Positions 1-64,000 of a stretch of 64,000 nt of DNA are shown here, piece by piece. Below the pieces are notes generated by a model, which ran no database searches, was not told the origin of the DNA, and saw only the letters and a list, made by a program, of their open reading frames with translations. The translations under genes and the position numbers were made by a program. Where the stretch lies: the NCBI RefSeq assembly GCF_025465275.1, contig NZ_JAODNK010000031.1:1-64000 (forward strand), written 5' to 3'. Position 1 is the stretch's first letter; the number at the start of each line of letters is the position of its first letter. Source of the DNA: Nocardia sp. (GTDB lineage: Bacteria; Actinomycetota; Actinomycetes; Mycobacteriales; Mycobacteriaceae).

Positions 1-1
1 A

Positions 2-1030
2 TTGGCTCAGCAGGCCCGGGCCCTGGATCCGACGCAGTTGCCGAGGATCGGGGAGAGGGTCCTGGGATTTCTCGACCCGGATGGGACGCTCACCGAGGAC
101 GCCGACCGTCAACGTTTGCGTCGTGCGAGTGTGAGCCCGCAACGCTACGACCTGATGTCGACCCTCACGGTCGAGTTCACCCCGGACGCGCGGGCGGCGT
201 TCGACGCCGTCATGGCCAAGCTCGCCCGCCACGGCATGTGCAACCCTGCTGATAAGGAAAGCCCGGGGGTCGACGACGGTCAGTTGCCCCCGGACCTGGT
301 GAAGGCGAGCGCGGCCCGGGACGAGCGCACGAAGGTGCAACGCCAGCACGACGCGTTGCTGGCGGTGCTGCACCCGGACTTCAACCCCGCCAAGCTGGGT
401 TCCCATCGCGGGTTGCCGGTCGCGACGATCCTGACGATGAGCATCGAGGATGTGGAACGTGCCGCCGGGGTGGCGACCCTGGCGACCGGCGGCCAGGTCC
501 CGGTCAAGGATGCGGTGACGCTGGCGGCTCGCCGGTCGAAGACGTTCGTGCTGGTGAAGGACAAGAACGGGATGCCGTTGCATATCGGGGAAGCCCGTTT
601 GGCGAACCCGGCACAACGGTTGGCGTTGATCGCGACCGAACGCGGCTGCACCCGCCCGGGCTGCACGGCACCGTCGAGCATGTGCGCGGTGCATCATGTG
701 ACCGAGTTCAGCAAGGGCGGCCGCACCGACATCGAGAACCTGACCTTGGCGTGTGATCACTGCCATGCCTTGGTCAAGGACGGCCCGCGCGGCTGGACGA
801 CGATCAAATTGGGTCAGGAGTCGGACTTCCCGGGCCGCACCGCCTGGATCGCCCCGGCCCATGTCGACCCGACCCGGGCTCCGCAGATCAACCACCTCCA
901 TCACCCCGGTGAGATGCTGACCGCCGCCCCACCATCGGTGCGGCCCCGCAGTTTCTGTGATCCGGTGCGCCCGCAACCGGTTCAGGACCGGATCGCCCGC
1001 CGGACCTCCACACCCCCACCTCGACAATAG
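2..1030 (+). CDS. HNH endonuclease domain protein of the DUF222/13E12 repeat family, 5' end outside window
   Basis: The C-terminal part of this 342-residue frame holds an HNH nuclease module at about residues 213-265: a CxxPGC zinc knuckle, the HH pair in AVHHV, then DIENLTLACDHCH. DUF222 and HNH domains occur together in actinobacterial 13E12 repeat proteins, which are multicopy and often hitchhike with mobile DNA; their biochemical role is poorly defined. The frame is already open at base 2, so the true start and the N-terminal DUF222 region lie upstream. It ends 18 bp before a perfect 10-bp stem hairpin and about 70 bp before a long inverted repeat, which fits a repeat-prone locus. Family call is firm; activity and target are unknown. 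Confidence 0.85.
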   Translation: MAQQARALDPTQLPRIGERVLGFLDPDGTLTEDADRQRLRRASVSPQRYDLMSTLTVEFTPDARAAFDAVMAKLARHGMCNPADKESPGVDDGQLPPDLVKASAARDERTKVQRQHDALLAVLHPDFNPAKLGSHRGLPVATILTMSIEDVERAAGVATLATGGQVPVKDAVTLAARRSKTFVLVKDKNGMPLHIGEARLANPAQRLALIATERGCTRPGCTAPSSMCAVHHVTEFSKGGRTDIENLTLACDHCHALVKDGPRGWTTIKLGQESDFPGRTAWIAPAHVDPTRAPQINHLHHPGEMLTAAPPSVRPRSFCDPVRPQPVQDRIARRTSTPPPRQ

Positions 1031-1047
1031 GTTTCCCCGCCCCGTGT

Positions 1048-1072
1048 CACCGACAGGTTGATCCTGTCGGTG
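1048..1072 (+). terminator. Hairpin terminator after the HNH gene
   Basis: A perfect 10-bp stem (CACCGACAGG / CCTGTCGGTG) with a 5-base TTGAT loop lies 18 bp after the HNH stop codon. There is no clear T-tract, which is common for actinobacterial terminators. It sits just outside the left arm of the large inverted repeat. Confidence 0.65.
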
Positions 1073-1097
1073 CTACAGGCCGTGGCCCGGCCTGGTT

Positions 1098-1310
1098 CTT
1101 CGGGTTTTTGTACAGTCTCTGAAACGGGACCACAGCCAGTCCTCCGGCCGGTACCGCAGCTACTTCCGGTACTGCGGGAGGTAAATCGGGTACTACACCC
1201 GACGCCACCAGCACGGCCATCTCGAGCCTTGCTCGCACCCGGAAACCCAACACCCTCTTTCGACGCAAGAAACCCAGGTGCACCGACCTGCCTCGGCATA
1301 GAAACCACCC
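1098..1310 (+). repeat. Left arm of a large imperfect inverted repeat
   Basis: This 213-bp arm matches the reverse complement of 1421-1640. The best blocks are a perfect 24-bp match (1265-1288 with 1442-1465), a 33-bp block with one mismatch (1208-1240 with 1492-1524) and a 14-bp match (1293-1306 with 1425-1438). Weaker similarity reaches the outer ends, around ACCACAGCC and the T-rich GTTTTTGT. No transposase is present. A MITE-like or structured repeat is an inference. Confidence 0.8.
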
Positions 1311-1420
1311 GAAACGGGCACCACACAGCCCTTCTCCTCGACCGCACAGCCTGTGTCCGCACGGCACAGACCTGATAACGGTTGTGCCGCCGAGACACCC
1401 GCTGTTCCGTCCCCGGAACC

Positions 1421-1640
1421 CGACGGTTTCTATGCCGAAACGGTCGGTGCACCTGGGTTTCTTGCATCCGAAGCAGGGTTGGTCTGCGAGAGGGTGCGAG
1501 CAAAGCTCGAGATGGCCGTGCTGGGCACGTCAGGAGCCGTACCCAATTTACCTTCCGCGGTTGGGAGGGAATACCTGCGGTTCCAGCTTGGTCGACCGGC
1601 TGTGGTGCCGTTCTCGAGAACAAAACCCCAAAGGACAAAG
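1421..1640 (-). repeat. Right arm of the large inverted repeat
   Basis: Reverse-complement partner of 1098-1310, separated by a spacer of about 110 bp (1311-1420) in which no gene is visible. Its outer end lies close to the point where MarR similarity stops in the adjacent broken gene. Gene-like open frames run through both arms, but their products match nothing I recognise. Confidence 0.8.
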
Positions 1641-1702
1641 ACTAGAACCGAGAGACCGCTGGATTCGGCGTCTCGGGGTTCAACTTCGCCGGGGGCAGTC
1701 CC

Positions 1703-1954
1703 GTCGAGCATGTCGCGGCCGTGGTTGGACAGGTGTAGGAGGTTGGCGCGTTTGTCTGCGGGGTCGGGGCGGCGCTCTACGTGGCCGTGGCGCACCATCT
1801 CGTCGACGATCTTGGCTGCGCCCTGTGCGGTGATGCCTAGGCGCTCTCCCAGTTGGCTTGCGGTGAGGGCATTCTCGTCGGGGACGCGGTGGTCGCGCTC
1901 GGCCAGGTGGGTGTGCAGGTCACGGACGAAGGCTTGATACGCCTGTCCGAGCAT
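1703..1954 (-). pseudogene. Truncated MarR-family regulator
   Basis: Reading from an ATG at 1954, about 84 residues look like a MarR winged-helix core: an N-terminal helix (LGQAYQAFVRDLHTHLAER), then the recognition region LTASQLGERLGITAQGAAK, and the wing ERRPDPADKRANLLHLS. The helix normally lying between the first helix and the wHTH is shortened. After residue 84 or so the frame stays open but runs into the inverted repeat, losing the C-terminal dimerisation helix. MarR proteins are usually about 140-150 residues, so this is most likely non-functional. Its ATG overlaps the divergent cupin ATG in a shared CATG. The neighbouring repeat may have caused the truncation; that is an inference. 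Confidence 0.6.
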
Positions 1955-2279
1955 GACCGCCGTCGGCTTGGCCGCACCCAGTCGTGGTTCCACCGAGAAC
2001 AGCGCATGGCGACTCACCATCAAACCGGGCGTGGACGCGCCGCCGCACGCCCTGACCCGCGAGGAGATCTTCATTGCGCTGTCCGGCACGATGACCGTCA
2101 CCATGGGTGGCGAAGTCCTCACGGTGGCAGCGGGAGACGCTCTCATCGTGCCCGCACACGAGTCGTTCGCCATGTCCAATCCGAGCGATGAGCCGTTCGA
2201 GGCGATTGTGGTGCTGCCGGTCGGCGGGCAGGGACTCATTCCCGGTCAGCCGCCGGTTGTCGCACCCTGGGCACGTTGA
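1953..2279 (+). CDS. Small single-domain cupin protein
   Basis: This 108-residue protein is a compact beta-barrel cupin. The first motif runs over PHALTREEIFIALSGTMTV (about residues 31-49), with a glycine-rich turn MGGEVLTVAAGDALIVPAHE following, and the hydrophobic VVLPVGGQG strand closes the barrel. Cupins of this size often bind a metal and act as isomerases, dioxygenase-like enzymes or ligand sensors; the substrate cannot be told. It is divergent from the MarR remnant, an arrangement typical of a regulator and its target, and its 3' end overlaps the convergent FAD oxidoreductase by 34 bp. Confidence 0.75.
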   Translation: MTAVGLAAPSRGSTENSAWRLTIKPGVDAPPHALTREEIFIALSGTMTVTMGGEVLTVAAGDALIVPAHESFAMSNPSDEPFEAIVVLPVGGQGLIPGQPPVVAPWAR

Positions 2280-3766
2280 TCCGCAGTCGGGTTCGGTGGT
2301 GCCGAAGTGGCGAGGTGTTCCGGGCCGAACCAGCACGGGATTACCTCGCGGACAAAGGAACTGATGCACTCGACGGTCGGGCCGGAGAGGATTTCGCCGA
2401 CGAAGTAGATTCCGCCCCGGCCCTGGATCTCCGATATCCGCTCGAACCAGCCTTCGCGGATCGCGGCGACGCTGGGGTAGGCGGGCCAGTCGGCGATGGT
2501 TTCGGAGATGAGCTCCGGGTCGTCGAACAGGAACAGGCTCTCCTTCGCGAGAGTCCAGGCCTTGGCGTCCGATATCGAGGTGTCGGAATTGCTGAAGCAG
2601 ATCCAGTACGGCCCGGGGTGTTGCTTGTTGGCGGCGGTGATGCGATGCATGGCCTGTTCCGGATCGGAGTCGGTGTAGCTGCCATAGGGCTCGAGCAGCC
2701 AGAACCCCAGGGGTTCGGCGGAATTGGGCCGCCGTGGGAAGGTGATGATCTCCTCCCGGGCCTTGATCAGGTAGCTGCGGGTCCAGGTGCGGGGGCAGTT
2801 TCGCTCGGCGAAGAGTTCGTGAATATCCCCGGCGGGGAAGATGTTCCGAATCTGTGCGGGACGGGCTGTCACCACCACGGATGAATACATCGTGCGGTGG
2901 TACTTGCCGCCTGCCGTGTAGGTGACCCGAACGCCCTCTGTCGGAACAGGTTCGATCGAGGTCACTCTGCTGCCGACGCTGACTTCGAGTCGGCAATCGT
3001 CGACAACCTGCCGCATGAAGCTGATGAATCCGCGCCGGAAGCCCACGGTCACCGGCCTGCGTGAGCTCATCTGCGCGCGCAGCGACTGCGGCATTCGCTC
3101 CAGCAACGACTGCCGCTGCGCCGGATAGAGCGACAGCATCATCTTCGCCAACTGCGAAACATGGCCGGAGATATGCGCATTGATATTGATGATGGTTTCG
3201 GCGGGCTGTCGCGGTCGGCGCATATTCGCGTACAGCGTCAGGCCCTGCAGGATCTCACCGGCCAGTGGACTGTGGCGCGCCCGGTACGTCTCCCAGGTCT
3301 CGCCGGGGATCCGATCGAAGGCCAATCCGCTGAGTCCGGGTCCCCGCCTGTCCCGGACTGCTCCCTCGATAATGTTCCATGCTTCGGCCAGCTGATCGGC
3401 CGCCTGCTCGGGTGTCAGGGTCCGGAACAGCGGCACGAAGTGTGGCGGCACGGTCAATCCCGGTTTGCCGGAATCGGTTTCGGCAACGAAGTGCAATGCT
3501 TCGACCTGCGTCTCCGTGGGATGCTTTCTCATCAACTCATCGATGGCGGTTCCTGTCGCATCCTCGCCGAAGTCCTGCTGAATGATGAGATGCGCTTGGA
3601 AATCATAGATTTCACCTTCCACTTCAACGGTTTCGCAGTAGCCGCCGAGCTGCGCGCCGGCTTCGAGGATGTCGATGTTCCGATAGCCGAGGTCGCGTAG
3701 TTTCGCGGCCGCGAGGATGCCGCTCTGTCCGGCGCCTACGACGCATATGGCTGCGGTGAGATCCAT
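2246..3766 (-). CDS. FAD/NAD(P)-dependent flavin oxidoreductase
   Basis: A 506-residue flavoprotein. An FAD-binding Rossmann motif (VVGAGQSGILAA, residues 9-20) is followed by the acidic strand end ILEAGAQLGGYCETV. The rest resembles flavin-containing amine-oxidase or monooxygenase-like proteins, but no substrate-defining motif was recognised. The start is supported by AAGGAG six bases before the ATG. It is divergent from the zinc alcohol dehydrogenase across about 200 bp of promoter DNA, so the two may be co-regulated. The last residues are Pro/Ala/Gly rich and overlap the cupin gene. Confidence 0.7.
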   Translation of the reverse strand: MDLTAAICVVGAGQSGILAAAKLRDLGYRNIDILEAGAQLGGYCETVEVEGEIYDFQAHLIIQQDFGEDATGTAIDELMRKHPTETQVEALHFVAETDSGKPGLTVPPHFVPLFRTLTPEQAADQLAEAWNIIEGAVRDRRGPGLSGLAFDRIPGETWETYRARHSPLAGEILQGLTLYANMRRPRQPAETIININAHISGHVSQLAKMMLSLYPAQRQSLLERMPQSLRAQMSSRRPVTVGFRRGFISFMRQVVDDCRLEVSVGSRVTSIEPVPTEGVRVTYTAGGKYHRTMYSSVVVTARPAQIRNIFPAGDIHELFAERNCPRTWTRSYLIKAREEIITFPRRPNSAEPLGFWLLEPYGSYTDSDPEQAMHRITAANKQHPGPYWICFSNSDTSISDAKAWTLAKESLFLFDDPELISETIADWPAYPSVAAIREGWFERISEIQGRGGIYFVGEILSGPTVECISSFVREVIPCWFGPEHLATSAPPNPTADQRAQGATTGG

Positions 3767-3964
3767 CGGGACTCCTTCGGATGGTCGCGAAGGCGGGTGA
3801 TGGTCACGAGTATGCGGGGGCGGGGTTACGCGGGCGGCCCGAATGTGGCAACGTATCGCCCCGGTGAGTGGAACGTGTTCTATATCTGATGTGGTTCCCC
3901 GCCCTATGGTGCAGGTGATCGGCGTGAGAAGTCACTTCGCCGTCTTTTGGGAAGGAGTGTCCGG

Positions 3965-5065
3965 ATGGACATCACTGCCGCGGTCGCGCGTGGAGCGCAA
4001 GTGCCGCTCGCGTTCGAAACCATCACCCTCGAGGAGCCTCGGGCGGATGAGGTCGTGGTGCGCATTGTCGCCACGGGTGTATGCCACACCGACCTGGTGA
4101 CCAAGAGCGTCTTCCCGGCCGAGCTGCCGATTGTCCTGGGCCACGAAGGCTCGGGCATTGTCGAGCAGATCGGCTCGGCGGTGACCGATGTGAAGGTCGG
4201 CGATCACGTACTGCTGACCTACGGCAGCTGTGGCACGTGCACCCAGTGCAGCACCGGCGCGCCCTCGTACTGCGAGCAGTTCGTCATGCTGAACACCTCG
4301 GGCGGCCGCACCGACTTCACCTCGCCGCTGAGCATCGGTGGCGAGCGGGTCATGGGTGCGTTCTTCGGCCAGTCCAGCTTCGCCACCCACGTGCTGGTCG
4401 GCCGCCGCAATGTGGTGGTGGTGGACGACGACGTGGATCTGGTCGCCTGCGCCCCGTTCGGCTGCGGTGTGCAGACCGGGGCCGGCGCGGTCGCCAATGT
4501 GATGCGCCCGGCCCCGCACGAGTCCATCGTGATCTTCGGCGCCGGTGGTGTCGGCATGTCGGCGCTGCTGGCCGCACGTGCGCTCGGCGTCGAGAATGTG
4601 GTCGCCGTGGACCTGTCGGCCGAAAGGCTGGCTGTGGCAAAGGAACTGGGCGCGTCGACGGTGATCGACGGTGCGGCCGAAGACGTTGTCGCCCAGGTAC
4701 AGGCCGCCACCGGTGGTGGCGCGACCTTCGCGCTGGACACCACCGCGGCAAACCCGGTGATCGCCAACGCACTGCTTGCCCTCGCGCCGCGTGGAACGCT
4801 GGTCCTGGTCGGCCTCGGCGAGGCCGCCATGGAATTCGAGATCGGTCACCTCACCGGCAATGGTAAGGCCGTCCGCGGTTGCATCGAAGGTAGTTGCGAC
4901 CCACAGGAATTCATCCCGCAGCTGATCGAATGGCATCGCGCGGGCAAGTTCCCGATCGAGAAGATCTCCCGGCAGTACCCGTTCTCCGAAATCAATACGG
5001 CAATGCACGACGCCGAGATCGGCGCGACCATCAAGCCGATTCTGGTGCTCCCGACCGCCGACTGA
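3965..5065 (+). CDS. Zinc-dependent NAD(P) alcohol dehydrogenase, aryl-alcohol type
   Basis: A 366-residue medium-chain dehydrogenase/reductase. Catalytic zinc ligands are visible in GVCHTD (Cys about residue 40) and GHEGSG (His about 61). A structural zinc loop with four cysteines spans about residues 88-103 (SCGTCTQCSTGAPSYC). The coenzyme fold has GAGGVGMSAL near residue 192. This domain set is typical of class III/aryl-alcohol dehydrogenases that oxidise benzylic or aliphatic alcohols to aldehydes; the substrate here is unknown. GGAAGGAG lies before the chosen ATG. The neighbouring P450 gene is convergent. Confidence 0.88.
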   Translation: MDITAAVARGAQVPLAFETITLEEPRADEVVVRIVATGVCHTDLVTKSVFPAELPIVLGHEGSGIVEQIGSAVTDVKVGDHVLLTYGSCGTCTQCSTGAPSYCEQFVMLNTSGGRTDFTSPLSIGGERVMGAFFGQSSFATHVLVGRRNVVVVDDDVDLVACAPFGCGVQTGAGAVANVMRPAPHESIVIFGAGGVGMSALLAARALGVENVVAVDLSAERLAVAKELGASTVIDGAAEDVVAQVQAATGGGATFALDTTAANPVIANALLALAPRGTLVLVGLGEAAMEFEIGHLTGNGKAVRGCIEGSCDPQEFIPQLIEWHRAGKFPIEKISRQYPFSEINTAMHDAEIGATIKPILVLPTAD

Positions 5066-5182
5066 GCGCACCAGCTCGCAAACCCGTGCCACCAGGTCGT
5101 GGAGTGGGCTCGGGAGCAGGCGGAGCGCCTGGTTGGCGAGCTGGGCCGGTGACCACGACCACCGATCCGCTGCCGTCGAGTT

Positions 5183-6613
5183 TCATCGAATCACCTCGCG
5201 ACGGCGCGCCACCATCCGCAACCCATGCTTGGGCCGCAGGGTCAAAGTAGCCTCCGGTTCGACCGGGAATCCGGGCACCAGATCGAAAACATAGTGCTGA
5301 CTCCACATTGCGGTGATCAGCACGGCCTCCATGAGTGCGAAACTCGAGCCGATGCAGATCCTCCGGCCGCCGCCGAACGGCAGGTACGCCGAACGTGGGC
5401 GGCCCTTGCCCGCGCCGGGCAGGAAGCGGGCCGGGTCGAACTGCTCCGGTTCCGGCCACCATCGCTCGTCGTGGTGGATGAAGTGCGAGGGCACGATGAC
5501 CGTGGTGCCGCGGCGAATGTGATGGCCGTCGATGACATCGTCCGCGATGGCGACCCGCGGAATTGTCCACGCGGGGGAGAAGTACCGCATTGCCTCCTGT
5601 AGGCAGGCCGAGGTCCACAGTAGTTTCGGCAGGTCCTCGACGGTCGGGGTGCGGCCCTGCAGGACGGTGTCGACCTCCGCCAGCATGCGGTCACGGGCTT
5701 CGCTATTGAGCGCCAGCAGGTACCACATCCATGACAGCGCATTGGCGGTGGTTTCGTGGCCGGCGAGCATGAAGGTGAGCGCCTCGTCCCGGACGCGCTT
5801 GAGTGGCAGTGTCCCTTCCGCATCGGCGGCGGTGAGTAGGTGATTCAGCAGATCCGGACTGTCGGTGGGGTTTTCGTAGCGCTCGGTCACCACGCGCCAT
5901 ACCTCGGCGTCGAGGGTGCGCACGATGCGCTGGATCTTGCGCAGCGGGGGCGGCAGGGGAATCGGCGTGAACGCGACCCGAGCTGTGGCCCGCCACAATG
6001 ACTTCGGTGGCGCGGCGACCACGAACAGCCGCTCCAGCCGCTCGGCGAAGCGCAGTCCGCCGGTGACCAGGCCCGACATCCGTTGCGCGATATGGCCGAA
6101 CTGCTGTCCGAACAGTGCGCTACCGACGACGTTCAGGGTCAGCTGCACCATCTCGCCGACCATGTCGATCTCGGCGCGGGCGGGTCCGGTGCCGAGCGCT
6201 GCGACACTCTCCGCGATGGGCTCGACCATCAGATCGATCAATCCGTTCAGATGTCGTCTGGCGAACATCGGGTTGAGCATGGTGCGATGTCGCTGCCAGG
6301 ATTCGCCCTCATCGGTGAAGAGGCTGATGCCGAGGATCGCGCGCAGCATCTCGTATTCGAATGCCTTCTCGTACTTGAGGCGACCCGCGTGCAATATGTG
6401 ATCGACGTAATCGGGATGGTTCAGTACCGCATACCGCCGTGTCCCCGCCCGGAATCGCAGCAGATCGGTGTCTTTGACCCCGCCGAAGATCCCGGCTCGG
6501 ATATCCAGTCCGACGGTCAAGGCCTCTATCGTCGCCGTCGAAGTGCGGGTGCGTTTGCTCGGACGTGTCGAACGATAGTGCTGCTCAGCAGCTTCGGGCA
6601 TGAGCGTAGACAT
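5183..6613 (-). CDS. Cytochrome P450
   Basis: A 476-residue P450 monooxygenase. The oxygen-binding I-helix motif is AGHETTAN, the ExxR motif appears as EAMR, and the heme loop is FGGGRRICIGSSFA with the axial Cys. The length and the SLFTDEGESWQRHRTMLNPMF segment resemble the longer, fatty-acid or sterol-type bacterial CYPs rather than the short CYP105 type; no subfamily is assigned. The ATG at 6613 has AAGGAGGG seven bases upstream, better than the in-frame start at 6637. It is divergent from a TetR gene, and the intergenic region carries nested operator-like palindromes, so local repression is likely. Confidence 0.92.
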   Translation of the reverse strand: MSTLMPEAAEQHYRSTRPSKRTRTSTATIEALTVGLDIRAGIFGGVKDTDLLRFRAGTRRYAVLNHPDYVDHILHAGRLKYEKAFEYEMLRAILGISLFTDEGESWQRHRTMLNPMFARRHLNGLIDLMVEPIAESVAALGTGPARAEIDMVGEMVQLTLNVVGSALFGQQFGHIAQRMSGLVTGGLRFAERLERLFVVAAPPKSLWRATARVAFTPIPLPPPLRKIQRIVRTLDAEVWRVVTERYENPTDSPDLLNHLLTAADAEGTLPLKRVRDEALTFMLAGHETTANALSWMWYLLALNSEARDRMLAEVDTVLQGRTPTVEDLPKLLWTSACLQEAMRYFSPAWTIPRVAIADDVIDGHHIRRGTTVIVPSHFIHHDERWWPEPEQFDPARFLPGAGKGRPRSAYLPFGGGRRICIGSSFALMEAVLITAMWSQHYVFDLVPGFPVEPEATLTLRPKHGLRMVARRREVIR

Positions 6614-6658
6614 ACCGGACCCTCCTTGGGTCGACACCGCATCGTGTCGCTCGCGCTC

Positions 6659-6701
6659 AACTGGTGACGACTGTCACCAATGACTGCGCATGTCACCAGT
6701 T
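6659..6701. promoter_or_regulatory. Nested TetR operator between P450 and tetR
   Basis: TGGTGAC (6662-6668) and GTCACCA (6673-6679) form a perfect 7-bp palindrome with a 4-base spacer. The same left half, AACTGGTGAC (6659-6668), also pairs exactly with GTCACCAGTT at 6692-6701. It lies between the P450 start and the TetR start, so it could control both. Confidence 0.7.
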
Positions 6702-6735
6702 TGTGAGCGGCCCCCGACCTTGTCAAGATGGAACA

Positions 6736-7392
6736 GTGTCGACACCGAAGACGTGGGGCGGGCGTAGCGCCGTAGAGCGCCGTACCGAGCGCAGGCAGCG
6801 CCTGATCACCGCCGCCCTGGAGATCTGGCGCGAAAACGGCTGGCCCGCAGTCACAATTCGCGCGGTGTGCGCCCGCACCTCGCTGAACGACCGCTACTTC
6901 TACGAGACCTTCACCGACCGCGACGAACTGCTCGGGGCGGCATGGGAATCGGTCCGCGACGATATGCTCGAAGCCCTCGCCACCGCCTTCGAAGACAACC
7001 TCGACCGCCCGCTGCACGAAATCGTCCGCATCGCAGCCACAGTCGTCACCGATCGTATGTCCGCTGACCCCGCCTACAGCAGAATCCTGCTCCTGCACCA
7101 CGCCGGGAGCCCTGCCCTCGAAGCGTGCCGAGTGAGCGCCATGCGCCTCACCGCCGGTCTCGTAGTAGCCGGCGCCCTCCGCGTCCTCGGCCCCGCCGCC
7201 GACGAACGCGCACTCCACATGGACGCCATCATCGGTGTGGGTGGCTTCGTGGAACTCATCACGGCCTGGCAATCCGGCCTACTCGACTGCACCGCCTCCG
7301 AAATCGTCGACCACACAGTTCGTCTGGTCTCCACCTTCAGCCTCGACCACGCAGCTGCTTTCGCGCGCCGGGAGGCTGCTGTCGACAAGTAG
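6736..7392 (+). CDS. TetR-family transcriptional regulator
   Basis: A 218-residue regulator with a classic N-terminal TetR helix-turn-helix: RRQRLITAALEIWRENGWPA then VTIRAVCARTSLNDRYFYETF. The remaining helical part is a ligand-binding and dimerisation domain of unknown specificity. The GTG at 6736 (product MSTPKTWGG) is preferred because earlier in-frame codons lie inside the operator palindromes. It is divergent from the P450 and probably represses it and itself. Confidence 0.88.
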   Translation: MSTPKTWGGRSAVERRTERRQRLITAALEIWRENGWPAVTIRAVCARTSLNDRYFYETFTDRDELLGAAWESVRDDMLEALATAFEDNLDRPLHEIVRIAATVVTDRMSADPAYSRILLLHHAGSPALEACRVSAMRLTAGLVVAGALRVLGPAADERALHMDAIIGVGGFVELITAWQSGLLDCTASEIVDHTVRLVSTFSLDHAAAFARREAAVDK

Positions 7393-7434
7393 GAATTTCT
7401 GACGACGAAGAACCGTATCGGCGCGCTCGCGCGC

Positions 7435-7887
7435 TTACGGGTGCAGCCGCCGCATGTAGTTCTCATAGACCGTCGCGAAGCCGTCCTGGTCGAATTCGAT
7501 ATCGGCGCTGAAGTCGTCGGAGCTGTAGCCGACCACGCCCTCGCCGCGTGGGAGATAGCGCTGGGCGGCGAGGCGGGCAGTCAGTTGCGGGACACTGACA
7601 TAACGCATGGTGTAGTCGTGCGGGGCGGCATCCGGCAGCAAAAGCCCGTGGCGCAGCACGGGCAGCGAGTTGAAGAACACTGAATGCTGCAGATCGAAGA
7701 AGTCGGCCCCGTCGAGGCGATGATGCACAGCCCCGTCACCGATATCGACGATCAGCTCTGAACCGTCGAGCTCCCACCGCAATTCGTAGACCAAACCGAT
7801 CTGAGTCCCGCGAGCACGATCCAGGCTCTCCACCTGAACGATCTCCATACGCGGCTCGTCGACTCCCTGCCAAACGAATGTTCGCAC
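7435..7887 (-). CDS. Putative glycolipid-binding (PF06475-like) protein
   Basis: A 150-residue soluble protein. The pattern YELRWELDG near residue 34, LRWE with alternating beta strands, the middle YVSVPQLTARLAAQRY, and the ending SADIEFDQDGFATVYENYMRRL resemble the putative glycolipid-binding family. That family is often found in mycolic-acid bacteria, and its role is not well established. It sits downstream of the deletion-bearing LLM gene on the same strand, separated by 10 bp. Assignment is by motif memory, not a search. Confidence 0.55.
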   Translation of the reverse strand: MRTFVWQGVDEPRMEIVQVESLDRARGTQIGLVYELRWELDGSELIVDIGDGAVHHRLDGADFFDLQHSVFFNSLPVLRHGLLLPDAAPHDYTMRYVSVPQLTARLAAQRYLPRGEGVVGYSSDDFSADIEFDQDGFATVYENYMRRLHP

Positions 7888-7897
7888 GCCCCTGAGA

Positions 7898-8587
7898 CTA
7901 CCGAGATTCCAGGCAGCCTACCGAGGTTCCAGCCGCGATATTGTCACCCACCTGATATCCGGCGGCGGCTTCGAGGGTTGTTTCTATTGTTTCCCAAGGG
8001 ATTCCGGCGGGCAGGACGATCATCTGGATATCGACATCGGATGCCCAGGCGTCGAGTTTGTCGCGCAACTGGGTGGGCGTTCCGTGCGCTGTCAACGCGT
8101 CCAGCGCAGGTTCCGCCTCGGGTGGTACGACGGATCGTGTCGGACTGGGTCGCGGGTTGGCCGTTCGAATGGCCTGCACGGCTTCTCCGTATCCCTGGTC
8201 CGCGATGAGCTCTGCGTAGCCGTCGCCCATGGCGCAGATGTACCAGGCGAGGCAGCTGGCGGCGATGTTCCGGGCTATCTGCGGGTCGGCGTCGGCGACC
8301 GTGAACGGTCCGGTGGCGACGGTGACCGGGGCACGGCCCGAACGCAGGCGCTGTATCTCGCCGGCTCGCTCGCGCAGCCGTTCCTGGGTGAGAAACAGCG
8401 GGTACCAACCGTCGGCGTGCTCGGCGACCACCCGCGTTGCCAGCAGCAAAGTGGCGTCGTAGGCCCAGCCTTCGGCGAGCGAGAAGACTTCGTATCCGAG
8501 CTCCTCGGCCCGCAATGCGGTCGCGACAATGACGTCTCGACGGGTCTCCATCGGCGTGAACGCGACGCCGAGGCGGTGCGCGCTCAC
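7898..8587 (-). pseudogene. LLM-class flavin oxidoreductase with large internal deletion
   Basis: The frame starts at a GTG (8587) that overlaps the upstream gene's stop in GTGA and gives 229 residues, against about 300-340 for luciferase-like monooxygenases. The N-terminal strand-helix (LGVAFTPMETRRD, then LGYEVFSLAEGWAYDATLLLATR) is normal. It then jumps straight to AEHADGWYPLFLTQERLRERA, which belongs near the start of the C-terminal half. The core of the TIM barrel, which carries the F420/FMN contacts, is missing, yet the frame is kept. An inactive product is most likely; this comes from family knowledge and was not aligned. Confidence 0.6.
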
Positions 8588-9288
8588 AGTGAAATCCACA
8601 CGGCGCGTGCGGCGGCCATGAGCTCGCCATCGGCCGCGTACAGGGCGGCACCGGCCTTGATCTTGCGGCCGTCGCGCTCGCGGGCCCAACCCACCACTTG
8701 GCAGAACTCGTTCGCGATCGGCTGCCGATAGACCGCTGCCGTCATTCGGCCGAGCACTGCCACACCACCTTGCGGTAGCCGATCGAACGCCGCCCACCCG
8801 CTCGGGCAATCGAGCGCAGCCCAGACGAACTCGGGCCGCACGAGGCCGTCGTCGCCGGTCAGGGACCCGTCCGGCGTCCAATGATCGGCGAGCACATCGC
8901 GGCCGGGCACCCGCTGGGTAAAGATCCGCAGACCGTCACCGGGTGCGCGATCGGGTCCGCAGGTGAAACACGTGCGGAACGGGTGTCCACGGCCGGCGAA
9001 GATTGGCGGCTCATCGAAATCGAATCCGACCACGACGGGCTCCAGATCGTCGAAGTCATTCGCGGCGGGCTCGGCGACGGCGACCGTGCGGCCCTCCTGA
9101 TCGGTCAGCGTGTACCGGTCGTCCGCGGATTCGGTCCGGAGCGGCACCTCCAGCGGCGGTGGACGGCGCAGCGTCACCTCGACCGTTTCGCTCGGCGCGA
9201 GCTGCGCCAGCACGCCGGATGCGTAGCCGCCGTTGGCGGTGCCGGGCGGTCCGTTGAAGCGTGCGGGAAACGTGAGAGCCATACCCAC
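8584..9288 (-). CDS. Hotdog-fold thioesterase-like protein
   Basis: A 234-residue protein with two half-domains of hotdog type. The N-terminal segment FNGPPGTANGGYASGVLAQL is the family's helix-turn region, and a Cys-containing loop FRTCFTCGPDR lies near residue 110. The second half (RPEFVWAALDCPSGWAAF to the C-terminus) repeats the strand pattern. Such proteins resemble acyl-CoA thioesterases or lipid-binding hotdog proteins; the substrate is unknown. It is translationally coupled to the broken LLM gene by a GTGA overlap. A second ATG six bases downstream is an equally possible start. Confidence 0.6.
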   Translation of the reverse strand: MGMALTFPARFNGPPGTANGGYASGVLAQLAPSETVEVTLRRPPPLEVPLRTESADDRYTLTDQEGRTVAVAEPAANDFDDLEPVVVGFDFDEPPIFAGRGHPFRTCFTCGPDRAPGDGLRIFTQRVPGRDVLADHWTPDGSLTGDDGLVRPEFVWAALDCPSGWAAFDRLPQGGVAVLGRMTAAVYRQPIANEFCQVVGWARERDGRKIKAGAALYAADGELMAAARAVWISL

Positions 9289-9443
9289 TAGAACGACCCG
9301 TCACGTGCTTCGGTTCGATGAGGTTGCCCGGCGTACCGAACGGGGTAGGACGAGCTCCTCGTACTGCCTTGCGGCGCAAGCCTTTCGAGTATGGCGACCT
9401 GATCCCGGCGAGCTTCGATGCCTATACGGGTTGCGAGTGTTTA

Positions 9444-9752
9444 TCAGCCGGCTACCTCGTAGATGTTCGTGGTGGCGTGCTCGACGAGCTGTTGCACTGC
9501 GGCTCTGGTGTTTTCGATCAAGGGAAGGTGTGCGCGGGCCTGCTCGAATTCTTCCTTGCCGGCCCAATGCATGTGGTTGATCACCTGGGTGCCGTCGAGG
9601 CTGCGCAGCAGATTGATCGAGCGAAGTCCCGGCACTGTTGCCTGGTCGCCCGCCGATCGGATGGTATCGATCAGCGTCTGCTGGTTCTCGGGTCGGACGG
9701 TGAGCACGATGAGTACGAACAGGCCCGGGTTCTCGGTGGGGATGAGGTTCAC
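9444..9752 (-). CDS. ABM-domain antibiotic biosynthesis monooxygenase-like protein
   Basis: About 102 residues form a ferredoxin-like ABM fold: NLIPTENPGLFVLIVLTVRPENQQTLID, then the histidine-containing NHMHWAGKEEF strand region at about residues 60-70. These small dimeric proteins include quinone-forming monooxygenases and heme-degrading enzymes; substrate unknown. The GTG at 9752 has AGGAG about seven bases upstream. Divergent from the AsnC-type gene by about 60 bp, suggesting control by it. Confidence 0.7.
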   Translation of the reverse strand: MNLIPTENPGLFVLIVLTVRPENQQTLIDTIRSAGDQATVPGLRSINLLRSLDGTQVINHMHWAGKEEFEQARAHLPLIENTRAAVQQLVEHATTNIYEVAG

Positions 9753-9814
9753 GATGACGCTCCTGGTGTCCGAAGTGAGCACAGTTGTAGACGGGCTGGT
9801 CTGAACTCGACGGG

Positions 9815-10351
9815 ATGCTCACCTCGGAGGAGCTCGCGCAGCTCACCGGTGACGAGGTGCCCGGGGCCGAACTGGCTCCAATTCCGTTCGAGCCGTACGA
9901 CTCCGCGCTCTTCGACGTGCTGGCGGTTGACGGTCGCGCCACCACCGCCCAGCTGGCGGAGGCCGCCGGGATCAGCGAGGGGCGGGCGGCGCGGCGTCTG
10001 GCTGTGCTGATCCGGAGTCGGACACTCGTCATCGATCTTGATCTGGCGCACGAGGTCTTCGGCGTCACCGTCGGGGCTCAGATCTATTTCGCCGTCGCTC
10101 CGGCACGCTTGCACGAGGTCGGCGAGGCGCTGGCCCGGCTGCCGGAAGTGGGGTTCGTCGCCGCGATGTCGGGACGGCACAATCTGATGGCGTCGGTGGC
10201 CTGCCGCGACCTCGCCCACCTCTACGAGTTCATGACCGGAGACAACGGGACGCTCGACGCCATTGTGTCGATGGAGGTTGTGCCACTCGCCCGCATGGTC
10301 AAACAGTCAGGTGGGCTGATTGTCGACGGGCGGCTTATCGATCCGGCATAA
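9815..10351 (+). CDS. Lrp/AsnC regulator, apparently only the C-terminal half of a two-domain form
   Basis: A 178-residue protein with a wHTH (LFDVLAVDGRATTAQLAEAAG, then ISEGRAARRLAVLIRS) and an AsnC-type ligand-binding part (VGEALARLPEVGFVAAMSGRHNLMASVACRD). The opening MLTSEELAQLTGD matches the linker found between the two HTH-RAM units of long (about 330-residue) actinobacterial AsnC proteins, so the first unit seems to be missing. The remaining unit has both domains and could still bind DNA. Divergent from the ABM gene. Confidence 0.72.
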   Translation: MLTSEELAQLTGDEVPGAELAPIPFEPYDSALFDVLAVDGRATTAQLAEAAGISEGRAARRLAVLIRSRTLVIDLDLAHEVFGVTVGAQIYFAVAPARLHEVGEALARLPEVGFVAAMSGRHNLMASVACRDLAHLYEFMTGDNGTLDAIVSMEVVPLARMVKQSGGLIVDGRLIDPA

Positions 10352-10464
10352 ATACGGTTCATTGTCGATTTCGGGGGCAATCCGACCACAGACGCCTGTC
10401 CCGAAGCTGCGGACTCGGGGCGGCACAGCGCAATTCTGGCGTCGGGAGATCTGAGGAGGTCATC

Positions 10465-10863
10465 GTGAACCCTGCAGGCCATGACGAGTCGTACGTACAG
10501 AGTGTGCCCGAACCCATTCCGATGGAGCCGGCGATCGAATCAGCGCCCCCTATCGAACCTCCGATCGAAACAACGCCGCCTGCTCGGATCAATCGGACGC
10601 GAGCCGGGAGTGTGTGGGCGAGCTTGAGCGTCGGCGGCGTATTTCTGGTGGTGCTGCTGATATTCGTCGTGCAGAACACGACCAGCACGCGGATCGGATT
10701 CCTCGGGTGGCATTTCGCGCTGCCGGTCGGGGTCACGATCCTGGTCGCCGCAGTCGTGGGACTGCTGGTCATGGCCATCGCCGGGGGAGTGCGGATCATC
10801 CAGCTGCGCACCGCGTTTACGCGCTTGGCGCGCGGCCACAAACCCGGCGCCCTCCACGACTAG
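10465..10863 (+). CDS. LapA-domain (DUF1049) membrane protein
   Basis: A 132-residue membrane protein. An acidic, proline-rich cytosolic tail (residues 1-45) precedes a first transmembrane segment (about 52-72), the LapA signature FVVQNTTSTRIGFLGW, and a second segment (about 85-107). LapA domains occur in proteins of lipopolysaccharide assembly in Gram-negatives and in small membrane proteins of unknown role in actinobacteria. A GAGGAG lies 6-8 bases before the GTG. It is 65 bp upstream of the TerF-like gene on the same strand. Confidence 0.8.
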   Translation: MNPAGHDESYVQSVPEPIPMEPAIESAPPIEPPIETTPPARINRTRAGSVWASLSVGGVFLVVLLIFVVQNTTSTRIGFLGWHFALPVGVTILVAAVVGLLVMAIAGGVRIIQLRTAFTRLARGHKPGALHD

Positions 10864-10925
10864 ACCTGGCGAGCGCTGGTGCGGTGTCGTACGGTTGAGC
10901 CCGGCCGGGCGAAGCGAAATGGGTC

Positions 10926-12368
10926 ATGATGACGGCGATTACGAACCTGATGAAGGGCCAGAACGGGCCGGTGACGGTCGGCGATGTGGTGATCTGGGTC
11001 CAGATCGCCGCGCCTGCTGATCTTTCCGCGCTGCTGGTCACCGAGAGCGGGAAGGTGCGATCCGATGCGGATTTCGTCTTCTTCAACCAGCCCAGCGGTC
11101 CTGGAGTGACTTTGCAGCCGGGCGCACCCGGGCAGCTTGCCTCGCTGCGGGTATCGCTGGCCGCGGTCCCCGCTGAGATCGCGCAGATCCGAGCCGTTGT
11201 CACCCTCGATGGTCCCGGCAGCAGTTTCGGCGCTATTCCGGCGCCGATCGCGTATGTCTCCGACGTAGCGGGAAATCCGTTGTACGGGTACCGGATCGAC
11301 GGGCTGTCCAGTGAATCCATTGTTATTGCGCTGGAACTGTATCGGCGGATGGGCGACTGGAAGGTGCGTGCGGTCGGCCAGGGATACGCGGGTGGATTCG
11401 CCGCGCTGGTCACCGATCACGGGGTGCGGGTCGATGACGAGGTGACGCCCGCGCCGCAACCGCAGTTCCAGCCGCCGCCACCGCCGCAGCAGTTTCAATC
11501 CCCACCGCCACCGCCTCGGCAGTTCCAGTCGCCACCGCCGCAGCAGTTTCAGCCCGCGCCCCAACAGTTTCGGCCTGCGCCGCCGCCCCAACAGTTCCAG
11601 TCGCCGCCCCCGCCGTTCCCGCCCCCGTCGCAACAGCCGCCGGTGCGGTCGGTGGCGGGTGAGGAGAAGTTGTCGCTGGAGAAGCGGCAGACGCTGAACA
11701 TGCGTAAGCAAGAGGTCGCGAAGGTACTGCTCACCAAGGGCGCCAACGGTATTCGCGCGCGCGTTGTGCTGGTCATCGACAAGACCGGCAGTATGTCGCG
11801 GGAGTACGCATCGGGTGTGGTGCACCGGGTGGTGGAACGCATGGTTCCGGTTGCGACCCAGCTCGATGACGACGGCCAGCTCGAGCCCTACCTGTACGGC
11901 AAGAGCTTCGCAAAACTGCCGAATGTGACCGTTGCCGACGCCGACGCCTGGTGCGAGACCTTTATCCATATGTCCGGCAAGCACGGCGGAATCAATTACA
12001 GCAAGATCGGTGGCGTCAATGACGAGCTGCCGATCATGGAAGCGGTCATGAAGTCGCTGCGCCCCGGCGACGCACCGACTTTGGTGCTGTTCTTCACCGA
12101 CGGCGGCTTCTCCAAGCGGACGCAGATCGCCGCCCTGATGCGCGAGGCGTCGAGGTACCCGGTGTTCTGGCAGTTCATCGGCCTCGGGCACAGCGGATTC
12201 GGAATACTGCACGAGCTCGACACTCTCGACGGGCGCATGGTCGACAATGCGGGCTTCTTCGCCATCGGTGATATCGACCGCATGACCGACGCCGAGCTGT
12301 ACGCCCAGTTGCTCAACGAATTCCCCGACTGGATGCGCGCCGCGCGGGCGGCGAACATCCTGCGCTGA
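10926..12368 (+). CDS. TerF-like protein: TerD domain, Pro/Gln linker, VWA domain
   Basis: A 480-residue protein. Residues 1-165 match a TerD (tellurite resistance, calcium-binding CABP) domain: WVQIAAPADLSALLVTESGKV, then DADFVFFNQPSGPGVTLQPG. A Pro/Gln-rich linker with imperfect repeats (about 175-240) follows. The C-terminal VWA domain has VVLVIDKTGSMSREY in place of the canonical DxSxS MIDAS, then FFTDGGF. TerF-like fusions belong to the ter stress and phage-defence modules, but no terB/C/Z/D genes are nearby. A VWA of this type is used for protein-protein scaffolding. Confidence 0.82.
   Translation: MMTAITNLMKGQNGPVTVGDVVIWVQIAAPADLSALLVTESGKVRSDADFVFFNQPSGPGVTLQPGAPGQLASLRVSLAAVPAEIAQIRAVVTLDGPGSSFGAIPAPIAYVSDVAGNPLYGYRIDGLSSESIVIALELYRRMGDWKVRAVGQGYAGGFAALVTDHGVRVDDEVTPAPQPQFQPPPPPQQFQSPPPPPRQFQSPPPQQFQPAPQQFRPAPPPQQFQSPPPPFPPPSQQPPVRSVAGEEKLSLEKRQTLNMRKQEVAKVLLTKGANGIRARVVLVIDKTGSMSREYASGVVHRVVERMVPVATQLDDDGQLEPYLYGKSFAKLPNVTVADADAWCETFIHMSGKHGGINYSKIGGVNDELPIMEAVMKSLRPGDAPTLVLFFTDGGFSKRTQIAALMREASRYPVFWQFIGLGHSGFGILHELDTLDGRMVDNAGFFAIGDIDRMTDAELYAQLLNEFPDWMRAARAANILR
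11450..11640 (+). repeat. In-frame Pro/Gln minisatellite in the TerF-like gene
   Basis: Degenerate tandem units built on CAGTTYCAG and CCGCCACCGCC encode repeats of QFQSPPPP and QQFQP. They make the disordered linker between the TerD and VWA domains. Unit length varies, so copy number may differ between strains. Confidence 0.7.
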
Positions 12369-12415
12369 CCATACTGATCGGCCGAGTTTTCGAGGTTGCG
12401 CTGCGGTCTACCCGG

Positions 12416-12444
12416 GTTTACCGCACACTGAGCTCCTGGTAAAC
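12416..12444. promoter_or_regulatory. Inverted repeat upstream of the APC permease
   Basis: GTTTACC (12416-12422) and GGTAAAC (12438-12444) are exact inverted 7-mers with a 15-base spacer. They lie in the 105-bp region before the permease. This could be an operator for a dimeric regulator; the regulator is not identified. Confidence 0.4.
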
Positions 12445-12479
12445 GCTGTGAGGGCGGCGTTTTTCACGCGGGAGTGCGC

Positions 12480-14030
12480 ATGACCGAAATTCAGCACCGA
12501 TCCGACGACGAACGCAGACTTGCCGAGCTCGGCTATAAACAGGAATTGGCCCGGTCCTGGTCCGGATTCTCCAATTTCGCCATCAGTTTCACCGTTGTCT
12601 CCATCCTGACCGGCGGGCTCGCCAGCTACGGCATCGGACTGGCCAACGGCGGACCCATCACCATGGCCTGGGGCTGGCCCCTGGTATCGGTGATGGTGCT
12701 GTTCGTGGGCTTGGCCATGGCCGAATTGGCCTCGGCGTACCCGACCTCCGGCGGCCTCTACTGGTGGGCCTCGGAGCTGGGCGGACCGATCTGGGGCTGG
12801 TTCACCGGCTGGTTCAACCTCATCGGGCAGATCGCGGTGACCGCCGCAATCGATTACGGCGCAGCCATTTTCACCACCGTGGTGCTCAATGTCATCGGTC
12901 TCGACATCGGAACCGACCGCACCGCAATCTTTTTGGTCTTCGCGGCCATCCTGGTACTGCACGCGGTGCTGAACGCCATCGGCCCGCATCTGTCCGCGGT
13001 GATCAACAATGTCTCCGCCTGGTGGCACGTGGGTGGTGTCGCGGTCTTCGTGCTGGTGCTCGGGATCGGCGCGCAGCACCATCAGAGCATCGGGTTCGTG
13101 TTCACCAAGACCGTCGACAACAGTGCGGTCGGATTCGGCGGCGTCGCCTTCAGCTTCCTGCTGGGACTGCTGCACGCGCAGTACACCTTCACCGGGTACG
13201 ACGCGTCCGCGCATATGTCGGAGGAGACGCACGACGCCTCCCGGACCGCGGCGAAGGGGATCATCAATACCATCGTCGTCTCGGCGGTCGCCGGCTATCT
13301 GCTGATCATGGCGGTGACGTTCGCGATTCCGAATCTCGACGACTCGCTCGACCCGACGAAGAACAGCGGCTACCCGGTCATCTACATCCTGCAGAACTCG
13401 CTGAACTCGTTCTGGTCCGGTCTGCTGATGATCATCGCCGCCGCTGCGCAGCTGTTCTGCGGATACGCCTCGGTCACCTCGGCGTCCCGGATGCTGTTCG
13501 CCTTCGCCCGCGACGGTGCGGTGCCGGGATCGGCGCTCTGGTCCAAGCTTTCGGCGCGCCGGGTGCCGGTGAACGCGGTCCTGTTCATCTCGGTGTTCGC
13601 ATTCATACTGCTGATTCCGTCGATGCTGGTGCCCGCGGTCAATGCCCCGACGGCGTATGCCGCGGCCACCTCCGTCGCCACCATCGGCCTCTATATCGCC
13701 TACGGCATCCCGATCCTGCTGCGTCAACTACACGGCAACCGATTCCACACCGGCCCTTGGCAACTCGGCCGCTGGTATCGCCCGATCGGCATTATCGCGA
13801 TCATCTGGATCGTGTTCATCAGCCTGCTGTTCATTCTGCCCACGGATGACCACGGCTATCCGTGGGTCGACGGATTCACTTGGAACGCAGTCAATTACGC
13901 ACCCATCACGCTGGTCGGCGTCGTCGGAGCCATTGCCATCTGGTGGTTCGTCTCGGCCCGGAAGCGGTTCACCGGGCCCAAACGCAATGTCGCGGAACCG
14001 CCGGAGGCCGAAGCCCCCGTCGGCGCCTGA
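12480..14030 (+). CDS. APC-superfamily amino acid/amine permease
   Basis: A 516-residue polytopic protein with about 12 transmembrane helices. The conserved first helix region (FAISFTVVSILTGGLASYG) and the AYPTSGGLYWWASELGG signature mark the amino acid/polyamine/choline family, GABA- or ethanolamine-permease-like. It is convergent with, and 7 bp from, the SDR of the glnA4-type operon, so it likely imports the amine that operon uses. The ATG at 12480 is chosen over an in-frame codon six bases earlier. Confidence 0.85.
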   Translation: MTEIQHRSDDERRLAELGYKQELARSWSGFSNFAISFTVVSILTGGLASYGIGLANGGPITMAWGWPLVSVMVLFVGLAMAELASAYPTSGGLYWWASELGGPIWGWFTGWFNLIGQIAVTAAIDYGAAIFTTVVLNVIGLDIGTDRTAIFLVFAAILVLHAVLNAIGPHLSAVINNVSAWWHVGGVAVFVLVLGIGAQHHQSIGFVFTKTVDNSAVGFGGVAFSFLLGLLHAQYTFTGYDASAHMSEETHDASRTAAKGIINTIVVSAVAGYLLIMAVTFAIPNLDDSLDPTKNSGYPVIYILQNSLNSFWSGLLMIIAAAAQLFCGYASVTSASRMLFAFARDGAVPGSALWSKLSARRVPVNAVLFISVFAFILLIPSMLVPAVNAPTAYAAATSVATIGLYIAYGIPILLRQLHGNRFHTGPWQLGRWYRPIGIIAIIWIVFISLLFILPTDDHGYPWVDGFTWNAVNYAPITLVGVVGAIAIWWFVSARKRFTGPKRNVAEPPEAEAPVGA

Positions 14031-14037
14031 ACGAGGT

Positions 14038-14805
14038 CTACAGCGGGGTCACATACGCGCCGGAGATTCCGCCGTCCACGAGGAACTGCGATGCGGTAAT
14101 GAAGGAGGAGTCGTCGCTGGCGAGAAACGCTACGGCAGCGGCGATTTCCTCCGGTTCGGCAAAGCGCCCGGTGGGGATATGGACCAGCCGGCGAGCGGCG
14201 CGCTCCGGATCCTTGGCGAACAATTCCTGCAGCAGCGGGGTGTTCACCGGCCCGGGGCACAGCGCATTGACGCGGATTCCCTGGCGCGCGAACTGCACGC
14301 CCAGCTCGCGGCTCATGGCCAGCACACCGCCCTTGGATGCGGTGTAGGAGATCTGCGAGGTGGCCGCGCCCATGACCGCCACGAAGGACGCGGTATTGAT
14401 GACCGACCCCTTACCGCGCTCGAGCATGTGCCCGATGGCGTACTTGCTGCACAGGTAGACCGAGGTCAGATTCACCTCCTGCACGCGCCGCCAGGCATCG
14501 ATTCCGGTGGTGAGGATCGAATCATCGTCGGGCGGTGAGATTCCCGCATTATTGAAGGCGATATCCAGGCCGCCGTAGGTGTCGACCGCCGTCTGGAAGA
14601 GCGCCTGGACCTGAGTTTCGTCGGTGACGTCGACCTTCACATACCGCCCGCCGACTGCCGCCGCGGCGGCCTCACCGGAGGCGGCATCGATATCGGCGAC
14701 AACAACTTTCGCGCCCTCCTGGGCGAAACGCTTGGCGGTGGCGAGGCCGATGCCGCTGCCGCCGCCGGTGACGACTGCTACTCGATCCTGTAAGCGCTGC
14801 AACAT
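14038..14805 (-). CDS. Short-chain dehydrogenase/reductase of the amine-catabolism operon
   Basis: A 255-residue classical SDR. The TGGGSGIG cofactor motif lies near residues 14-21, NNAG near 89-92, the catalytic Ser and YxxxK in SYTASKGG about residue 157, and the C-terminal PGPVNT. The acidic residue after the second strand (ADIDAAS) suggests NAD(H). It is the last gene of a four-gene operon (glnA-like, amidotransferase, aldehyde dehydrogenase, SDR) whose order matches my memory of M. tuberculosis Rv2860c-Rv2857c. Confidence 0.88.
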   Translation of the reverse strand: MLQRLQDRVAVVTGGGSGIGLATAKRFAQEGAKVVVADIDAASGEAAAAAVGGRYVKVDVTDETQVQALFQTAVDTYGGLDIAFNNAGISPPDDDSILTTGIDAWRRVQEVNLTSVYLCSKYAIGHMLERGKGSVINTASFVAVMGAATSQISYTASKGGVLAMSRELGVQFARQGIRVNALCPGPVNTPLLQELFAKDPERAARRLVHIPTGRFAEPEEIAAAVAFLASDDSSFITASQFLVDGGISGAYVTPL

Positions 14806-14835
14806 ATCTCCTCTGATCGGATGGCAGTGGTGGTA

Positions 14836-16197
14836 CTACTCGGTGGCGATGAAGACGTTCTTGGTCTCGGTAAAGGCGCGGGCAGCATCGGGCCCGAGTT
14901 CGCGGCCCAGTCCGGATTGTTTGTAGCCGCCGAACGGAGTCCAATACCGCACGGAGGAATGCGAATTCACCGACAGGTTCCCGGCCTCGACGCCCCGGGC
15001 GACACGCAGCGCCCGGCCGACATCGGAGGTCCAAATGGAGCCGGACAGACCGTATTCGGTGTCATTCGCGATACGCAGGGCGTCGGCCTCATCGTCGAAC
15101 GGCAGCACCGCCACCACCGGCCCGAACACTTCTTCGGTCAGGACCCGGTCGTCAGCCCCGGAGGGCAGCACAACCGTTGGCGGGAACCAGAATCCGGGTC
15201 CGTCCGGCCGGGTTCCGGTGAACGCTACCTTCGTCGACGGCTCCAGGAATTCGGCGACCCGTTCGCGGTGCGCCGCTGAGATCAGCGGGCCCATCTCGGT
15301 GGCCTCATCGGCGGGATCGCCGACCTTCACGCCCTGCACCGCTGGTTCCAGCAGTTCGAGGAATCGGTCGAAAACACTGCGCTGCACCAGTATCCGTGAG
15401 CGCGCACAGCAGTCCTGCCCGGCATTGTCGAATACGCCGTAGGGCGCGGTCGCAGCGGCCTTCTCCAGATCCGAGTCGGCGAACACGATATTGGCGCTCT
15501 TGCCGCCCAATTCGAGCGTCACTCGCTTCACCTGCTCGGCGCAGCCCGCCATGATCTGGCGGCCCACTTCGGTGGAACCGGTGAACACCACCTTGCGCAC
15601 CGCGGGATGGGTGACGAACCGCGCGCCGACGACGGACCCCTTGCCCGGTATCACCTGAAAAACATGCTCCGGCAGTCCCGCTTGCAGAGCCAGCTCACCA
15701 AGCCTGATGGCGGTAAGCGGCGTGAGATCAGCCGGTTTCAACACCACCGTGTTGCCGGCGGCAAGCGCGGGCCCGAAGCCCCACGCCGCGATCGGCATCG
15801 GAAAGTTCCACGGCACGATGATCCCGACAACCCCGAGCGGCTCGTGGAAGGTGATGTCGACACCACCGGCGACCGGAATCTGATTGCCCAGCAATCGTTC
15901 CGGCAGCCCCGCGCTGTAGTGCAGCACATCGCGAACATTGCCCGCCTCCCAGCGCGCATTGCCGATGGTGTGTCCCGAATTCTTCACCTCGAGCTGCGCC
16001 AGGTTCTCGAGATCGGCATCGACGGCGTCGGCGAATCGGCGCAGCAGCCGCGCCCGATCTCCCGGTGCGACATCCCGCCAGCCCGGCGCGGCGCGCTGTG
16101 CCCGCGCTATGGCGGCATCCGTCGCGGCCTCATCGGCCAATTCCACTGTCGCCACGACCTTTTCGGTCGCGGGGTTGACGACCTGGGTTGTTGTCAC
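14836..16197 (-). CDS. aldC: NAD(P)-dependent aldehyde dehydrogenase
   Basis: A 453-residue ALDH. The catalytic Glu lies in ELGGKSA (about residue 235), the nucleophile in NAGQDCCARSRI (about 270-281; the second of the paired cysteines, Cys276 or so, aligns with the usual position), and the NAD-binding FTGSTEVG motif near 213. In glutamylated-amine pathways this enzyme oxidises the gamma-glutamyl aminoaldehyde to the acid. The GTG at 16197 overlaps the amidotransferase stop (GTGA), so translation is coupled. The symbol is taken from the Rv2858c position and is tentative. Confidence 0.88.
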   Translation of the reverse strand: MTTTQVVNPATEKVVATVELADEAATDAAIARAQRAAPGWRDVAPGDRARLLRRFADAVDADLENLAQLEVKNSGHTIGNARWEAGNVRDVLHYSAGLPERLLGNQIPVAGGVDITFHEPLGVVGIIVPWNFPMPIAAWGFGPALAAGNTVVLKPADLTPLTAIRLGELALQAGLPEHVFQVIPGKGSVVGARFVTHPAVRKVVFTGSTEVGRQIMAGCAEQVKRVTLELGGKSANIVFADSDLEKAAATAPYGVFDNAGQDCCARSRILVQRSVFDRFLELLEPAVQGVKVGDPADEATEMGPLISAAHRERVAEFLEPSTKVAFTGTRPDGPGFWFPPTVVLPSGADDRVLTEEVFGPVVAVLPFDDEADALRIANDTEYGLSGSIWTSDVGRALRVARGVEAGNLSVNSHSSVRYWTPFGGYKQSGLGRELGPDAARAFTETKNVFIATE

Positions 16198-16937
16198 CGG
16201 CTGCGCTCCTTTCCGTACAGTGCCGCCTGCTCCACCAGAGCCCGCATGAGCCGGTGGTCGGTCGCATTCGCTTCCGGATGCCATTGCACGCCGACCAGAA
16301 ATGGTCCGCTGCCGGTCTCCGCTGCTTCGATGGTGCCGTCCGCGGCGTGCGCCGTCGCCGTGAGACCGGATGCCAGCGTGTCGATGGCTTGGTGGTGATG
16401 GCAGTGCGCCTGCACCTCGGCTCCGACGATGGCCGCCACCTGGCTGCCCGCGACGGTCCGGATGGTGGTGACCGAGAAGACACCCGGGCCGCCGCTATGT
16501 TCGGTGTGCCCGAGCACGTCCGGAAGGTGTTGCAGCAGTGTGCCGCCCAGCGCGACATTCACCAATTGCAGTCCGCGGCAGATCGCCAGCACCGGAATGC
16601 CCGCGGCCCGGGCCAGCTCGAAGAGCGCGAATTCGGATTCGTCGCGGTCCGGCCGGGTTGCGCGCGTTTCGGAATGCGGCGGGCTGCCGTAGCGTGCCGG
16701 CTCGAGATCGGCGCCGCCGGTCAGCACCAGTCCGTCCAGCCGATCCACCAATTCAGCGCCTGGAGTTTCGGTGGGCGGGAGCAATACCGGCACCCCACCG
16801 GCACGTGCCGTCATGTCGACATAGGTGCGCGGCAGCACCGCGCTGTCGACATCCCACGTGCCGAACCGCGTTCGTTCGGAATACGTGGGCAGCCCGATAA
16901 TGGGCCGCCGCACCACCTCAGAGTCGTTCGAATCCAC
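16194..16937 (-). CDS. Class-I amidotransferase (gamma-glutamyl-GABA hydrolase, PuuD-like)
   Basis: A 247-residue peptidase C26. The nucleophile elbow AICRGLQLVN (Cys about residue 120) and the distal catalytic pair in VGVQWHPEAN (His about 218) are intact. PuuD-type enzymes release GABA or another amino acid from its gamma-glutamyl form, closing the glutamylation cycle. It overlaps glnA by 20 bp at the ATG used; a GTG one base after the glnA stop (16916) is a strong alternative. It overlaps the aldehyde dehydrogenase by 4 bp. Confidence 0.87.
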   Translation of the reverse strand: MDSNDSEVVRRPIIGLPTYSERTRFGTWDVDSAVLPRTYVDMTARAGGVPVLLPPTETPGAELVDRLDGLVLTGGADLEPARYGSPPHSETRATRPDRDESEFALFELARAAGIPVLAICRGLQLVNVALGGTLLQHLPDVLGHTEHSGGPGVFSVTTIRTVAGSQVAAIVGAEVQAHCHHHQAIDTLASGLTATAHAADGTIEAAETGSGPFLVGVQWHPEANATDHRLMRALVEQAALYGKERSR

Positions 16938-18279
16938 GCACGCGCTCCCAATCGGTCACCGCGGCGTCGTAGGCGTCGAGTTCGACCTGTGCGGCATTCC
17001 GGTAGTGCCGCACCACATCTTCACCGAAGGCCGCCTGCGCGATCTTACTGTCGCCGAACAACTGGGCGGCGTCGCGCAGCGTGTGTGGCACCCGGGGGCG
17101 GTGCGAGCGATAGGCATTGCCGTGGAACTCCGGCTCCAGCGGCAGCCGATGCTCGATACCGTGCAATCCGGCGGCGATCGTGGCGGCCACGGCGAGATAC
17201 GGATTCACATCCCCGCCGGGCACCCGGTTCTCGAACCGCAGCGACGGGCCGTGACCGACCACCCGCAATGCGCAGGTCCGATTGTCCCGACCCCATGCGA
17301 GCGCCGTCGGTGCGAAGCTACCCGCCTGGAACCGCTTGTAGGAGTTGATGTTCGGAGCGAGCATGTAGCTCAGTTCGCGCAGGCAGTCCAGCTGCCCGGC
17401 AAGGAAATGCCGCATCAGCGTGGACTGGTCGCCCGTGCTGTCGGCGAAGACCGGCTCACCCGCCTCATTGCGCAGGCTGAGGTGGATGTGGCACGAATTG
17501 CCTTCACGCTCATTGTATTTCGCCATGAAGGTGATGCTGCGCCCCTCCTGTGCCGCGATCTCCTTGGCCCCGGTCTTGTAGATGCTGTGGTTATCGCACG
17601 TCACCAGCGCCTCGTCGTAGCGGAACGCGATCTCGTGCTGCCCCGGATTGCATTCGCCCTTAGCCGACTCGACATACATTCCCGCACCGGTCATCTCATT
17701 GCGAATGCGCCGCAGCAGCGGTTCGATGCGGGCCGTGCCGAGCATCGAATAGTCGACGTTGTACTGGTTGGCGGGCGTCAGTTCGCGGTATCCGCCGCGG
17801 AACGCCGCCTCGTAACTGTCGTCGAAGACCAGGAATTCGAGTTCCGTCCCGACATAGGCCTGCAATCCGTGCGCGGCCAGCCGGTCCAGCTGGGCGCGCA
17901 GCACCTGCCGCGGTGAGGCCACCACGGGCTCACCCGCCGGATCCACCTGCTCCACATCGCACAGCACCAGCGCGGTCCCCGGCAACCACGGCACCAGCCT
18001 GAGCGTGCTGAGGTCGGGCCGCAGCACGAAGTCTCCGTACCCGGTGTCCCATGAGGACATCGCGTACCCCTCGACCGTCGTCATCTCGACGTCCACCGCC
18101 AGCAGATAGTCGCAGGCCTCGGTCGCCTGATCGAGCACCTCTTCGACGAAATACCTTGCCGAACAACGCTTCCCCTGTAGCCGCCCCTGCATATCGGTCA
18201 TGGCGACCAGGACGGTATCCAGCGTCCCCGCCTCAACCTGCTTCACCAATTCCGCAACACTGAGCATCCCGGTACGCAT
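16918..18279 (-). CDS. glnA4: Glutamine synthetase-like gamma-glutamyl-amine ligase, GlnA4 type
   Basis: A 453-residue GS-family ligase with the beta-grasp N-terminal half (residues 1-115) and the catalytic part (GTELEFLVF, then SAKGECNPGQHEIAFRY, NEREGNSCHIHLSLR and RFENRVPGGDVNPYLAVAA). GlnA3/GlnA4 paralogues glutamylate polyamines or ethanolamine instead of ammonia; sequence alone does not fix the substrate here. It heads the operon, so it makes the first committed gamma-glutamylated intermediate. ATG at 18279 follows a GTG (18282) in frame. Confidence 0.85.
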   Translation of the reverse strand: MRTGMLSVAELVKQVEAGTLDTVLVAMTDMQGRLQGKRCSARYFVEEVLDQATEACDYLLAVDVEMTTVEGYAMSSWDTGYGDFVLRPDLSTLRLVPWLPGTALVLCDVEQVDPAGEPVVASPRQVLRAQLDRLAAHGLQAYVGTELEFLVFDDSYEAAFRGGYRELTPANQYNVDYSMLGTARIEPLLRRIRNEMTGAGMYVESAKGECNPGQHEIAFRYDEALVTCDNHSIYKTGAKEIAAQEGRSITFMAKYNEREGNSCHIHLSLRNEAGEPVFADSTGDQSTLMRHFLAGQLDCLRELSYMLAPNINSYKRFQAGSFAPTALAWGRDNRTCALRVVGHGPSLRFENRVPGGDVNPYLAVAATIAAGLHGIEHRLPLEPEFHGNAYRSHRPRVPHTLRDAAQLFGDSKIAQAAFGEDVVRHYRNAAQVELDAYDAAVTDWERVRGFERL

Positions 18280-18382
18280 CACGAACCCCTCTCGGCATCA
18301 ACCTGCTCACGCTAAGCGAACCGAGCCCCCGCGCGTGCCCGAACACGCAATGAGATCGCACCCGTCATGGGCGATATGTCGA

Positions 18383-19267
18383 TCAGGCGAGACCGCGCTC
18401 CCGCAGCAGGTCGATGACCTTGGTTTCGTTGAGGTCGCCGTGGCCGGCGTCGACGAGGCGGGTGAAGATGCCGAACGCGGTGTGGCCGAGGGCGGCCGGG
18501 GCATTCAGGGTGTCGGCCAGTTCGACGCCGATACGGGTGTCCTTCAGGCGCAGGGCGGCGGTGAAGGCGATATCGCGGTCATGGACGCCGTCGAGCATGA
18601 GACGGCTGACGCGCACCACGGTGGGACTGGCGGCGCCACTTGTGGCGAGGGTGTCCACGACGGTGGTCAGGTCCAGCCCGGCTCGCTCGGCGATACGCAG
18701 GGCTTCGGCGGTCGCGGCGATCTGGACGGAGCCGAGCAGGTTCTGCACGAGCTTGTACGCGGTACCGGCACCGACCTCGCCGAAGTGAACAATATTGGTG
18801 CACAAGGGGTTCAACAGTGGGCGAACGGCTTCGAGATCGGCCGGGGAGGCACCGACGAACAACGTCAATTCGCCGGCCGCGGCGGCCTCCGGGAGCCCCG
18901 TCACCGGTGAGTCGAGGTACCGGAGACCCTGCGCTGCGGCATGTTTCGCCAATTCCAGCACCCACGGCCGGGAGATCGTCGAGCATTCGATCGCGAACGC
19001 GCCCGGCACCGGGTTCCCGGCCAAAGCGCCGTCTTCCCCGAGCCAGACCGCGCGTGAGGCATCGTCATCGGCCACCATCGTGAATATCGCCTCGGCCTGC
19101 GCGGCCGCAAGACGCGGTGTCGTTGCCAGGATGGCCCCTGCCGCAACGAGTTCCGCCGCCTTCTCCGGCGACCGATTGAACACGGTCACCTCATGTCCGG
19201 CAGCCACCATCCGCGCGGCCATCCCCAGCCCCATACGGCCCACACCAAGAAACGCTATCTTCGCCAC
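18383..19267 (-). CDS. NAD(P)-dependent beta-hydroxyacid dehydrogenase family oxidoreductase
   Basis: A 294-residue protein of the 3-hydroxyisobutyrate/6-phosphogluconate dehydrogenase superfamily. The N-terminal FLGVGRMGLGMAARM motif (residues 5-19) binds the cofactor, SPVTGLPEAAAAGELTLFVG forms the substrate loop, and GTAYKLVQNLL carries the catalytic Lys (about 171). Members reduce or oxidise small beta-hydroxyacids or glyoxylate; the substrate is unknown. Located 80 bp downstream of a MarR gene on the same strand. Confidence 0.87.
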   Translation of the reverse strand: MAKIAFLGVGRMGLGMAARMVAAGHEVTVFNRSPEKAAELVAAGAILATTPRLAAAQAEAIFTMVADDDASRAVWLGEDGALAGNPVPGAFAIECSTISRPWVLELAKHAAAQGLRYLDSPVTGLPEAAAAGELTLFVGASPADLEAVRPLLNPLCTNIVHFGEVGAGTAYKLVQNLLGSVQIAATAEALRIAERAGLDLTTVVDTLATSGAASPTVVRVSRLMLDGVHDRDIAFTAALRLKDTRIGVELADTLNAPAALGHTAFGIFTRLVDAGHGDLNETKVIDLLRERGLA

Positions 19268-19346
19268 CCCGGCACCCTACCGAGTCGCGGTTACCGAAGA
19301 TGATCTTGAATCTGAAACTCGGTACGAGGAGTGCATCGCCGCGATC

Positions 19347-19829
19347 TCACCCGGTGGGACCACCCGCGGCCTCCCGTCGCACGGTCTCGGCAATGCCGGA
19401 AAGTGCCGTGCCGAGGTGGCGGCGCTGAATGGTGGTCAGCGGATCGAATACGAGTCGGCGCACTTGCGCGACATGCCCCGGCGCGCTGTCGACCACTTTC
19501 TGCCGGCCACTATCGGTCAGCGTGGCCAGGGTATAGCGGCCGTCGCTCGGGTCGATGCGGCGAACAATCCACCCCCGCGCCTCGAAGCGGTCCATCAGCT
19601 TCGACAGCCGGGGGAGCGTGCTGTCACAGCCCCGGGCCAGCTCGCTGAGCCGCATGGTGGCCTGATCGGTCATCGACAACCGGGCGAGCACGCTGTACTC
19701 GAAATTCGAGATGCCCGCGTCGTGCTGCAACTGCCGGTCCAGGGCCGCGGGCAGGGCGATTACGACGGTGAGAAGGTCCTGCCAGAGTTCCTGCTGCTCG
19801 GCGTCGAGCCACAGCGTCGGTTCGTCCAT
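19347..19829 (-). CDS. MarR-family regulator
   Basis: A 160-residue regulator with helices ISNFEYSVLARLSMT, the wHTH SELARGCDSTLPRLSKLMDRFE and the wing GWIVRRIDPSDGRYTLATL, the full MarR arrangement. It is divergent from an EthD-domain protein and an extradiol dioxygenase-like gene. The interval holds three near-identical palindromes, so it likely represses both directions. The ATG at 19829 is preferred to an in-frame upstream ATG. Confidence 0.92.
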   Translation of the reverse strand: MDEPTLWLDAEQQELWQDLLTVVIALPAALDRQLQHDAGISNFEYSVLARLSMTDQATMRLSELARGCDSTLPRLSKLMDRFEARGWIVRRIDPSDGRYTLATLTDSGRQKVVDSAPGHVAQVRRLVFDPLTTIQRRHLGTALSGIAETVRREAAGGPTG

Positions 19830-19843
19830 GCGGTCCACTTTAC

Positions 19844-19911
19844 TTGCCCGGGCAACAAATATCTATTGCCTAGGCAAGTGAAAGTGGTCTACCTTTGAGT
19901 TGCTCAGGCAA
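19844..19911. promoter_or_regulatory. Three MarR operator palindromes
   Basis: TTGCCCGGGCAA (19844-19855) and TTGCCTAGGCAA (19866-19877) are perfect 12-bp palindromes with centres 22 bp apart. TTGCTCAGGCAA (19900-19911) is a near-perfect third, 34 bp further on. Flanks share AAGT/ACTT. They lie between marR and the EthD-domain gene, matching a MarR autoregulation and target region. Confidence 0.8.
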
Positions 19912-19938
19912 GTCAATCCCGACCTCGAGGACTACTCA

Positions 19939-20283
19939 GTGATCAAGCTCAGCATCTTCCTGACCCGGCGCGCAGACCTCACCCACACGGAGTTCGTGGA
20001 CTACTGGACGCAGCAGCACACCCCGCTGATCGCGAGCCTGCCCGGCGGCGAAGTCCCGGTCCGGCGCTACGTCCAGCTCCTGCCCACCGACGACGAGATC
20101 CCCGGCATCAACACCGCTGTCTACGACGGTGTCGCCGAGGTGTGGGTCGACGACATCGCCGACGCCGCCCGCTGGTTCACCTCCGACACCTACACCACGA
20201 CCATCGCCGCGGACGAGGAGAAGTTCATCGACCGCTCGAAGACCCGCTTCCTCTACACCACCGAGAGCCCCATCTTCGGCTGA
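19939..20283 (+). CDS. EthD-domain protein
   Basis: A 114-residue ferredoxin-like protein. KLSIFLTRRADLTHTEFVDYWTQQHTPLI is the EthD signature, and the second half carries AEVWVDDIADAARWF. EthD-type proteins (originally linked to the ETBE-degrading P450 of Rhodococcus) are small oxygenase-helper or substrate-degrading proteins. The GTG at 19939 follows GAGGA. It is the first gene after the MarR operators and lies 46 bp before the dioxygenase, probably in the same operon. Confidence 0.78.
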   Translation: MIKLSIFLTRRADLTHTEFVDYWTQQHTPLIASLPGGEVPVRRYVQLLPTDDEIPGINTAVYDGVAEVWVDDIADAARWFTSDTYTTTIAADEEKFIDRSKTRFLYTTESPIFG

Positions 20284-20329
20284 CCGCCACTGCCGACGAC
20301 GACTTCCCCTCCGTAAGGAACGAAACGCC

Positions 20330-21184
20330 ATGTCCAACCCGAACATCCCGGCCGGGGCCTACGACGATCACCTCGCCCGGGTTCTCCCTCGGGCCCGCGA
20401 ACAGCGGCTCTGGGCCCCGGCCGATGGGACGTTGCCCAGCCTGTTCGTCAGCCACGGAGCGCCCTTCACCCTCGACGACCCGCAATGGCTCGGCGACCTG
20501 TTCACGTGGGCGCAGTCCCTGCCCAAACCGAAAGCCATCGTGATCATTTCAGCGCACTGGGAGGACGCGCCCGCCGCGATTTCGAGCGCTGCGGCGGGCA
20601 CCCCGCTCTACTACGACTTCAGCGGCTTCCACCCTCGCTACAAGACGCTGCCCTACGCGACCCCGGACGCGACCGACCTCGCACGTCGGCTCGTGGCCAC
20701 GCTCGGTCCGGCAAGCGCGGTGCATGAGCACCCGGACAGAGGTCTCGACCACGGGGCTTTCATCCCGCTCATGGCCATGTATCCCGCGGCCGACGTTCCG
20801 GTCGTCCAGCTGTCGATGCCCAGTCTCGAGCCCGCTGCCTTGCTCGAGTTCGGGGCACGTCTGCGACCCCTGCGTGACGAAGGCATCCTGATCATCGGCT
20901 CGGGCTTCATGACCCACAGCTTCGCGGTCTTCCGACGTCCGGACCTGGCCGCATACACCGAAGCCTTCGATGAGTGGGCCGCCGACGCGCTCGAGCGGGG
21001 CGATGTCGATGCCCTCACCGACTACCGGCGCAAGGCGCCCGGCGCCTCGGTCGCCCACCCGACGGCCGACCACTATGTGCCCCTGCTGGCCGCGGTCGGC
21101 GCCGCGAGCGATCCCGGCAGCGCCATCAGCACGATCGACCGCATGATCATGGGCAATTCCACCCGATCGGTCCAAATGAACTGA
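20330..21184 (+). CDS. Extradiol ring-cleavage dioxygenase, DODA/LigB family
   Basis: A 284-residue class III extradiol dioxygenase of the 4,5-DOPA dioxygenase type. LFVSHGAPF holds the first metal His (about residue 44), ISAHWE the second region, and GLDHGAFIPL the third. LigB-family enzymes cleave catecholic rings using Fe(II); the family also includes zinc enzymes. The putative MarR operators upstream suggest induction by an aromatic or quinone ligand. The ATG at 20330 has AAGGAA about eleven bases upstream. Confidence 0.85.
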   Translation: MSNPNIPAGAYDDHLARVLPRAREQRLWAPADGTLPSLFVSHGAPFTLDDPQWLGDLFTWAQSLPKPKAIVIISAHWEDAPAAISSAAAGTPLYYDFSGFHPRYKTLPYATPDATDLARRLVATLGPASAVHEHPDRGLDHGAFIPLMAMYPAADVPVVQLSMPSLEPAALLEFGARLRPLRDEGILIIGSGFMTHSFAVFRRPDLAAYTEAFDEWAADALERGDVDALTDYRRKAPGASVAHPTADHYVPLLAAVGAASDPGSAISTIDRMIMGNSTRSVQMN

Positions 21185-21227
21185 GGGACAAGCTTTCTGA
21201 CCCTCTGCACCGCACCCGGTGCGATAT

Positions 21228-21977
21228 TCACCCAGCGGTGTCGGATGCCGATGTCGACCGGTGCTGGGTGAGGTTGTCCATGATCAAGCCGAGGGTGAAC
21301 TCGAACCGGTCGTGTCCCGTGCCGGAGGTCAGCTCAGCGGCATAGCGCCGGGTCTGCGGAAACGTGTCGTCCGGCAGCGCGGTGAACCGGTGCAGCAGCT
21401 CCTCGCGGCCGAGGACCCATTCCTGGTCCGGGTGTTTCCGCCGTTGCTGGACCAGTGACTGCTCCAGGGCGTAGGCGCTGACGTAGAGGGACATGGCGTC
21501 GAGCACCCAGGCGGCGGTCTGGGGCTCGATTTCGCCGGCGAGCAGGATCGCGAAGAGCCCTTCGCCCACCCGCAGCGCGTCGAGATTGGTGGGGACTATG
21601 GCCAGCGCGGCACGGGAGATTCCGGGATATTTCAGGTACTGGTCGCGAATTTGCGCGTACACGTCGAGGATCTGCTTCCGCCAGATGGCCGGGTCCGGTT
21701 CGGGCAGCACGATCTGGGAGCAGAGCCAGCCGATGAGCAGATCGTCGATGTCATCTTTATTGACGATGTGCGCATACAGCGACGACGGCCCGGTGCCGAG
21801 TACCGCGGCGACTCGCCGGATGGTCAGCGCTTCGTAGCCCTCGGCGGCCACGACCTGCAGGGCGGCGTCGGTTATCCGGTCGACCGTGATGGGCTTCTTG
21901 CGTGGTGACGACGCTGCGGGGTCCTCAGTGGATTGCGCGTGGCGAGTTGCTCGGCGTTGTCGGGGATCGGACGGCAT
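21228..21977 (-). CDS. TetR-family regulator
   Basis: A 249-residue TetR-class protein. HTH: ITDAALQVVAAEGYEALTIRRVAAVLGTGPSSLYAHI at about residues 35-71. The C-terminal domain resembles TetR_C (tetracycline repressor-like) more than generic AcrR. It is divergent from an FAD monooxygenase gene, with three regularly spaced palindromes between, the usual layout of a TetR repressor that controls a drug-modifying monooxygenase. ATG at 21977 is chosen because upstream in-frame starts would cover the operators. Confidence 0.9.
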   Translation of the reverse strand: MPSDPRQRRATRHAQSTEDPAASSPRKKPITVDRITDAALQVVAAEGYEALTIRRVAAVLGTGPSSLYAHIVNKDDIDDLLIGWLCSQIVLPEPDPAIWRKQILDVYAQIRDQYLKYPGISRAALAIVPTNLDALRVGEGLFAILLAGEIEPQTAAWVLDAMSLYVSAYALEQSLVQQRRKHPDQEWVLGREELLHRFTALPDDTFPQTRRYAAELTSGTGHDRFEFTLGLIMDNLTQHRSTSASDTAG

Positions 21978-21998
21978 AGCGATCACTCTAGCTTGACA

Positions 21999-22050
21999 CG
22001 AACTAAGTTCGCCATGTAGAACTATGTTCATAAGCACGAACTAAGTTCGT
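21999..22050. promoter_or_regulatory. Three TetR-type palindromes at 19-bp spacing
   Basis: CGAACTAAGTTCG (21999-22011), the weaker GAACTATGTTC (22019-22029) and ACGAACTAAGTTCGT (22036-22050) are all dyads. Their centres lie at 22005, 22024 and 22043, exactly 19 bp apart, just under two helical turns. They lie between tetR and the monooxygenase. Confidence 0.8.
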
Positions 22051-22121
22051 ACCTGCTTGGTTCATGTGTACACCGCTCAGGGGATCTGGGCGGCGTCCGG
22101 AAAATCTGTTCAGGAGGCGTG

Positions 22122-23240
22122 ATGCGAGTTTCCGTTGTCGGAGCCGGTCTGGGAGGTCTGTGCCTGGCGCAGGGCCTGCGTGGCGCCGGGATCGAGGCCG
22201 CCGTGTACGAGCGGGACCCGGCGATCACCGCACGGTTCCAGGGCTACCGGCTCGTGCTGAACCCGGTGGGGTTCGAAGCACTGCGCGGCTGCCTGCCGCC
22301 ACGCTGGTACCCGCTGCTGGACGAGATCGTCGATAACGCCCATGTCCAGCCGCTGATCCTGGACTCGCAGCTGAATCAGATCGGCGAGCTCGGCCCCGCC
22401 AAGTCCGGGATCGTGGTCGACCGGGACGTGCTCCGGCACCTGCTGCTGACCGGACTCACCGTGCACACCGGGGCCGCACTGACCGGCTACGACGTGCTGG
22501 CCGATGGCAAGGTCGAGGCCCGGTTCGCGCACGGCGACCCGGCCGTCGCCGACCTGCTCGTCGGGGCGGACGGGGTCGGCTCCGCGGTCCGTGCGGCGTT
22601 GTCGCCGCTGACCACCCCGACCGACACCGGTGTCCGGTTCGTTATCGGCCGCACGCCGCTGACCGAGCAGTTCGCCGGACTGGAACGGGCTTTCGGCTCG
22701 AAGATCACCGGGGACGGGGTGAGCCTGCTGCTCGGAGCGATGCGTTTCCGCACTCCGCCGAAGGAAGCGGCCGAGCAACTTGCGCCCGAGGTGACTCTGC
22801 CCGATGTCCGTGACTACGTGCGCTGGGCCATGATCCTGCCGCCGAACGGCTCGCTCGGCGCTTCGACTCCGCAGGAGGCGGCGCTGTCGAGGATGGCGGG
22901 CTGGCATCCGGACCTGCAGGCGCTCATCGAGCAGTCCGACCCGGACAACAGCACCCTGCTGTCCATCCGGGTGGTCGAGCCCCGGGAGCGCTGGGCGCCC
23001 GGTCCGGTCACGCTGCTCGGCGACGCCATCCACGCCACCTCCCCGACCGGTGGCAACGGCGCGAACACTGCCCTACGCGATGCGGACCTGTTGCGCCGCT
23101 GCCTGATCGAGGCCGCCGAGGGCCGCCAGGACCTCCTCGGCGCGGTCGATGACTACGAGCGGCAGATGTTCGCGTACGGCGCCGAGGCCGTACGTCACAG
23201 CCTCGCCGCGCTACCCGCCTTCGTCCCGAATCCGACCTGA
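22122..23240 (+). CDS. FAD-dependent monooxygenase (aromatic hydroxylase/TetX type)
   Basis: A 372-residue flavoprotein. GAGLGGLCLAQGL (residues 7-19) binds the FAD ADP moiety, LLVGADGVGSAVR (DG motif) lies about 145-157, and VTLLGDAIHATSPTGGNGANTALRDADLL is the GD/DxP region. This set defines class A flavin monooxygenases such as p-hydroxybenzoate-type and TetX-type enzymes; the substrate is unknown. AGGAGG lies four bases before the ATG at 22122. The divergent TetR_C-type regulator and its palindromes suggest drug-inducible expression. Confidence 0.85.
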   Translation: MRVSVVGAGLGGLCLAQGLRGAGIEAAVYERDPAITARFQGYRLVLNPVGFEALRGCLPPRWYPLLDEIVDNAHVQPLILDSQLNQIGELGPAKSGIVVDRDVLRHLLLTGLTVHTGAALTGYDVLADGKVEARFAHGDPAVADLLVGADGVGSAVRAALSPLTTPTDTGVRFVIGRTPLTEQFAGLERAFGSKITGDGVSLLLGAMRFRTPPKEAAEQLAPEVTLPDVRDYVRWAMILPPNGSLGASTPQEAALSRMAGWHPDLQALIEQSDPDNSTLLSIRVVEPRERWAPGPVTLLGDAIHATSPTGGNGANTALRDADLLRRCLIEAAEGRQDLLGAVDDYERQMFAYGAEAVRHSLAALPAFVPNPT

Positions 23241-23275
23241 CAACGCGCGTCCCGAGGTGCTGGCCGGCAACTGGA

Positions 23276-23572
23276 TCAAGGCACGGTGGCGTGCCCGGCG
23301 ACCGCGGCCGCCCACAGCGCCACTGCGAGCAGCGCGGAGGCGATGTGGGTGCCGATCAGCAGTCGACGCAGATCCACTCGGTCGGCGACGACGCCGCCCC
23401 AGGGCCCCAGCAGCAAGGGCGGCAGCCCGCCCGCGGCCGGCACCAGGCCCAGCGAGGCCGGTGAACCGGTCAGCCGCAGTACCAGCCAGCCGACTGCGGT
23501 CATCTGTACGAAAGTGCCACTGGCCGAGGCGATCTGCCCGGCGAAGTACCACCGGAAAGGTTGTGATCGCAA
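23276..23572 (-). pseudogene. N-terminal fragment of an MFS exporter
   Basis: Ninety-eight residues match the first three helices of an EntS/MFS-type exporter: PFRWYFAGQIASASGTFVQMTAVGWLVLRLTG, then LLLGPWGGVVADRVDLRRLL (the conserved loop 2-3). A full transporter has about 400 residues and 12 helices. The frame ends 36 bp from the end of the convergent monooxygenase with no continuation, so the rest is gone. Confidence 0.6.
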
Positions 23573-23805
23573 GGCTCGGAAAGCATTCGTCCGGCCGGCC
23601 GCCGAAGATGTTCGCCCGGAGCGGCTTCAGGTACTACCGCCAAACCGTCACGGTCCATGACATCCCGGTTTCTGCTCGAAGCCGCCGTGCCAGGTTCTCC
23701 TCGAGCACCGAGCTTCCAGAATCACAGCACGGCCGCCCGCTGTCGAACGGGGCAAGCTCCGGAGCCCTCGGCAATAGGTGTAGCTTGGAGGTGTCTGCAC
23801 CGTAT

Positions 23806-23820
23806 GTCTACGGCGTAGAC
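23806..23820. promoter_or_regulatory. Palindrome before the RGCVC small-protein gene
   Basis: GTCTAC (23806-23811) and GTAGAC (23815-23820) flank a GGC spacer, giving a perfect 15-bp dyad. It sits 11-20 bp before the putative start codons. It could be an operator or a transcript-start hairpin. Confidence 0.4.
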
Positions 23821-23831
23821 CTACCAAAGAG

Positions 23832-24035
23832 GTGAGGCAGTTGTCGTCAAACGAACAGGTCACCCCCATCGACGTTGCGCCGCTCGAATTCTCTTGTGCG
23901 GCATGCCCGCACGACCGGGAAGCCCATGCCGGCGTCGGAATCCGGTTCTGCTCCGCAACCGCGACGAGCGGGCTGGACAGAGGCTGCGTCTGCGTCCTCC
24001 CGGCCGAGCACGAAAAGACCTACTACCGGCGATAG
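23832..24035 (+). CDS. Cys-rich small protein, RGCVC type
   Basis: A 67-residue protein with six cysteines: SCAAC near residues 22-26, FCSA near 40, and the ending RGCVC near 51-55. The SCAACPHDREAHAG pattern suggests metal binding. RGCVC-family proteins are known as short, uncharacterised actinobacterial products. Start is uncertain: GTG at 23832 or TTG at 23841 (GAGGTGAGG would precede the latter). It precedes a 48-residue protein gene by 12 bp. Confidence 0.6.
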   Translation: MRQLSSNEQVTPIDVAPLEFSCAACPHDREAHAGVGIRFCSATATSGLDRGCVCVLPAEHEKTYYRR

Positions 24036-24047
24036 GAAAGCACGCGA

Positions 24048-24194
24048 ATGACAACTAAATCGCCTTATGAGATTCGGGTCGAGCGGGTCCGCGACACCGT
24101 GCGGAAGCACTCCGCGCTCGACGACAAAACCGCGACCGACCTCGCGGTGCAGGTATTGCACGCGCTCGACACGATCCCCGAGAAAGTGCGCTGA
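24048..24194 (+). CDS. 48-residue basic/acidic helical small protein
   Basis: ATG at 24048 with AGGAAAG seven bases upstream. The product opens MTTKSPYEIRVERVRDTV and ends HALDTIPEKVR. It is strongly helical and charged, with no transmembrane segment. I believe it resembles the DUF6307-type small proteins often found beside RGCVC proteins, but this is from memory and low confidence. A strong GNRA hairpin follows 21 bp after the stop. The two small genes likely form one unit. Confidence 0.55.
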   Translation: MTTKSPYEIRVERVRDTVRKHSALDDKTATDLAVQVLHALDTIPEKVR

Positions 24195-24215
24195 CAACAG
24201 CGCCGGACGCCCCCG

Positions 24216-24235
24216 CCGAGGCCGAAAGGCCTCGG
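24216..24235 (+). terminator. GNRA-tetraloop hairpin after the small-protein pair
   Basis: CCGAGGCC-GAAA-GGCCTCGG: a perfect 8-bp stem with a GAAA tetraloop, 14 bp before the DUF2786 gene. Strong stem-loop of intrinsic-terminator type without a long T-tract. It would separate the small-protein unit from the DUF2786 gene. Confidence 0.75.
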
Positions 24236-24248
24236 TGAAATATGGTCG

Positions 24249-25577
24249 GTGGTCGTGGGTAAGCCGAATCGCAAGCACCGGACGGCCAAGCAGCAGGCGC
24301 AGCAGGGTGGGTCCGACTTCTGGACGGCACACAACTCGGGGGAAGTCACCGCGGCCGCGATAGCCGACGCGATCATGACCATCGCCTTCGAGTCGGCTCA
24401 GAGTAGTGCGCGCAGCAAATCGCCGAAGGGCGATTCGGTGCTCGCCAAGCGCTTCGCCGTCCGGCTCGCGAGTAGCGATCTGCCGGTTCACGACGTGGAA
24501 CTGGGCGCGCACCTGGCAGGTCAGCACATCATCACCAGGGCCTTCCAGCACGGCTGGCTGCCCGCCGATATCCACCAGGCCGCGCAACGCCGGGTCGACA
24601 CCTTCGCGATCAGTTTCCTGATCGACGTGATGGCCGCCTATATTCGCCCCTTCGCGCCCGCCACCGTCGACGAGACCTGGCTCGACCAGCTCCGCGAACT
24701 CGCGGCGGACCGCTGGTGGTCGGATTCGACCTCGCATCTCGCCCAATGGGCGGCCAAGCACATGCTGACCGCCGCCGAGGCGCTCACCACCGTCGTCGAA
24801 TCCCTCGCCCTGCTCATTCTGCTGCCGAAGCTGGAACTCATCCGGCAGTTGCCCGGCACCGCACGCCCGCACGCCGACCTGCCGCAGCACGTCGATGAGA
24901 AGGTGCTCGGCCGCGTCCGCGGGCTGCTCGCCAAGGCCGAATCGACCTCCTTTCCGGAAGAGGCCGAGGCACTTTCGGCCAAGGCGCAGGAGTTGATGAC
25001 CAAGTACGCACTCGATCGAGTGCTGGTCGACGCCGACGCCTCCGCGCCCGATCTGCCTGGGGCGCGGCGCATTTGGCTCGAAACCCCCTACGTGGACGCG
25101 AAGGCGCTGCTGATCGATGTGGTCGCCAAGGCCAATCGCTGCCGCGCGATCTTCGCCTCGGAGTGGGGTTTCATGACCATCGTCGGCGACGACGGAGACC
25201 TGGACGCGGTCGAGCTGCTGTCCACCTCACTGCTGGTGCAGGCCACCAGGGCAATGATCGCCAGCGGCAACAAGCAGGCGCGCAGCGACGAAGCGCGCAG
25301 CCGCAGCTTCCGGAAATCGTTCCTGGTCGCCTACGCCAGCCGCATCGGCGAGCGATTGGAAGCGGCCACCGCGGCCACCATCGCGGAATCGGTTGAGCCG
25401 GAACGGCTGTTGCCGGTCCTGGCCTCGCATCAAATCGCGGTCGACGCCGCATTCGACACCCTGTTTCCGCAAGCCCGCAGCCGCGGCATCTCCATTCGCA
25501 GCGCCGAAGGCTGGGACGCCGGCCGAGCGGCCGCCGACCGCGCACGACTCGACGCCCGCCGATCGCTCGATCGGTAA
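24249..25577 (+). CDS. DUF2786-domain protein
   Basis: A 442-residue protein of unknown function. The DUF2786 segment begins VLGRVRGLLAKAESTSFPEEAEALSAKAQELM at about residue 218 and continues with DRVLVDAD. The first 215 residues are helical and rich in charged residues. DUF2786 is common in actinobacteria and in some mobile elements; no catalytic motif was recognised. The GTG start has only weak ribosome binding and lies 14 bp after the hairpin. Confidence 0.7.
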   Translation: MVVGKPNRKHRTAKQQAQQGGSDFWTAHNSGEVTAAAIADAIMTIAFESAQSSARSKSPKGDSVLAKRFAVRLASSDLPVHDVELGAHLAGQHIITRAFQHGWLPADIHQAAQRRVDTFAISFLIDVMAAYIRPFAPATVDETWLDQLRELAADRWWSDSTSHLAQWAAKHMLTAAEALTTVVESLALLILLPKLELIRQLPGTARPHADLPQHVDEKVLGRVRGLLAKAESTSFPEEAEALSAKAQELMTKYALDRVLVDADASAPDLPGARRIWLETPYVDAKALLIDVVAKANRCRAIFASEWGFMTIVGDDGDLDAVELLSTSLLVQATRAMIASGNKQARSDEARSRSFRKSFLVAYASRIGERLEAATAATIAESVEPERLLPVLASHQIAVDAAFDTLFPQARSRGISIRSAEGWDAGRAAADRARLDARRSLDR

Positions 25578-25760
25578 GCGGTCTGCTGCTGCGGGTTCCG
25601 GTCCGGTGTGGTCCGAAATGTTGTCCGTTTCTTCCGGTCAGGAATTGACATATAGCGGGGATGAACTGCGCAAATCGGGACAAGTAGGTTTCATGCGGGT
25701 GTCGGCACCGGAAGGATGGGAGGTGTCTCCAAGTAGGCCCGAGGGAGTTGGGAGGACCTC

Positions 25761-27125
25761 GTGAGGAACACGATCTCGCGCGGCTCGATCGCCGCGTCCG
25801 AGGGGGAAGCTGTGCGCGCGGAGAACCGCCCGGGCTCGGTGCTGGCGGGACGATACCGACTGGTCGAACTTCTGGGGGTCGGCGGATTCGGCCGGGTATG
25901 GAAAGCGCGTGACGCTCTGCTGGGTGTGGACGTGGCCGTCAAAGAAGTCTGCCTGCCGCCGACGGCTTCGCATGCCGAAAGAGCCGAACGGCTGGCCCTG
26001 GCCGAGCGTGAGGCGCGCACCGCGGCCCGGTTGCGTGATCATCCGAATATCGTGACGGTCCACGATGTTGTGGTCGAGGATCACCTGCCGTGGATTGTGA
26101 TGCGCCTGGTCCGCGGGCAGTCGCTGCAGCAGCGCATCGCGGAACAGGGCCGCCTCACCGTGGAGGAAACCGCCGCCGTCGCGATGGCCTTGCTGCACGC
26201 GCTCGGCGCCGCGCACGATGCGGGTGTGGTGCATCGAGACCTCAAGCCCGCCAATGTATTGCGCACCGAGACCGGTGAGGTGCTGCTCGCCGATTTCGGC
26301 ACGGCGGCGCACCTGTCCGACGATACGTTCGCCGAGCGCGGCACCGTCACCGGGTCGATCGAGTACATGGCTCCCGAACGCATTCGCGGCGCGGCCTACG
26401 GTGGCGCCGGTGACCTGTTCTCCCTGGGGGTCACGCTCTATCACGCGGTCGAAGGCCGATCCCCTTTTCTCCGTTCGGCTTTGCCCGCGACATTGGCGGC
26501 AGTTGTGTTCGATTCCGCTCCGGAACCGAAGTATGCCGGGCGTATCGCCACCTTGATCACCAGGCTGCTGGACAAGGATCCCGCTGCGCGACCGAGCATT
26601 TCGCAAGCTTTGGCGATGCTTACCGCACCACCCGAGGAAGCGTCCACCGATGCGGCACCGGTCCCGGTCGCACAGGTCGCAGGAGGAACGGAAGCCGAGG
26701 GGTGCCACCGCAACGCGGCCACCCAGATGTTCCGGCGGTCACCCCTGGAATTCGAAGACGCCTGTGCACCTCTCCGTCCGCGGGTAATGCCTGGTCTATC
26801 GTCATGCGATGAGCGCACGGTTCGAGGAGTTGGGCTGGCGGCTGACGCCGATGGGCGAGATCAGTTTGCGGCGGCGGTTCGATCCGGGGGTGCGGGCGGA
26901 TGTGTACGAGGTCAAGCTCGGGGACGAGTACCTCATGTCGAGCCTGTTCACCGTTGCCGAAGAGGAATTGGCGCGGCTCGGGCTGGCCCGGACGCCGGGC
27001 GAGAAGCTGGACGTGATTGTCGGGGGTCTCGGGCTGGGATATACCGCGCGAACAGCTTTGGCGGATCCCCGGGTTCGGACGCTGAGCGTTATCGAGTACT
27101 CGGACGCGGTCATCGATTGGCATGA
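25761..27125 (+). CDS. Ser/Thr protein kinase with an out-of-frame C-terminal tail
   Basis: The kinase domain covers about residues 30-290: glycine loop GVGGFGRV, Lys in VAVKEV, catalytic HRDLKPAN, DFGTA, and MAPERIRG of the activation segment. It is an intact Hanks-type kinase. No transmembrane helix or PASTA domain follows. From about residue 317 (after TEAEGCHRNAATQMFR) the composition becomes Arg/Gly/Ala rich, and the last 105 codons overlap the spermidine-synthase-like gene in another frame. The true stop was probably lost or the frame shifted. GGAGG lies five bases before the GTG. Confidence 0.75.
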   Translation: MRNTISRGSIAASEGEAVRAENRPGSVLAGRYRLVELLGVGGFGRVWKARDALLGVDVAVKEVCLPPTASHAERAERLALAEREARTAARLRDHPNIVTVHDVVVEDHLPWIVMRLVRGQSLQQRIAEQGRLTVEETAAVAMALLHALGAAHDAGVVHRDLKPANVLRTETGEVLLADFGTAAHLSDDTFAERGTVTGSIEYMAPERIRGAAYGGAGDLFSLGVTLYHAVEGRSPFLRSALPATLAAVVFDSAPEPKYAGRIATLITRLLDKDPAARPSISQALAMLTAPPEEASTDAAPVPVAQVAGGTEAEGCHRNAATQMFRRSPLEFEDACAPLRPRVMPGLSSCDERTVRGVGLAADADGRDQFAAAVRSGGAGGCVRGQARGRVPHVEPVHRCRRGIGAARAGPDAGREAGRDCRGSRAGIYRANSFGGSPGSDAERYRVLGRGHRLA

Positions 27126-27525
27126 ACGGGATTTGCTGCCCGATACCGCCGGTCTGGCCGGTGATCAGCGGGTGGCGCTGGTGTGCGCGGACTTCTTCGC
27201 GGCGGCCGTGGGCGCGGTGGGGTTCGATCCGGCACTGCCCGGCCGGACCTACGACGCGGTGCTACTGGATATCGATCACTCGCCGCGGCACGTCCTGCAT
27301 CAACCGCACGCCGCGTTCTACACCCGGGCGGGATTGCAGGCCCTGTCCGCGTATCTCGCCCCGGGTGGCACCTTCGCACTGTGGTCCGATGATCCGCCGG
27401 ACGACGAGTTCTGCGCGATCCTCGACACCGTTTTCGCGGATATCGAGGCCCGGCAGGTGTTCTTCGACAACCCGCTGACCAGGGGTCGATCCTCGAACAC
27501 GATCTATCTCGCGACCCGGAACTGA
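26809..27525 (+). CDS. Spermidine synthase-like methyltransferase-fold protein
   Basis: A 238-residue protein of the polyamine aminopropyltransferase fold. LDVIVGGLGLGYTARTAL (about residues 65-82) is the nucleotide motif I, VIEYSDAVIDWH follows the acidic strand end, and YDAVLLDIDHSP holds the catalytic-type DxDH. It lacks the N-terminal beta domain of classical SpeE, as do many bacterial paralogues. Substrate unknown. It overlaps the kinase frame by 317 bp on the same strand and is convergent with the cargo gene. Confidence 0.7.
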   Translation: MSARFEELGWRLTPMGEISLRRRFDPGVRADVYEVKLGDEYLMSSLFTVAEEELARLGLARTPGEKLDVIVGGLGLGYTARTALADPRVRTLSVIEYSDAVIDWHERDLLPDTAGLAGDQRVALVCADFFAAAVGAVGFDPALPGRTYDAVLLDIDHSPRHVLHQPHAAFYTRAGLQALSAYLAPGGTFALWSDDPPDDEFCAILDTVFADIEARQVFFDNPLTRGRSSNTIYLATRN

Positions 27526-27539
27526 GGCAGCGGCCTCAG
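27522..27539. terminator. Bidirectional hairpin spanning two stop codons
   Basis: CTGAGGC-AGCG-GCCTCAG: a perfect 7-bp stem whose two arms contain the TGA of the spermidine-synthase-like gene and the TGA of the convergent cysteine desulfurase gene. It fills the 10-bp space between the two genes, so it could terminate both transcripts. Confidence 0.65.
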
Positions 27540-29326
27540 CGCCGGGCGCGAGCCAGATCCGTGAGCACGGCGATCATTCGGTCGATCTCGTCGCAGGTGT
27601 TGTAGAACGCGAAGGACGGTCGCACGGTCGCCTCGAGGCCGAGCCGGCGCAGGATCGGCTGGGCGCAGTGGTGGCCGGCGCGCACCGCGATTCCCTTCTC
27701 GTTCAAGGCCTTTCCGACCTCGGGCGGTTCGTAGCCGTCCATGACGAACGAGAGCACACTCGCTTTTTCGGCTGCGGTTCCCACCAGGCGGACTCCGGGG
27801 ATCGCGGCCAGGCGGGGTGTGGCGTATTCCAGCAGCCCGTGTTCGTAGCGGGCGATATTGTCCATGCCGAGGCGTTCGACGTACTCGATCGCGCTGCTCA
27901 ATCCGGCCGCATCGGCAATGTTGCCGGTACCCGCTTCGAAGCGTCCGGGCGGCGGCTGGAATATCGACCGTTCCAGCGTGACATCGGCGATCATATTGCC
28001 GCCGCCCTGCCACGGCGGCATATCGCGCAGCACCTCGGCCTTGCCGAAGACCGCACCGATTCCGGTGGGGCCGAACAGTTTATGGCCGGAGAAGACGAAG
28101 AATTCCGCGCCGATCGATTGGACGTCGATCTCGGTGTGCGGCACCGACTGTGCGCCGTCGATGAGCGCGACCGCGCCGGCGCGGTGCGCCTGGGCGACGA
28201 TCTCGTGCACCGGCGTGATGGTGCCGAGCGCATTGGCGACATGGGTCACGGAGACGAGTTTCGTACGGTCCGAGAGCAATCGGGTGTACTCGTCCATCAG
28301 CAGCTGACCGCTGTCGTCGACCGGGATGACCTTCAGGTGTGCGCCCGTCTCGGCGGCGAGCAGCTGCCAGGGCACGATATTCGCATGGTGTTCGAGATGG
28401 GAGATGAGGATCTCGTCGCCCTCGCGAATGTTCTTGCGGCCCCAGGTTTGTGCGATCAGATTGATGCCCTCGGTGGCGCCGCGGACGAAGATGATCTCCT
28501 CCGCCGACGAGGCGCCGAGGAAGCGCGCCACCGTATCGCGGGCGCGTTCGTAGGCATCGGTCGAGCGCGCGGCCAATTCGTGTGCGGCCCGGTGGATATT
28601 GGAGTTCTCGTGCTCGTAGAAGTGCGTGATGCGGTCGATGACCGATCGCGGCTTCTGCGTCGTCGCGGCATTGTCGAACCACACCAGGGGGTGGCCGTTG
28701 ACCCGCTCCCGCAGGATCGGGAAGTCATTGCGTACGGCGTACACGTCGAAGGGCGGATGCCGGTCGGGCTGGCGGTGATTCGCGGACTCCAGGAAATAGA
28801 ACTGCGAATTCGACGGCGCGGCAGGAGCTTCCGGCCGTTCGAGGAAGTAGAAGCTCGGGGCTCCCGCGGCCGGCGCGGCCGCCGGAACGCGGGGCGGTGA
28901 CAGCAGATCCTCCAACGACGGCACCGAGACCAGGAACGGGTCGCCGTGCACGTCGGCATTGCGCGCCGACGAGGTCGGCGGCGGACCGGCGGGGGTGGAG
29001 GTGGGCGCCTCCGATGCCCAGTTCGGAACGGAGACATCCGGCGTCGGTCCACCCGGCGGCACTGCGCCACTCGGCGGCGTTGCGCCGGCTTGTCGCGGCC
29101 CGCCGCCCTGTGGCGCGCGTGCTGGCGATGGCCCGGTCGCCGGTACTCCTAGCGCCGTGACCCCCAAAGATGCCGACGGCAGGGCCGAGAAGAACTCTCC
29201 GGCCAGCCGATTCAGCGTTGCCTCGTCGGGCAGCATCCAGTTCGAATCCGCCGAATGGTCGGACATCGGATCCGCCGGGTTCACGGGAGTCGCGACATCA
29301 CTTTCGGTAGGTCGGTGCGTAGTCAT
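27536..29326 (-). CDS. Family 2A encapsulin cargo: cysteine desulfurase with disordered N-terminal loading domain
   Basis: A 596-residue protein. About 190 N-terminal residues are Pro/Ala/Gly/Ser rich, with short conserved motifs: LPDEATLNRLAGEFFSAL, DPFLVSVPSLEDLL, and two FYFLE motifs. Such a tail is the cargo-loading domain of family 2A encapsulin desulfurases. The desulfurase domain follows: FDNAATTQKP, PLP Lys in SGHKLFGPTG, and the active Cys in GHHCAQP. It frees sulfur from cysteine as a persulfide. GAGGTGG lies nine bases before the ATG. The start lies 29 bp inside the encapsulin gene, giving coupled translation. A later start at 29266 would lose the first 20 residues. Confidence 0.9.
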   Translation of the reverse strand: MTTHRPTESDVATPVNPADPMSDHSADSNWMLPDEATLNRLAGEFFSALPSASLGVTALGVPATGPSPARAPQGGGPRQAGATPPSGAVPPGGPTPDVSVPNWASEAPTSTPAGPPPTSSARNADVHGDPFLVSVPSLEDLLSPPRVPAAAPAAGAPSFYFLERPEAPAAPSNSQFYFLESANHRQPDRHPPFDVYAVRNDFPILRERVNGHPLVWFDNAATTQKPRSVIDRITHFYEHENSNIHRAAHELAARSTDAYERARDTVARFLGASSAEEIIFVRGATEGINLIAQTWGRKNIREGDEILISHLEHHANIVPWQLLAAETGAHLKVIPVDDSGQLLMDEYTRLLSDRTKLVSVTHVANALGTITPVHEIVAQAHRAGAVALIDGAQSVPHTEIDVQSIGAEFFVFSGHKLFGPTGIGAVFGKAEVLRDMPPWQGGGNMIADVTLERSIFQPPPGRFEAGTGNIADAAGLSSAIEYVERLGMDNIARYEHGLLEYATPRLAAIPGVRLVGTAAEKASVLSFVMDGYEPPEVGKALNEKGIAVRAGHHCAQPILRRLGLEATVRPSFAFYNTCDEIDRMIAVLTDLARARR

Positions 29327-30230
29327 GGAACTTGTCCACCTCGGCTCCCTCGAGCAGCGCCACCGCGTCATCGGTCAGAATCGCCAGCGAGCAGTACAGC
29401 GACACCAGATAGGAGGCGATCGCGCTGCGGTCGATACCCATGAACTTCACCGAAAGTCCCGGGCCCTGCTCACCGGCCAGGCCGGGTTGGTACAGCCCGA
29501 CCACGCCCTGCCGGGATTCGCCGCTCCGGATGAGCAGGAACTTCGTCTTGCCCTTCTCCACCGGGACCTTGTCCGACGGGATGATCGGAATCCCGCGCCA
29601 GGTCAGGAATTGTGACCCGAAGAGGCTGACCGTCGGCGGCGGCACTCCGCGCCGGGTGCATTCCCGGCCGAATGCGGCGATGCCCTGCGGATGGGTAAGG
29701 AAGAAGCCCGGTTCTTTCCATGCGCGTGCCAGCAGATTGTCCAGATCGTCCGGTGTGGGCGGTCCTGCGATCGTCGAGATCGTCTGCTTCGCTGCGGTAT
29801 TCGCGATCAGCCCGTAGTCGGGGCTGTTGATCAGCTCGCCCTCTTGGTGCTCTTTGATCGCTTCGATGGTAAGTCGCAACTGCTGGGCTATCTGGTCGTG
29901 TGGGCTCGAATACAGATCCGAGACCCGGGTGTGCACGTCGAGGATGGTGTGCACGGCCTTGAGCCGGTACTCCCGCGGCGACTTGTCGTAGTCTATAAAG
30001 GTCTCCGGCAGCGGCGACTCGTCATAGTTGTCGCACTGGATATCCACGGTGTTCTCGTGTGTCACCAGGTTGCGGCGGTAGATGCCCGCCTCGACCGGCA
30101 CCCAATTGAGCAGGTGGACCAGCCACCGCGGGGTGATCGACTCCATCTGCGGGACGGTCTTGGTCGCATTCGCAAGGACCCGTGCGGCCTCGTCGCCCAA
30201 TGCCACCGGTTGTGAAACAGCCTTGGTCAT
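29298..30230 (-). CDS. Family 2A encapsulin shell protein (SrpI/MmpI-like)
   Basis: A 310-residue HK97-fold shell protein. ALGDEAARVLANATKTVPQMESITPRWLV opens the N-arm, DYDKSPREYRL and VSDLYSSPHDQIAQQLRLTIEAI form the spine region, and the C-terminus ends with FHDYAPTYRK. This matches SrpI and the mycobacterial 35-kDa antigen (MmpI). No cyclic-nucleotide domain is inserted, which distinguishes 2A from 2B shells. It builds the nanocompartment that encloses the downstream desulfurase. The open stretch of about 150 bp upstream carries no recognised gene. Confidence 0.92.
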   Translation of the reverse strand: MTKAVSQPVALGDEAARVLANATKTVPQMESITPRWLVHLLNWVPVEAGIYRRNLVTHENTVDIQCDNYDESPLPETFIDYDKSPREYRLKAVHTILDVHTRVSDLYSSPHDQIAQQLRLTIEAIKEHQEGELINSPDYGLIANTAAKQTISTIAGPPTPDDLDNLLARAWKEPGFFLTHPQGIAAFGRECTRRGVPPPTVSLFGSQFLTWRGIPIIPSDKVPVEKGKTKFLLIRSGESRQGVVGLYQPGLAGEQGPGLSVKFMGIDRSAIASYLVSLYCSLAILTDDAVALLEGAEVDKFHDYAPTYRK

Positions 30231-30382
30231 CGAAACCGCCTTAGTTTCAGCAAGTTCACCGCTACTGTGGCGCTCAGGCTAGCGTCCGCGACGCGACCTG
30301 TCTTGTTCTCCGCGCTCGCGCGCAGATCGTGTCGCGATGGGACATACAGACAGCCGGGCGGTTCGAGGTGAGTTGTCGACGG

Positions 30383-30910
30383 TCAGTTGGCGCGGTCGGC
30401 ATACCCGAGTGGCAGTTTGCCGGGTGGGCGGTCGATGACGGTGTCGTCTTCCGAATCGCGGGTTTCCAGATAGGTGATGCGCCCGGCGGAGGAGACGAGG
30501 GTCAGCGGATAGGTCGGTCCGAGGTCGCGCGCGGCGATGATCTCGTCCAGATTGTCCTCGTAGCGGGTGAGGGTGATCTCGGGGTAGTCGAGCATCCACT
30601 GCGGGTAGGAGATGGTCGTATGCACTTGGCGGTCGGTCAGATACACGATGACAACCGTGGTCGTGCCCGTCGGCTCCACCCAGGCCAGTTTGTACAGGTC
30701 GCCGCTCAGTTGGATGATCTTCGCAGCCTGGTTCTTGGACCACCGGCCGAACATCGGGCCCATCAGGCACCGGGATTCGATCGTCTCCGCATTGCGCACG
30801 TAGAGCTCGTATTTCCAGCCGTTCTCATAAACGTAGATCACATGCTTGCCGATAATTCCGGTCAGATCACCGGTGAATGCGGAATTCGAAGTTGCGGGAC
30901 CAGCGCTCAT
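30383..30910 (-). CDS. padC: Phenolic acid decarboxylase
   Basis: A 175-residue PadC-family lipocalin-like barrel. FTGDLTGIIGKHVIYVYENGWKYELYV and MGPMFGRW are the family signatures, followed by YKLAWVEPTGTTTVV, YPQWMLDYPEITLTRYED and TYPLTLVSS. These enzymes decarboxylate ferulic, caffeic or p-coumaric acid to vinyl phenols. The ATG at 30910 has GAGAGGAT upstream. The gene lies 150 bp upstream of the encapsulin on the same strand. No PadR regulator is nearby. Function is well supported by family; in vivo use is unknown. Confidence 0.85.
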   Translation of the reverse strand: MSAGPATSNSAFTGDLTGIIGKHVIYVYENGWKYELYVRNAETIESRCLMGPMFGRWSKNQAAKIIQLSGDLYKLAWVEPTGTTTVVIVYLTDRQVHTTISYPQWMLDYPEITLTRYEDNLDEIIAARDLGPTYPLTLVSSAGRITYLETRDSEDDTVIDRPPGKLPLGYADRAN

Positions 30911-31074
30911 CGATAGATCCTCTCGGTCAACCTGCGCGATCGGGACCCTGGGCATTCATCAGCTTAATAACCCGCGACGGTATCCGCGGGGAGGTTCTCG
31001 CCATATTGAACCCAGATGGCAGGTAGTAGATCCGGCTATTGGACAGAGGGCGCCCTCGCTCGCAGAGTGGAGTT

Positions 31075-31542
31075 ATGACGATCCCCGACGAAGTTTCTGC
31101 GCTTCTACGTGGCGTCCCCGAGATCGGAGCCTGCGAGCAGGCCTTTCCGTTTCTCTCGGTCGATGCGGACGGGTTCCCGCACAGTGCCTTGCTGTCGCGA
31201 TCGGAACTCGAGCCCGCAGCCGGTGGCGATACGCTGCTGGCCGCGGTAGCGAGCAGCCGTACCCGGGCGAACCTGCTGCGCTCGGGTACCGCGGCGCTGC
31301 TTGCCGTGGACGGCACGGTGTGTCACCACATCAAGCTGAAACTGGTGACCTCGATCGTTGTCGACAATGTCCTCGGCTGCGAGTTCGCGCTTGCCGAGCA
31401 CAAGCGCGACGACATCGGTATCACCATGCAGCCATTGACATTTCGAACCACAGCCGACCTTGTCGAGCAAGAGAACTGGGCACGCAGCGCCGCGATATTC
31501 GACCGGTTGGAAGCCGCCCGGGCCGTCCGGAAGGGAGAGTAG
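31075..31542 (+). CDS. Pyridoxamine 5'-phosphate oxidase-fold protein
   Basis: A 155-residue split-barrel flavin/F420-binding-type protein. FPFLSVDADGFPHSALLSRSELEP marks the entry strands, and AAVASSRTRANLLRSGTAALLAVDG the cofactor-side helix and strand. PPOX-fold proteins may use FMN, F420 or heme; no ligand is assignable. ATG at 31075 follows a GGAG. Convergent with the LysR gene. Confidence 0.68.
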   Translation: MTIPDEVSALLRGVPEIGACEQAFPFLSVDADGFPHSALLSRSELEPAAGGDTLLAAVASSRTRANLLRSGTAALLAVDGTVCHHIKLKLVTSIVVDNVLGCEFALAEHKRDDIGITMQPLTFRTTADLVEQENWARSAAIFDRLEAARAVRKGE

Positions 31543-31574
31543 GCCCAGCGGTGGTACGGGCTGGATGCGGCCCG

Positions 31575-32477
31575 TCAGGAACGCGCGCCCGGTGGCTTCG
31601 ATCCCGGCGTGGCGGTGTGCTCGATGAATGCCCGGGCGGCGGGTCTGGCCGCGACGGCCTCGAGCCAGATGATTCCGAGCCGCCCCGCCGGCAGGTCCGG
31701 GACGGGCACGCCCACCACCCGATCAGTGTGTGCGAGAGCCGATTCCGGGACCAGGGCCATTCCGAGACCCTTCTCCACCATCATGACGAGAATGTCGGGG
31801 TTGCCCGCCTCGAAGGCAATCCGCGCGCGAACACCGGCCTTGGTCAGCGCCCGATCCAGCTGCCAGCGCAGCCCCGAACCTTCGGGGAGGGCGATCAGTG
31901 GCCGCTCACTCAGCATGGTCAATGGCAGTGTCGCCTCGAGCGCGAGCGGATCGGTCGGGAGCAGGACCGCCACCACACGCTCCCGATGCAATTCCCGGGT
32001 GTGCATCCCCGTCACGGTCTCGTCGATGAGGCTGGTGAACGCGACGTCGAGGACGCCGTCGCGCAGACGTCGAACAAGTCCCGCCGCACTGTCTTCGATC
32101 AATGAGATGTCGACACCGGGATGCGCACGATGAAAGGAGGCGAGTATTTCGGGCAGATCGACGCTGCGTGGTGCGATCGAGCTGATGCTGCCGACGGCCA
32201 CATGGCCGCGCAGCAGTCCGGTCAGCGCATCGATCGACGCCCGCCCCGCTTCGAGAGCCGCCAGCGCGGCGCGTGCGTGCGGCAGGAGCGCCTCGCCCGC
32301 GGCGGTGAGGATCACCGCTCGCGGACGACGTTCGAAAAGCTGTTGGCCCAGCTCATGTTCCAGGGCCTTGATCTGGGCGCTGACACCGGACTGGGCCACA
32401 TGTACCCGCTGTGCGGCACTGGTGAAGGTGCCGGCCTCGACAACGGCGATGAAGTAGTGCAGCTGACGCAGGTCCAT
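31575..32477 (-). CDS. LysR-family regulator
   Basis: A 300-residue LysR regulator. The N-terminal wHTH starts MDLRQLHYFIAVVEAGTFTSAAQRVHVAQSGVSAQIKALE, with the family's QLFERR following. A periplasmic-binding-like effector domain fills the rest (HPGVDISLIED, later GNPDILVMMVEKGLGMALVP). It is divergent from a serine hydrolase lipoprotein gene whose start lies 125 bp away, the classical LysR layout. The ATG at 32477 gives the standard length. Confidence 0.92.
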   Translation of the reverse strand: MDLRQLHYFIAVVEAGTFTSAAQRVHVAQSGVSAQIKALEHELGQQLFERRPRAVILTAAGEALLPHARAALAALEAGRASIDALTGLLRGHVAVGSISSIAPRSVDLPEILASFHRAHPGVDISLIEDSAAGLVRRLRDGVLDVAFTSLIDETVTGMHTRELHRERVVAVLLPTDPLALEATLPLTMLSERPLIALPEGSGLRWQLDRALTKAGVRARIAFEAGNPDILVMMVEKGLGMALVPESALAHTDRVVGVPVPDLPAGRLGIIWLEAVAARPAARAFIEHTATPGSKPPGARS

Positions 32478-32602
32478 GGTCCATGTGTAGCGAAACGGTG
32501 GTAGGCGCATCCACCAGGGGTGTCCTGGTTCGGGGAATCTCAGGGTGTGCGTGGGACCTTTGGGCGATGTGCGGGCCGACTGCTCCGTGTCAGCCTGCTG
32601 GT

Positions 32603-33757
32603 ATGACTTCGATGCGGAAGATGCGGCGGCTCGTGGTGGCCGGATTGGTGATGGCAGGTGCGCTGACCGCCTGCACCACCGGGGCGGATTCGGGTGCGCG
32701 GCAACCACTTTCCGATGCCGGACGAGCCGACCTGCAGCGAGCGCTCGATGCGGCGGTCGGGGCGGGCACGCCGGGGGTACAGGTGGTCGTCACCGAGCAG
32801 GGGAAGGAGTGGACCGCCACCTCGGGAGTGGGCGATATCGCGACCGGAGCGGGCTTTCCCGCCGCTGCCCGGATCCGGATCGGCAGCAATACCAAGGCTT
32901 TTGTCGCTACGGTGATGATGCAGTTGGTGGCCGCGGGCACCGTGGACCTGGATGCTCCGATCGAGCGATATCTCCCCGGCGTGGTGCAGGGCGACGGTAT
33001 CGACGGCAACCGGATCACCGTGCGAAATCTCATGCAGCACACCAGCGGACTGCCCGAGTATCTGGAACTGCCGGAGCTGGACGGGGATTACGCGGCGATG
33101 CTGAAGCAGCACTTCGACTCCGCCGCGCTGGTGCGCAGTGCGCTGAGCACCATGCCCGCGCACTTCCCACCGGGGGAGAAGGCCGAGTACAGCAATACCA
33201 ACTATCTGATCGTCGGCATGCTGGTCGAGCGGCTCACCGGCAAGCCCTTCGCGGAGGAGATCACCCACCGGATCATCGAACCGCTCGGGCTGAAAGCCAC
33301 CTACATTCCCGCACCGGGTGAGATCGAGCTGCGCGATCCGCACCCGCTGGGATACGAGATCGTCGACGGTCAGCGCACCGACCTCACCCGATTGGAGACC
33401 TCCTGGGCGGGCTCGGCCGGAGCGATGGTCTCCACGGGCAGTGAGGTGAACCGCTTCTTCACCGCTCTCCTGACCGGAAAGCTGGTACAGCCAGCACAAT
33501 TGGCGGAAATGCAGCGCGATCCCAAGCCGCTGACCAATCGCGAGGGCATCGACTACGGCCTCGGCCTGGCACGGCTATCGGTGCCGTGTGGCAAGCAGGT
33601 ATGGGGTCACGGCGGTTCCATCCCCGGTTTCCGGACTTACGACGGGGTGACCGCGGACGGCCGTGCGGTGACCGTGCTGGCAAATCTGCGCGCTTCCGAT
33701 GCGGCCACCGCGGCCGCGCAGCAGCACGTGTTCGATACCGCGATCTGCGCGGCTTGA
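32603..33757 (+). CDS. Secreted serine hydrolase / class C beta-lactamase-fold lipoprotein
   Basis: A 384-residue protein with a lipoprotein signal (VVAGLVMAGALTAC, Cys about residue 23). The penicillin-binding fold shows the SxxK nucleophile in GSNTKAF (about 102), the YSNTNY box near 204, and HGGSIPG near 345. This set fits D-alanyl-D-alanine carboxypeptidases, class C beta-lactamases and esterases. The divergent LysR may regulate it as in ampR-ampC. Whether it hydrolyses beta-lactams cannot be told from sequence. Confidence 0.85.
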   Translation: MTSMRKMRRLVVAGLVMAGALTACTTGADSGARQPLSDAGRADLQRALDAAVGAGTPGVQVVVTEQGKEWTATSGVGDIATGAGFPAAARIRIGSNTKAFVATVMMQLVAAGTVDLDAPIERYLPGVVQGDGIDGNRITVRNLMQHTSGLPEYLELPELDGDYAAMLKQHFDSAALVRSALSTMPAHFPPGEKAEYSNTNYLIVGMLVERLTGKPFAEEITHRIIEPLGLKATYIPAPGEIELRDPHPLGYEIVDGQRTDLTRLETSWAGSAGAMVSTGSEVNRFFTALLTGKLVQPAQLAEMQRDPKPLTNREGIDYGLGLARLSVPCGKQVWGHGGSIPGFRTYDGVTADGRAVTVLANLRASDAATAAAQQHVFDTAICAA

Positions 33758-33776
33758 CGCACAGCCACTACGACCG

Positions 33777-34055
33777 CTAGGACGCGCCGCTACCGCTGGT
33801 AATCCCCTTGCAGGTCACGCTGGAGTTCCCGCTGAGGCTGACAGCGATGCCGCCCGCATCGCAGAAATGCTTCCCGCCCTCGGCGGACCCCGCCGCGAAC
33901 CCGGTCGGTGACAGCGACGACCCGGCGTCGCTGGACACCAGCGTCACGGGCTCCGCTGCCGCGTCCCCGGCGGCGACTACAGCCCCGCCCGCGAAGCAAA
34001 GGCTCGCTACCGCGATGCCTTCGGCGAGCAATCTCCCGGTGCGGGACGCTGGCAT
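33777..34055 (-). CDS. Small secreted protein with a conserved Cys pair
   Basis: A 92-residue product with a Sec signal (RLLAEGIAVASLCFAGGAVVAAGDAAAEP, cleavage after AAA) and a short mature part of about 60 residues holding two cysteines in FCDAGG and SVTCKG. It has no recognised domain. Small secreted Cys-containing proteins of this sort are common in Nocardia and mycobacteria and remain uncharacterised. Confidence 0.55.
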   Translation of the reverse strand: MPASRTGRLLAEGIAVASLCFAGGAVVAAGDAAAEPVTLVSSDAGSSLSPTGFAAGSAEGGKHFCDAGGIAVSLSGNSSVTCKGITSGSGAS

Positions 34056-34172
34056 AGTGCTTCTCCTCTTTGCGCGCGCCGACCGAGGGGTCGCCGTGCG
34101 CGTACTCTAACCGAGGCGAGCTCATTTCAGATCACGTCTGTAACTGTGAATTGCTTATGAGCCCAAACCGGT

Positions 34173-34916
34173 TCAGTCGGTTGTGCCGTGGACCCCGGGG
34201 AACTCCAGATTTGTCCAGCTCGCGGTGCGGGTGAATCCGAGTCGTTCGTACAGGGCCTGTGCCGGATTGGTAGCGGTCACCGACAGGCCCAGGGCCGTCA
34301 GCCCCGCCTCGCCCGCGCGGGCGATCACGTACCGCAGCAATAGTGCGCCCAGTCCGGCATAGCCGGGTGCGGGGTCCCGGAACGCCTCGGATATCCAGGG
34401 GCCTTCGAGTGGTGGCTCGCCCTCGGCGTCCTGAACCAGTACCGCGGCGACCGCCCGATGGCCGTCCCACGCGACGGTGCTGCACGGGTGCAGCGGACCT
34501 AGCATGGTGCCGGCGTAGAGCTGTGCGAGAGCTGCCGGCGAATCGTCGTCATGGTCCGGATGGCCCGGGGGATAGGCGGCCAGTATCGCCTTGTGCAAAG
34601 CGGTGGGCGGAACTTCGCTCGCCGGAAGGAGCTGAAGTCCGGGTGGCAGCTCCGGCTCGGGCTGTGGCGAAGGTAGCGCCAGCGTGTACGTGTGAAAGGT
34701 GCGAAGTCGCTGTGCGCCCGCGGCGACGAGAGCGGCCCCGAACGCGCCTTCTGCGGTAGCGCCCCAACCCGCGAGGGATCGGACGACGGCTGCGGCTGCC
34801 GTGTCGAGGACAATGCCTGTCGCACAAGACAGTTCGTCCGCCCACGGCTGCCCGTCGTGTTCGTCGCGGTCGAAGTACGCGAGCGGGGTTCCGTCGGGAT
34901 CCAGTACCGCGTCGAT
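34173..34916 (-). CDS. GNAT-family acetyltransferase, no ATG/GTG/TTG start
   Basis: The open frame covers about 247 codons from the AUC at 34916. The N-terminal part reads IDAVLDPDGTPLAYFD and EHDGQPWADELS. The C-terminal acetyltransferase domain has the acetyl-CoA loop GYAGLGALLLRYV, then ALYERLGFTRT. No ATG, GTG or TTG lies in frame before a TTG at 34598, which would leave only the C-terminal 141 residues. AGGAG ends six bases before the ATC codon at 34916, the usual start spacing. Either a rare AUC start is used or the start codon is mutated. The stretch from 34598 to 34916 keeps coding-like composition. Confidence 0.6.
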   Translation of the reverse strand: MDAVLDPDGTPLAYFDRDEHDGQPWADELSCATGIVLDTAAAAVVRSLAGWGATAEGAFGAALVAAGAQRLRTFHTYTLALPSPQPEPELPPGLQLLPASEVPPTALHKAILAAYPPGHPDHDDDSPAALAQLYAGTMLGPLHPCSTVAWDGHRAVAAVLVQDAEGEPPLEGPWISEAFRDPAPGYAGLGALLLRYVIARAGEAGLTALGLSVTATNPAQALYERLGFTRTASWTNLEFPGVHGTTD

Positions 34917-35008
34917 CGACCTCTCCTCTGCTCGTGGTGTGCCGTTCGGTGGAGCGTAGCGTGGGGGTTTTCAGCCACCGATTTCACCCAATTAAAGGGA
35001 TGATTCCT

Positions 35009-35893
35009 ATGCTTCGTGGCGCGATCATGTGCAGTGCGGCGGTAGGTGTGCTCGCGGCGGCCGCCTGTTCGTCTTCTTCGACATCGTCTACCGCAACATC
35101 GACCAGCCCGCCGGTGACGTCCGCTTCGAATAGTTCTCCATCGGCCGTGCAGCTCGAAGGCACGCCCACCGGGACGGCGGTGTTGAGCTGGGATCCGACC
35201 ACGACGCTTGTCACCGCGGCGATCGACATGCAGGGCTTCACCCCGAGCAGCAGCCATGCCATGCATATTCATCCGGGCAGTTGTGCCGATCAGACCCAGC
35301 CGCCGTCGGTGCCCTTCCCGGACATCACCGCCGATACCACCGGTGCGGTCCGGCAGAGCGTGGTCAGCGAGCCGGTGCCCGGCGGCATCCCCGGCGGGTC
35401 GTATCTGAACATTCACCTGGCGCCCAGCGCACAGCTCGGAGCATCCACCGATGTGAGCTTCACCCCGATCGGCTGCGCGGACATTCCCGCGGGTACCTCG
35501 GCGGCAGGGCCGGTGACGGTGAAAGTCGCTGCGCCACAGAAGAATGGTGCGGCACCCGCAGGCACGGTCAAGCTCGCCTATGACGGCGCTCAGCACAGTC
35601 TGCAGGTGGTCCTGAACGCCAGTGGGCTGCCCGCCGGCAGTGCCCATGCCGTCCATATCCACTCCGGAAGCTGCGCGGCCCAGGGCGCTGTCCTCTATCC
35701 ACTCCCCGACCTGCAAGCGAACGATGCCGGCGACGCGTCGCTGACGGCAACTGTCGACAATGTCGCTACCGCACCTCCGGCAACCGGGTGGTACGTGAAC
35801 GTGCACATGGGCGCGATGAGCCAGATCCTCGATGCCGCCGGTAACCCCACCCTGCTGTTCGCCCCGATTCTGTGCGCGGACGTCACTTCGTAA
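35009..35893 (+). CDS. CHRD-domain (SOD-like fold) lipoprotein
   Basis: A 294-residue lipoprotein with the lipobox LAAAAC and a Ser/Thr-rich spacer. Two homologous beta-domains follow, each with a near-identical motif: AMHIHPGSC (about residue 91) and AVHIHSGSC (about 214). The HIH pattern is typical of CHRD/superoxide-dismutase-like folds and could bind copper or another metal. No transferable activity is known. The ATG at 35009 has AAAGGGA about eight bases upstream. An internal duplication is clear from the repeated motif. Confidence 0.7.
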   Translation: MLRGAIMCSAAVGVLAAAACSSSSTSSTATSTSPPVTSASNSSPSAVQLEGTPTGTAVLSWDPTTTLVTAAIDMQGFTPSSSHAMHIHPGSCADQTQPPSVPFPDITADTTGAVRQSVVSEPVPGGIPGGSYLNIHLAPSAQLGASTDVSFTPIGCADIPAGTSAAGPVTVKVAAPQKNGAAPAGTVKLAYDGAQHSLQVVLNASGLPAGSAHAVHIHSGSCAAQGAVLYPLPDLQANDAGDASLTATVDNVATAPPATGWYVNVHMGAMSQILDAAGNPTLLFAPILCADVTS

Positions 35894-35976
35894 TGCCGTG
35901 TGACGAACCTGTGCACCCGGCGTGAAAGTTCGGCTCTTCTATCCGTTGGCTCAGGTTCAGCTGGCAAGGTGGGTGC

Positions 35977-37251
35977 ATGACGTCTGTAGTGATAGCCGGA
36001 GCCGGGCTTGCCGGTGTTGCGTGCGCCCATAAGCTGGCTTCGGCGGGCGTCGATGTCGTTTTGATCGACCGCAATGACTATCACCAGTTTCAGCCGCTGC
36101 TGTATCAGGTTGCGACATCACAGCTACCCGCAGAGGACGTCGCGCGGCCCTTGGCGGCGATCTTCGCCAAGCATCCGAACGTGCAGTTGATCCAGTCCGA
36201 GATCATGGATATCGATTTCCGCTCTCGGTCGTTGACGACCGGCGAGGGCGAGACTGTCACGGGCCACTATCTGGTGTTGGCCGCGGGCGCGTGCGCGAAC
36301 TTCTTCGGAACGCCGGGCGCGGCGGAACATTCGTTCCCGCTGTACTCGATCGTCGATGCCGAGCGCCTGCGGCTGCATGTGCGGTCCATGCTCGAAACAC
36401 GTTCGGGGCCGCTCGATGTGGTTGTTACCGGCGGCGGGCCGACCGGCGTCGAGACCGCCGGAGCCTTCGCCGAACTGTTCGCCGCGCTGCGGACGATGGA
36501 GCACGGGGCTGCCTCGGCTCAGGTCTACCTCGTCAACCATGGTGACGCGCTGCTGGCGCCGTTCAGCGAGCGGTCACACAAATACGCCTTCGACAAGCTC
36601 ACCGAACACGGTGTGCGGGTGAAACTCGGTGTGGGCGTGAGCAAGATCGACGCCGCGAGCGTGCAACTCAGCGACGGGACGGTGCTGGCGACGCAGACCA
36701 CGGTATGGGCCGGCGGGGAATCGGCCTCGCCGGTCGCGCACGAATGCGGTGTCGCGCCGGGACATGGCGGGCGCATCGATGTGACCGCAGATCTCACGGT
36801 TGACGGGTATTGGGGCGTCTACGCGATCGGAGACGTCGCGAATATTCGTGACGGAGAGGGCAAGACGCTTCCGCAACTCGGTTCGGTGGCGCAGCAGTCC
36901 GGGGTGTGGGCGGCCGAGAACATTATCCGGGAGATCACGGACAAGGATCGGAAGCCGTTCCACTACAAGGACAAAGGCATCATGGCCATGATCGGTCGCG
37001 GGGCCGCCATCGCCGAGGTCGGCGAGCATCGCCATCACATCCAGGGCCCGGTGGCGTGTGCCGCATGGCTGGGTGTGCATGCCGCATTGCTCAGCGGCGC
37101 GCACAGCAAGGTCGATGCATTCATGTCGTGGGCCTGGGATTACATGGATCGCGATCACGCCGCACTGGTCGAATGTCATGGTGATCCGAAACGCATTGCC
37201 TGGGAAGACGACAAGAAGCCCACCCTGACGACAGTCCGTCCGCCGCGCTGA
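35977..37251 (+). CDS. ndh: Type II NADH dehydrogenase-like flavoprotein
   Basis: A 424-residue two-dinucleotide protein. The FAD motif VVIAGAGLAGVACAHKL (about residues 4-20) and VVTGGGPTGVETAGAF (about 149-164), the NAD region, bracket the typical NDH-2 core; GVYAIGDVANI near 280 is the FAD-closing motif. NDH-2 transfers electrons from NADH to menaquinone without pumping protons. Related sulfide:quinone or ferredoxin reductases share this layout, so the donor and acceptor are inferred. AAGGTGGG lies upstream of the ATG. Confidence 0.78.
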   Translation: MTSVVIAGAGLAGVACAHKLASAGVDVVLIDRNDYHQFQPLLYQVATSQLPAEDVARPLAAIFAKHPNVQLIQSEIMDIDFRSRSLTTGEGETVTGHYLVLAAGACANFFGTPGAAEHSFPLYSIVDAERLRLHVRSMLETRSGPLDVVVTGGGPTGVETAGAFAELFAALRTMEHGAASAQVYLVNHGDALLAPFSERSHKYAFDKLTEHGVRVKLGVGVSKIDAASVQLSDGTVLATQTTVWAGGESASPVAHECGVAPGHGGRIDVTADLTVDGYWGVYAIGDVANIRDGEGKTLPQLGSVAQQSGVWAAENIIREITDKDRKPFHYKDKGIMAMIGRGAAIAEVGEHRHHIQGPVACAAWLGVHAALLSGAHSKVDAFMSWAWDYMDRDHAALVECHGDPKRIAWEDDKKPTLTTVRPPR

Positions 37252-37260
37252 TCCTGGAAC

Positions 37261-37857
37261 TCACACCTTGACGCCGAGCGCCCCCGCGACGGCGCGGGTG
37301 AGGTGATCGGTGATCTCGGCAGGCTGCCAGCGCCGGTGCTCCGCCAGGTCGTAGACGACGCGTTCGTCGAAGATCGTGATCCACAGCAGTACCGCGTAGG
37401 TGACATCGAATTCGGTCGTCTTCCCTTCGCGCGCTAGCGCTTTCAGCACATCGGCGAGTCTGTCGTGCATGGCGGTGATGGCCTCGTCACCGTCCGCGAG
37501 GCGTTCGATGAATCCACTGCTGCTGCGGATGTAGCGCACCGCCGGGCCCCACTGCATCGCCTGCTCGACCCAGGTGCGGCAGAAACGGTGGAAGCGCTCG
37601 ACCGGGTCGAGATCCGCATCGGCGGCGGCATCGATCTCGGCGAAGGCTTCGAGGAGTTGTTCGATGGCGCGGCGATGGAAGGCCTGCATCGCGTCCTGCG
37701 GCGTGGGGAAGTGCCGGTATGCCGTGGCTACTCCGACGCCCGCCTCGGCGGCGAGTTCGGGGATCGAAAAGCCGACCCGACCGGCCTGCAGTAGGGCGCG
37801 GACCGCATCGACCAGCAGCACTCGGCTGCGCTGGGCATCGCTGCGGGTGTTCACGGG
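37261..37857 (-). CDS. TetR-family regulator
   Basis: A 198-residue regulator. HTH: VDAVRALLQAGRVGFSIPELAAEAGVGVATAYRHFPTPQDAM. The C-terminal half is a generic helical ligand domain. It is divergent from an MFS transporter and the intervening 170 bp hold two operator-like dyads (37969-38006), so it likely represses that exporter. GTG at 37857 or an earlier GTG at 37881 are both possible. Confidence 0.85.
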   Translation of the reverse strand, partial: PVNTRSDAQRSRVLLVDAVRALLQAGRVGFSIPELAAEAGVGVATAYRHFPTPQDAMQAFHRRAIEQLLEAFAEIDAAADADLDPVERFHRFCRTWVEQAMQWGPAVRYIRSSSGFIERLADGDEAITAMHDRLADVLKALAREGKTTEFDVTYAVLLWITIFDERVVYDLAEHRRWQPAEITDHLTRAVAGALGVKV

Positions 37858-37968
37858 CACGCTTCCATCCTGCACAAACACGTGCGGCGCCGGGGCAAGT
37901 GGGTCGAAATCGGCGCAACGGGCGAGCCGCGCCGCTCGTTGTCGTAGACCATCATCCGACTTCGAGTA

Positions 37969-38006
37969 GAGAAGTTCTTCTCAATTGTCTATTCTCTAAC
38001 CGAGAA
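37969..38006. promoter_or_regulatory. TetR-MFS operators with TTCTC/GAGAA half-sites
   Basis: GAGAAG-TT-CTTCTC (37969-37982) and TTCTC-TAACC-GAGAA (37992-38006) are two dyads made from the same half-site. The centres are 23-24 bp apart. They lie between the tetR and MFS starts. Confidence 0.65.
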
Positions 38007-38029
38007 GATCTCCTCACTTGGGAGGGTTG

Positions 38030-39199
38030 ATGAGGGCAGCGGTTCCGGGCGCGCTCCTGGTGCTGATCATGGCGCAGCCCAATATGGCCACGGGCATGAT
38101 GCCGTACTACCGGCACGCCTGGTCGCTGGCGCCGCTGCTCATCACCGTGATCTTCGCGGCCTACCTGTTCGCGCTCACGCCGACACTGTCGATACTCGGG
38201 ACACCGTCCTCGCGCAGTGGTTGGTGGTGGCGGATCGGAGTCGGCAGCGCCTTCGGCATGGCGGCGGATCTCGCTATGGCAGTGGCGCATTCGGCGTGGC
38301 CGGCCTGTGTGGCGCGGATCTGCGCCGGACTCTCGGTCGGCCTGGTGACCGGATCGCTGGCCGGATTGATCCTGGAGCGCCGGGGCGAGCGTGGTCGCAC
38401 CGCAATGGCGAGCGCGACCGTATTCGGTTCTGCGCTGGGTACGTTCGCGGCGGCGGGGCTGGCGCAGTATCTCCCCGCGCCGGGCGTCACCGTCTACCTC
38501 GTACATGCGGTGCTGCTCGGAGCTGTTGCGCTGGCGGTACTTTCCGATCGCGTCGCGCGGCCCGCCGCCGCACCGCGCGGTGCGCACGCCCCATATGTCG
38601 AGAGCGAAGCTCCGCTCGCGGGGTATCTCACCGGAATCGCCGCGTGGGTGTCCGCCGGTCTGGTGGTCGCACTGCTGCCGAGTTACGGCGCGGAGCTGCT
38701 GGGCACGAAGAATCTCACGCTGCTGGCGCTGCCGGTGACCCTGTACCTGGTCAGCGCCTGGGTCGCCCAGCGAGTCCTGGCGCCGAATACCCTTCCCGCC
38801 GAGCCGGTCACCGCGCAGCTGATCATCATCACGGGTGTGGCGGTCGCGGCCGCGGTGTCGTGGGTGCCGAGCCTGCCGCTATTGCTCTGCGGCGGCGTGA
38901 TCGCGGGTTGCGGTCAGGGCATCGCGTATCGCACCGGACTCCGGATCGTCAGTGCGGCAACAGCACCCGCCCAGCATGCCCGGATCTCCGCACGGTTCGC
39001 GGCCGTCGCCTATCTCTGCGCGGCGGTCGGCACCATCGGGCTCGGCATTGTCGCCACCGTCGCGTCGATGCGCGACGCGGTATTGGCCGCGGCCGCTGTG
39101 CTGATCGTGGTCGCCGCGACCACCTCGCTCGTCCGTCGGCGCGCAATGGCGCGCGCCGCGGACTCCCACCTCGTTCTGCAGACTTCGACAATCGCATAA
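38030..39199 (+). CDS. MFS transporter
   Basis: A 389-residue protein with about 12 hydrophobic segments and no soluble domains. The first helices are GALLVLIMAQPNMATGMMP and LLITVIFAAYLFALTPTL. GGGAGGG lies three to nine bases before the ATG at 38030. It is divergent from a TetR with matching operators, so it is probably an inducible drug or metabolite exporter. Substrate cannot be inferred. Confidence 0.8.
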   Translation: MRAAVPGALLVLIMAQPNMATGMMPYYRHAWSLAPLLITVIFAAYLFALTPTLSILGTPSSRSGWWWRIGVGSAFGMAADLAMAVAHSAWPACVARICAGLSVGLVTGSLAGLILERRGERGRTAMASATVFGSALGTFAAAGLAQYLPAPGVTVYLVHAVLLGAVALAVLSDRVARPAAAPRGAHAPYVESEAPLAGYLTGIAAWVSAGLVVALLPSYGAELLGTKNLTLLALPVTLYLVSAWVAQRVLAPNTLPAEPVTAQLIIITGVAVAAAVSWVPSLPLLLCGGVIAGCGQGIAYRTGLRIVSAATAPAQHARISARFAAVAYLCAAVGTIGLGIVATVASMRDAVLAAAAVLIVVAATTSLVRRRAMARAADSHLVLQTSTIA

Positions 39200-39256
39200 C
39201 CCGGGCGCCACGTTCCGCACGCAATTATCGGCGTGCGGCTCAGGCATGTCTGAAAG

Positions 39257-39273
39257 GTGTTGTGCTGCAACAC
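39257..39273. promoter_or_regulatory. Palindrome upstream of the five-gene operon
   Basis: GTGTTG-TGCTG-CAACAC (39257-39273) is a perfect 6-bp dyad with a 5-base spacer in the 188 bp before the permease. The half-site resembles GntR/LacI-type operators. No regulator gene is adjacent. Confidence 0.5.
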
Positions 39274-39332
39274 ATTTCGCTGAAATTCTGAAACGGGTTC
39301 GTTACATGCGTTCATCGGTACACAAACTTCGG

Positions 39333-39359
39333 TTGGTTCACTGAATACACAAGAACCAA
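39333..39359. promoter_or_regulatory. Second inverted repeat before the operon start
   Basis: TTGGTTC (39333-39339) and GAACCAA (39353-39359) are exact inverted 7-mers around a 13-base spacer, 29 bp before the permease ATG. They overlap the place where a promoter or ribosome-binding region would lie, so they may act at the RNA level. Confidence 0.4.
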
Positions 39360-39387
39360 ATACATTCCCAGCGAATGGATTCCAGTC

Positions 39388-40824
39388 ATGGCAGCACCCA
39401 CTCGGGTCGGGCCCTCCGCCACGCAGCGGCCGACCGCATTCCGCGTACGCAATACCGACGCCTCGATCGCCTCGGCGACAACCACCGACGGGGCCCTGAA
39501 ACGCACTCTCGGGCGCACCGATCTGATCGCCATGGGGGTCGGCACCATTGTCGGCGCAGGCATATTCGTCACCACCGGCATTGCTGCGGCAACCAAGGCA
39601 GGCCCCTCGATTGTCCTGTCATTCCTGCTGGCAGGGGTGATCTGTGTGCTCGTGGCGCTGTGCTACAGCGAGCTGGCCGCAATGACACCGGTATCCGGCA
39701 GCGCCTATACCTACACTTATTCGACCATGGGTGAGGTGCCGGCCTTCCTTGTCGGATGGAATCTGCTGCTCGAATATGCGGTGGCCGCGGCGGCAATTGC
39801 CATCGGCTGGTCCGGATTATTCGGCGCCGCACTGACCTCGCTTTTCGGTGTCACCCTTCCGAAGGCAATAGCGGCGGGGCCCAGTGATGGCGGAGTAATC
39901 AATCTCCCGGCGGTTGTCATCGTCGGACTCATCGTCGCCGTGCTGGTTTTCGAGGTGAAGATTGCCGCCGCTGTAGTGAAAACGCTGGTGGCGCTGACAG
40001 TTGCCGTACTCATTGTGGTGATCGCGGTCGGTGCGCCCCATGTGCACGTCGCCAATTGGTCGCCGTTCATGCCCTTCGGTGTCAATGGCATCGCGGCGGG
40101 GGCGGCCATGGCCTTCTTCGCCTATCTCGGCTTCGATGTGGTCGCGACCTCGGCCGAGGAGACCCGTAATCCGCGCCGGGATATGCCGTGGGGCATTATC
40201 GGCTCGGTGGTCATCGCGACCATCCTGTACATCGCCGTGAGTGCCGTATTGACCGGTGTCGCACCGTATTCCAGCCTGAACAACTCCGCTCCGGTGGCGA
40301 CCGCGCTGGCCGCGATCGGCGCCGGGTGGATCGGCAAGGTGATCCTGGTGGCCTCGGTGATCGCCCTGACCAAGGGCCTGCTGATGGTGTTCTACGGGCA
40401 GACCCGCCTGCTGTTCGCCATGAGCCGCGACGGGCTGGTGCCGAAGGCATTGTGCCGCACCAGCTCCCGTGGGGCGCCCGTGCGGCTGAGCGTGCTGCTG
40501 GGCACGGTGATCGCCGTGGTGGCCGGGCTGACGCCCATCGACACCGTCGCCGAACTGGTGAATATCGGCGCGCTGTTCGCCTTCCTCATCGTGGCCGTGG
40601 GCGTGATGATCCTGCGCCGCACCGATCCCGACCGGCCGCGACCGTTCCGGACTCCGCTCATGCCGCTGGTGCCGATCGTCGCGATCGCCGGATGCATCTG
40701 GCTGGCAACAACATTCGAGACGTTGACCTGGCTGCGATTCGTGATCTGGAGTGCCGTCGGCGGAGTGCTCTACCTCACCTACGGCCGCCGGCACTCCGTG
40801 GTCGCCGCGGGAGGTGCCGCGTGA
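39388..40824 (+). CDS. APC-family cationic/amino acid permease heading a five-gene operon
   Basis: A 478-residue polytopic protein of the CAT-like APC branch. A short basic N-tail precedes GRTDLIAMGVGTIVGAGIFV, the family's TM1 signature, and a stretch near 85-95 (SELAAMTPVSGSAYTYTY) marks TM3. About 12 helices total. It likely imports the substrate of the downstream enzymes, probably a basic or neutral amino acid. Its last codon overlaps the next gene's GTG in GTGA. The start has weak ribosome binding. Confidence 0.85.
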   Translation: MAAPTRVGPSATQRPTAFRVRNTDASIASATTTDGALKRTLGRTDLIAMGVGTIVGAGIFVTTGIAAATKAGPSIVLSFLLAGVICVLVALCYSELAAMTPVSGSAYTYTYSTMGEVPAFLVGWNLLLEYAVAAAAIAIGWSGLFGAALTSLFGVTLPKAIAAGPSDGGVINLPAVVIVGLIVAVLVFEVKIAAAVVKTLVALTVAVLIVVIAVGAPHVHVANWSPFMPFGVNGIAAGAAMAFFAYLGFDVVATSAEETRNPRRDMPWGIIGSVVIATILYIAVSAVLTGVAPYSSLNNSAPVATALAAIGAGWIGKVILVASVIALTKGLLMVFYGQTRLLFAMSRDGLVPKALCRTSSRGAPVRLSVLLGTVIAVVAGLTPIDTVAELVNIGALFAFLIVAVGVMILRRTDPDRPRPFRTPLMPLVPIVAIAGCIWLATTFETLTWLRFVIWSAVGGVLYLTYGRRHSVVAAGGAA

Positions 40825-41918
40825 CCGCACAGCTGGACAGTTTCTATCCGACCCAGGTCACCTTCGGCACCCTCGACGAGATCCATCGTGCCGCCGCGGC
40901 GGCTCTGGACTCCGATGTATTCGACTTCGTCGAAGGCGGTGCGGGCAAGGAGATCACGCTGCGCGCCAATCTGGCCGCGTTCGGCCGCTGGCGGATTCTG
41001 CCCGAACCGATGAGTGGGGTCGCCGCACCGTCGACCCGCACCGAACTGCTCGGGATATCCCTCGAAACCCCCATAATTACCGCACCTTTCGGCGGTGACG
41101 CCCTGTTCCATCCCGACGGCCACCTCGCTGTCGCCCGGGCTGCTCAGCATCGGGGTGCGCTGTCGATCGTTCCCGAGGCCGGGAGCTTCTCCTACGAACA
41201 GGTGCACACGGTTGCCCCGCGTGCCGCGCGCATTGCCCAGCTGCATCCGTTCGCGCATGCGGCTACGGTGGCGGACCGGGTGCGGCGGGCAGGTTTCGAG
41301 GCACTCTGCGTCACGGTGGACTGCCCGGTCGGCGGCTTCCGCACCCGCAATATGGGCAATCGCTTCGATCCGGACCAGCGCCTCTTCGCGGGCAATCTCA
41401 CCGGCGAGAACGGCGCTCCCGGAGTTGCCGAGGTATTCGGGCAGCTGCTCAAACAGGGCGGGTCCGTGTGGAATTGGGACCAGTTGACGGATGCGGCGGC
41501 CGATTTCGGGCTGCCGTGGATCGCCAAGGGCATTCTCACGCCCGCGGCGGCCGAACGTGCCCTCGCCGCAGGTGCTTCGGCGCTGGTGGTGTCGAATCAC
41601 GGCGGCCGCCAGCTGGATCCGGCGCCTGCCAGCCTGGAGATGCTGCCGGGTATTCGAGCAGCGGTCGGGGCCGAGCTGCCGATCCTGCTGGACAGCGGCA
41701 TTCGCACCGGCAGCGACGTTTATCTGGCACTGGCGCTGGGCGCGGATGCGGTGATCATCGGCCGCTCGGCCATCTACGGGCTCGCGGCGGCCGGTGAGGC
41801 CGGGGTCGATCGGGTACTGGAATTGCTCACCGAAGAATTGCGGACGCTGATGATCCTTTCCGGCGCCGCGACGATCGGCGATATCGGCATCACCCGCCTC
41901 GCGAGGGCCGTCTCGTGA
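40821..41918 (+). CDS. FMN-dependent 2-hydroxyacid oxidase
   Basis: A 365-residue TIM-barrel enzyme of the glycolate/lactate oxidase family. FDFVEGGAGKEITLRANLAAF opens the barrel, AFGRWRILPEPMSG and SIVPEAGSFSYEQ are family stretches, and the catalytic His-Gly-Gly-Arg is VSNHGGRQLD with Lys in WIAKGIL. The C-terminal LLDSGIRTGSDVYLALALGADAVIIG binds the FMN phosphate. It oxidises a 2-hydroxyacid to the 2-ketoacid with oxygen as acceptor or a dehydrogenase partner. GGGAGG precedes the GTG. Coupled to both neighbours by 4-bp overlaps. Confidence 0.88.
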   Translation: MTAQLDSFYPTQVTFGTLDEIHRAAAAALDSDVFDFVEGGAGKEITLRANLAAFGRWRILPEPMSGVAAPSTRTELLGISLETPIITAPFGGDALFHPDGHLAVARAAQHRGALSIVPEAGSFSYEQVHTVAPRAARIAQLHPFAHAATVADRVRRAGFEALCVTVDCPVGGFRTRNMGNRFDPDQRLFAGNLTGENGAPGVAEVFGQLLKQGGSVWNWDQLTDAAADFGLPWIAKGILTPAAAERALAAGASALVVSNHGGRQLDPAPASLEMLPGIRAAVGAELPILLDSGIRTGSDVYLALALGADAVIIGRSAIYGLAAAGEAGVDRVLELLTEELRTLMILSGAATIGDIGITRLARAVS

Positions 41919-42280
41919 GCGCCGCACCGTTCCCGTCGTTCCGCAGCGGTGGCGGCCTGGTGTTCACCTCCGGCCTGGCCGCGATCGACCCCGCCACCAT
42001 GACCGTGTCCGCAACCACCTTCGACGAGCAGGCCGCCGCGGTATTCGACCAGCTCGACACGGTACTGACCGAAACCGGAAGCTCGCGCGAGGAGGTACTC
42101 GAACTCGAGTGCTATCTGGCCGACCGCCAATGGTTTCCGGCCTGGAATGCCGCCTTCAGCAAATATTTCACGTCAGCCGCACCGGCGCGGACCACGACCG
42201 TCACCACCCTGCCCATTGAGGGGCTGCTCATCGAAATCCAGGCGATTATCGTCGCCGCAGCTCGAGGAAGATCATCATGA
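41915..42280 (+). CDS. RidA-family enamine/imine deaminase
   Basis: A 121-residue protein. The opening SFRSGGGLVFTSGLAAIDP is the Rid-family N-strand, and ECYLADRQWFPAWNAAFSKYF with the closing PARTTTVTTLPIEGLLIEIQAIIVA includes the conserved PxRT arginine. RidA hydrolyses reactive enamines and imines made by PLP or flavin amine chemistry. Its presence in this operon implies an imine or enamine intermediate. Overlaps both neighbours by 4 bp. Confidence 0.85.
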   Translation: MSAAPFPSFRSGGGLVFTSGLAAIDPATMTVSATTFDEQAAAVFDQLDTVLTETGSSREEVLELECYLADRQWFPAWNAAFSKYFTSAAPARTTTVTTLPIEGLLIEIQAIIVAAARGRSS

Positions 42281-43281
42281 CCACAGTGACACCGCTCGTG
42301 CATGCCCACGCCGCCATCGGCGACTTCACCATTCGCGACGTCATCGAGGGCCAGACCGCCGGTCAGCTCATTGTCGCGGCCGACGACTGGGGTTGGTGGA
42401 CAACCCTTTTGGGCGGCGACACCATTGAGCCCAGTACCGGCATTCAGCAGACCGTCGCCCTCGGCCTGGTGCGCGCCGGCTTCCTGGCCCGGCGCGGCCA
42501 CCGCTACCACCTCACCCACACCGGCCACGATGTCGGCAAGAACCGCGGGTTCGTCCGGTGCGCGGTGCGCGGCTGGGAACCCACCTTCCGGCAGCTCTCC
42601 GCCGCCGCAGACGACGAATACATCCCCGCCGCAACCGAACCCGGGGAGGTGGCCCGCGCGTGCACCGATATCGCGCGGCGGCGGCCGGAGATATTCGCGA
42701 CCATCGGCGCCTCCATCGCCGCCGACATCCCGGGCTGCACCATCGATCTCGGCTGCGCCGACGCCGGACGGGTCCAGGCGCTGGCCGGGCTCGCGCCGCG
42801 GGAGCGATTCCTCGGCGTCGATATCGAGGACGAGGTGATCGATGCCGCCACCGGCGAAGTCACGGCACTCGGCCTCGCCGATCGGATCACGCTGCTGGCG
42901 GGTTCGGTGCAGCCGGAGTCTCAGCTGCCGGCTTGGCTCGGCAGTGTCGACCGGGACAGCGTCACGACCGCCATGTCGTTCTTCCTGCTGCATCAACTCG
43001 CCAGCGATGGCGAGGGTATCGCGGCGGTGCTGCGCGGCTGGATGGAGTGGTTCCCGAACATGCGCCGCCTCGTCATCGGCGACGGCTATCTGCTCGAGGC
43101 CGAGCACTGGACCCAACAGCCGTGGTTCTCACCGACTTACGAGATCTACCACACCATCACCGGCGTGCGGCTGTGGACGCAGCACGAGTACGAGCGCGCG
43201 TTCGCGGAGCTCGGCTGGTCGGTGACGCGGCGGATGGAGGACCACACCATGCTGGTCACCACCATCCTGGAACGCGGGTGA
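42277..43281 (+). CDS. SAM-dependent methyltransferase, O/C-methyltransferase fold
   Basis: A 334-residue two-domain methyltransferase. The N-terminal part (about 1-140) is helical with a winged-helix look. The catalytic half carries CTIDLGCADAGRVQALAGL (motif I), ERFLGVDIEDEVIDAA (motif II acidic), and AMSFFLLHQLASDG. Layout resembles 2-ketoacid C-methyltransferases such as MrsA/MppJ types and O-methyltransferases; this is a fold-level resemblance only. Between a RidA and an FAD dehydrogenase, it may methylate an imino or keto acid. Confidence 0.75.
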   Translation: MTTVTPLVHAHAAIGDFTIRDVIEGQTAGQLIVAADDWGWWTTLLGGDTIEPSTGIQQTVALGLVRAGFLARRGHRYHLTHTGHDVGKNRGFVRCAVRGWEPTFRQLSAAADDEYIPAATEPGEVARACTDIARRRPEIFATIGASIAADIPGCTIDLGCADAGRVQALAGLAPRERFLGVDIEDEVIDAATGEVTALGLADRITLLAGSVQPESQLPAWLGSVDRDSVTTAMSFFLLHQLASDGEGIAAVLRGWMEWFPNMRRLVIGDGYLLEAEHWTQQPWFSPTYEIYHTITGVRLWTQHEYERAFAELGWSVTRRMEDHTMLVTTILERG

Positions 43282-44624
43282 CAACCGGATTCGACGGCAC
43301 GCCCTTCGGCATCGATACCCGACCCTCGGTGCTCGAGCAGTTCACCGCCGACGAGACCGGCCGCCTCGGCCATCGCCCGCGTGGCATCGCCTACGCGGCC
43401 GGTCTCGACGACGTGCTGGCGGTCGTCGGCTGGGCACGTGACACCCGCACGCCACTTATCGCTCGTGGTGCGGGCACCAGCCTGGAGGGGCATCTGCTGG
43501 CCCGCGGTGATGAGTTGATACTCGATCTGTCGCAGGCGAATTCGATTCTGGATCTCGCGCCCGCCGACTTCACCGCCACCGTGCAGCCGGGTGTCACCCG
43601 CACGCAGCTCAATGCGGCAGCGGCCGAATTCGGCCTGCAGTTCACCGTGGATCCCGGCGCGGACGCCTCGCTGGGCGGGATGGCCGCGACCAATGCCAGT
43701 GGCACGACCAGCGTGCGGTACGGCGGCATGCGCGCCAATGTTCCTGCGCTGCAAGCAGTGTTCGCCGACGGCTCGGCGGTGCGGCTGGGCCGGGCGGTGC
43801 GCAAGAGCTCGAGCGGCTATGACCTGAAAGATCTGGTGATCGGCTCGGCGGGCACCCTGGCAATTATCACCGAGCTCACCGTGCGGTTGCATCCGATTCC
43901 GGAATGGCTGCGGTCGCTGCGGATTTCGTTTCCGACAGTTGGGGAAGCAGTGGCCGCCGCGGTCGAACTACTGGGGCTTGCGGTGCCGGTGAGCCGGCTC
44001 GAGTTCGTCGACGCCGCGAGTATGGCCGCCATCAACGCATTTCGCGGCACCGGCTATGCCGAATCACCGGCCTTGTTCATCGATCTGGAGGCGGCTTCGT
44101 CCGCGGCGGCGGACGCGGACGAGTGGGAGATCCAGCGGGTCTGCCGCACGTATCACGCGGACGGTATCGAAGTGGCCCGCACCCATACCGAGCGTCACGC
44201 CCTGTGGGAAGACCGCCACCACCTGTTCTTCGCCCTCAAAGCCCGCAGCCCAGGGCACCGTTTCCTGATAACCGACACCGCCGTCCCCTACTCCCGCATC
44301 CCCGATGCGGTCGGCACGGCCACCCGGCTCGGCGCCGAACTCGGTGTGGATATCAGCGTCGCGGGCCATATCGGCGACGGCAACGTACACGTAGTGGTGC
44401 CCTACACCGACACGACACTGCCGACCGCCCTGCGATTCTCCGACGAGGTGGTGCGGCACGCCCTCGCGGTGGGCGGCACCGCCTCCGGAGAGCACGGCAT
44501 AGGTCTGACCAAGAAGAAGTACCTGCGCGCCGAACACGGCCCCGCAGTGGACATCATGACCACCATCAAACGGGCCCTGGACCCACACGGATTGCTGAAC
44601 CCGGGCAAGATCCTCGACGCCTGA
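43278..44624 (+). CDS. FAD-linked 2-hydroxyacid dehydrogenase, GlcD/DLD family
   Basis: A 448-residue VAO-type flavoprotein. The PCMH domain shows RGAGTSLEGHLLARGDELILDLS and VQPGVTRTQLNAAAAEFGLQFTVDPGADASLGGMAATNASG, with IGSAGTLAIITELTVRLHP ending it. The C-terminal cap has VAGHIGDGNVH and GGTASGEHGIGL, with the last conserved GLLNPGKIL. These enzymes oxidise D-lactate, glycolate or other 2-hydroxyacids. GTG at 43278 overlaps the methyltransferase stop. Longer upstream frames are out-of-register artefacts. Confidence 0.88.
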   Translation: MTTGFDGTPFGIDTRPSVLEQFTADETGRLGHRPRGIAYAAGLDDVLAVVGWARDTRTPLIARGAGTSLEGHLLARGDELILDLSQANSILDLAPADFTATVQPGVTRTQLNAAAAEFGLQFTVDPGADASLGGMAATNASGTTSVRYGGMRANVPALQAVFADGSAVRLGRAVRKSSSGYDLKDLVIGSAGTLAIITELTVRLHPIPEWLRSLRISFPTVGEAVAAAVELLGLAVPVSRLEFVDAASMAAINAFRGTGYAESPALFIDLEAASSAAADADEWEIQRVCRTYHADGIEVARTHTERHALWEDRHHLFFALKARSPGHRFLITDTAVPYSRIPDAVGTATRLGAELGVDISVAGHIGDGNVHVVVPYTDTTLPTALRFSDEVVRHALAVGGTASGEHGIGLTKKKYLRAEHGPAVDIMTTIKRALDPHGLLNPGKILDA

Positions 44625-44664
44625 CCGACAGCGTCCGTTGCGGCTGTTCGATCGGCTGCCCGGC

Positions 44665-45012
44665 TCAGTCCCGGTGGCTCACAACATTGACGATGCGCCC
44701 GCTCGGGTCGCGAACGAAGAACCTGCGTACGCCCCAGGGTTCGTCCCGCAGGGCGTACACGATGTCGGCCCCTGCGGCAGTGAGGGTTTCGTGGACCGCG
44801 TCCACGTCGGCAACCTCGACGCTGAAGTCCGGCTGCTCGGGGCCCGCACCCGGCTCGACCAGCGTGACCTGAGCAGTCGGGTTCGAGGGTGAAGCCATGG
44901 TTACCACCCAACCGAGGTCCATGACTTCCTCGAACCCGATGAGGCCGTAGAACTTCCGGCTCTCAGCCAGATCTGCGGTCGTAATGTCGGGCACTACCCG
45001 GCGAATGCTCAT
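44665..45012 (-). CDS. VOC-superfamily (glyoxalase/bleomycin-resistance) protein
   Basis: A 115-residue beta-alpha-beta-beta-beta protein. The opening SIRRVVPDITTADLAESRKFYGLIGFEEVMDLG and the closing GVRRFFVRDPSGRIVNVVSH are VOC signatures; the terminal NVVSH holds a plausible metal His. Family members bind drugs or isomerise small molecules. The substrate is unknown. It lies 41 bp downstream of a small 52-residue gene on the same strand, possibly in one unit. Confidence 0.82.
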   Translation of the reverse strand: MSIRRVVPDITTADLAESRKFYGLIGFEEVMDLGWVVTMASPSNPTAQVTLVEPGAGPEQPDFSVEVADVDAVHETLTAAGADIVYALRDEPWGVRRFFVRDPSGRIVNVVSHRD

Positions 45013-45052
45013 TCGTCGACGTCCATCTCGACATTGTGCCGCCCGCCCGATT

Positions 45053-45211
45053 TCAGAGCTCGTGCGCGCCCGTGATCCGTGGTTTCGGCACGGTATCCCG
45101 TCGCGGCAACTCCATGACGGTGTCCCACCAGCTGCTCAGCGGGCTGGGATCCGGCCACATGAGCGGCCGATCGGTATCCCCGGTGTGATCGTGGAACGCC
45201 TTCTGGGTCAT
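45053..45211 (-). CDS. 52-residue orphan small protein
   Basis: A complete short gene: ATG at 45211, AGGAGG five bases upstream, TGA at 45053-45055. The product is rich in His, Pro, Trp and charged residues, with WPDPSPLSSWWDTVMELP in the middle. No signal or transmembrane segment. I recognise no family. The ideal ribosome-binding site argues for real translation. It precedes the VOC gene by 41 bp. Confidence 0.5.
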   Translation of the reverse strand: MTQKAFHDHTGDTDRPLMWPDPSPLSSWWDTVMELPRRDTVPKPRITGAHEL

Positions 45212-45289
45212 CCGGTCCTCCTAGCCGGCTCGTATGAGCCGCCGGGTCCAGTGTAGACCTACAGTGTTGACGGCATGTTGCCGATGGTG

Positions 45290-46093
45290 TCAGGGGGCGG
45301 GCTCGAAGGTTGCCAGTAGCTTTTCGAGTGCGGCTTGGTCGGGGCCGGTGAACGGGTCGGCGTGTGGGGCGAGGGCGAGCATGTCCAGGAACTCCGGGGT
45401 GCGTCCGTCAGCTGGGGGTAGGTGGGTGCTGAGAATGCGCTGGGGGGCGAATTTGCGCAGTACTGAGACTGTGGCGAGGTATTTCGCTTCGTCGACCACG
45501 TGCACCCACGGGCTGTCGACGGCTGCCCAGAGGTGCTGTGCGGCGCGCACGGCATCAGCGGGCGCGTAGCCGACGTTGTCCGCGGTGGCGAGTTCGGCGG
45601 TCGGCATCGGGGCGCCGAAGCAGTCGGAGGCGAAGCAGGCATTGCTGCGATCGTCGTAGAACCCGGTGGTGCTCGGATTGTCGAACAGCGGCGGGCGGAA
45701 GGCTGTGAGCCGCCGATCGCCCACGTCGAGGGACTGTCCCGGATTGAGCAGGTACACGCGATCCATCGGCAGCGGCCGCTCGCACGACATGATGCCGACG
45801 GCGGCGAAGGTCGTGACCAGGCGGGCGTTCGGGGCCGCGTCGAGTAGGTCGAACAATGATCCGGTGTGGTCGCGGTCGGGATGGGTCAGCCAGATCCATT
45901 CCACGTCAACGGGATCCAGCACCGAGGCGAGCGCGTCCATGAAACCGCGCCCCGGGAGGCTGAGACCGGTGTCGACCACAATCGGCTCGGCCGCGTGCAG
46001 TACGAACGCGTTCACCGGCAGGTGACCGATGCCGGGCACCTCGAGTTCATCGGCGAGAACCGTGATATCGCGCCCGATTCGATTGATACGCAT
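45290..46093 (-). CDS. MBL-fold metallo-hydrolase
   Basis: A 267-residue metallo-beta-lactamase-fold enzyme. IVVDTGLSLPG is the entry strand, WLTHPDRDHTGSL is the metal-binding HxDxDH motif, and ILSTHLPPADG gives a further His. ATG at 46093 has AGGAGA eight bases before it. It lies 8 bp downstream of the mycothiol-type isomerase gene, so both form an operon. Substrate unknown; members include lactonases and flavodiiron-like redox enzymes. Confidence 0.8.
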   Translation of the reverse strand: MRINRIGRDITVLADELEVPGIGHLPVNAFVLHAAEPIVVDTGLSLPGRGFMDALASVLDPVDVEWIWLTHPDRDHTGSLFDLLDAAPNARLVTTFAAVGIMSCERPLPMDRVYLLNPGQSLDVGDRRLTAFRPPLFDNPSTTGFYDDRSNACFASDCFGAPMPTAELATADNVGYAPADAVRAAQHLWAAVDSPWVHVVDEAKYLATVSVLRKFAPQRILSTHLPPADGRTPEFLDMLALAPHADPFTGPDQAALEKLLATFEPAP

Positions 46094-46101
46094 GACATCT
46101 C

Positions 46102-46863
46102 CTAGAACGGTACGAAGGTGCTGAGCAGGCCGGTTCCGGTGCCGCGTCCGGAGATCGTGCGGCAGAATTCGACGGCGTCGAGTTCGTGGGTCTCGCCGGC
46201 GGACCCGGTCGACCAGGTGCCGCCCGCTCGCCCGGTGAGATGCAAGGTGTACGGCTTGCCATGGCGCGCAGCCCATTCCGTGACCACATCCTCGACCAGC
46301 ACGCCGTCGTGCTCGGGAGTGAGTCGCATCAGCTGGCCGGTCGCGCGGCACAGGTCGACCCGGTGCATCCATACGTCGCGGGTGAGGATCACCTCGGTGA
46401 CGAAGCCGATCGTCCACCATTCGTCGATACCGTCGATCTCCTGCGGATGGGGCAGTTGCCGGGCCCGGATGAACGGCGGCGTCCATCGGCGACCACGCGC
46501 GGCGCGTGGTGCGGTCTGCCCGTACTCGTGCACGATTCGTTCGGGCGTGTAGTCCGCGCGCTCCTGCACCTGTATGCAGGTCAGGGCGTCGATATACACC
46601 CCGCCGCGACTGTGCGCCTGCGCCGCTTGCCGCCGGCCCTCGCGAATGGACGCCGCGTATGCGGCCATGCCGAGCACATGGCAGGCGAGTTGCCGCACAT
46701 CCCAGTCGGGGCACTCCGTCGGCGCCGTCCACTGTTCCGCGGTGAGCGATGAGATCACCGCGGCGAAACGGTCGTATTCGGTTGCGGCGAGCCGCATTGC
46801 GGTTCGGTGGTCCAGATGCGGGCTGCGTAGCGTCCGCCGCGTGGACGGGAGGGTCGAGGTCAT
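46102..46863 (-). CDS. DinB-like / maleylpyruvate isomerase N-terminal domain protein
   Basis: A 253-residue protein. RTAMRLAATEYDRFAAVISSLTAEQWTAPTECPDWDVRQLACHVLG carries the metal-binding His (HVLG) and the conserved CPDWDVRQ. Such proteins are mycothiol-dependent S-transferases or isomerases in actinobacteria, acting in detoxification. It heads an operon with the MBL-fold gene and is divergent from a GAF-LuxR regulator. Confidence 0.82.
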   Translation of the reverse strand: MTSTLPSTRRTLRSPHLDHRTAMRLAATEYDRFAAVISSLTAEQWTAPTECPDWDVRQLACHVLGMAAYAASIREGRRQAAQAHSRGGVYIDALTCIQVQERADYTPERIVHEYGQTAPRAARGRRWTPPFIRARQLPHPQEIDGIDEWWTIGFVTEVILTRDVWMHRVDLCRATGQLMRLTPEHDGVLVEDVVTEWAARHGKPYTLHLTGRAGGTWSTGSAGETHELDAVEFCRTISGRGTGTGLLSTFVPF

Positions 46864-46951
46864 ACCGGTGACGCTACGAGCGCGCCCGGCCGGGTGACAT
46901 TCCACAAATCTGGTATTTCCGCTGGTCGTAATACGCGCCTACGCTTATTCG

Positions 46952-48136
46952 GTGAGCGCAGATTCGATGCAGCGCGCCGCCGACAAGATCGCGCGGTTGT
47001 GCGCTGAGCCGCGCGATATCGCCACGCTGTGGACCGAGGTCAGCGAGGTGGTGGCCGGCGTCATCCCGCACTACTGGACGCCCTGCTGGTACACGCTCGA
47101 TCCGGCATCGCTGCTGATGACAAGCCATTTTCACCTGGGCCTGGATGAGTTTCCCAACGAATGGCTGGCGGCCGAATATTACGAAGACGACGTGCACAGC
47201 GTTGTCGGCGTAATGCGTTCCGCCGCGGGGATTTCCACGCTGCACGAGGCGAGTGGTGGCGATCCGTCGCACAGTCCGCGCTGGCAGCGGAACCAGATCA
47301 TGGGCAGTGACCAGGAGCTGATCGCGCGGTTGCGTACCCGCTCCGGCGAGGTCTGGGGTGCGCTGGCGCTGTATCGGGTATCGGGGGAGTCGATGTTCTC
47401 CGCGCTCGAGAAGTCATTTGTCACCGAGGTCGCGCCGAGTCTCGCCGATGGTGCGCGCCGCGCACTGCTGTTCGGCCAGGCGGAGGAGCCGGAGTACGCG
47501 GATTCGCCCGGACTGCTTGTGCTGAAAGAGAATTGGGAGATCGAGTCCGCGACGCCCGGTGTCGCGCGCTGGATGGACGAGCTGCCCGACGGGGACTGGG
47601 AGCAGGGCCGGTTACCCGCCGCCGTCACCACCCTGGCCGGCCGGACACTGCGCGATGCGGAGGAGCGTGGGCGGGCCGGTGAGGTGGCCGTATCGCGGGT
47701 GTTGTCCCGGTCCGGGACGTGGGTGGTGCTGCACGGCGCCTGCCTGACATCGGCGCGGGAACGACGCATCGCGGTGATCGTGGAACCGGCGCACCCGAGT
47801 CGCATCTACCCGCTGTTGATGTCGGCGTACGGGCTGACCGAACGGGAGAAGGAGGTCGTCCGGCTGGTATTGCAGGGTGGGTCGACGACGGATATCTCCG
47901 CATCGCTGAAAGTCTCCGCATATACGGTCCAGCAGCATCTGAAGAGCATCTTCGACAAGACGGGCGTGCACAGTCGGCGCGATCTGGTCGGCAAGGTCTT
48001 CTTCACGCACTATGAGCCGCGGTTCCGGGACAACGAGAAACGCGTGCTCGCAGACAAATCCGTGCGCGGCGGGCCCTGGCCGGAGCCGGATCAGGGAATT
48101 CGGAGGCAGGAGACGAAACCGATCCAGCCGGGGTAG
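46952..48136 (+). CDS. LuxR-family regulator with N-terminal sensor domain
   Basis: A 394-residue regulator. Residues 1-180 are a GAF-like sensor (HYWTPCWYTLDPASLL, then GALALYRVSGESMFSALEKSFV). The C-terminal LuxR HTH begins GLTEREKEVVRLVLQGGSTTDISASLKVSAYTVQQHLKSIFDKTGVHSRRDL at about residue 308. It probably senses a small molecule and controls the divergent isomerase/MBL operon. The end of the gene overlaps the convergent XRE gene by 46 bp. GTG start. Confidence 0.87.
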   Translation: MSADSMQRAADKIARLCAEPRDIATLWTEVSEVVAGVIPHYWTPCWYTLDPASLLMTSHFHLGLDEFPNEWLAAEYYEDDVHSVVGVMRSAAGISTLHEASGGDPSHSPRWQRNQIMGSDQELIARLRTRSGEVWGALALYRVSGESMFSALEKSFVTEVAPSLADGARRALLFGQAEEPEYADSPGLLVLKENWEIESATPGVARWMDELPDGDWEQGRLPAAVTTLAGRTLRDAEERGRAGEVAVSRVLSRSGTWVVLHGACLTSARERRIAVIVEPAHPSRIYPLLMSAYGLTEREKEVVRLVLQGGSTTDISASLKVSAYTVQQHLKSIFDKTGVHSRRDLVGKVFFTHYEPRFRDNEKRVLADKSVRGGPWPEPDQGIRRQETKPIQPG

Positions 48137-48873
48137 CGGATCGAGAGCGCTCCGAAGGATTGGCTGTAGTAACGAGTGCACTCGCCGGTTGCCGGATCAC
48201 GCAGGCGCACCGGGGTCTGCGCCCGGCCGAAGGATGCGGCGTTGTGTGCCCACAGGCGGCGAAAGTGCGGGTAGACACCGTATTCGGTGATGAGCTCGGC
48301 GAACCAGTCCGGGCTGCCGGATCCGCCGAGAATGCCGCGCAGTCGGGATACCGCGAGCCAGGCCTCCTGCTCCCAATCGACCATGACCTGTTTCGACAGC
48401 TCGTTGCCGAACATCCAGCGGACCCAGTTGCCCTCGCCGGTCAGCCCCGGAAGCGCGGTGTCGTAGGCGTTATTGCAGGCCAGCAGGTTGAGGCGGACGT
48501 CGAAGTACGCGGCCGGATTGGGGGAGTGCAGGGTCAGGCCGTGGTGCATTTCCGGGGTGATCTCGGCCTGCAGTTGTGCCACGGTGGGCACCGAGGTCTC
48601 GGCCAGACCCGCCAGATCGTGCAGGTGCCGATGCTCGGTGTCCGACAGTTCGATGACCGTATCCAGTTGCTGCACCAGCGCTTTCACCACCGAGTGGGTC
48701 GGACGGTCCCGCTGACCCTGTTCCAGGTGCGTGAGGTAGCTGGCGCTCACACCGGCGGCGAACGCCAGTCTTTCCCGCGATATCTGCCGCGCGTCCCGGA
48801 GTTGGCGCAGCAATTGTCCGAGGGTAGGTGGCTGCGGCGGATATTCGTGCTCAGCAGTCTGCTGGACAGTCAC
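48091..48873 (-). CDS. XRE-family regulator with MmyB-like ligand-binding domain
   Basis: A 260-residue regulator. N-terminal HTH: LRQLRDARQISRERLAFAAGVSASYLTHLEQGQR (about residues 22-55). The rest matches the MmyB-like domain (HLHDLAGL, then VRLNLLACNNAYDTALPGL), which binds small or lipid ligands. Such regulators commonly control adjacent oxidoreductases. A 199-bp gap separates it from a divergent TetR gene. It ends inside the LuxR gene. Confidence 0.87.
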   Translation of the reverse strand: MTVQQTAEHEYPPQPPTLGQLLRQLRDARQISRERLAFAAGVSASYLTHLEQGQRDRPTHSVVKALVQQLDTVIELSDTEHRHLHDLAGLAETSVPTVAQLQAEITPEMHHGLTLHSPNPAAYFDVRLNLLACNNAYDTALPGLTGEGNWVRWMFGNELSKQVMVDWEQEAWLAVSRLRGILGGSGSPDWFAELITEYGVYPHFRRLWAHNAASFGRAQTPVRLRDPATGECTRYYSQSFGALSIRYPGWIGFVSCLRIP

Positions 48874-49071
48874 GGCGCATCACTCCTGGAACGGCGAACT
48901 AGCTGGTGAAGAGGATTTCGACCACCCTTGTATCCGTACCATATCGGTCGGCCGGATGGTGCACGCCGCACTGTCGAGGCCAGATAGTGGTAGCACACTA
49001 TTTGCAGCCGCTCATCCCTGCACCCTGCGACGAGTTGGCCCGAGGGAACCAATATCGATAAAGTTGTCCAA

Positions 49072-49671
49072 ATGCGCGAGGTGGTGGAGCAGTCGAATCG
49101 AACGGTGTCACCCGCGCTGTTGAGCGCCACCACGGTGACGCTGCAACGGTTGGGGCCCAGGCAGTTCAGCCTCACCGCGGTGGCCGAAGCGGCCGGTGTG
49201 TCACGCGGCACCGTGTACAACGCGCTGGGCAATCGGGACGCCGCGATCAAGACAGCGCTGGACTACGCGGCATCGGCGTTCATCGACATGATGGCCGCCG
49301 AGGTGCGCAGGCACGAGGCGCTCGCAGATCAGGTCGCCGCCGCGGCGGTGCTGATCTGCGCGCACCGGCAACGCTCCGGCGAGATCGCCCCGGGCGGGAT
49401 CAACGAATCGCTCCTACTGTTGCTGCTGCGCAATAGCGGCGACGACCTGATGAAACGATCCATCGCCCTGTGGGAACCGCTGGTGCGCGCTGCCCAGCAG
49501 CGCGGTGACGTCCGCGACGGTGTGGAACCGGCCGGAGCCGGCGAGTGGATCGTGCGGATGCTGCTCAGCTTCGAACTACTGCCACCCATGCGGGTGAATC
49601 TGGACAACCCGCGCGCGGTACGCCGATTCGTCTCGGAGTACATCGTTGCGGGCCTCGCCGACAGCCCGTAG
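49072..49671 (+). CDS. TetR-family regulator
   Basis: A 199-residue regulator. HTH region: LSATTVTLQRLGPRQFSLTAVAEAAGVSRGTVYNALGNRDAA. The C-terminal ligand domain is generic. Its stop codon directly abuts the stop of the convergent SDR, and it likely controls the P450/BVMO operon that ends there. Confidence 0.85.
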   Translation: MREVVEQSNRTVSPALLSATTVTLQRLGPRQFSLTAVAEAAGVSRGTVYNALGNRDAAIKTALDYAASAFIDMMAAEVRRHEALADQVAAAAVLICAHRQRSGEIAPGGINESLLLLLLRNSGDDLMKRSIALWEPLVRAAQQRGDVRDGVEPAGAGEWIVRMLLSFELLPPMRVNLDNPRAVRRFVSEYIVAGLADSP

Positions 49672-50616
49672 TCAGCCTTCGCCGCCGCAGAGCTTCTCGG
49701 AGACCTCCCACAGCGCTGCCGCACGGTCTTCGTCGAGCGTGTAAGGCGCCGGATCGCTGCGGATACCGCAGTTCGCGAGGTACACCGAACCGGTATCGGA
49801 GAGCTCGGGGCTCACGGCCGCCCACACCTGGGTGACAGCGCCCTGATCGGGCATCGCGATCCTCGGTCCGGAGTTCGTCTTGGGGCGGGTGTCGCTCTCT
49901 GAGCGCTTGGCGCGCCGGGGCAGGTACCCGCGCAGGGTAGTGAGATCCTCGGCGGTCATATGCCGGGCGAGCTGCGTCGCGACCATGCCGGGATGCACCG
50001 CGTACGCCCGCACGCCGCGTTCGCGCAGCCGCCGATCCAGCTCGACCATGTGCAGAATATTGGCGGTCTTCGAGGCGCCGTAGGCGAGGAACTTGTCGTA
50101 TTCGCGCTTGTGCCAATTGATATCGCCCAGGTCGACGTCACTCATGTAGTGGCCGTCGGAGGACAGGATGACGATCCGGGCGCCCTCGGCGGCGGAGAGC
50201 TGGGGGACCAGCAGCCGGGTGAGTTCGAAGTGGCCGAGATGGTTGGTGCCGGCCTGGATCTCGAAGCCGTCGGCGGTTCTGCCGAACGGCGTGAACATCA
50301 CTCCGGCGTTGTTCATCAGCACGTGGATCCGCGGCGCGATATCGCCGATCGCGGCCGCGGCCACCCGCACGTTTGCCAGCGACGTCAAATCCAGTGCGAC
50401 CGTGGTGGTCCGCGCGCCGGGCACCTCCGTGCCGATCCACTCCTGTGTTGCGGCAAGGGCTTCGGCGTCCCGGGCGGCGAGCACGATATGGGCCCCGGCG
50501 GCGGCCAGTGCCCGCGCCGATTCTCGCCCCATACCCGCTGACGCGCCGGTGATCACACATGTTTTGCCGGCGAGGTCGACACCGTCGACGACCTCCAGTG
50601 CGGTGCTGAACGTCAT
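49672..50616 (-). CDS. SDR-family dehydrogenase/reductase
   Basis: A 314-residue SDR of the retinol-dehydrogenase-like long type. VDLAGKTCVITGASAGMGRESA is the TGxxxGxG motif (residue about 23), MNNAGVMF near 98, SSDGHYMSD then YGASKTANILH is the Tyr-x-x-x-Lys triad region. NADP-type cofactor is likely. It is the last gene of a BVMO-P450-SDR operon, so it may act on an alcohol/ketone intermediate. TetR stops at the preceding base. Confidence 0.87.
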   Translation of the reverse strand: MTFSTALEVVDGVDLAGKTCVITGASAGMGRESARALAAAGAHIVLAARDAEALAATQEWIGTEVPGARTTTVALDLTSLANVRVAAAAIGDIAPRIHVLMNNAGVMFTPFGRTADGFEIQAGTNHLGHFELTRLLVPQLSAAEGARIVILSSDGHYMSDVDLGDINWHKREYDKFLAYGASKTANILHMVELDRRLRERGVRAYAVHPGMVATQLARHMTAEDLTTLRGYLPRRAKRSESDTRPKTNSGPRIAMPDQGAVTQVWAAVSPELSDTGSVYLANCGIRSDPAPYTLDEDRAAALWEVSEKLCGGEG

Positions 50617-50694
50617 GCGCGCACCCCGTCGGTTACCTTGTCAGACATCGTCTTTCACCTTTCCAGGAATGTGCTTTGCCGATCCGGCAGTGCA

Positions 50695-52113
50695 TCAGGC
50701 GTTGAGCCGCGTCGGGATGTGTGCGTAGCCACGGAATGTCGTGTTCGGCCCGAGTATCGGCCTCCCGGCGAGCGTCATATCGGGGAACCGGTCGAACAGC
50801 TTGCGCAGCCCGATCTCGCCCTCCAGACGCGCCAGCGGGGCGCCGATGCAGAAGTGCGCGCCCGAGCCGAATCCCAGGTGGTCCCTGGCATTTTCGCGGG
50901 TGATGTCGAACCGGGTCGGTTCGGGGAAGACCTCGGGATCGCGGCTCGCGCCGGCCAGCAGCACCGCGACCATCCGCCCACGCGGGATCGGCACCCCGGC
51001 GACCTCGGTGTCGCGGGCGGGGTAGCGAACGGTGAACTGCACCGGAGCGTCGATGCGCAGGATCTCTTCGATCGCATTGCGCCAGCGTTCGGGCTGGGCG
51101 CCCAGCAGTTCGAGTTGATCGCGGTCGCCGAGTAGCCGCACGGTGCCGGCGCCGATCAGGGTCACGGTGGTCTCGAATCCGGCGAACAGCAGCAGCCCGG
51201 CGACCGACACCAGTTCGGCCTCGCTGAGCCCTCCGGCCGGGTCGATGGCCTTTTCGGCATCGGAGGCCGAGACGATGCGGCTGAGCAGATTGTCGCCGGG
51301 GTCGCGCCGCAGCGCGTCGAAGTGCTGCAGCAGCCAGTCGTTCATCTCCCGCAGCGTCGCCGAGATATCGCGGTAGGTCCGGAGGGGGACGCCCCAGTCC
51401 GCGGCGGGCAGGATGCGCTCACCCCAGTCGAGGAAGGTGCTCTGCAATTCCGGTGGGACGCCGAGGATCTCGGCGATCGCCAGCACCGGCAGGGTGCCGG
51501 CGTACTCGGTCACGATATCGACGGTAGCGCCGCCGTGCTGCCGCCGCTCCACCTCGTCGAGCAACTCGGTCGCGATCTGCCCGACCCGGGTTCGCAGTGC
51601 CTCGATCGCCTTGGGGGTGAACGCCTTGCTCGCGATCCGCCGCAGCCGCAGATGGTCGGCGCCATTGTTCATCAGCATCGACGGCCGATCGGTCAACCCG
51701 CCGACGGCGGCGTCATCGCGCGACCACTCGAGTACGGCCTGCATCGGGCGCGGCATCAGTTCTTCGGGTATGCCGGAGCGGAATTCGTCGCCGCGCAGGA
51801 TCTGCATCGCCACGCTGTGGCGCGAGGTCGCCATGACGTACCGGCCCGGCACCACCGGTGCGGCGGTGCGCACCAGGTCGTAATACCCGTACGGATCGGC
51901 CTTCAGTGCCGGGTCGGTGTTCAGGCGGGCGAACATATCGCCGGTGCGGGCGCCGAGTTTCAATGCGACGCCGGGCACGCCCTGCCGGACACCCCAGCGC
52001 ACCGCGGTGCGTACGTCGGAGCGGCTCGGGATGCGCACGCGGCGGGCCGCGGCGGTGAACTGTGCGACTCGGCCGGCCGCTTCCGGGTCGGTGCCGTCAC
52101 GCTGTGTGGTCAT
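50695..52113 (-). CDS. Cytochrome P450 of the BVMO operon
   Basis: A 472-residue P450. LLLFAGFETTVTLIGAG is the I-helix, EEILR the ExxR, and FGSGAHFCIGAPLARLEGEIGL the heme loop. The PMQAVLEWSRDDAAVG stretch lies near the substrate site. The start overlaps the BVMO gene by 17 bp, so the two are coupled. Such a P450 paired with a BVMO and SDR suggests oxidation of an alicyclic, terpenoid or steroid ketone; this is inferred. Confidence 0.92.
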   Translation of the reverse strand: MTTQRDGTDPEAAGRVAQFTAAARRVRIPSRSDVRTAVRWGVRQGVPGVALKLGARTGDMFARLNTDPALKADPYGYYDLVRTAAPVVPGRYVMATSRHSVAMQILRGDEFRSGIPEELMPRPMQAVLEWSRDDAAVGGLTDRPSMLMNNGADHLRLRRIASKAFTPKAIEALRTRVGQIATELLDEVERRQHGGATVDIVTEYAGTLPVLAIAEILGVPPELQSTFLDWGERILPAADWGVPLRTYRDISATLREMNDWLLQHFDALRRDPGDNLLSRIVSASDAEKAIDPAGGLSEAELVSVAGLLLFAGFETTVTLIGAGTVRLLGDRDQLELLGAQPERWRNAIEEILRIDAPVQFTVRYPARDTEVAGVPIPRGRMVAVLLAGASRDPEVFPEPTRFDITRENARDHLGFGSGAHFCIGAPLARLEGEIGLRKLFDRFPDMTLAGRPILGPNTTFRGYAHIPTRLNA

Positions 52114-53689
52114 GTGCCAGTTCGCTTTTCCGGATCGGAGCCGACGACAGCGGCCGGGTAGCGCTGGTGAAGGAGTAGTCCGACAGCGGTGAGCGCCGGG
52201 AAAACCGATTCATCTGGCTGACCGTTTGCGGCCGGTAGTACCGGGCCTCACCCTTGGAGTTGACGAAGTAGGTGCGAATCTTGGGCTGGCATTCGGTGGC
52301 GTAGAGACGAACCACCTTGCCCTGGTGCTGCATTCGCCGGACCCACCCGGCAAAAGCGGCATCGGTTACCTCGGCCACGGGATATCCCCGCCGCCGTGAT
52401 TCGGCGATGATGCGAACCGCATGCCGGGCAACGGCTTCCACATAGACCTGCCAGGACTGTCCCTGATTTCCCTCGGGCCCCACCAGGACCCACCGATTGG
52501 GCAGGCCCGGCAGTGCGCAGCCGCCGTAGGTGCGCATCTCATGGGTTCGGTAGTAGGTGCCCAGATCGAATCCGTCGCGACCGACGACCGCGCCCACCCG
52601 GTAGGACTCCGGATCGGTGAACAGTTCGTAGCCGGTAGCGGTGACCAGCAGATCGACCTCGCGATGGGTGCCGTCCGCGGTCTGGATTCCGGTCTCGGTG
52701 ATGCGCGTGATGGGTGAGGTCACCAGTGTCACCGCACCGGAGTCGATCGATTGCAGGAAGTTGTCCGACATCACCGGCCGGCGGGCCAGGACACCATAGG
52801 ACGGCATGAGCTGCTCGCGTGTCGTCTCGTCGGCGATCGTGTCGCGCAAGAGCTTTCGGTACCAGCGGCGTGCCAGCACGTCATATTTGGGAATCACCCT
52901 CCGCAGCAACGATTCCGGCAGCAGCGGCAGGACATGGAACAGCATGAACAAGGCGACGTTCATGAATCCGGCCATGATCGAATTGATCCCGGTGAGCGCG
53001 AACCGGTTGTCCAGGAAGCGCTGGGCGCGTGCCGACAGCTGCCGGTTGGATTTGGGGATCACCCACGAGGGCGTGCGCTGGTAAGAGTGGACCGACTCGG
53101 CACTCTGTGCCACGGCGGGCGCGATCTGCGCCCCGCTCGACCCGGTGCCGATGACTGCCACCCGCTTGCCCGAATAGTCATACGAGTGGTCCCAGTGGTT
53201 GGGGCGCAATACTTTTCCGGTGAAGTCGGCCAGTCCGGCGATGTCGGGACCCGGCTTGGGATTGATGTACCCGCCGACAGCGCTGATGACATAGCGGGCG
53301 CGCACCGGTGCCTTGCCTGCGATGGTGAGTTCCCATTGCGCGCGGCCGGCATCCCAGCGCTCGGCGACGACCTCGCTGTTTCCCCGGAAGTACGGGCGCA
53401 GACCGAGGTCGTCCACGACGCCCAGATTGTATCGATGGATCTCCGATCCCTCGGCGAACACCCTGCTCCACCGTCCGGTTCTGGCGAAGGTGAACTGATA
53501 GCACAGTGACGGGATATCCACCTCGAGGCCGGGATACGTGTTGTCCCGCCATGATCCGCCGAAGTCGTCGGCGCGATCCAAGATCACGAAATTGTCGATC
53601 CCGGCCTCGAGCAGGTAGTGCGCGGTGGCGATCCCTCCCGGTCCGGCTCCGATGACGGCTACTTCGCATTCGGTCACTGTGGGAGGCAT
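52097..53689 (-). CDS. Flavin-containing Baeyer-Villiger-like monooxygenase with altered fingerprint
   Basis: A 530-residue two-dinucleotide flavoprotein. FAD motif GAGPGGIATAHYL (about 14-26), and the BVMO motif GxWxxxxYPGxxxD is present as GGSWRDNTYPGLEVD (44-58). The NADP motif is GTGSSGAQIA. In the usual FxGxxxHxxxWP/D fingerprint, residues 156-167 read FTGKVLRPNHWD: the motif His position is Arg162, while a His sits at 165. It may still be a BVMO or act as an N- or S-monooxygenase. It heads a three-gene operon downstream of a 29-bp dyad. Confidence 0.82.
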   Translation of the reverse strand: MPPTVTECEVAVIGAGPGGIATAHYLLEAGIDNFVILDRADDFGGSWRDNTYPGLEVDIPSLCYQFTFARTGRWSRVFAEGSEIHRYNLGVVDDLGLRPYFRGNSEVVAERWDAGRAQWELTIAGKAPVRARYVISAVGGYINPKPGPDIAGLADFTGKVLRPNHWDHSYDYSGKRVAVIGTGSSGAQIAPAVAQSAESVHSYQRTPSWVIPKSNRQLSARAQRFLDNRFALTGINSIMAGFMNVALFMLFHVLPLLPESLLRRVIPKYDVLARRWYRKLLRDTIADETTREQLMPSYGVLARRPVMSDNFLQSIDSGAVTLVTSPITRITETGIQTADGTHREVDLLVTATGYELFTDPESYRVGAVVGRDGFDLGTYYRTHEMRTYGGCALPGLPNRWVLVGPEGNQGQSWQVYVEAVARHAVRIIAESRRRGYPVAEVTDAAFAGWVRRMQHQGKVVRLYATECQPKIRTYFVNSKGEARYYRPQTVSQMNRFSRRSPLSDYSFTSATRPLSSAPIRKSELAHDHTA

Positions 53690-53740
53690 CGCTATTCACC
53701 TGTGTGCTTTCCGGATCGATCGCTGTGCGCAGAAGTACGT

Positions 53741-53769
53741 ATTGAACAAATTATGACAATGTGTTCAAT
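53741..53769. promoter_or_regulatory. Operator dyad upstream of the BVMO operon
   Basis: ATTGAACA (53741-53748) and TGTTCAAT (53762-53769) are perfect inverted 8-mers with a 13-base AT-rich spacer, 52 bp before the BVMO start and amid A/T-rich promoter-like DNA. A nearby TGTCAAT extends the half-site repeats. The likely regulator is the TetR at 49072-49671. Confidence 0.65.
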
Positions 53770-53816
53770 GTGTCAATGCGCTGGCGCAGGCGGGCATCGT
53801 GCCGCCTTCCGGTGTT

Positions 53817-55250
53817 TCACTCCGCTGTCGCCGCGCTGTCCTCGCTCTCCGGCGCGTCCACGGCCTTCGACAGGTTCACGCTCTCCGGCGCGGGCTTGCG
53901 CGGATTCCAGTGGTTGAACATCAGGTTCAGCAGGAACACCACGATGACCGCGGAGGTGATCGGGCTGCTGGCGATCATCTGGAAATTGACCGGGAACTGG
54001 GTGTAGATCGACGGGGCGACTGCCGGCAGCAGCGCGACGGACAGCGTCACCGCGATGATCAACATATTGTTGGTGCCCTCGAACTGAACCTTGTGCAGAA
54101 CTCGGAGCCCGACCGCGGTCACCATGGCGAACATGACCGTCGCCGCGCCGCCCACCACCGGACCGGGCAGTGCGGCAACAACACTGCCGACCTTCGGAAT
54201 CAGGCCCAGCGCCACCAGCATGCCGCCGCAGGCCGCCACCACCCAGCGGCTGCGGACGCCGGTCAGGCCGACCAGGCCGACATTTTCGGCGAAGGCGGTG
54301 TCGGGGAACGAGTTCATGACCCCGGCCAGTACCGCGGAGAGCCCGTCGGCGGCCAGGCCGCGCGCCAGATCTCCCGGTTCCAGCGGCTTGTCGACCATCT
54401 CCGCCACGGCGACCATGTCCGCGGTCGATTCGGTGAAGGTCACCAGCATGACCACGCACATCGAAATGATCGCGGCGACATGGAATTGCGGTGCGCCGAA
54501 GGTGAACGGCTGCGAGACGCCGAACCAGCCCGCGTGCCCGACGCCCGACAGATCGACCAGGCCCATCGGCACCGCGACCAGTGTGCCGAGCGCGACGCTG
54601 ATCAGCACCGCGAGCTGACTCAGCAGCCCGCGCCCGAACTTGTGGATCAGCACGATGAGGGCGATCACCAGCCCGGCCAGCGCAATGTGTGACATCTGGC
54701 CGTAGTCCGCCGCTTTCGGATCATTACCGGCGATGAGCCCGGCATCGGCCCCGATGAGCGACAGTCCGATCACACAGATCACGCAGCCGGACACCAGCGG
54801 TGGGAAGAACCGGACCACCTTGGCAAAGAACCGGGCGATGGCCAAGCCGAATACCCCGGACACCAGAATCGCACCGTAGACCGTCGGCAATCCGGCCTCG
54901 CCGCCGCCGAATTGCTCGGCGATCAGAATCATGGGGGAGACCACGGTGAAGGTGGCGCCGGCGACCACCGGCAGTCGCACACCGAGAATGCGGCCGATAC
55001 CCACGGCTTGAATGATCGTGACAATGCCTGACACCAGCAAGTCGGCATTGATCAGGACGCCGATGGTGTGTGCGGGCAGTTTCAGTGCGCCGCCGACGAG
55101 CAGCGGCACCGCGACCGCGCCCGCATACATGATCGCCAGGTGCTGCAGGCCGAGCAGTACCAGTCGTGGGGGCCGCGGGACTTCATCGACCGGATGCGGC
55201 GGTGCGGCGGGATCGGATAAACGAGCGGAGCGCGAAAATCGCATGTGCAT
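53817..55250 (-). CDS. NCS2-family nucleobase:cation symporter
   Basis: A 477-residue permease with about 14 helices. QHLAIMYAGAVAVPLLVGGAL and GVRLPVVAGATFTVVSPMI open the NCS2 fold, the QH signature (LGLQHLAIMY) is intact, and ESTADMVAVAEM and NSFPDTAFAENVGLVGLTG carry the family's substrate region. Members carry xanthine, uric acid or uracil. CAGGAGA lies seven bases before the ATG at 55250; the longer frame upstream has no good start. Substrate cannot be distinguished. Confidence 0.85.
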   Translation of the reverse strand: MHMRFSRSARLSDPAAPPHPVDEVPRPPRLVLLGLQHLAIMYAGAVAVPLLVGGALKLPAHTIGVLINADLLVSGIVTIIQAVGIGRILGVRLPVVAGATFTVVSPMILIAEQFGGGEAGLPTVYGAILVSGVFGLAIARFFAKVVRFFPPLVSGCVICVIGLSLIGADAGLIAGNDPKAADYGQMSHIALAGLVIALIVLIHKFGRGLLSQLAVLISVALGTLVAVPMGLVDLSGVGHAGWFGVSQPFTFGAPQFHVAAIISMCVVMLVTFTESTADMVAVAEMVDKPLEPGDLARGLAADGLSAVLAGVMNSFPDTAFAENVGLVGLTGVRSRWVVAACGGMLVALGLIPKVGSVVAALPGPVVGGAATVMFAMVTAVGLRVLHKVQFEGTNNMLIIAVTLSVALLPAVAPSIYTQFPVNFQMIASSPITSAVIVVFLLNLMFNHWNPRKPAPESVNLSKAVDAPESEDSAATAE

Positions 55251-55593
55251 GGCGTGTCTCCTGGACAAGCGGAAATACGGCCGGAACAACCGGGGGGCTA
55301 CATCGAAATGCCATGCGCCGACGTCCGGTTCAGGTCGCAATGACATATCTAACTCCAGAAATGTCACCAGCACTGCGTTTTATGTGATAGTCCAGGTGAA
55401 TCATGCTGAGGATTACCGGCTTTGGTGTGATCCTACAATTGTCCGAGTAATGGCCGGTGCGTTCGGAAATGTGCTCGCAGATCCGCTCAATTCTCGTCCG
55501 CATTCATCGCGGCGGATTTCCGCGCGGATGTTCTCGGCGGCTATGGCGTGCACCCGTTCCGGCGTGCAAAATCGTTGTGCGCGACTGTTCGGA
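55251..55593. other. Intergenic region between permease start and hydrolase end
   Basis: About 340 bp without a supported gene. It holds the permease promoter on the minus strand and AT-enriched stretches around 55330-55440. No palindrome, hairpin or RNA gene was recognised. Confidence 0.5.
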
Positions 55594-56547
55594 CTATGCG
55601 ACGAGGGCGAGATGAGTGGCCTCGGCCCGGCCGTCGCCTGCGCGCGTCATCAGGCGGGTGATCGCCTCGGCGACATGCCTGGGCTGCTCGAGAATCACCG
55701 AGTGGCCGGCGCCCTCGATCATCACGAAATCCGAGTAGTCGACCGCGGCGGCCATGGCGATGGAATGTGACGGCGGCGTCATCAGATCGGCGGAGCCGCA
55801 CAGCACCAAGGTCGGGATCTTCGACAGGGCAGGAAGGGCCCCGGTTTGGTCGTAGCCCAGGAATGCGCTCAAGAAGCCCGCCATTGTGACGATCGGCGTC
55901 TCGTTGTGCATCGCATTGGCGAGGCTGAGCACGCGCGCGCTGACCTTGCGATCACCGAATTCGGCGGTCCGGATAATCGGTCCGAAGACCTTGCAGGCCA
56001 ATAACTTTGCGTGGCGCATCAGGCGCGGGGCGCGCCGCACGGCGGCCTGGAATGCCGAAACGATCGGGTGGCGCAGGAGGCGGCCGAAGCCGGCGTCGGC
56101 CAGCCCGCTCGCGGCGGTCGCGATGAGTGCCACGCCGGCGATGCGGGTGCCGATCTCGTGCGGATTCTGGCTGACGTAGGTCAGGACGGTCATGCCGCCC
56201 ATCGAGTGGCCGACGAGGATGACCGGTCCGGTGGGAGCGACGGCGTCGAGAACCTCGCGCAGGTCGTAGCCGAGTTGCGCGAGATTGTAGGTCTGCCGGG
56301 ACGCCGTGGCGGAGTCGCCGTGGCCGCGGTGGTCGTAGCAGACGACCCGGGCGCCGGGATACCGGCGCAACAGCGCGTCGCGGACGTCGGTCCAGGATTC
56401 GGTGCGCTGGCAATGTCCGTGGAGCAGGACGACGGTGAGCTTCGCATTTCGCGGACCGTATTCACGGACCGCGAGTGCCACACGGTCTTCGGTCGAGACC
56501 GTGGCACGACGTTCGGCCGAGGCGGCAATCGTGCTGGATATCGACAT
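55594..56547 (-). CDS. Alpha/beta hydrolase
   Basis: A 317-residue alpha/beta hydrolase. LLHGHCQRTESWTDV gives the oxyanion region, VCYDHRGHGDS the second strand, and GHSMGGMT the nucleophile elbow (Ser about 114). GSADLMTPPSHS holds the acid, and GAGHSVILEQP the catalytic His. Lipase, esterase or C-C hydrolase; the substrate is not apparent. It is divergent from a universal stress protein across GC-rich palindromes. Confidence 0.88.
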   Translation of the reverse strand: MSISSTIAASAERRATVSTEDRVALAVREYGPRNAKLTVVLLHGHCQRTESWTDVRDALLRRYPGARVVCYDHRGHGDSATASRQTYNLAQLGYDLREVLDAVAPTGPVILVGHSMGGMTVLTYVSQNPHEIGTRIAGVALIATAASGLADAGFGRLLRHPIVSAFQAAVRRAPRLMRHAKLLACKVFGPIIRTAEFGDRKVSARVLSLANAMHNETPIVTMAGFLSAFLGYDQTGALPALSKIPTLVLCGSADLMTPPSHSIAMAAAVDYSDFVMIEGAGHSVILEQPRHVAEAITRLMTRAGDGRAEATHLALVA

Positions 56548-56607
56548 TGGAGGCTCCGGTTCGCTGGTGGTGACCTAACTGTCCGCCGTATTCGCCGCCG
56601 GTATCAG

Positions 56608-56663
56608 GACCCCGAGTGCTGGGGTCGGACCCCCGAGGGGGAGGAGATCACCACCCAAGGTGG
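56608..56663. promoter_or_regulatory. Cluster of GC-rich dyads before a universal stress gene
   Basis: Several dyads overlap: GACCCC-GAGTGCT-GGGGTC (56608-56626), GGGGTC-G-GACCCC (56621-56633), CCCCC-GA-GGGGG (56630-56641) and CCACC-CAA-GGTGG (56651-56663). They lie 90-140 bp before the Usp start. They may bind an oxygen or stress regulator or fold in the transcript. Confidence 0.4.
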
Positions 56664-56743
56664 GGGTTGCCGACAGCGGGTCGAGGCGGCAACGCCGGCG
56701 AGATGGTGGCGTACCTCCGACGGCGGTGAATTAGGCTGGCGTA

Positions 56744-57223
56744 GTGGGCGAGGCAATGACTCCGGGGGCGCAGGGCAATTCCGGCTTCGAGCTGGGTACC
56801 GACGGCCCGCTGGTAATCGCGGTCGGTGTCGACGGCTCCGAGTCCTCGTGGCGGGCAGCCGCTTACGCGGCGGGTCTCGCGAGGCGACAGCACGCCCTGC
56901 TTGCGGTCATTTATGTCCATCCATGGATGGCGATGGTGGCGGCCCTGGGAACCGATGTGCAGTCGATTACGTCGGAGATCGCCGACGACCTGGACCGCGA
57001 GATTCGAGAATCTATCGAGCGGGTCAAGGACATCTACACTATCCGGTGGAAATTCCTCACCCGGCGCGGCGATGCCTTCGCCGAATTGGCAAAGGCCGCA
57101 GACGAACTCGGCGCCGATGCGGTTGTCGTCGGCGCCTCTGCGCAGGCCGGGCACCGACTGGTGGGCTCGGTCGCTATGCGGCTGGTGCGAGCCGGACGCT
57201 GGCCGGTGACCGTCGTGCCGTAG
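56744..57223 (+). CDS. Universal stress protein (single domain)
   Basis: A 159-residue UspA-fold protein. IAVGVDGSESSWRAAAYAAGLARR is the N-terminal strand and helix, and the ATP-binding part is VVGASAQAGHRLVGSVAMRLVRAGRWPVTVVP, where the G-2x-G-9x-G/S region is altered. Such proteins help during hypoxia or stationary phase. GTG at 56744 or ATG at 56756 may start it. Divergent from a hydrolase. Confidence 0.85.
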   Translation: MGEAMTPGAQGNSGFELGTDGPLVIAVGVDGSESSWRAAAYAAGLARRQHALLAVIYVHPWMAMVAALGTDVQSITSEIADDLDREIRESIERVKDIYTIRWKFLTRRGDAFAELAKAADELGADAVVVGASAQAGHRLVGSVAMRLVRAGRWPVTVVP

Positions 57224-57279
57224 TGGTTGGCGGATAGCGCTCGGCAATCTCGCAGATAAGTGGACAGGGAATTTCAGTA

Positions 57280-58440
57280 GTGACGGAACCTCGGCACGAG
57301 GCGCACGAGCGGGCCAGTTGGGCCGAGTTGTTCTTCGATCTGGTGTTGGTGTTCGCGGTGACGCAGGCGGCACATGTGCCGGTCGCGGAACAGAGTTGGG
57401 CCGCCGTGGGCCAGACGGTGTTATTGCTCGCGATCATGTGGTGGTCGTGGGTGGGGACGACATTGACTGTGCACGGAGTGGAGGATTCGAACAGTCAGCG
57501 GATCTTCTTGTTCGCGTGCGGGTTGTGCGTGTTCGTCATCGCGATTACCGCGCCCCATGCGTTCACCGGATACGGCCAGCCGATGCTGCTCGCGGTGGCG
57601 CATCTGGTGTTGCGGCTGCTGCTGTGGGACGCGGTGCGGCGCAAGGGGGCGTTTGCGCAGGCGGGGACCCTCGGCAATTGGATCAACCCGTACACCGTGA
57701 CCCTGATCAGTGCCCTCCTGCTGGTGGGTGCCGCGGCGGCGCCGGCGGGCGGAATTCGCAATGGGCTCTGGATTATTGCGGTCCTGCTGGCCTTCGGTGG
57801 TCCGGCACTGCTGGCGCGGCGGCTCGGGGCCGTGCAGTTCGGTGCGACCCACCTGCCCGAGCGGTTCGGCACCTTCGTCATCATCGCGCTCGGGGAAATG
57901 GTGGCCTCGGTGGGTTCCGCCGCGGCCGAGTCCCAGCTCGGGGTGGTGTCCTGGGGCAGTGTGGTGCTGACCTTCGTGCTCGGTTGTGGGCTGTGGTGGC
58001 TGTACTTCGCCTACGGGTTCTCAGCGGTGGAACATTCGCTGCGCACCAATCAGGTGCGCGGCGGCGTGGTGCGAGATGTGCTGAGCTATGGGCACCTACT
58101 GCTGGTGGTCGGCCTGGTCCTGGTCGCGGTGGGTGCGCGCACCATGGTCGGGGCGCCGACCGCGATTCCGCACGGAGTCACCGGATACCTACTACCGATG
58201 GGCGCCGCGCTCTACGTGTCGGCATTCTGCTTCACCCGCTGGCGCATGTTCGGCGCGCCCACCGTGGGCAGAACCAGCACAGCACTGGTACTCGCCGCGC
58301 TCGCCGCAGCCGCACCGTTGCTGCCGGAGATCGTGATGCTGTCCCTCGTGACCGCGATCCTCCTCGCGCTCAATGGCTACGAGCACTGGACGGTGGCAAC
58401 GGGCCGCCCGTTAGTCCTGCTCCGCCGCCCGGCGATCTAG
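57280..58440 (+). CDS. LtrA (low temperature requirement A) family membrane protein
   Basis: A 386-residue protein with about ten transmembrane segments. RASWAELFFDLVLVFAVTQAAH is the LtrA signature (WxELFFDLVxV) and PERFGTFVIIALGEMVASVG is the second family motif. LtrA-type proteins affect growth at low temperature in Listeria; mechanism is unknown. Located between two universal stress genes on the same strand. Confidence 0.85.
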   Translation: MTEPRHEAHERASWAELFFDLVLVFAVTQAAHVPVAEQSWAAVGQTVLLLAIMWWSWVGTTLTVHGVEDSNSQRIFLFACGLCVFVIAITAPHAFTGYGQPMLLAVAHLVLRLLLWDAVRRKGAFAQAGTLGNWINPYTVTLISALLLVGAAAAPAGGIRNGLWIIAVLLAFGGPALLARRLGAVQFGATHLPERFGTFVIIALGEMVASVGSAAAESQLGVVSWGSVVLTFVLGCGLWWLYFAYGFSAVEHSLRTNQVRGGVVRDVLSYGHLLLVVGLVLVAVGARTMVGAPTAIPHGVTGYLLPMGAALYVSAFCFTRWRMFGAPTVGRTSTALVLAALAAAAPLLPEIVMLSLVTAILLALNGYEHWTVATGRPLVLLRRPAI

Positions 58441-58510
58441 CTACTGCGCCGCATCCAGGTAGCGTCGGAGCCAAGTGACGAGGCCGCTGTGGCGCAGGAG
58501 GAGGATTGCG

Positions 58511-59359
58511 ATGGATGTCAACCGCCCGATCGTTGTCGGAATCGATGGTTCGGATGCCGCCTTGACGTCGGTGCGCTGGGCTGCGATTGATGCCGTTCGG
58601 CACGGCTGCCCGTTGCACCTCGTGTATGCCGGAGTGCCGGCAGCGGAGTCGGGCCCGATCTCTGCTGATCGAGAAATTCTGCGGCGGGACGGGGATGCGG
58701 TTGTCGCGCAGGCGACCGCGGCGGCGATCGAGGCCGCCGCGCCGGTCGGGACCGTTGATATCAAGGCGTTTGTTGTCGATACGCCGTCGATTTCGGTCCT
58801 GGTCGATTTCTCCGAGAATGCCCGGCTCCTGGTTGTCGGTGCGGGCGGGCTCGGCTCGAGTGTGCTCGGTTCGGTGAGCAGTGCGGTGGCGCGGCGGGCG
58901 CACTGTCCGGTCGCGGTGGTCCCCGCTGCCGGCGCTGACAGTGGCAAGAAGCCCGGTCCGGTGGTGGTCGGTGTCGACGGATCGGCGTACAGCACGGTGG
59001 CCATCGAGATCGGCTTCGACGAAGCGTCGTCGCGGTCGGCGGAACTTGTTGCCGTGCATGCCTGGACTCGGCCAATGTTGCACGGCACCCGTCCTGAACT
59101 GGAGGAAGAGCCCGAGGCGCTGCTGGCGGCGAATCTCGCCGGTTACGCCGAACGCTATCCCGAGGTCGAGGTCCACCGGGTTGTCGTCGAAGGCTATGCG
59201 GTCGATCACCTGATCGAGCGCGCCGCGAGCGCGCAGCTCATGGTGCTCGGAAGTCATGGGCGGAACGCGCTGTCCGCCATGATTATCGGCTCGACGAGTC
59301 AGGCGGTGCTGGACGAGATCAACTGCCCAACCATCATCGCCCGCCCGTCGGCCGGCTGA
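58511..59359 (+). CDS. Tandem-domain universal stress protein
   Basis: A 282-residue protein with two Usp folds. First: IVVGIDGSDAALTSVRWAAIDA near residue 7, with VVGAGGLGSSVLGSVSSAVARRAHCPVAVVP. Second: VVVGVDGSAYSTVAIEIGFDEA near 154, with VLGSHGRNALSAMIIGSTSQAVL. The second domain's GSHGRN-9x-GSTS motif is canonical for ATP-binding Usp. AGGAGGAGGA precedes the ATG at 58511. Common in mycobacteria under dormancy control. Confidence 0.9.
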   Translation: MDVNRPIVVGIDGSDAALTSVRWAAIDAVRHGCPLHLVYAGVPAAESGPISADREILRRDGDAVVAQATAAAIEAAAPVGTVDIKAFVVDTPSISVLVDFSENARLLVVGAGGLGSSVLGSVSSAVARRAHCPVAVVPAAGADSGKKPGPVVVGVDGSAYSTVAIEIGFDEASSRSAELVAVHAWTRPMLHGTRPELEEEPEALLAANLAGYAERYPEVEVHRVVVEGYAVDHLIERAASAQLMVLGSHGRNALSAMIIGSTSQAVLDEINCPTIIARPSAG

Positions 59360-59500
59360 TTCTCTGCGCTACTGCATCAATGGAGCAAACGGTACATATC
59401 GTGTGCGCGGGCACGATTTGGGCAGCAGGTACTTCGCGGCAGCGCACTGCCAATCTGGTCGGTACGCCGTGAAACCGGCTCTCCGGGAGGTACTCTCGTT

Positions 59501-60808
59501 GTGATGGGGCATCGAGCACTGCTAGCGCTGGTATGTATCGTTCTGGCTGCATTGTGCGCGGTCATCACGCCTGGAACTGCCGCAGCCGATCCCGGGCTAC
59601 CGCCGGTCGGGAGCAATTTCCTGTGGGGTGTGTCGAGTTCCGGGTTCCAGAGCGAAGGCTCTGCACCGGACAGTAATTGGAGCCGCTACGCCGGATCCGG
59701 CCGGGCCGAGGGCTACCGCGATTCTGTCGATTTCTTTCATCGCTACGGTGAAGATATCCAGCATGCGTCCGACCTCGGTGTCGGCGTCTACCGGATCAGC
59801 GTGGAATGGGCGCGGGTGCAGCCGAATCCGGGCGAATGGGATTTCTCCTTCTACGACAGCGTGATCGCACGGATTCGTGCGGCCGGGATGCGGCCGATGA
59901 TCACCCTGGACCACTGGGTATTCCCGGGGTGGGAGGTCGATCGCGGCGGCTGGCGTAATCCGGGCATGGTCAATGATTGGCTGTTGAACGCCCGTGCTGT
60001 GGTGGATCGCTACGCGGGGTCCGATCCGCTGTGGGTCACCTTCAACGAGCCACTGGCCTATGTGGGACAGGAGCAGCGGATCGGTGATCTCGGCGTGCTC
60101 GATGTCGCGCCCATGATCGATCGGATGGTCACCGCGCACCGGGGGATCTACGACTACATCCACTCCCGGCAGGCCGATGCCATGGTCACCAGCAATATCG
60201 CGTACTCGGCTATCGGTGCTGGGCAAGCGGATGCGTCCTTCGCGGATCGCATCGCCGACAAACTCGACTACGTCGGAATCGATTACTACTACGGCGGATC
60301 GCTGAGCAATCCGCCGAATCTGGCCGCGATGCTGACCAATCAGCCGTCGAGTCTCGTCCTGGAGCCCGAGGGCATCTACTACGTGCTGCGGCGATATGCG
60401 CAGAAGTTTCCGGGCCGGCCCCTCTACGTCGTCGAGAACGGTATGCCCTCCGATAACGGCTCACCCACCACAGACGGCATGACCCGTGCGGATAACTTGC
60501 GCGACACCGTCTATTGGGTGCAGCGCGCGAAGGCCGACGGCATGAACGTCATGGGCTACAACTACTGGAGTATCACCGACAACTACGAATGGGGCAGTTA
60601 CTCACCACGTTTCGGCCTCTACACCGTCGACGTCACCACCGACCCCGGACTGACCCGGCACCCCACCGACGCGGTGGGCGCCTACCACGACATCACCGCC
60701 GGCGGCGGCGTACCCGCCGGTTACCTGCCCACCAGAGCCCCGGCCCTGTGCTCCATGCAGGACCTGCCGTCGAGTTGCATCGCCCCGGTCGGCGTCCCGG
60801 GACGCTGA
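59501..60808 (+). CDS. Secreted GH1 beta-glycosidase
   Basis: A 435-residue glycoside hydrolase family 1 enzyme with a Sec signal (LLALVCIVLAALCAVITPGTAAAD). FLWGVSSSGFQSEG is the GH1 N-terminal signature. The acid/base Glu is in TFNEPLAY (about residue 185), the nucleophile Glu in YVVENGMPSD (about 314), and ITDNYEWGSYSPRFGLYTVD closes the aglycone site. Likely a beta-glucosidase or related. Export is unusual for GH1 enzymes, which are mostly cytosolic. GTG or ATG start at 59501/59504. Confidence 0.88.
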   Translation: MMGHRALLALVCIVLAALCAVITPGTAAADPGLPPVGSNFLWGVSSSGFQSEGSAPDSNWSRYAGSGRAEGYRDSVDFFHRYGEDIQHASDLGVGVYRISVEWARVQPNPGEWDFSFYDSVIARIRAAGMRPMITLDHWVFPGWEVDRGGWRNPGMVNDWLLNARAVVDRYAGSDPLWVTFNEPLAYVGQEQRIGDLGVLDVAPMIDRMVTAHRGIYDYIHSRQADAMVTSNIAYSAIGAGQADASFADRIADKLDYVGIDYYYGGSLSNPPNLAAMLTNQPSSLVLEPEGIYYVLRRYAQKFPGRPLYVVENGMPSDNGSPTTDGMTRADNLRDTVYWVQRAKADGMNVMGYNYWSITDNYEWGSYSPRFGLYTVDVTTDPGLTRHPTDAVGAYHDITAGGGVPAGYLPTRAPALCSMQDLPSSCIAPVGVPGR

Positions 60809-60812
60809 CCGG
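60785..60812 (+). terminator. Near-perfect palindrome over the GH1 stop codon
   Basis: A 28-bp near-palindrome (CCGGTC, then GCGTCCCGGGACGC, then GACCGG) contains the GH1 stop codon TGA at 60806-60808. One G-T mismatch interrupts the stem. It could act as a terminator. Confidence 0.5.
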
Positions 60813-60848
60813 CGCATTTGCCGACGAAGCTCGAGTCGATGTGGTTTC

Positions 60849-61295
60849 TCAGGTGAACAGCGAGCCGGTCTGCGGGTTGATCCAGAGCGGGAGTCCATCG
60901 GCGAGACACACACTGCCGGAATTGATTCCGACACGGTGGACCTCGATATCGAGATGCCCGGTCGCGGTGTAGCCGTCCGGCTTGTGCTGCCGCACCTCAA
61001 TGGTGTGCCAGCCGAGATTGCCGGGGGTCCACAGCACCTCCGGATCCCCGTTCGCATCGAGCGTGACCGGCCCCAAGGGGGCGCCATTGTCGCTGATCTC
61101 GAATCCACTGCCGGCCGGATCGGTGATGCCCGCCTGGATGGTCTGCGGGCAGCCCATGACCGGACCCTGGCTACCGGTGTTGTAGACGATGACGCCGACG
61201 ATCTCTGCGCCGGCATGCGGGGCGGCGGGAAGCAGAACCGCCACGGTGGAGCAGGCCGCGACCGCGAGGCCGCGCCGGAACGGATGAGCTGTCAT
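60849..61295 (-). CDS. Small secreted protein of unknown function
   Basis: A 148-residue protein with a Sec signal (RRGLAVAACSTVAVLLPAAPHAGAE, cleavage after AGA). The mature part of about 118 residues is beta-rich, with two cysteines (MGCPQTI and SVCLADG), an immunoglobulin-like strand pattern, and LWINPQTGSLFT at the end. No family is recognised. Convergent with the GH1 gene by 40 bp. Confidence 0.65.
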   Translation of the reverse strand: MTAHPFRRGLAVAACSTVAVLLPAAPHAGAEIVGVIVYNTGSQGPVMGCPQTIQAGITDPAGSGFEISDNGAPLGPVTLDANGDPEVLWTPGNLGWHTIEVRQHKPDGYTATGHLDIEVHRVGINSGSVCLADGLPLWINPQTGSLFT

Positions 61296-61412
61296 GATGC
61301 GATTCCTTCGGGTGGGTTCATCCAACGGAGTAGTGCAACGATGACCTGCCGCGTAGACCTCAGCCAGGTGTGCCACCGATCTTCTCATCCAGGGTGATGC
61401 CGGCGATCCGCA

Positions 61413-61553
61413 GTTCTCGACATCACCGACCACGGACTACTCCTACTGGAAACAGCCCCCGGCATCACCGTCGACGAAGTCCGCACCGCCACAGCCGCCG
61501 ATTTCCGGATCGCCCCGACGGTACTGGCGATAGGGGAAAGGCGATATGACTGA
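61413..61553 (+). pseudogene. C-terminal fragment of a CoA-transferase beta subunit (ScoB/PcaJ-like)
   Basis: A 46-residue open stretch reading VLDITDHGLLLLETAPGITVDEVRTATAADFRIAP resembles the C-terminal end of 3-oxoacid CoA-transferase subunit B. It lacks a start and the entire rest of the gene. Flanking DNA upstream shows nothing recognisable. Confidence 0.5.
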
Positions 61554-61561
61554 AGTTTCTG

Positions 61562-62326
61562 TCAGGAGTTGCTGTGGTGGTGGTCGTTGAGGACTGTGGT
61601 AGGACGGATTTCGCCGGTTGTCAGTTGCCGGGCTACTTCGGTCAGGCGGGTGCTGCGGCGCCGTCCGTAGGAGCGCAGTGCTTGGAATGCCTGGTCCATG
61701 TCGAGGTTGCCTGCTTGTGCGAGAACACCTTTGGCCTGTTCGATAGTGACGCGGTTGACCAATGCGCCCTGCAGTTGTTCGGTGAGTATCTCGCTGCGGT
61801 GGATGGCTCGTTCCTGGAGGATTCCGATGGTCGCGGTGTCGGCGAGGGCCTGGGCGACTCGAACGTCTTGTTCGTGCATGGGCTCTGGTGTGCAGCCGAA
61901 GAGATTCAATGCGCCGATGGTCTCGTGGCGCAGTCGCATCGGGATCGCGTGCACTGCGGCGAACCCTTCGTTCAGGGCTTGCGGGACGAATTTCGGCCAG
62001 CGGTCCGCTGCTTCGGTGAGGTCGGCAACGAGGACCGGTTCGCCGGAGTGCACGCAATCCCAGCACGGACCCTCGCTGGTCTGGATCTGGTACAGCTCGA
62101 GCATTGCGGCCTGTTCGGTGGAAGAGGCCAGCATCTGCAGACCACCACGCTGGTCGGACATGAGGATTCCGGCGGCGGCGGCGTCGAAGAGCTGAACACA
62201 CTGGGAGACGAGTTCGTGCAGGACATCCACGACGTCGTAGTCGTCGACCAGAGTGTCTGCCATCTGCACGAACGCGTCCAGGAGCCTGGACTCTCGTTCG
62301 CCGCTCGACAGTTGTGCATCGGACAT
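61562..62326 (-). CDS. GAF-ANTAR transcription antitermination regulator
   Basis: A 254-residue protein. GAF domain (about residues 15-155): LFDAAAAGILMSDQRGGLQMLASST, ending at ALNEGFAAVHAIPMRLRHETIGALNLF. ANTAR domain (about 182-235): LTEQLQGALVNRVTIEQAKGVLAQAG. ANTAR binds paired RNA hairpins to prevent termination, and the GAF presumably senses a small molecule or redox state. It is 14 bp downstream of a second GAF-ANTAR gene. Confidence 0.9.
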   Translation of the reverse strand: MSDAQLSSGERESRLLDAFVQMADTLVDDYDVVDVLHELVSQCVQLFDAAAAGILMSDQRGGLQMLASSTEQAAMLELYQIQTSEGPCWDCVHSGEPVLVADLTEAADRWPKFVPQALNEGFAAVHAIPMRLRHETIGALNLFGCTPEPMHEQDVRVAQALADTATIGILQERAIHRSEILTEQLQGALVNRVTIEQAKGVLAQAGNLDMDQAFQALRSYGRRRSTRLTEVARQLTTGEIRPTTVLNDHHHSNS

Positions 62327-62340
62327 GGCGCTATCTCCGT

Positions 62341-63075
62341 TCAAGGCTGATCCAGGGCGAGGGGGTCGATACGACGAGCGACCAGATCATCCGCGACATC
62401 GTCGACCAGACGTCCGGTAGCGAATGCGTATCCGCGCAGCCGCGCGAGTGCGTGGTCCGCGGAGATGTCGAGTGCGGCAATGAGCATCCCGGTCGCCTGG
62501 TGTACCTGTGTGCGATTTGCCGGCAGATCGGTCCACCACACCGCATCCGAGGTGCTCGGGCGCATCCCGAGCAGGGCGAGGGTCACGATATCGACGACTT
62601 GCAGGGCAATGGCCACATCGGCGGTGGACAGCCAGCCGGACTCTTCGCGATAGAGATCCATCGCGCCGAAACTGATCACGCCGCGGATCAGCGGAAATGC
62701 GAAGATCGCGCCGACCGGCTGGCCGACCATTTCCGCGGCGAAGACCGGCCACGTCGTGATCGTGGCGGCGCGCAGGTCCGCGACCAGTACCGGGCGGCGG
62801 GTCCGGACCGCCTCGAAACATGGTCCTTCGCCGAGGCTGAATTGCAGCGCCTCGATCTTGGCGACGACTTCGTCACTGGCATACAGTGTTTCGCGCCTGT
62901 CGGTGTCGGTCATCAGTGAGATCGAGGCACCGTCGATCGGTAGTAGTTCCACACACGATCGACCCAGCTGCGCCACCGCGTCCAGGGCGCCGTCGCTGTT
63001 GTGCAAGGCGAACAGCAGCGCCTCCCGAGCGTTGCTTACCGAGTCACTGGTCGGGTCGGACTCACCGACGACCAT
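62341..63075 (-). CDS. GAF-ANTAR regulator, second copy
   Basis: A 244-residue GAF-ANTAR protein. GAF: GDRCVELLPIDGASISLM-type region with SLGEGPCFEAVRTRRPVLVADLRAA and VGAIFAFPLIRG; ANTAR: LPANRTQVHQATGMLIAALDISADHALARLRGYA. ATG at 63075 (MVVGESD) is favoured, since the frame upstream has no ribosome-binding site. Forms a two-gene operon with the next one; both are divergent from a SigB/SigF-type sigma gene. Confidence 0.85.
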   Translation of the reverse strand: MVVGESDPTSDSVSNAREALLFALHNSDGALDAVAQLGRSCVELLPIDGASISLMTDTDRRETLYASDEVVAKIEALQFSLGEGPCFEAVRTRRPVLVADLRAATITTWPVFAAEMVGQPVGAIFAFPLIRGVISFGAMDLYREESGWLSTADVAIALQVVDIVTLALLGMRPSTSDAVWWTDLPANRTQVHQATGMLIAALDISADHALARLRGYAFATGRLVDDVADDLVARRIDPLALDQP

Positions 63076-63486
63076 CACCGCCCTCGTAACGAGGCCATCG
63101 GGCGCACGGCCACATTCATTGAAGTACCGCGATTCTTTGAATAGCGCGTGGGATTGAGACCGGTCACTTGCCGTCTTACCCGATGGTTCGAACTCCAACC
63201 GGTACCGACCCCAGCCGTGACTGTTAGGCTATAACAGCAGGCACGGCTCCACGAGAAATCGTGTGCTCGAATACATCTGCTGTCCTTGACCCAGGCAGTC
63301 GAAACGCATCAGCGCGACGACGAAGGGCAGCATTCTGTACACCGGATCCCAGTCCCTGGAACCCGCGGGCAACGCCATGCGCAGTGCCCGTCGGCGTGCG
63401 CAGTGCGGCGTCAGGATTCCTCCGCCCTCGCAACGTCTGCCCCGGTGATGGGCCCCGTCGTAAATTTTCGCCGAAATCAGGCAGTG
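63076..63486. other. Divergent promoter region between ANTAR and sigma genes
   Basis: About 410 bp with no supported gene. Open stretches on either strand look like codon-shadow noise. No clear palindrome or ANTAR-type paired hairpin was identified by eye. Confidence 0.4.
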
Positions 63487-64000
63487 ATGCCGAATTCGGC
63501 TGTCCGCCCTCGTGTTTCGCGTAAGAACTACGGGGGCGGCCGTTGCGGCGATATCGAACCGCTGCTGGCCGATCTGACCCGCCTCAGCGCGGCGGCTCCG
63601 GGCCGAATTGTCTTGCGGGAGGAAGCGATCGCGCGGTGCCTGCCGCTGGCCGAACAGATTGCCCGCAGGTTCGCCGGCCGCGGTGCGTCCTTCGACGACC
63701 TGCTGCAGGTTGCCCGTCTGGGGCTTGTGCACGCGGTGGATCGTTTCGACCCCGTTGATGGCGCGCCATTTCTGGCCTTCGCGGTGCCCATCATTGTCGG
63801 TGAGGTTCGCCGGTTCTTCCGCGATGGCACCTGGGAGCTGCGAGTCCCGCGGCGAGTCATAGAAATTCAGCAGCTGCTCGGCCCGGCCACCGAGGCACTG
63901 ACGCAGCAGTTGGGCCGCCCGCCCATTGCCAGGCAGATCGCGGCCGAACTGGGCTTCGATCTGGGCGAGGTCACCCAGGCGCTGGTCGCCCGCAACGCTT
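63487..64000 (+). CDS. SigB/SigF-type RNA polymerase sigma factor, 3' end outside window
   Basis: The gene runs off the window with about 171 codons visible. Region 2 reads LAEQIARRFAGRGASFDDLLQVARLGLVHAVDRFDP and LAFAVPIIVGEVRRFFRD, followed by WELRVPRRVIEIQQL of region 3. This matches group 3 sigma factors (SigF/SigB). ATG at 63487 or an in-frame ATG at 63448 may start it. Together with the divergent ANTAR pair it forms a stress or general regulation cluster. Confidence 0.88.
   Translation, partial: MPNSAVRPRVSRKNYGGGRCGDIEPLLADLTRLSAAAPGRIVLREEAIARCLPLAEQIARRFAGRGASFDDLLQVARLGLVHAVDRFDPVDGAPFLAFAVPIIVGEVRRFFRDGTWELRVPRRVIEIQQLLGPATEALTQQLGRPPIARQIAAELGFDLGEVTQALVARNA

What the first reader, a model, noticed from the sequence alone, without database searches (positions are those of the whole stretch)
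39388..44624. Five-gene translationally coupled operon: permease, FMN 2-hydroxyacid oxidase, RidA, SAM methyltransferase, FAD 2-hydroxyacid dehydrogenase
Every junction is a 4-bp overlap (GTGA or ATGA), so the five products are made together in fixed proportion. Two different flavoenzymes of opposite stereochemical families (glycolate-oxidase type and GlcD type) bracket RidA and a methyltransferase. RidA removes reactive imines or enamines, so a 2-imino or enamine intermediate is implied. The set reads like uptake and interconversion of 2-hydroxy/keto/amino acids with a methylation, perhaps on carbon. I know no described pathway with this exact order.
Basis: partly seen in the sequence, partly recalled or inferred. 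Interest (0 to 1): 0.78.

Follow-up and report, generated by a model that had tools for sequence, protein, structure and literature searches.

The report
Operon predicted to C-methylate keto acids
Five overlapping genes of a Nocardia, two of which (a flavin oxidase with an altered active site and a methyltransferase) occur together in 26 of 148 genomes searched in the genus, likely turn an imported amino acid into a carbon-methylated keto acid, a building block otherwise known from antibiotic-making pathways.

Summary
In detail: five genes with four 4-bp overlaps (39388-44624). It is no one-strain oddity: in the genus, FMN enzyme and methyltransferase (MT) occur together in 26 of 148 genomes, and no genome had the FMN enzyme alone. 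APC-FMN-RidA-MT order recurs in Nocardia, Williamsia and Mycolicibacterium; the FAD gene follows in 19 of 31 loci. The MT belongs with metal-dependent alpha-keto-acid C-methyltransferases: MppJ, MrsA and SgvM fill the first 23 structure matches, and both metal-ligand histidines are kept. The FMN enzyme is not a canonical hydroxyacid oxidase: the catalytic Tyr is His142. RidA stays beside this FMN enzyme in five distant loci without the MT and is fused to the MT in Patulibacter. A distant genus keeps FMN, RidA, FAD and TetR relatives but has an MppJ-type enzyme, a second prephenate dehydratase and a chorismate mutase, pointing to phenylpyruvate there. Best model: an imported, probably aromatic, L-amino acid is oxidised to an imine, RidA frees the keto acid, MT methylates C3; the FAD enzyme would return D-hydroxy acid to the keto pool. 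Activities are untested. The paper listings seen (ten searches, open-licence texts) did not describe this gene set. New variant of a known kind.

The parts
37261..37881 (-). Divergent TetR-type regulator, conserved at the locus
   Evidence: PF00440 4.5e-6; TetR cluster in 29 of 34 oriented loci, two duplicates included; 41-46% identical relatives in the distant f92 loci
37969..37982 (.). Perfect palindrome GAGAAGTTCTTCTC between TetR and MFS genes, candidate operator (conservation not tested)
38018..39199 (+). MFS transporter, conserved upstream gene, possible exporter
   Evidence: PF07690 1.6e-6, below gathering score; MFS cluster in 31 of 34 oriented loci, two duplicates included
39388..40824 (+). 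APC-family amino-acid permease
   Evidence: PF13520 7e-52; nearest NCBIfam BcaP 533 bits, below its cut-off of 690
40821..41918 (+). FMN enzyme of the alpha-hydroxyacid oxidase fold with a changed active site; predicted amino-acid oxidase
   Evidence: PF01070 6e-98; AF2 model closest to Hmo; His142 for the catalytic Tyr
41244..41246 (+). Codon of FMN-enzyme His142 (place of Tyr128 in Hmo)
   Evidence: sequence; alignments; for a dissenting pairwise alignment
41915..42280 (+). RidA-family protein, predicted imine/enamine deaminase
   Evidence: PF01042 1.1e-18; PAR motif with the Arg kept (sequence; orthologs)
42277..43281 (+). SAM-dependent methyltransferase of the alpha-keto-acid C-methyltransferase group
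   Evidence: MppJ 3e-15; Foldseek MppJ, MrsA, SgvM on top; hhalign 99.8% to the MppJ-like profile
42991..42993 (+). Codon of MT His239, predicted metal ligand (MppJ His243)
   Evidence: SgvM His244 by position, PMC10502145 passages
43150..43152 (+). Codon of MT His292, predicted metal ligand (MppJ His295)
   Evidence: SgvM His296 by position, PMC10502145 passages
43278..44624 (+). GlcD/LDHD-type FAD-linked D-2-hydroxyacid dehydrogenase, predicted; accessory (19 of 31 loci)
   Evidence: PF01565, PF02913; LDHD 1.5e-87; HxGDGNxH and GEHGIG motifs

Best explanation
The operon likely takes up an L-amino acid, probably an aromatic one, oxidises it to a 2-imino acid with an FMN enzyme predicted to be an amino-acid oxidase, would hydrolyse the imine to the 2-keto acid with RidA, and would methylate that keto acid on carbon 3 with a two-histidine metal-dependent methyltransferase. 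Shown: the gene set, its order and its conservation; the methyltransferase's kinship and both metal-ligand histidines; the Tyr-to-His change in the FMN enzyme (by profile and multiple alignment); RidA's attachment to the FMN gene and its fusion to the MT in one species. Inferred: all activities, the substrate and the order of steps. The accessory GlcD-type FAD enzyme would oxidise D-2-hydroxy acid, formed when the keto acid is reduced, back to the keto pool. The 3-methyl-2-keto acid would be exported by the neighbouring MFS protein or aminated by an enzyme encoded elsewhere. TetR would sense substrate or product. No peptide-assembly gene is in the operon, so the methylated acid or its amino acid may itself be the product.
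For: (1) MT: TIGR04543 2-ketoarginine MT 8.6e-13, below its cut-off; MppJ 3e-15; AF2 pLDDT 92.6, Foldseek ranks 1-23 all MppJ (TM 0.80-0.82), MrsA (0.72-0.73) or SgvM (0.63-0.67); His239 and His292 invariant in 22 relatives, and both His present in 31 of 31 loci, remnants included (29 by pattern, the other two). (2) FMN enzyme: Tyr of the hydroxyacid-oxidase dyad is His; of 120 relatives 107 show AQxHP, 5 Tyr, 8 not matched by the pattern; three readable own-genome paralogs of five keep QLY. (3) RidA adjoins FMN with no CMT recognised in the locus in 5 loci of distant genomes, behind a TrpX-like importer. (4) RidA-MT fusion P0049. (5) In 4 g320 genomes FMN, RidA, TetR and FAD relatives sit with an MppJ-type CMT (8.5e-66), a second prephenate dehydratase and a chorismate mutase; FMN and FAD of L113 hit the window genes best in the window's genome (53% against 36% next, 51% against 35%). 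(6) An LldD-family enzyme, MftD, is reported to do an oxidative deamination (PMC7491314 passages).
Against: No activity is known to me for any member. MppJ's Asp244 is Gln240 here (invariant), so metal or substrate may differ from MppJ. Five FMN relatives keep Tyr. In plain pairwise alignments with Hmo (5zzz) and one lactate oxidase (7f22) HMMER set the Tyr place against Ala139 and not His142; two other pairwise alignments (9rc7, 6r9v) and the profile alignments give His142. No aminotransferase is in the operon. FAD gene not next to MT in 12 of 31 loci. Seven of the 10 distant CMT loci fetched have no FMN or RidA neighbour. In g320 a dedicated phenylpyruvate supply makes an amino-acid oxidase less needed for that substrate. 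G832, without the CMT kit, also has two PDT genes. The aromatic substrate is carried over from a locus whose MT is only 28% identical. Loss of the Tyr128 hydroxyl in Hmo makes an oxidative decarboxylase (PMC6677016 passages), another possible outcome of Tyr loss.
Confidence: 0.5

Rival explanations
1. Two-enantiomer 2-hydroxyacid route: the FMN enzyme oxidises L- and the FAD enzyme D-2-hydroxy acids to one keto acid, which MT then methylates; RidA is a general protectant.
For: Both enzymes fall in 2-hydroxyacid oxidoreductase families; the model's closest structures are Hmo, and Hmo oxidises (S)-3-phenyllactate to phenylpyruvate (PMC6677016 passages); both Arg and the catalytic His are kept.
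Against: Catalytic Tyr replaced by His; FAD gene not next to MT in 12 of 31 loci; amino-acid-type importers at both kinds of locus; RidA tied to FMN.
Confidence: 0.25
2. The FMN enzyme is a four-electron oxidative decarboxylase (or amino-acid monooxygenase giving an amide), so that the operon shortens the acid by one carbon after or instead of methylation.
For: Hmo Y128F converts mandelate to benzoate and phenyllactate to phenylacetate (PMC6677016 passages); here that Tyr is His and the residue at Hmo Ala79 is Gly91.
Against: A His is not a Phe; RidA would have no clear role; decarboxylation would destroy the substrate of the CMT if it came first.
Confidence: 0.12
3. Catabolic or detoxifying operon: removal of a toxic amino-acid analogue or keto acid, with methylation as inactivation and MFS as efflux.
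For: Divergent TetR plus MFS; patchy presence and decayed copies.
Against: A second prephenate dehydratase and a chorismate mutase at the g320 locus look biosynthetic.
Confidence: 0.1

Closest known systems
MppJ (phenylpyruvate C3-methyltransferase, mannopeptimycin; the pathway name is recalled)
   Same: Fold (TM 0.80-0.82), both metal-ligand His (that these are MppJ's ligands is recalled, and stated for SgvM in PMC10502145)
   Different: 22-23% identity; Asp244 is Gln240; mannopeptimycin is made with peptide synthetases (recalled), absent from the operon
MrsA, 2-ketoarginine methyltransferase (TIGR04543)
   Same: Keto-acid C-MT kinship (8.6e-13; TM 0.72-0.73); small gene set without peptide assembly (recalled)
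   Different: 48 bits against a cut-off of 425; no aminotransferase here; two flavoenzymes and RidA instead
SgvM (alpha-ketoleucine C-methyltransferase)
   Same: Metal held by two His, H244 and H296 (PMC10502145 passages), by position H239 and H292 here (SgvM itself was not aligned residue by residue)
   Different: 17-18% identity, TM 0.63-0.67
Hmo, p-hydroxymandelate oxidase
   Same: Closest solved structures of the FMN model (TM 0.82-0.86, 36-37% identity); Phe at the Hmo Phe24 place, Arg163, His252 and Arg255 equivalents kept
   Different: Tyr128 place is His142; PFGGD and PE[AV]G motifs mark the subfamily
MftD, pre-mycofactocin synthase
   Same: LldD-type enzyme reported to do an oxidative deamination (PMC7491314 passages)
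   Different: 184 bits against a cut-off of 471; substrate is not a free amino acid
LDHD / GlcD FAD dehydrogenases
   Same: Both domains, metal and GEHGIG motifs, 1.5e-87 to 8jdc
   Different: Below the glcD equivalog cut-off (264 against 568); no GlcE/GlcF partners in the operon

Membership tests
alpha-keto-acid C-methyltransferases (MppJ/SgvM/MrsA) | Two-domain fold shared with MppJ, MrsA and SgvM | tested here: met
   Foldseek ranks 1-23; hhalign 99.8%
alpha-keto-acid C-methyltransferases (MppJ/SgvM/MrsA) | Two His metal ligands | tested here: met
   H239 and H292 align to MppJ His243 and His295; the two-His zinc site is described for SgvM (PMC10502145)
alpha-keto-acid C-methyltransferases (MppJ/SgvM/MrsA) | C-methylation of a 2-keto acid | not testable with these tools
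   needs enzyme assay
MppJ orthologs proper | Asp after the first ligand His (MppJ D244; invariant in the 16-row MppJ-like alignment) | tested here: not met
   Gln240, invariant in 22 rows
2-ketoarginine methyltransferase (TIGR04543 equivalog) | Score over the curated cut-off | tested here: not met
   48.1 against 425
FMN alpha-hydroxyacid oxidases | PF01070 domain and fold | tested here: met
FMN alpha-hydroxyacid oxidases | Carboxylate-binding Arg pair and catalytic His | tested here: met
   R174, R263, H260
FMN alpha-hydroxyacid oxidases | Tyr of the Tyr-His catalytic dyad (Hmo Tyr128) | tested here: not met
   His142 by profile and multiple alignment; two pairwise alignments put Ala139 there, also not Tyr; dyad described in PMC6677016
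FMN L-amino-acid oxidase (proposed) | Oxidises an L-amino acid to the imino acid | not testable with these tools
   inferred from RidA linkage and amino-acid-type importers
RidA imine deaminases | PF01042 and the catalytic Arg (E. coli Arg105; number and role recalled) | tested here: met
   Arg of the PAR motif in 28 of 28 RidA reads (23 as PAR[TS], 5 as PARI)
GlcD/LDHD D-2-hydroxyacid dehydrogenases | FAD_binding_4 plus FAD-oxidase_C with the HxGDGNxH metal motif | tested here: met
   17 of 19 loci, misses L037 (cut by contig end) and L062 (GHVADGNVH)
BcaP branched-chain permease equivalog | Score over the curated cut-off | tested here: not met
   533 against 690

The most novel reading that the evidence does not exclude
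A free-standing 'oxidise, hydrolyse, C-methylate' relay: an FMN hydroxyacid-oxidase scaffold rebuilt by a Tyr-to-His switch into an L-amino-acid oxidase hands its imine to RidA, used as a pathway enzyme and not for damage control, which hands the keto acid to a fused or co-translated two-His metal C-methyltransferase. The product is a free beta-methylated (aromatic) keto or amino acid, made and exported as a small antimetabolite or signal by Nocardia and other actinobacteria, with no aminotransferase and no peptide synthetase in the operon.
Probability: 0.35. Interest if true: 0.72.

Novelty: new variant of a known kind. Interest (0 to 1): 0.56.

Why it matters
If true, RidA would be an obligate pathway enzyme between an oxidase and a C-methyltransferase, which makes the question of dedicated RidA roles directly testable. 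A hydroxyacid-oxidase scaffold would have become an amino-acid oxidase by a defined active-site change. The genes would give a short route from an amino acid to a chiral beta-methyl keto acid, wanted in biocatalysis, and would mark an unrecognised metabolite of Nocardia that has no peptide synthetase gene to flag it.

Tried and rejected
Considered and set aside: O-methyltransferase function (MppJ, MrsA and SgvM fill Foldseek ranks 1-23 and 26; ranks 24-25 are Rv2258c, and the first enzyme titled an O-methyltransferase is rank 27); a mycofactocin role (MftD profile far below cut-off); a strain-specific set.

Led nowhere: plasmid search gave 12 records below 60% identity, whose neighbourhoods I did not open; order-level search around G671 gave 0 of 30 genomes; of the weak CMT loci fetched, L093-L097, L100 and L102 (7 of 10) show no FMN or RidA neighbour; a shared operator between the two intergenic regions was not seen (no shared 9-mer). 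Papers, listings only unless named in the report as read: one general flavin review; one paper, on beta-methylphenylalanine made in E. coli (PMC11496134, not opened); none; searches listed nothing on this gene set, and searches listed fewer papers than matched. The genome-wide base rate of 4-bp overlaps could not be computed.
Full report
WHAT IS THERE. Five ORFs on the + strand, 39388-44624, overlap by 4 bp at each of four junctions. Upstream lie an MFS gene (38018-39199, +) and a divergent TetR-type gene (37261-37881, -). Pfam names the permease, the FMN enzyme, RidA and the FAD enzyme; the methyltransferase (MT) has no Pfam match at 1e-3. The window's genome has one match to the MT at 1e-3.

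IS IT CONSERVED. In the genus, 29 of 148 genomes match the MT at 1e-10 and 26 of 148 match the FMN enzyme at 1e-100. All 26 are among the 29. The three MT-only genomes are two with remnants (G025, G073; loci L045, L063) and one weak 30% match (G117). At family level the MT is in 8 of 301 genomes, 2 of 31 genera; in a phylum sample in 2 of 396, one of them the window's own genome and the other a 30% match at E 1e-6; a profile search of a class sample matched 16 of 394 genomes at 1e-6, of which all but the window's genome and G073 are remote (best 3e-25). The FMN enzyme at 1e-95 matched 10 of 296 genomes of a class sample: the window's own and nine of family f92. Of 31 distinct loci (L031-L051, L056-L063, L066, L067; L064 and L065 dropped as duplicates of L047 and L048; L068, the G117 match, dropped as distant), 28 hold APC, FMN, RidA and MT in order, and 19 have the FAD gene next, one of them cut by the contig end. 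In two of the 28, genes are incomplete: APC and FMN in L061, FMN in L042. Exceptions: L045 and L063 are remnants; L046 (N. miyunensis) is rearranged, with TetR, APC, FMN and RidA turned against MFS and MT. In L049 (Mycolicibacterium) and L062 the MFS match is weak (34-36%) and lies beyond TetR. Named genera with the order are Nocardia, Williamsia and Mycolicibacterium. FMN and MT relatives also share an organism and a longest-contig length in Streptomyces sp. NPDC002928 (P0125 and P0043, 157027), and share lengths 11102, 12229 and 8409; those contigs were not fetched.

METHYLTRANSFERASE. NCBIfam's nearest model is 2-ketoarginine methyltransferase, 8.6e-13 but far below cut-off; the nearest solved sequence is MppJ. 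The AlphaFold2 model (pLDDT 92.6) is closest to MppJ (TM 0.80-0.82), then MrsA, then SgvM; these fill Foldseek ranks 1-23, and ranks 24-25 are Rv2258c. In SgvM one zinc is held by H244 and H296 and binds the keto acid (PMC10502145, passages read). MppJ His243 and His295 align to His239 and His292 here, and both are invariant in 22 relatives. MppJ's neighbouring Asp244 (altered in the solved mutants shown) is an invariant Gln here. So the chemistry is most likely keto-acid C3-methylation, with a metal site of the SgvM two-His type; this is inference from kinship. ApyS, another relative, methylates the beta carbon of an alpha-keto acid in a peptide (PMC11117315, passages read).

FMN ENZYME. The predicted model (pLDDT 83.8) is nearest to Hmo, p-hydroxymandelate oxidase. 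Hmo anchors its substrate with Tyr128, Arg163, His252 and Arg255, and Tyr128 with His252 is described as a highly conserved dyad of the family (PMC6677016, passages read). Here both Arg and the His are kept, and Phe24 of Hmo is Phe too, but the Tyr is His142. The placing of His142 rests on the profile alignment with human HAO1 (QLY against QLH), on the multiple alignment with own-genome paralogs, and on five relatives that read QLYP where the others read QLHP. Pairwise HMMER alignments agree for 9rc7 and 6r9v but set Ala139 at that place for Hmo 5zzz and for 7f22; by either placing there is no Tyr. Among 120 relatives, 107 have AQxHP, 5 have Tyr and 8 were not matched by the pattern. Three own-genome paralogs keep QLY; two others (L088, L089) could not be read by the script. 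PFGGD (119 of 120) and PE[AV]G (111 of 120) are further family marks. Two invariant acids, Asp93 and Glu119 (19 rows), could pair with a substrate amine; their position was not measured, because no coordinates were available.

RIDA. It keeps the Arg of the PAR motif in all 28 reads. In the distant family f92, four g295 genomes and one g320 genome have FMN and RidA side by side behind a TrpX-like binding protein, permease and ATPase, with no CMT recognised in the locus: L114, L116, L117, L119 and L118. L115 ends at the contig edge just after FMN, so RidA cannot be judged; it has a 239-aa methyltransferase-like ORF (E 1e-5 to the window's MT) upstream of its importer genes. The TrpX match is below the equivalog cut-off (161 and 175 bits against 390). 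So RidA goes with the FMN enzyme whether or not the MT is there, which fits an imine made by the FMN enzyme. P0049 of Patulibacter medicamentivorans is RidA fused to this MT.

A DISTANT VERSION OF THE KIT. In four g320 genomes (L113/G883, L120/G891, L101/G961, L099/G1073) the locus reads importer-FMN-RidA, TetR(-), MT-FAD-prephenate dehydratase-chorismate mutase-MFS. The MT there is an MppJ relative (8.5e-66) and only 28% identical to the window's over 168 residues; FMN and FAD of L113 find the window genes as best hits in the window's genome (one direction only was tested). These four genomes each have a second prephenate dehydratase, at this locus; G1000, same genus without the MT half, has one; G832, without the MT, has two, neither at the locus. 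Whether the chorismate mutase is a second copy was not tested. Hence the CMT differs while its partners stay, and phenylpyruvate is the likely keto acid there. Carrying 'aromatic' over to Nocardia is inference.

MODEL AND LIMITS. See best explanation. Not shown: any activity, the substrate, the product, the direction of transport. The FAD enzyme is the least explained part, since it is not next to the MT in 12 of 31 loci.

LITERATURE. None of the titles and abstract beginnings listed described this gene set; lists were cut in several, and only open-licence PubMed Central texts were searched. Passages were read in PMC10502145, PMC11117315, PMC6677016, PMC7491314, PMC6149928 and PMC6778850. PMC6149928 states that some L-amino-acid oxidases depend on FMN. 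MftD, an LldD-family enzyme, is reported to perform oxidative deamination. PMC6778850 gave nothing on amino-acid substrates in the terms searched.

VERDICT. A real, conserved operon, most likely a beta-methyl keto-acid pathway of a new layout: a new variant of a known kind.

Noticed in passing
P0049 (Patulibacter medicamentivorans, 466 aa): RidA domain fused to this methyltransferase in one protein.
   Followed up: partly
L045 (N. seriolae), L063 (G073), L061 (G141): Decayed copies of the operon: MT remnants without FMN, or an APC-FMN stretch shortened; described only.
   Followed up: partly
L042 (N. wallacei 760185014), about 6341-7564: FMN gene called as two pieces, possibly a frameshift or an assembly fault.
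   Followed up: no
L046 (N. miyunensis): Locus rearranged: TetR/APC/FMN/RidA face away from MFS-MT.
   Followed up: no
L114, L116, L117, L119 (g295): TrpX-like ABC importer with FMN and RidA but no methyltransferase; a glyoxalase-like gene lies beyond RidA.
   Followed up: partly
window 35977-37251: Pyridine nucleotide-disulphide oxidoreductase (PF07992), NADH-dehydrogenase-like, next to the TetR gene; among the loci found only in the closest relative L056.
   Followed up: no
window 44665-45012 (-): Glyoxalase-family gene facing the end of the operon; among the loci found only in L056.
   Followed up: no
window 39215-39238: 8-bp-arm inverted repeat CCGCACGCAATTATCGGCGTGCGG between MFS and APC genes.
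   Followed up: no
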